A stretch of 7,042 nt of DNA from contig JAIRSD010000187.1 in assembly GCA_031255615.1 (NCBI GenBank), positions 1-7,042 of the forward strand. The letters run 5' to 3'. The first letter of the stretch is position 1; each line of letters opens with the position of its first letter. A program made the position numbers and the translations under genes. This stretch comes from Treponema sp. (GTDB taxonomy: Bacteria; Spirochaetota; Spirochaetia; Treponematales; Breznakiellaceae). Below are positions 1-7,042 of this stretch, piece by piece. The notes below the pieces were generated by a model. That model ran no database searches, had not been told where the DNA came from, and saw only the letters and a list, made by a program, of their open reading frames with translations.

Positions 1-897
1 TTCTTCGGCGTGGCCCCGGGAACCAACAACGAATCCAACTTCAACGCCATGGAGTCGATCAAGCGGAACACCATCTTCACCAACTGCGGCCTTACCGAAG
101 ACGGGGACATCTGGTGGGAAATGATCGGCCACGGCGCTCCGGGCAAGGAAATCGTTGACTGGAAGGGCCAGAAACGGCCCGCCCCCCAGACCGACAAGAG
201 CCCCAAGGGGGAGGAGATCGCCCATCCCAACGCCCGCTTTACCGCCCCGGCCCGGCAGTGTCCGGTTATCGCTCCCGAGTGGGAAGATCCCAAGGGTGTG
301 CCTATCAGCGCCTTCCTCTTCGGCGGACGGCGGCCCAGCACCATCCCCCTGGTAAACCAGAGCAAAAGCTGGATACACGGAGTTTTTATGGGTTCCATCA
401 CCGGTTCGGAAGTTACCGCCGCGGTTATCTCCGACCAGGTAGGCCAGGTACGGCGGGACCCCTTCGCCATGCTCCCCTTCTGCGGTTACCACATGGGCGA
501 CTACTTCAAGCACTGGATCAAAATCGGCGCCACTCATGACGAAGCCAAACTGCCCAAGATTTTCTTCGTCAACTGGTTCCGCAAGGACAAGGACGGGAAG
601 TTCATGTGGCCCGGCTACGGTGAGAACAGCCGGGTTCTGGCCTGGATCTTTGACCGCTGCGATGACAAGGACAACTTTGTGGAGACCCCCATCGGCAGGC
701 TTCCCAAGCCCGGTTCCATTGACGCTCCCAAGGGTGTCGGCGAAGAGGCGATGAAAGAACTCTGTTCGGTGGACATCGAAGGCTGGAAAAAGGAAATCGC
801 CGATGTCCGGCAGAACCACTACCCCAAATTCGGCGACAAACTCCCCAAGGAGCTCTACGCCGAGCTTGACGCCATCGAAAAACGCCTGGGCCTGTAG
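1..897 (+). CDS. pckG: Phosphoenolpyruvate carboxykinase (GTP), C-terminal half
   Basis: This cytosolic enzyme interconverts oxaloacetate + GTP and PEP + CO2 + GDP, in gluconeogenesis or, in many anaerobes, in CO2 fixation from PEP. The reading frame is open from base 1, so 298 C-terminal residues are present; the family is about 600 residues, so roughly half lies upstream. Family landmarks in order (numbered from the window edge): FFGVAPGTN at 1-9, NTIFTN at 23-28, [15 protein letters not shown] at 74-88, FGGRRP at 107-112, the lid segment GSEVTAAV around 135-142, [13 protein letters not shown] at 151-163, [11 protein letters not shown] at 191-201 and the nucleotide-site stretch [13 protein letters not shown] at 203-215. 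The lid carries GSE where the vertebrate enzyme has RSE, as I recall is usual in bacterial members. It ends at TAG and is followed by a strong terminator, so it is the last gene of its unit. Identification is firm; only the start is missing. Confidence 0.97.
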
Positions 898-913
898 ACC
901 CGCCCCCTAGCGC

Positions 914-944
914 AAAACCCGCCCCCTCGGGGGCGGGTTTTTTT
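914..944 (+). terminator. Intrinsic terminator after pckG
   Basis: The arm AAAACCCGCCCC (914-925) pairs with GGGGCGGGTTTT (930-941) around a CTCG tetraloop, giving a 12-bp perfect stem running into seven T (938-944). It begins 16 bases after the pckG stop. The four A before the stem become a T run on the opposite strand, so it may also stop transcripts of the convergent minus-strand gene that ends at 1111. Confidence 0.93.
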
Positions 945-1110
945 ATTTGCGGCGGTCTCATATCCCGCCGGCGGCGGGGAGGTCCATCCCGCCGGGAATC
1001 CGCTCACCGCGCCCGGCCTGGGATCAGGCGGATGCGGCCCGGCAAAGGCCCTGTTGGAGGGGAGGCCGGCGCGGATAATCGCCGGAGGCCGCGGCCGCCG
1101 CAAATCCCCC
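945..1110. other. Convergent intergenic spacer without a gene
   Basis: This very GC-rich spacer lies between the pckG terminator and the end of the minus-strand membrane-protein gene. It holds short inverted repeats: CCCGCC/GGCGGG at 964-978 and CCGGCG/CGCCGG at 1066-1085, plus the palindrome GGCCGCGGCC starting at 1087. None has a T run on either side, so I do not call a terminator for the minus-strand gene here. Open frames across it have no recognisable protein features. Confidence 0.6.
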
Positions 1111-3615
1111 CTATTTGAATCTCCATCCCCGGTTGGAGGGGTAGAGGATCCCTACCAAAAGGTATACCCCGATGCCCAAACTCAGGAGACCGGAAAAACC
1201 GCTGGAGACCGCCAACACTCTGGCCAGGGCGCTGCCGGCCACGGAAAGCCCCCCGTTCATCCCCCAGGCCCAGGGTAAAAGGTGGGGTTTATTCTTCTGC
1301 AAGGTATCAAGGCCGTTGGGAAAGGGGAAGCCCATAAAAAAGGCCGTCGGGGCGATGATGAGCGTGGAAACGTAGACCCGGGTTACAAGGGAGGCCGAAT
1401 GAAAACGGTCCAGGAATTCGTCCAACCCGAAGATATAAAACAGGAGCCCCCCGGCAACCGCCGCGCAGGCCAGAGGCACGGCGACGATGCGGATTTTTTT
1501 TACCAGGGTGGAGCACAAATTCCCCAGGGCGGAGAAGATGAGCATCACCGTGATAACGATGCTGGTGGAATAGGTGGGGTTGGAAAGAAACAGCCCCAGC
1601 CGCTGGATAAGGTAGATCTCGATAAGCATGTAGCCCAGGCCCAGACCGGCGTAATAAAAAATGATTCCCACCGTGCTGCCGGGGTTGCGAAACAGGGTTT
1701 TCCTCCGGGCAAGCACGGGAATAACGATGACGATAAACCCAAAAACGCAGGCCTGAAGCAGCATTCCCAGGAGGAGCAGATAGCCCCATTCTTCGGAAAT
1801 ATCCTCCATTTGGTCCAGATACATGGGAAGATTTTCGAGTTTGAGGAATCCCGAATAATAGGGCCGTTCGTCCCGCATGGGGCGAATATCAAAGATATAC
1901 TGATCTTCAATGGGACCGGCGTTCCCGGAAAAAAAGACGGGAATAACGGCCCGGTACATATCGGCGTTGGTAAAACTTTCCACCGCCTCCGTTTCATGGC
2001 CTTCAAAATGCTGGTAATAGGCCCCCAGTAAAATATCGAGATCCCGCTGGGGAAGCTCGGTATCCGGGGCGTAGAGCTGTTCAAACGAACGGGTTTTAAC
2101 AAAATTGTTAAGGTCGTAGATCTCCCCCTCGGTAAAGGGCCCGTTCTTTACCAGCACCGTGGAGGTTGACATAAAAAGCCCGAAGGAATAAAAACACTTT
2201 TCCGGTTCCTCCACCCCCGATTCCCGCATGGCGGTAATAATACTGTTGAGGAGTTTCAATACGTTCCGGGGAGGGTTCAGACGATCCCAGACGGTAACCG
2301 AAAGGACTCCCCCCTCCCGGAGGCTGGAAAAATACTCCTTAAAGGCTTCCACGGTATATTTAAAATCCTCGTGGACCGCGTAGCCGCCGGAATCCGAAAG
2401 GCCGATGGAATCCACCAGGCTTATCTCCACCAGATCGTATTCGCCGGGGTGGTCCACGCACCAGGACCGGCCTTCTCCCTGGACGACGCTGATATTCCCG
2501 CTGTTCAACAGATCGCCGGTAAATCGAACAATGTTGGGATCCTCCCGCAAAAGCCGGATCATCTCCGGGGAGGGCTCCACAATATCAATGTTCCGGGCCC
2601 CCTTGTAGCGGGCGACCTGGGCGTTGATGCCGCCGCTCAGGTTCACCAAAAGAACATCGGGATTGGCGAGCATGGTGTAGGGGGCCGCCATGGGCAGGTA
2701 GTCCATGTAGGGCTGCTCATTTTCCCGGAGATTTCCCATGACCCCTATGGGGCCGGAACCGTCAACAAAGAGGCCCCAGTAAACCTGGGAAGGCATGGGG
2801 GCGTTCCGCAGGGCCGCGTTGTCGGAAAGGCCGGGGGCGAAGTGGAAATACCGGGAAGCGTAGGCATGGTATTCTCCACCGGGACTGTAGGAATGGTGGA
2901 CCAAAAGGGAATCGGGATACTTCCTTACATAACTTATGGCCTTGTAATCGGACACCCGGATATCCCCCCAGAGGAAGACGCAAACAAGGGAGCCCGCGGA
3001 GGAAAGGGCCAGGGCGCAAAGATGGGGCCAGGGGAAACGGTACACCCTGGTTTCCTCGTCCCGTTCTATACAGGCAAAGGCCGCCGCCGCGATGGACAGC
3101 CCCAGGATGGGAAGGATCAGATACCGGGGGGGGAGGAGAAACATAAAAACGATGATAAAAAAGCCCCCGATGCCGGAACCCACCATGTTCCAGAAGTAGA
3201 CCTTCTGTATCTCGTCCCGCAGGGCGATAAAGGCGACCCCGGTGAAGGCGGCGATAACGAAAAAAGGAAGACCGTAGATGATGTAATAGGCCCCAATAAA
3301 CCAGATCTGCCGGGAATCGGAGGCGAGAAAAACCGGATTGAAGGGAACAAGCTGGGCCAGGATAACCGCGCCGCCCATAAGGAGGGGCAGACTGACGGCG
3401 CAGATCGACATGACAAGCCCCGTGTGGGAACTCACCCAGTCGTCCAAAAAGGTGATAATGATCCCGGAAAGCCCGACCCCCAGGAGGGCGGTAGAAATGA
3501 CCAGGGAGCCGAAGTTAGACCAGCCGCCGATGGAAAATATCCGCATCACCAGAAGTTCGTAGGATATATCCGCGATGGAAATGAGAAACAACGCGATCAG
3601 TTTGGCATATTTCAT
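1111..3615 (-). CDS. Polytopic membrane protein with a spermidine-synthase-like domain
   Basis: 834 residues in three parts. Residues 1-216 hold about six or seven hydrophobic membrane segments. Residues 217-612 form a soluble region with a SpeE-like Rossmann core: VLLVNLSGGINAQVARY (321-337) at the nucleotide-loop position, IDIVEPSPEM (343-352) with acidic E347, YDLVEISLVDS (393-403), and HEDFKYTVEAFKEYFSSL (415-432) before REGGVL. RDERPYY (581-587) resembles the DDRPFF stretch of this family. Residues 613-825 hold further membrane segments with the family motifs MLIEIYLIQRLGLFL (663-677), MGFPFPNGL (761-769) and PWAWGMNGGLSVAGSALA (781-798). Such proteins are commonly annotated as spermidine synthase or fused methyltransferase. 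The glycine loop is SGGIN instead of GGGDG, so aminopropyl transfer is not supported; substrate unknown. The ATG at 3615 lies 8 bases below a TATAAT box; AAGG sits only 3 bases before it, close for a ribosome site. It is monocistronic here, convergent with pckG and divergent from the methyltransferase gene. The family call is sure, the function is not. Confidence 0.85.
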   Translation of the reverse strand: MKYAKLIALFLISIADISYELLVMRIFSIGGWSNFGSLVISTALLGVGLSGIIITFLDDWVSSHTGLVMSICAVSLPLLMGGAVILAQLVPFNPVFLASDSRQIWFIGAYYIIYGLPFFVIAAFTGVAFIALRDEIQKVYFWNMVGSGIGGFFIIVFMFLLPPRYLILPILGLSIAAAAFACIERDEETRVYRFPWPHLCALALSSAGSLVCVFLWGDIRVSDYKAISYVRKYPDSLLVHHSYSPGGEYHAYASRYFHFAPGLSDNAALRNAPMPSQVYWGLFVDGSGPIGVMGNLRENEQPYMDYLPMAAPYTMLANPDVLLVNLSGGINAQVARYKGARNIDIVEPSPEMIRLLREDPNIVRFTGDLLNSGNISVVQGEGRSWCVDHPGEYDLVEISLVDSIGLSDSGGYAVHEDFKYTVEAFKEYFSSLREGGVLSVTVWDRLNPPRNVLKLLNSIITAMRESGVEEPEKCFYSFGLFMSTSTVLVKNGPFTEGEIYDLNNFVKTRSFEQLYAPDTELPQRDLDILLGAYYQHFEGHETEAVESFTNADMYRAVIPVFFSGNAGPIEDQYIFDIRPMRDERPYYSGFLKLENLPMYLDQMEDISEEWGYLLLLGMLLQACVFGFIVIVIPVLARRKTLFRNPGSTVGIIFYYAGLGLGYMLIEIYLIQRLGLFLSNPTYSTSIVITVMLIFSALGNLCSTLVKKIRIVAVPLACAAVAGGLLFYIFGLDEFLDRFHSASLVTRVYVSTLIIAPTAFFMGFPFPNGLDTLQKNKPHLLPWAWGMNGGLSVAGSALARVLAVSSGFSGLLSLGIGVYLLVGILYPSNRGWRFK

Positions 3616-3623
3616 TAACCTTC

Positions 3624-3653
3624 ATTATATCCAAAGAATCCGGTCTTCTACAA
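3624..3653 (-). promoter_or_regulatory. Promoter of the SpeE-like membrane protein gene
   Basis: On the minus strand the -10 is a perfect TATAAT (3624-3629). Eighteen bases upstream is TTGTAG (3648-3653), a partial -35 that keeps TTG. Only 8 bases separate TATAAT from the ATG at 3615, so the predicted transcription start falls at or within about two bases of the start codon and the mRNA would be leaderless. Confidence 0.6.
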
Positions 3654-3711
3654 TGAGTCCGCCAGGATCTCAGGGGATTCGCGGTTTGTCAACGCCCCGT
3701 ACCCCGTGCAG

Positions 3712-3878
3712 GTTGGGCGCATTTTTTTGCGGCTCCGCCGCAAAAAAACCGGGCTATCCGCTTAAATCTTTTGCCTGGCCCCGCCAGGCAAAAGATACCG
3801 CTTCTATCCCTTGCGCGGGCGAAAGCCGCGCCGCGCGGCTTTCGCTTTCGCCGTGTTCCGCCCTTTTTCGGCGCGGCG
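3712..3878 (+). repeat. Modular four-hairpin repeat element, copy A
   Basis: The parts in order are: GTTGGGCGCAT (3712-3722); hairpin 1, a 12-bp stem TTTTTTTGCGGC with loop TCC (3722-3748); linker CCGGGCTATCCGCT (3749-3762); hairpin 2, a 13-bp stem ATCTTTTGCCTGG with a 5-base loop (3766-3796); a conserved 24-base block (3798-3821) containing CTATCCCTTGCGC; hairpin 3, an 11-bp stem GCGAAAGCCGC (3819-3845); TTTCGCCGTGTTCCGCC (3846-3862); and hairpin 4, where CGCCG + CGCC pairs with GGCG + CGGCG (3849-3878). GCGCA (3717-3721) can pair with TGCGC (3812-3816), enclosing hairpins 1 and 2 in a three-way junction. The linkers are nearly identical to those of copy B at 5097-5264 on the other strand. 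The right boundary is set by comparison with copy B and is approximate. It encodes no protein that I can support. Confidence 0.85.
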
Positions 3879-3948
3879 GGGAAAGCGAGCCGGTGCGGGA
3901 GGGCCGTCGGGGCGGCCCGGGGTTGTCCGGTCCGCGGGGGCTGAATAA

Positions 3949-3978
3949 TTGACAGGCCCGATAAGGATAAAATACACT
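3949..3978 (+). promoter_or_regulatory. Promoter of the isoaspartyl methyltransferase gene
   Basis: A perfect TTGACA (3949-3954) lies 18 bases upstream of TACACT (3973-3978), a 4-of-6 match to the -10 consensus. The GTG start codon begins 7 bases after the -10, so transcription should start at about the start codon. AAGGA at 3963-3967 is inside the promoter spacer and 18 bases from the start, so it cannot be the ribosome site for this transcript. The racemase promoter at 5273-5301 shares GACAGG and TACACTG. Confidence 0.7.
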
Positions 3979-3988
3979 GTGATCAGTG
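3975..3988 (+). promoter_or_regulatory. Small inverted repeat over the -10 box and GTG start
   Basis: CACTG (3975-3979), TGAT, CAGTG (3984-3988) form a 5-bp stem with a 4-base loop. It spans the end of the -10 box, the predicted transcription start and the GTG start codon. It could be an operator half-site pair or chance; it is short, so confidence is low. Confidence 0.3.
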
Positions 3989-5008
3989 AAACACGCTATA
4001 AAATCCGTTCAAGCCAATATCATTGTCGCCCTGGCGGGGGGCTTTGCCGGGGGCCTTGTCTTCGGGATTTTCCTTCCCCTGCTGATCTCCTCCCGGTCGG
4101 AGCGGGTGGTCGGCTACGAGGAGGCCGCCGCCCTTTTCGACCTGGAGAACCCGGACGAGGAGGCCGCCGTCGAGGGGGATCCTGACTACGGCCTGACCTT
4201 CGAGGTCCTGCCGGGGGGGAAAACCTACGACGGCCCGGCCCTGGCGCAGTCCATGCCCATCGAAACAAAGGAGGTCTGGCTCTCCTGGATGCGGAACAAC
4301 CGGAACGACAACCCCGCTTTTCTGGAAAAACGCTGGGCCCTGGCCCAGGATTTCGTCCTCTCCTCGGAACTCAAGCGCCCCGAGGACGTCCGGGCCTTCC
4401 TCCTTTCCCCCCGGGAGCATTTTGTCCGGGACCGGAACAGGGGCATGGAGTACGCCGACACCTGGCTGTCCATCGGCTACGGGGCCACCATCACCGATCC
4501 CGACGTGGTCGCCATGATGACCACCAGCCTGGGCATCCAGCCGGGGGATCGGGTGCTGGAAATCGGGACGGGCTCCGGCTATCAAAGCGCCATCCTTTCC
4601 TACCTGGCCCAGGATGTTTACACCATCGAAATTATAAAACCCCTCTACATCGAGACCGACAAGCTCTACCGGGATCTGGAAAAATCCTACCCCTCCTACG
4701 GGGGCATAAGCCGGAAACTGGGGGACGGCTACTACGGCTGGGAAAAATACGCCCCCTTCGACAAAATCATCGTTACCTGCGCCATCGACCATATTCCCCC
4801 TCCCCTGCTGAAACAGCTTAAGCCCGGCGGAACCATGGTGCTGCCCCTGGGGCCGCCCCAGCGCCAGTACATCATGGAGGTTAAAAAAGAGGTGGCCGAA
4901 GACGGCGCCATCACCCTAAGCCGCCGGGATGTTTACAACGGCCTGCGGGTTAAATTTATTCCCTTCCGGGATGAGGCGGGATCTTCCTACAGCACGGCGG
5001 CGGAATAG
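3986..5008 (+). CDS. pcm: Membrane-anchored protein-L-isoaspartate O-methyltransferase
   Basis: This enzyme transfers a methyl group from S-adenosylmethionine to isoaspartyl residues of aged proteins so that they can revert to aspartate. It has 340 residues, against about 210 in E. coli Pcm. Residues 11-34 are one hydrophobic segment, then an acidic linker (about 45-90). The PCMT domain runs from about 125 to the end: SPREHFV (141-147), the substrate loop SIGYGATITDP (162-172), SAM loop RVLEIGTGSGYQSA (189-202), acidic E215 in YTIEII, GDGYYGW (246-252), PFDKIIVT (257-264) and LKPGG (278-282). The loop has Thr where Pcm proteins usually have the Ser of TISQP. GTG at 3986 is used because TGA at 3980-3982 closes the frame upstream and the next Met is residue 90; no ribosome site is visible. 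I see no signal-peptidase or lipobox site, so the segment looks like an anchor. Family certain; which membrane face it acts on is open. It is bracketed by inverted repeat copies A and B. Confidence 0.9.
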   Translation: MKHAIKSVQANIIVALAGGFAGGLVFGIFLPLLISSRSERVVGYEEAAALFDLENPDEEAAVEGDPDYGLTFEVLPGGKTYDGPALAQSMPIETKEVWLSWMRNNRNDNPAFLEKRWALAQDFVLSSELKRPEDVRAFLLSPREHFVRDRNRGMEYADTWLSIGYGATITDPDVVAMMTTSLGIQPGDRVLEIGTGSGYQSAILSYLAQDVYTIEIIKPLYIETDKLYRDLEKSYPSYGGISRKLGDGYYGWEKYAPFDKIIVTCAIDHIPPPLLKQLKPGGTMVLPLGPPQRQYIMEVKKEVAEDGAITLSRRDVYNGLRVKFIPFRDEAGSSYSTAAE

Positions 5009-5009
5009 G

Positions 5010-5039
5010 GCTGTTCAGAAACTGAAGTTTCTGAACAGC
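5010..5039. repeat. 30-bp near-perfect palindrome after the pcm stop
   Basis: GCTGTTCAGAAACT (5010-5023) and AGTTTCTGAACAGC (5026-5039) are exact reverse complements separated by GA. As RNA this is a 13-bp stem with a TGAA tetraloop. No T run follows, so it is not a standard intrinsic terminator. A smaller alternative hairpin is nested inside: TTCAG (5014-5018) with CTGAA (5022-5026). It could be an interspersed palindromic repeat, an mRNA 3'-end stabiliser or a protein-binding site. Confidence 0.8.
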
Positions 5040-5096
5040 AACCGTTTAAATTAAAAACGAAGAAGCGCGGCTTGCCCGCGATTCCCCATTTAAAAA

Positions 5097-5264
5097 CGCC
5101 GCCCCTGACGCAAGCCGGGAACGGCGGGGCACGGCGAAAGGCGGAAGCCGCGCCGGACCGGCGCGGCTTCCGCCCGCGCAAGGGATAGGAGCGGAATAAA
5201 AACCCGCAGGGTTTTTGTTAGAGCGGATAGCCCGGTCCCCGCCGGAGGCGGGGATGCGCCCAAC
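5097..5264 (-). repeat. Modular four-hairpin repeat element, copy B
   Basis: Read on the minus strand from 5264 downwards: GTTGGGCGCAT (5264-5254); hairpin 1, an 8-bp stem TCCCCGCC with the same TCC loop as copy A (5254-5236); CCGGGCTATCCGCT (5235-5222); hairpin 2, stem AAAAACCC with a 3-base loop (5216-5198); the 24-base block (5194-5171), one mismatch from copy A; hairpin 3, about 16 bp, containing GAAGCCGCGCC (5174-5140); TTTCGCCGTGCCCCGCC (5139-5123), 15 of 17 identical to copy A; and hairpin 4, CGCCG + CCCC pairing with GGGG + CGGCG (5136-5097). The copy is 168 bases long against 167 for copy A. Stems 1 and 2 are unrelated in sequence to those of copy A, while the linkers are almost unchanged. 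It lies antisense to the flanking pcm and orr genes. Confidence 0.85.
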
Positions 5265-5272
5265 TACAGTCC

Positions 5273-5301
5273 TAGACAGGGCGGAAAAGATGGCCTACAC
5301 T
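5273..5301 (+). promoter_or_regulatory. Promoter of the orr-marC-family operon
   Basis: TAGACA (5273-5278, 5 of 6 to TTGACA) is 17 bases upstream of TACACT (5296-5301). It starts 8 bases outside the GTTGGGC end of repeat copy B. The ATG lies 13 bases after the -10, leaving a leader of about 5-7 bases, too short for a ribosome-binding site. GACAGG and TACACTG are shared with the pcm promoter at 3949-3979. Confidence 0.65.
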
Positions 5302-5324
5302 GCCGGCAGCATACATGCCCGGCA
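5301..5324 (+). promoter_or_regulatory. Paired TGCCGGCA-type palindromes at the orr start
   Basis: TGCCGGCA (5301-5308) is a perfect 8-base palindrome that begins on the last base of the -10 box. TGCCCGGCA (5316-5324) repeats it with one extra C and begins inside the ATG. Two similar palindromes 15 bases apart over the transcription and translation start would suit a repressor site. In GC-rich DNA this could be chance. Confidence 0.35.
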
Positions 5325-6409
5325 AAAAAACAGGGGGGCCCTACCCTCTTTTATATATCGATATTGAGAAGCTCAAAGCCAATCTGGAAACCGTCGGCGC
5401 AATGGTAAAGGGGGCGGGCTGTTCCCTGGCGGTCGTTACAAAGTCGTTTTGCGCGGATGAAAGGATAGTCCGCATGCTCGCCGCCTCTCCGCTGGTCGAT
5501 TATCTTGCCGATTCCCGTTTGCTGAATCTTGAAAGATGCGGGGGCCGGGGAAAGGAGACCATGCTGCTGCGGCTTCCCCAGGCCGCTGAAATAGAGGGGG
5601 TGATCTCCTGCGCCGATATAAGCCTTAATTCCGAACTGGACACCCTGGGTCTTTTGAACGCCGAAGCGGGGCGGCGGCGGAAGATGCACAAAGTAATACT
5701 GATGATCGATCTGGGGGATCTCCGGGAGGGAATTTATTTTACGGAGGAAGAAACAATTCTTAAAACCGCGGAGGCCGTCGTGGAGATGCCCAACCTCATC
5801 CTCCAGGGGATAGGGGCCAACCTTACCTGCTACGGGGCGGTTATTCCGAAAAAAGACAACCTTTCCGTGCTGGCCTCCTGGGGGGAACGTATCAGGAAGC
5901 GTTTCGGCATCGATCTCCCGGTGGTTTCCGGGGGGAATTCCAGCTCCCTTTATTTGATCGGCCGGGGGGAGCTGCCGGCGGGGATCAACAACCTGCGGCT
6001 GGGGGAGGCCTTTATCGTGGGCAGGGAGGCGGCCTATAAAACAAGAATCCCGCGGACCTACGACGACGGGGTGATCCTGGAGGCCCAGATAATTGAAATA
6101 CAGACCAAGCCTTCCCTGCCGCTGGGGGAACGGGGGGTGGACGCCTTTGAGGGAAGGCCCGTTTTTACGGATCGGGGCAGAATCAGACGGGCGATTTGCG
6201 CCGTGGGGAGGCAGGACCTGGAACCGGGGGGCATCACTCCCGTGGAGGGGGGGCTGGAAATTTTGGGCGCAAGTTCCGATCATCTTATCGTGGATATAAA
6301 CGATTCGGAGAAGGACTACCGGCCGGGGGATACGATTCGCTTTGTCCCCAATTACGCCGCCCTGCTGCGGCTCTTTACATCCCCCTATATCAACCGGGTT
6401 TACGGGTAG
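5315..6409 (+). CDS. orr: Ornithine racemase, PLP-dependent fold-type III
   Basis: Predicted to interconvert L- and D-ornithine in the cytosol with pyridoxal phosphate. Its 364 residues follow the Orr family of ornithine-fermenting clostridia closely from about residue 10 to the end. Landmarks are YIDIEKLKANL (14-24), AVVTKSFCAD (39-48) with the PLP Schiff-base lysine K43, YLADSR (63-68), DISLNSELDTL (101-111), IDLGDLREG (131-139), GANLTCYGAVIPKKDNLS (167-184), VSGGNSSSLYLI (204-215), NNLRLGEAFIVGRE (225-238), KPSLPLGERGVDAF (265-278) and ILGASSDHLIVDI (316-328). The ATG at 5315 is the only ordinary start that keeps the N-terminal homology: TAG at 5273 closes the frame upstream, and the next Met is residue 30. 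No Shine-Dalgarno is visible, fitting the near-leaderless promoter. It is the first gene of an operon with the MarC-family gene 4 bases downstream. Activity on alanine or lysine instead of ornithine cannot be excluded from sequence alone. Confidence 0.92.
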   Translation: MPGKKTGGPYPLLYIDIEKLKANLETVGAMVKGAGCSLAVVTKSFCADERIVRMLAASPLVDYLADSRLLNLERCGGRGKETMLLRLPQAAEIEGVISCADISLNSELDTLGLLNAEAGRRRKMHKVILMIDLGDLREGIYFTEEETILKTAEAVVEMPNLILQGIGANLTCYGAVIPKKDNLSVLASWGERIRKRFGIDLPVVSGGNSSSLYLIGRGELPAGINNLRLGEAFIVGREAAYKTRIPRTYDDGVILEAQIIEIQTKPSLPLGERGVDAFEGRPVFTDRGRIRRAICAVGRQDLEPGGITPVEGGLEILGASSDHLIVDINDSEKDYRPGDTIRFVPNYAALLRLFTSPYINRVYG

Positions 6410-6413
6410 CGGC

Positions 6414-7040
6414 ATGGAATACGGTTTTTTTCAAATTCTTTTGACGGTCCTCATCGTGATGGACCCCATCGGCATCATCCCCTATTTTCTGAGCGTTACC
6501 GCCTCCTACGACAGCAAGACGCGGAACGGCATCGTGGCCAAGGCGATTCTTTTTGCCGCCCTGGTCCTGGGGATCTTCCTGCTGGGGGGAAAATTTCTTC
6601 TTGAATTTTTCGCCATTAAGCCCGGCGCCTTTTATATATCCGGGGGGCTCCTCTTTTTTATGATCGCCTTTGAGATGATTTATTCGCGGCCCAAGACCAA
6701 CCGGGTGCCCCCGACGGGGGAGGAAGAATCCCAGTCCAGTTTTGTCGCCCTGTTCCCCCTGGCCATCCCCATGATCGCCGGCCCCGGAATCCTGACGGTG
6801 ATTATGACCTATGTGACCTCCGGGGATTCCTGGTTTTCCTCGGTGCTGACCCTGTTTCCCGCCCTGGTTATCGGCCTTCTCTGCATGTTCGCGGTGCTGC
6901 GGTTCAGCGCCCTTATCCTGCGGGTGCTGGGCACCATCGGTATTTTTGTGATGGAAAAAATCATGGGCCTTATCCTGGCGGGCTTCGCGGTCCAGCTTAT
7001 CTACAACGGGCTGGCGGCTCTGGGGATTGTGAATCCCTAA
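6414..7040 (+). CDS. MarC-family (UPF0056) inner-membrane protein
   Basis: A 208-residue polytopic membrane protein, normal length for the family, with about six hydrophobic segments (roughly 4-27, 42-64, 69-90, 111-134, 143-165, 172-203). Family signatures are present: MDPIGIIPYF (16-25) in the first segment and PLAIPMIAGPGILTVIM (115-131) in the fourth, repeated-topology DP/GP motifs typical of MarC/SnatA proteins. The old link of MarC to multiple antibiotic resistance is not well supported; the archaeal relative SnatA transports small neutral amino acids, so amino-acid transport is the better guess. The ATG at 6414 is 4 bases after the orr stop, with no clear ribosome site between, so translation is probably coupled to orr. 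A frame opening at 6342 adds 24 residues that lie inside orr and lack family similarity. The gene is complete, ending in TAA at 7038-7040; any terminator lies beyond the window. Confidence 0.94.
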   Translation: MEYGFFQILLTVLIVMDPIGIIPYFLSVTASYDSKTRNGIVAKAILFAALVLGIFLLGGKFLLEFFAIKPGAFYISGGLLFFMIAFEMIYSRPKTNRVPPTGEEESQSSFVALFPLAIPMIAGPGILTVIMTYVTSGDSWFSSVLTLFPALVIGLLCMFAVLRFSALILRVLGTIGIFVMEKIMGLILAGFAVQLIYNGLAALGIVNP

Positions 7041-7042
7041 GG

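Follow-up and report, generated by a model that had tools for sequence, protein, structure and literature searches.

The window analysed here, a 7042-bp stretch of Treponema DNA, encodes PEPCK, an 834-aa protein with no match in Pfam, a PCMT-family protein, an alanine-racemase-N protein and MarC. Judged by the racemase, its nearest named relatives are the Treponema sp. MAGs Ct408_bin124 (75% identity) and Pcl387_bin26 (71%), which we take to be termite-gut genomes. The PCMT gene is flanked by two copies of a repeat in opposed orientation, with their GGGCG ends pointing outward: copy 1 at 3712-3878 on the plus strand (167 nt) and copy 2 at 5097-5264 on the minus strand (168 nt). The initial annotation had described the two, at these lengths, as four conserved blocks in the same order, and this description holds: GTTGGGCGCAT and CCGGGCTATCCGCT are identical in both copies, a 24-mer differs by one mismatch and CTTTCGCCGTGnnCCGCC by two. 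At those mismatch limits, each block has exactly two matches in the window and none in 40 first-order Markov windows. The widespread unit comprises only the first 90-105 nt or so of the copies (about 3713-3817 and 5175-5263). The 60-80 nt that follow, with hairpin 3 and the CTTTCGCCGTG block, form an extension common to both window copies, which some copies in genome G001 resemble only loosely (by eye). The parts are listed in Table 1.

Table 1. Parts of the two repeat copies and the gene between them.
Feature	Position	Strand	Basis
Core element, copy 1	3713..3817	+	R1 71.3 bits (3713-3818); R2 59.2 bits (E 5e-14)
P0 5' side (GCGCA), copy 1	3717..3721	+	Pairs with 3812-3816; P0 covaries; seen in fold
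P1 hairpin, copy 1	3722..3748	+	Fold
Constant linker CCGGGCTATCCGCT, copy 1	3749..3762	+	Same letters in copy 2
P2 hairpin region, copy 1	3763..3797	+	Fold
Constant linker CCGCTTCTATCCCT, copy 1	3798..3811	+	Block comparison; conserved in alignment A1
P0 3' side (TGCGC), copy 1	3812..3816	+	Fold, covariation
3' extension, copy 1: hairpin 3 (3817-3847) and a further hairpin	3817..3878	+	Fold, shared blocks
Rfam RF01705 Flavo-1 footprint, copy 1	3743..3825	-	47.7 bits, gathering cut-off 42
PCMT-family gene between the opposed copies (context, outside the element)	3986..5008	+	PF01135, E 2e-44
Core element, copy 2	5175..5263	-	R1 69.2 bits (5174-5263); R2 53.0 bits (E 2e-12)
P0 5' side, copy 2	5255..5259	-	Complementary to 5176-5180; R1 alignment; absent from single-sequence fold
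P1 hairpin, copy 2	5236..5254	-	Fold
Constant linker, copy 2	5222..5235	-	Block comparison; repeat I23
P2 hairpin region, copy 2	5195..5221	-	Fold
Constant linker CCGCTCCTATCCCT, copy 2	5181..5194	-	Block comparison
P0 3' side, copy 2	5176..5180	-	R1 alignment
3' extension, copy 2, with 17-bp hairpin 3 (5140-5174)	5097..5175	-	Repeat I15, fold, shared blocks
Rfam RF01705 Flavo-1 sub-threshold match, copy 2	5167..5241	+	23.1 bits, gathering cut-off 42, E 0.059

Model R1 was trained on sequences that included both window copies. Model R2 was built only from 5 viral-contig copies and 12 copies of genome G034 (presumably of the Leptospira group, to judge by its DUF1564 genes) and contains no Treponema sequence. 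Folded alone, copy 1 forms P0, P1 and P2 (z -5.6); copy 2 forms P1, P2 and hairpin 3 while P0 does not form (z -5.3).

The initial annotation knew of no named family for the repeat, a statement overturned by the Rfam search: on the strand opposite to that of the annotation, the core of copy 1 matches RF01705 (Flavo-1) above the curated cut-off, and that of copy 2 below it. What had been correctly spotted is thus a known core. Weinberg et al. 2010 (PMC2864571) list Flavo-1 in their Table 1 for Bacteroidetes, with 'y' for RNA and 'n' for cis-regulatory; Rfam files it as type Gene; sRNA, role unknown; and one review places it among the most abundant sRNA families (PMC9029176). An impression, voiced at the outset, that such repeats occur in Bacteroidetes and Treponema proved right, the former by Rfam and the 2010 paper, the latter by our scans of Treponema MAGs and relatives. 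The P2 arm and the linkers of the window element are the same as in Flavo-1, but the 76-position Rfam model is limited to the P2 arm, without P0 and P1. Absent from that model are P0, P1, the borders, the bursts in copy number, the phage locations and the DNA-like behaviour described below. No earlier account of Flavo-1 as a mobile repeat was found in the literature searched, which covered few subscription papers, and a search for the linker strings by letters returned only papers with unrelated titles.

Scans of other genomes revealed a patchy distribution, with copy numbers between 0 and more than 100 among relatives. An exact pattern found 14 copies in G001, 3 in G003 and 4 in G004, none in G002 and G005, and none with a reversed-pattern control. 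An exact pattern occurs 75 times in G034 and not at all in 40 relatives, again with no match for the reversed-pattern controls. With the best 15 candidates per genome considered, RF01705 itself has matches in 26 of 296 Spirochaetota genomes, which exceed the cut-off in 11, and in none of 14 control genomes. Among the best 150 candidates per genome, R1 at E<=0.01 detects at least 148 copies in G034, 78 in G003, 22 in G001, 17 in G002 and 7 in G004. At E<=1e-4, with the best 111 candidates considered, 21 of 38 genomes (G001 and its relatives) have a match and the other 17 have none; copies number at least 111 in both G301 and G318, and 53 in G312. Of 40 loci picked by R1 in these last three genomes, all are also matched by R2 (43 matches, one of them weak). 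The abundance that the initial annotation had proposed for the source genome is thus shown for relatives, the genomes that these scans covered.

The constant and variable parts of the element follow a common layout, given here in the orientation of the annotation: TTTGG-(P0 5')-(P1 hairpin)-CCGN-GCTWTnCGCT-(P2 hairpin)-CCGCTnCWATC-N'-CT-(P0 3'). The core proper extends beyond the Rfam model, being a three-way junction closed by the covarying helix P0. An alignment of 32 copies has 99.3% of its cells paired, and both sides have changed in 9 of 14 pairs; the covariation score is 0.526, versus a mean of 0.139 for shuffled alignments and 0.114 at most for slid versions. P0 is fully (5/5) complementary in 81 of 107 distinct elements, versus about 11 with shuffled partners. 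A collection of 189 distinct elements shows Watson-Crick pairing of N with N' in 181 cases, with all four pair types present, and of the next pair outward in 185; P0 could be parsed in 157 and takes the form of 28 distinct helices. These elements were chosen by a pattern fixing most linker letters, so linker conservation was discounted as evidence; they include close relatives, so that cells are not independent, as well as four viral matches taken elsewhere as chance (L212, L216, L226 and L228). The P1 and P2 hairpins are exchanged between copies, in keeping with the modular hairpin-and-linker repeat of the initial description.

Base-pair composition was used to ask whether these helices are kept as DNA or as RNA. 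P0 stems comprise 770 Watson-Crick, 8 G.T and 7 A.C pairs; P1 stems, 1274 Watson-Crick, 8 G.T and 10 A.C pairs with 20 other mismatches; P2 stems, 1993 Watson-Crick, 36 G.T and 40 A.C pairs with 260 other mismatches. Altogether, 52 G.T stand against 57 A.C, compared with 464 Watson-Crick, 31 G.T and no A.C pairs in 23 tRNAs of the same loci. A helix kept as RNA should favour G.U on its own strand over A.C; here the two are about equal. Within P0, small groups lean either way (5 A.C and 1 G.T in the viral copies; 7 G.T and 2 A.C in G034). These counts, drawn from sequence comparison, favour palindromes kept as DNA, and occasional transcription or hairpin-templated repair may also fit them. We thus consider it unlikely that the element is a functional small or regulatory RNA made from the purine-rich strand, as the Rfam filing has it. 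The curated family, with its conserved structure and covariation, speaks for such an RNA, but G.T and A.C are equally rare on either strand, orientation relative to genes is mixed in G034 and copy number varies widely between relatives. The transcriptome of F. psychrophilum (PMC9723704) offers points on both sides: several 5' transcribed regions coincide with Flavo-1 matches, whereas the matches lie in sense or antisense indistinctly and many fall outside transcribed regions.

The borders of the element were defined with 62 solo copies whose loci, in G001-G004, G301, G312, G318 and further relatives of G001, conform to a single pattern. Their cores measure 86-122 bp and begin with GGGCGC, preceded by ATTT, and end with TTGCGC, followed by GG; the flanks are unrelated on both sides. 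Information content is 0.8-1.3 bits at positions -4 to -1 (ATTT), 0.65-0.77 bits at +1 and +2, and 0.41 bits or less beyond; bases upstream lean to T. The longest word common to both 30-base flanks averages 5.1 in direct orientation (4.7 shuffled) and 4.8 in inverted orientation (4.7 shuffled), and terminal inverted repeats with a target duplication were not seen at these solo cores. Because the borders are sharp and the flank words are close to shuffled lengths, the solo copies are dispersed units without evident target duplication; a very short duplication may exist.

The situation in G003 is different in that many copies lie inside larger repeats, A and B, one of them with terminal inverted repeats, so the core may be a passenger there. 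The termini of repeat A are TTTTACATTTAC and GTAAATGTAAAA, with duplications of about 9 bp in a few copies (by eye), and loci L270 and L241 join a B-type left part to an A-type right part. One repeat-A copy, L289, is almost without core and keeps TTGGCCGCAT; it may represent a deletion rather than an empty site. Neither a clean empty site nor a strain-level filled/empty pair was found, and viral relatives of the L007 terminase are too distant to show one. That the core is a passenger of larger terminal-inverted-repeat elements, moved by ordinary transposases and itself not mobile, is a reading to which A and B, both holding the core, lend some weight, as do a G034 subfamily with common flanks of up to ~600 bp and the abutment of TD-2 in 5 loci. 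We regard it as improbable, since the same core occurs in unrelated larger repeats and in phages, and the 62 solo copies from elsewhere, with unrelated flanks on both sides, start at the same letters. TD-2 RNA (RF03162), reportedly described in a 2017 paper, is likewise a hairpin-and-linker repeat filed as an sRNA, and in 5 of the 38 loci scanned with Rfam (L341, L352, L359, L360 and L361) it lies directly against the core. Its sequence is different, however, and positions 3600-5400 of the window contain no match to it at E<=1, the cut-off of the family being 48.7 bits.

A REP or IS200/IS605-derived palindromic element mobilised by a Y1 (RAYT/TnpA) transposase would share with the present one its small folded form, its high and patchy copy number, the want of an evident target duplication and the adjoining short T-rich motif; head-to-tail dimers are likewise few among the REPs of other genomes (PMC3733652), as they are among the close pairs of G034. 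Nevertheless, we judge such an origin highly improbable. Eleven of 18 element genomes lack Y1_Tnp, as do G001 and G318 (at least 111 copies), while G311 and G305, both without the element at E 1e-4, have 9 and 6 Y1 genes, respectively; of 29 Y1 loci, only one is flanked by an element. RAYT/Y1 was thus rejected as the mobiliser, Y1_Tnp failing to track the element across genomes. Furthermore, the 62 solo copies have no GTAG or CGTC tag at their borders, and the element is a three-way junction of about 100 bp with two exchanged hairpins and hardly any G.T pairs, which the same source calls frequent in GTAG REPs (PMC3733652). CGTC-tagged REPs occur in Bacteroidetes and Spirochaetes and have no known transposase (PMC8266576). 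PATEs, described as end-only derivatives of IS200/IS605 (PMC7290912), resemble the element in being folded, gene-less and free of target duplication, with mobilisation in trans proposed for them, but no parent IS or Y1 transposase tracks the present element.

A gene recurring beside most copies was not found: in a set of 413 ORFs adjoining copies, the most populous family present in two or more genomes counted 6. Integron attC sites carry paired RYYYAAC and GTTRRRY boxes, act with the integron integrase and are conserved in structure more than in sequence, the last being true of this element too. The outer ends of the window copies (GTTGGGC) fit GTTRRRY; most solo copies have TTTGGGC, and no paired RYYYAAC box was seen. 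Same-strand clusters in G178, G293 and G036 were considered as an integron cassette array and rejected, the G178 copies lying at the ends of repeated frames that appear Rhs-like by eye.

Position relative to genes varies with the genome. An ORF of 70 aa or more is overlapped by 0 of 58 elements in G034, 1 of 10 in viral contigs, 12 of 21 in Treponema MAGs, 9 of 16 in others and 1 of 2 in the window; many such ORFs in GC-rich MAGs may be spurious. Where the 3' end of a G034 gene faces the left end of an element (31 cases), the distance is 3-16 bp in 12. A role as terminator or leader was discarded in view of the mixed orientation in this genome. Of 28 pairs of neighbouring G034 elements separated by 120 bp to 6 kb, 25 are inverted (p 2.7e-5; 18 of 20 with R1 matches alone), versus 45 of 83 at separations of 6 to 60 kb. 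The window pair is inverted as well, and so are 10 of 11 close pairs in G301, a count that is suspect as contigs seem to break beside elements. Since G003 has close direct pairs, we confine the bias to G034 and do not generalise it. Also in G034, an element flanks DUF1564 at 10 of 24 loci; in the frame of DUF1564, downstream copies are on the minus strand (8 of 8) and upstream copies on the plus strand (4 of 4), a pattern match at L192 having been dropped as it has no hairpin. DUF1564 was nonetheless rejected as the mobiliser, because opposed pairs are found around ordinary genes too and there are close paralogues among the DUF1564 loci.

The element is also present on phage contigs. Two patterns matched 34 stretches of viral contigs, of which four (L212, L216, L226 and L228) were excluded because the match falls within a reading frame. 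Nine contigs (L004, L007, L129, L211, L213, L214, L215, L221 and L225; L223 repeats L215) have an element within about 60 bp after members of one gene family. The nine preceding genes are homologous by phmmer (E<=1e-24), and two of them match PHROG 2 (terminase large subunit); Pfam gave no match for the four phage genes tested. P0, P1 and P2 differ among the nine contigs. Other viral copies occupy different sites and can be on either strand with respect to the genes, and two related phages, L218 and L224, have a common 142-bp element block at different places. A microvirus record, L204, scores 52.3 bits with R1; L003, which encodes a Rep ORF2/G2P protein, also has an R1 match and is part of the R1 training set, while L205 has none. 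The hosts of these phages are presumably Bacteroidetes. BLAST of single copies found no match in plasmids or phages apart from short ones, among them 29 bases in Shewanella plasmids.

Recurrence behind homologous terminase-type genes, with P0, P1 and P2 differing, and presence in a microvirus would be expected of a functional phage DNA site (for example for packaging or replication), of which the genomic copies would be remains or decoys. This explanation appears quite remote to us, given that the terminase relatives L231, L232 and L236 yield no R1 match (the further relatives L233-L235 and L237-L239 are nearly identical among themselves), that other viral copies show no such placement and that some hosts have well over 100 chromosomal copies.

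Altogether, these data make it likely that this repeat, without genes of its own, is a non-autonomous mobile DNA of about 86-122 bp with Flavo-1 as its inner part, and that it spreads as DNA. The core itself would be the moving unit. In the mechanism that we envisage, a folded single strand, in which P0 closes a junction with the P1 hairpin and the P2 arm, would be recognised by an enzyme acting in trans. Recognition would depend on shape and on the constant linkers, leaving the hairpin sequences to drift and be exchanged. Insertion would occur mostly between genes, with the GGGCG end adjoining a short T-run and no target duplication. More tentatively, and with rather less than even confidence, Flavo-1 could constitute a separate class of gene-less mobile DNA: units of about 100 bp, recognised by the shape of a folded strand, inserted beside short T-runs without duplication, transferred between Bacteroidetes and spirochaetes by phages (ssDNA phages among them) and multiplied to well over 100 copies in single spirochaete genomes.

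Rfam-based annotation reports matches of this kind as sRNA genes. If the repeat is mobile DNA, an Rfam family in general use needs reclassification, and the sRNA counts based on it mean something else. Should the separate class prove true, Flavo-1 would have to be regarded as DNA instead of RNA, and TD-2 perhaps as well. It would point to an enzyme acting on structured DNA that is common to two phyla and their phages, and would account for some of the repetitive DNA in Treponema genomes.

Immediately downstream of the PCMT-family gene, within the interval bounded by the two opposed copies of the Flavo-1 element, the window carries a further palindrome, which is perfect.

Palindrome adjoining the PCMT-family gene (window coordinates)
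Feature	Position	Sequence	Location
Perfect palindrome	5013-5036	GTTCAGAAACTGAAGTTTCTGAAC	directly 3' of the PCMT stop codon

Exact matches to the degenerate pattern of this palindrome were found in 8 of the 408 loci, several of these being overlapping stretches of the same places in genome G003, while the pattern had no match in 200 shuffles of the window. The palindrome is a palindromic repeat that these genomes carry in addition to the Flavo-1 element. A different palindrome-rich stretch lies 3' of the terminase gene in three phage contigs (L232, L233 and L237), in place of a recognised element, and has the letters TATATCC or TATTTCC together with GGAATAG or GGATAG.

The placement of the PCMT gene between opposed element copies is the same as that of the multi-copy DUF1564 genes of genome G034, which have such copies on either side (L180, L183). 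A cassette-like array in genome G178 (2.57-2.67 Mb; L049-L053) contains repeated reading frames with element copies at their starts, all of these copies on a single strand; by eye, the frames look Rhs-like.

The Flavo-1 core is also present in both larger repeats of G003, A and B (L244, L268, L274, L287 and other G003 loci), with terminal inverted repeats being a feature of repeat A. In L341, L352, L359, L360 and L361, the inner side of the core is adjoined by TD-2 (RF03162), a different hairpin-and-linker repeat. Since the two abut, they make up one composite repeat, built from two families that are both filed as sRNAs.
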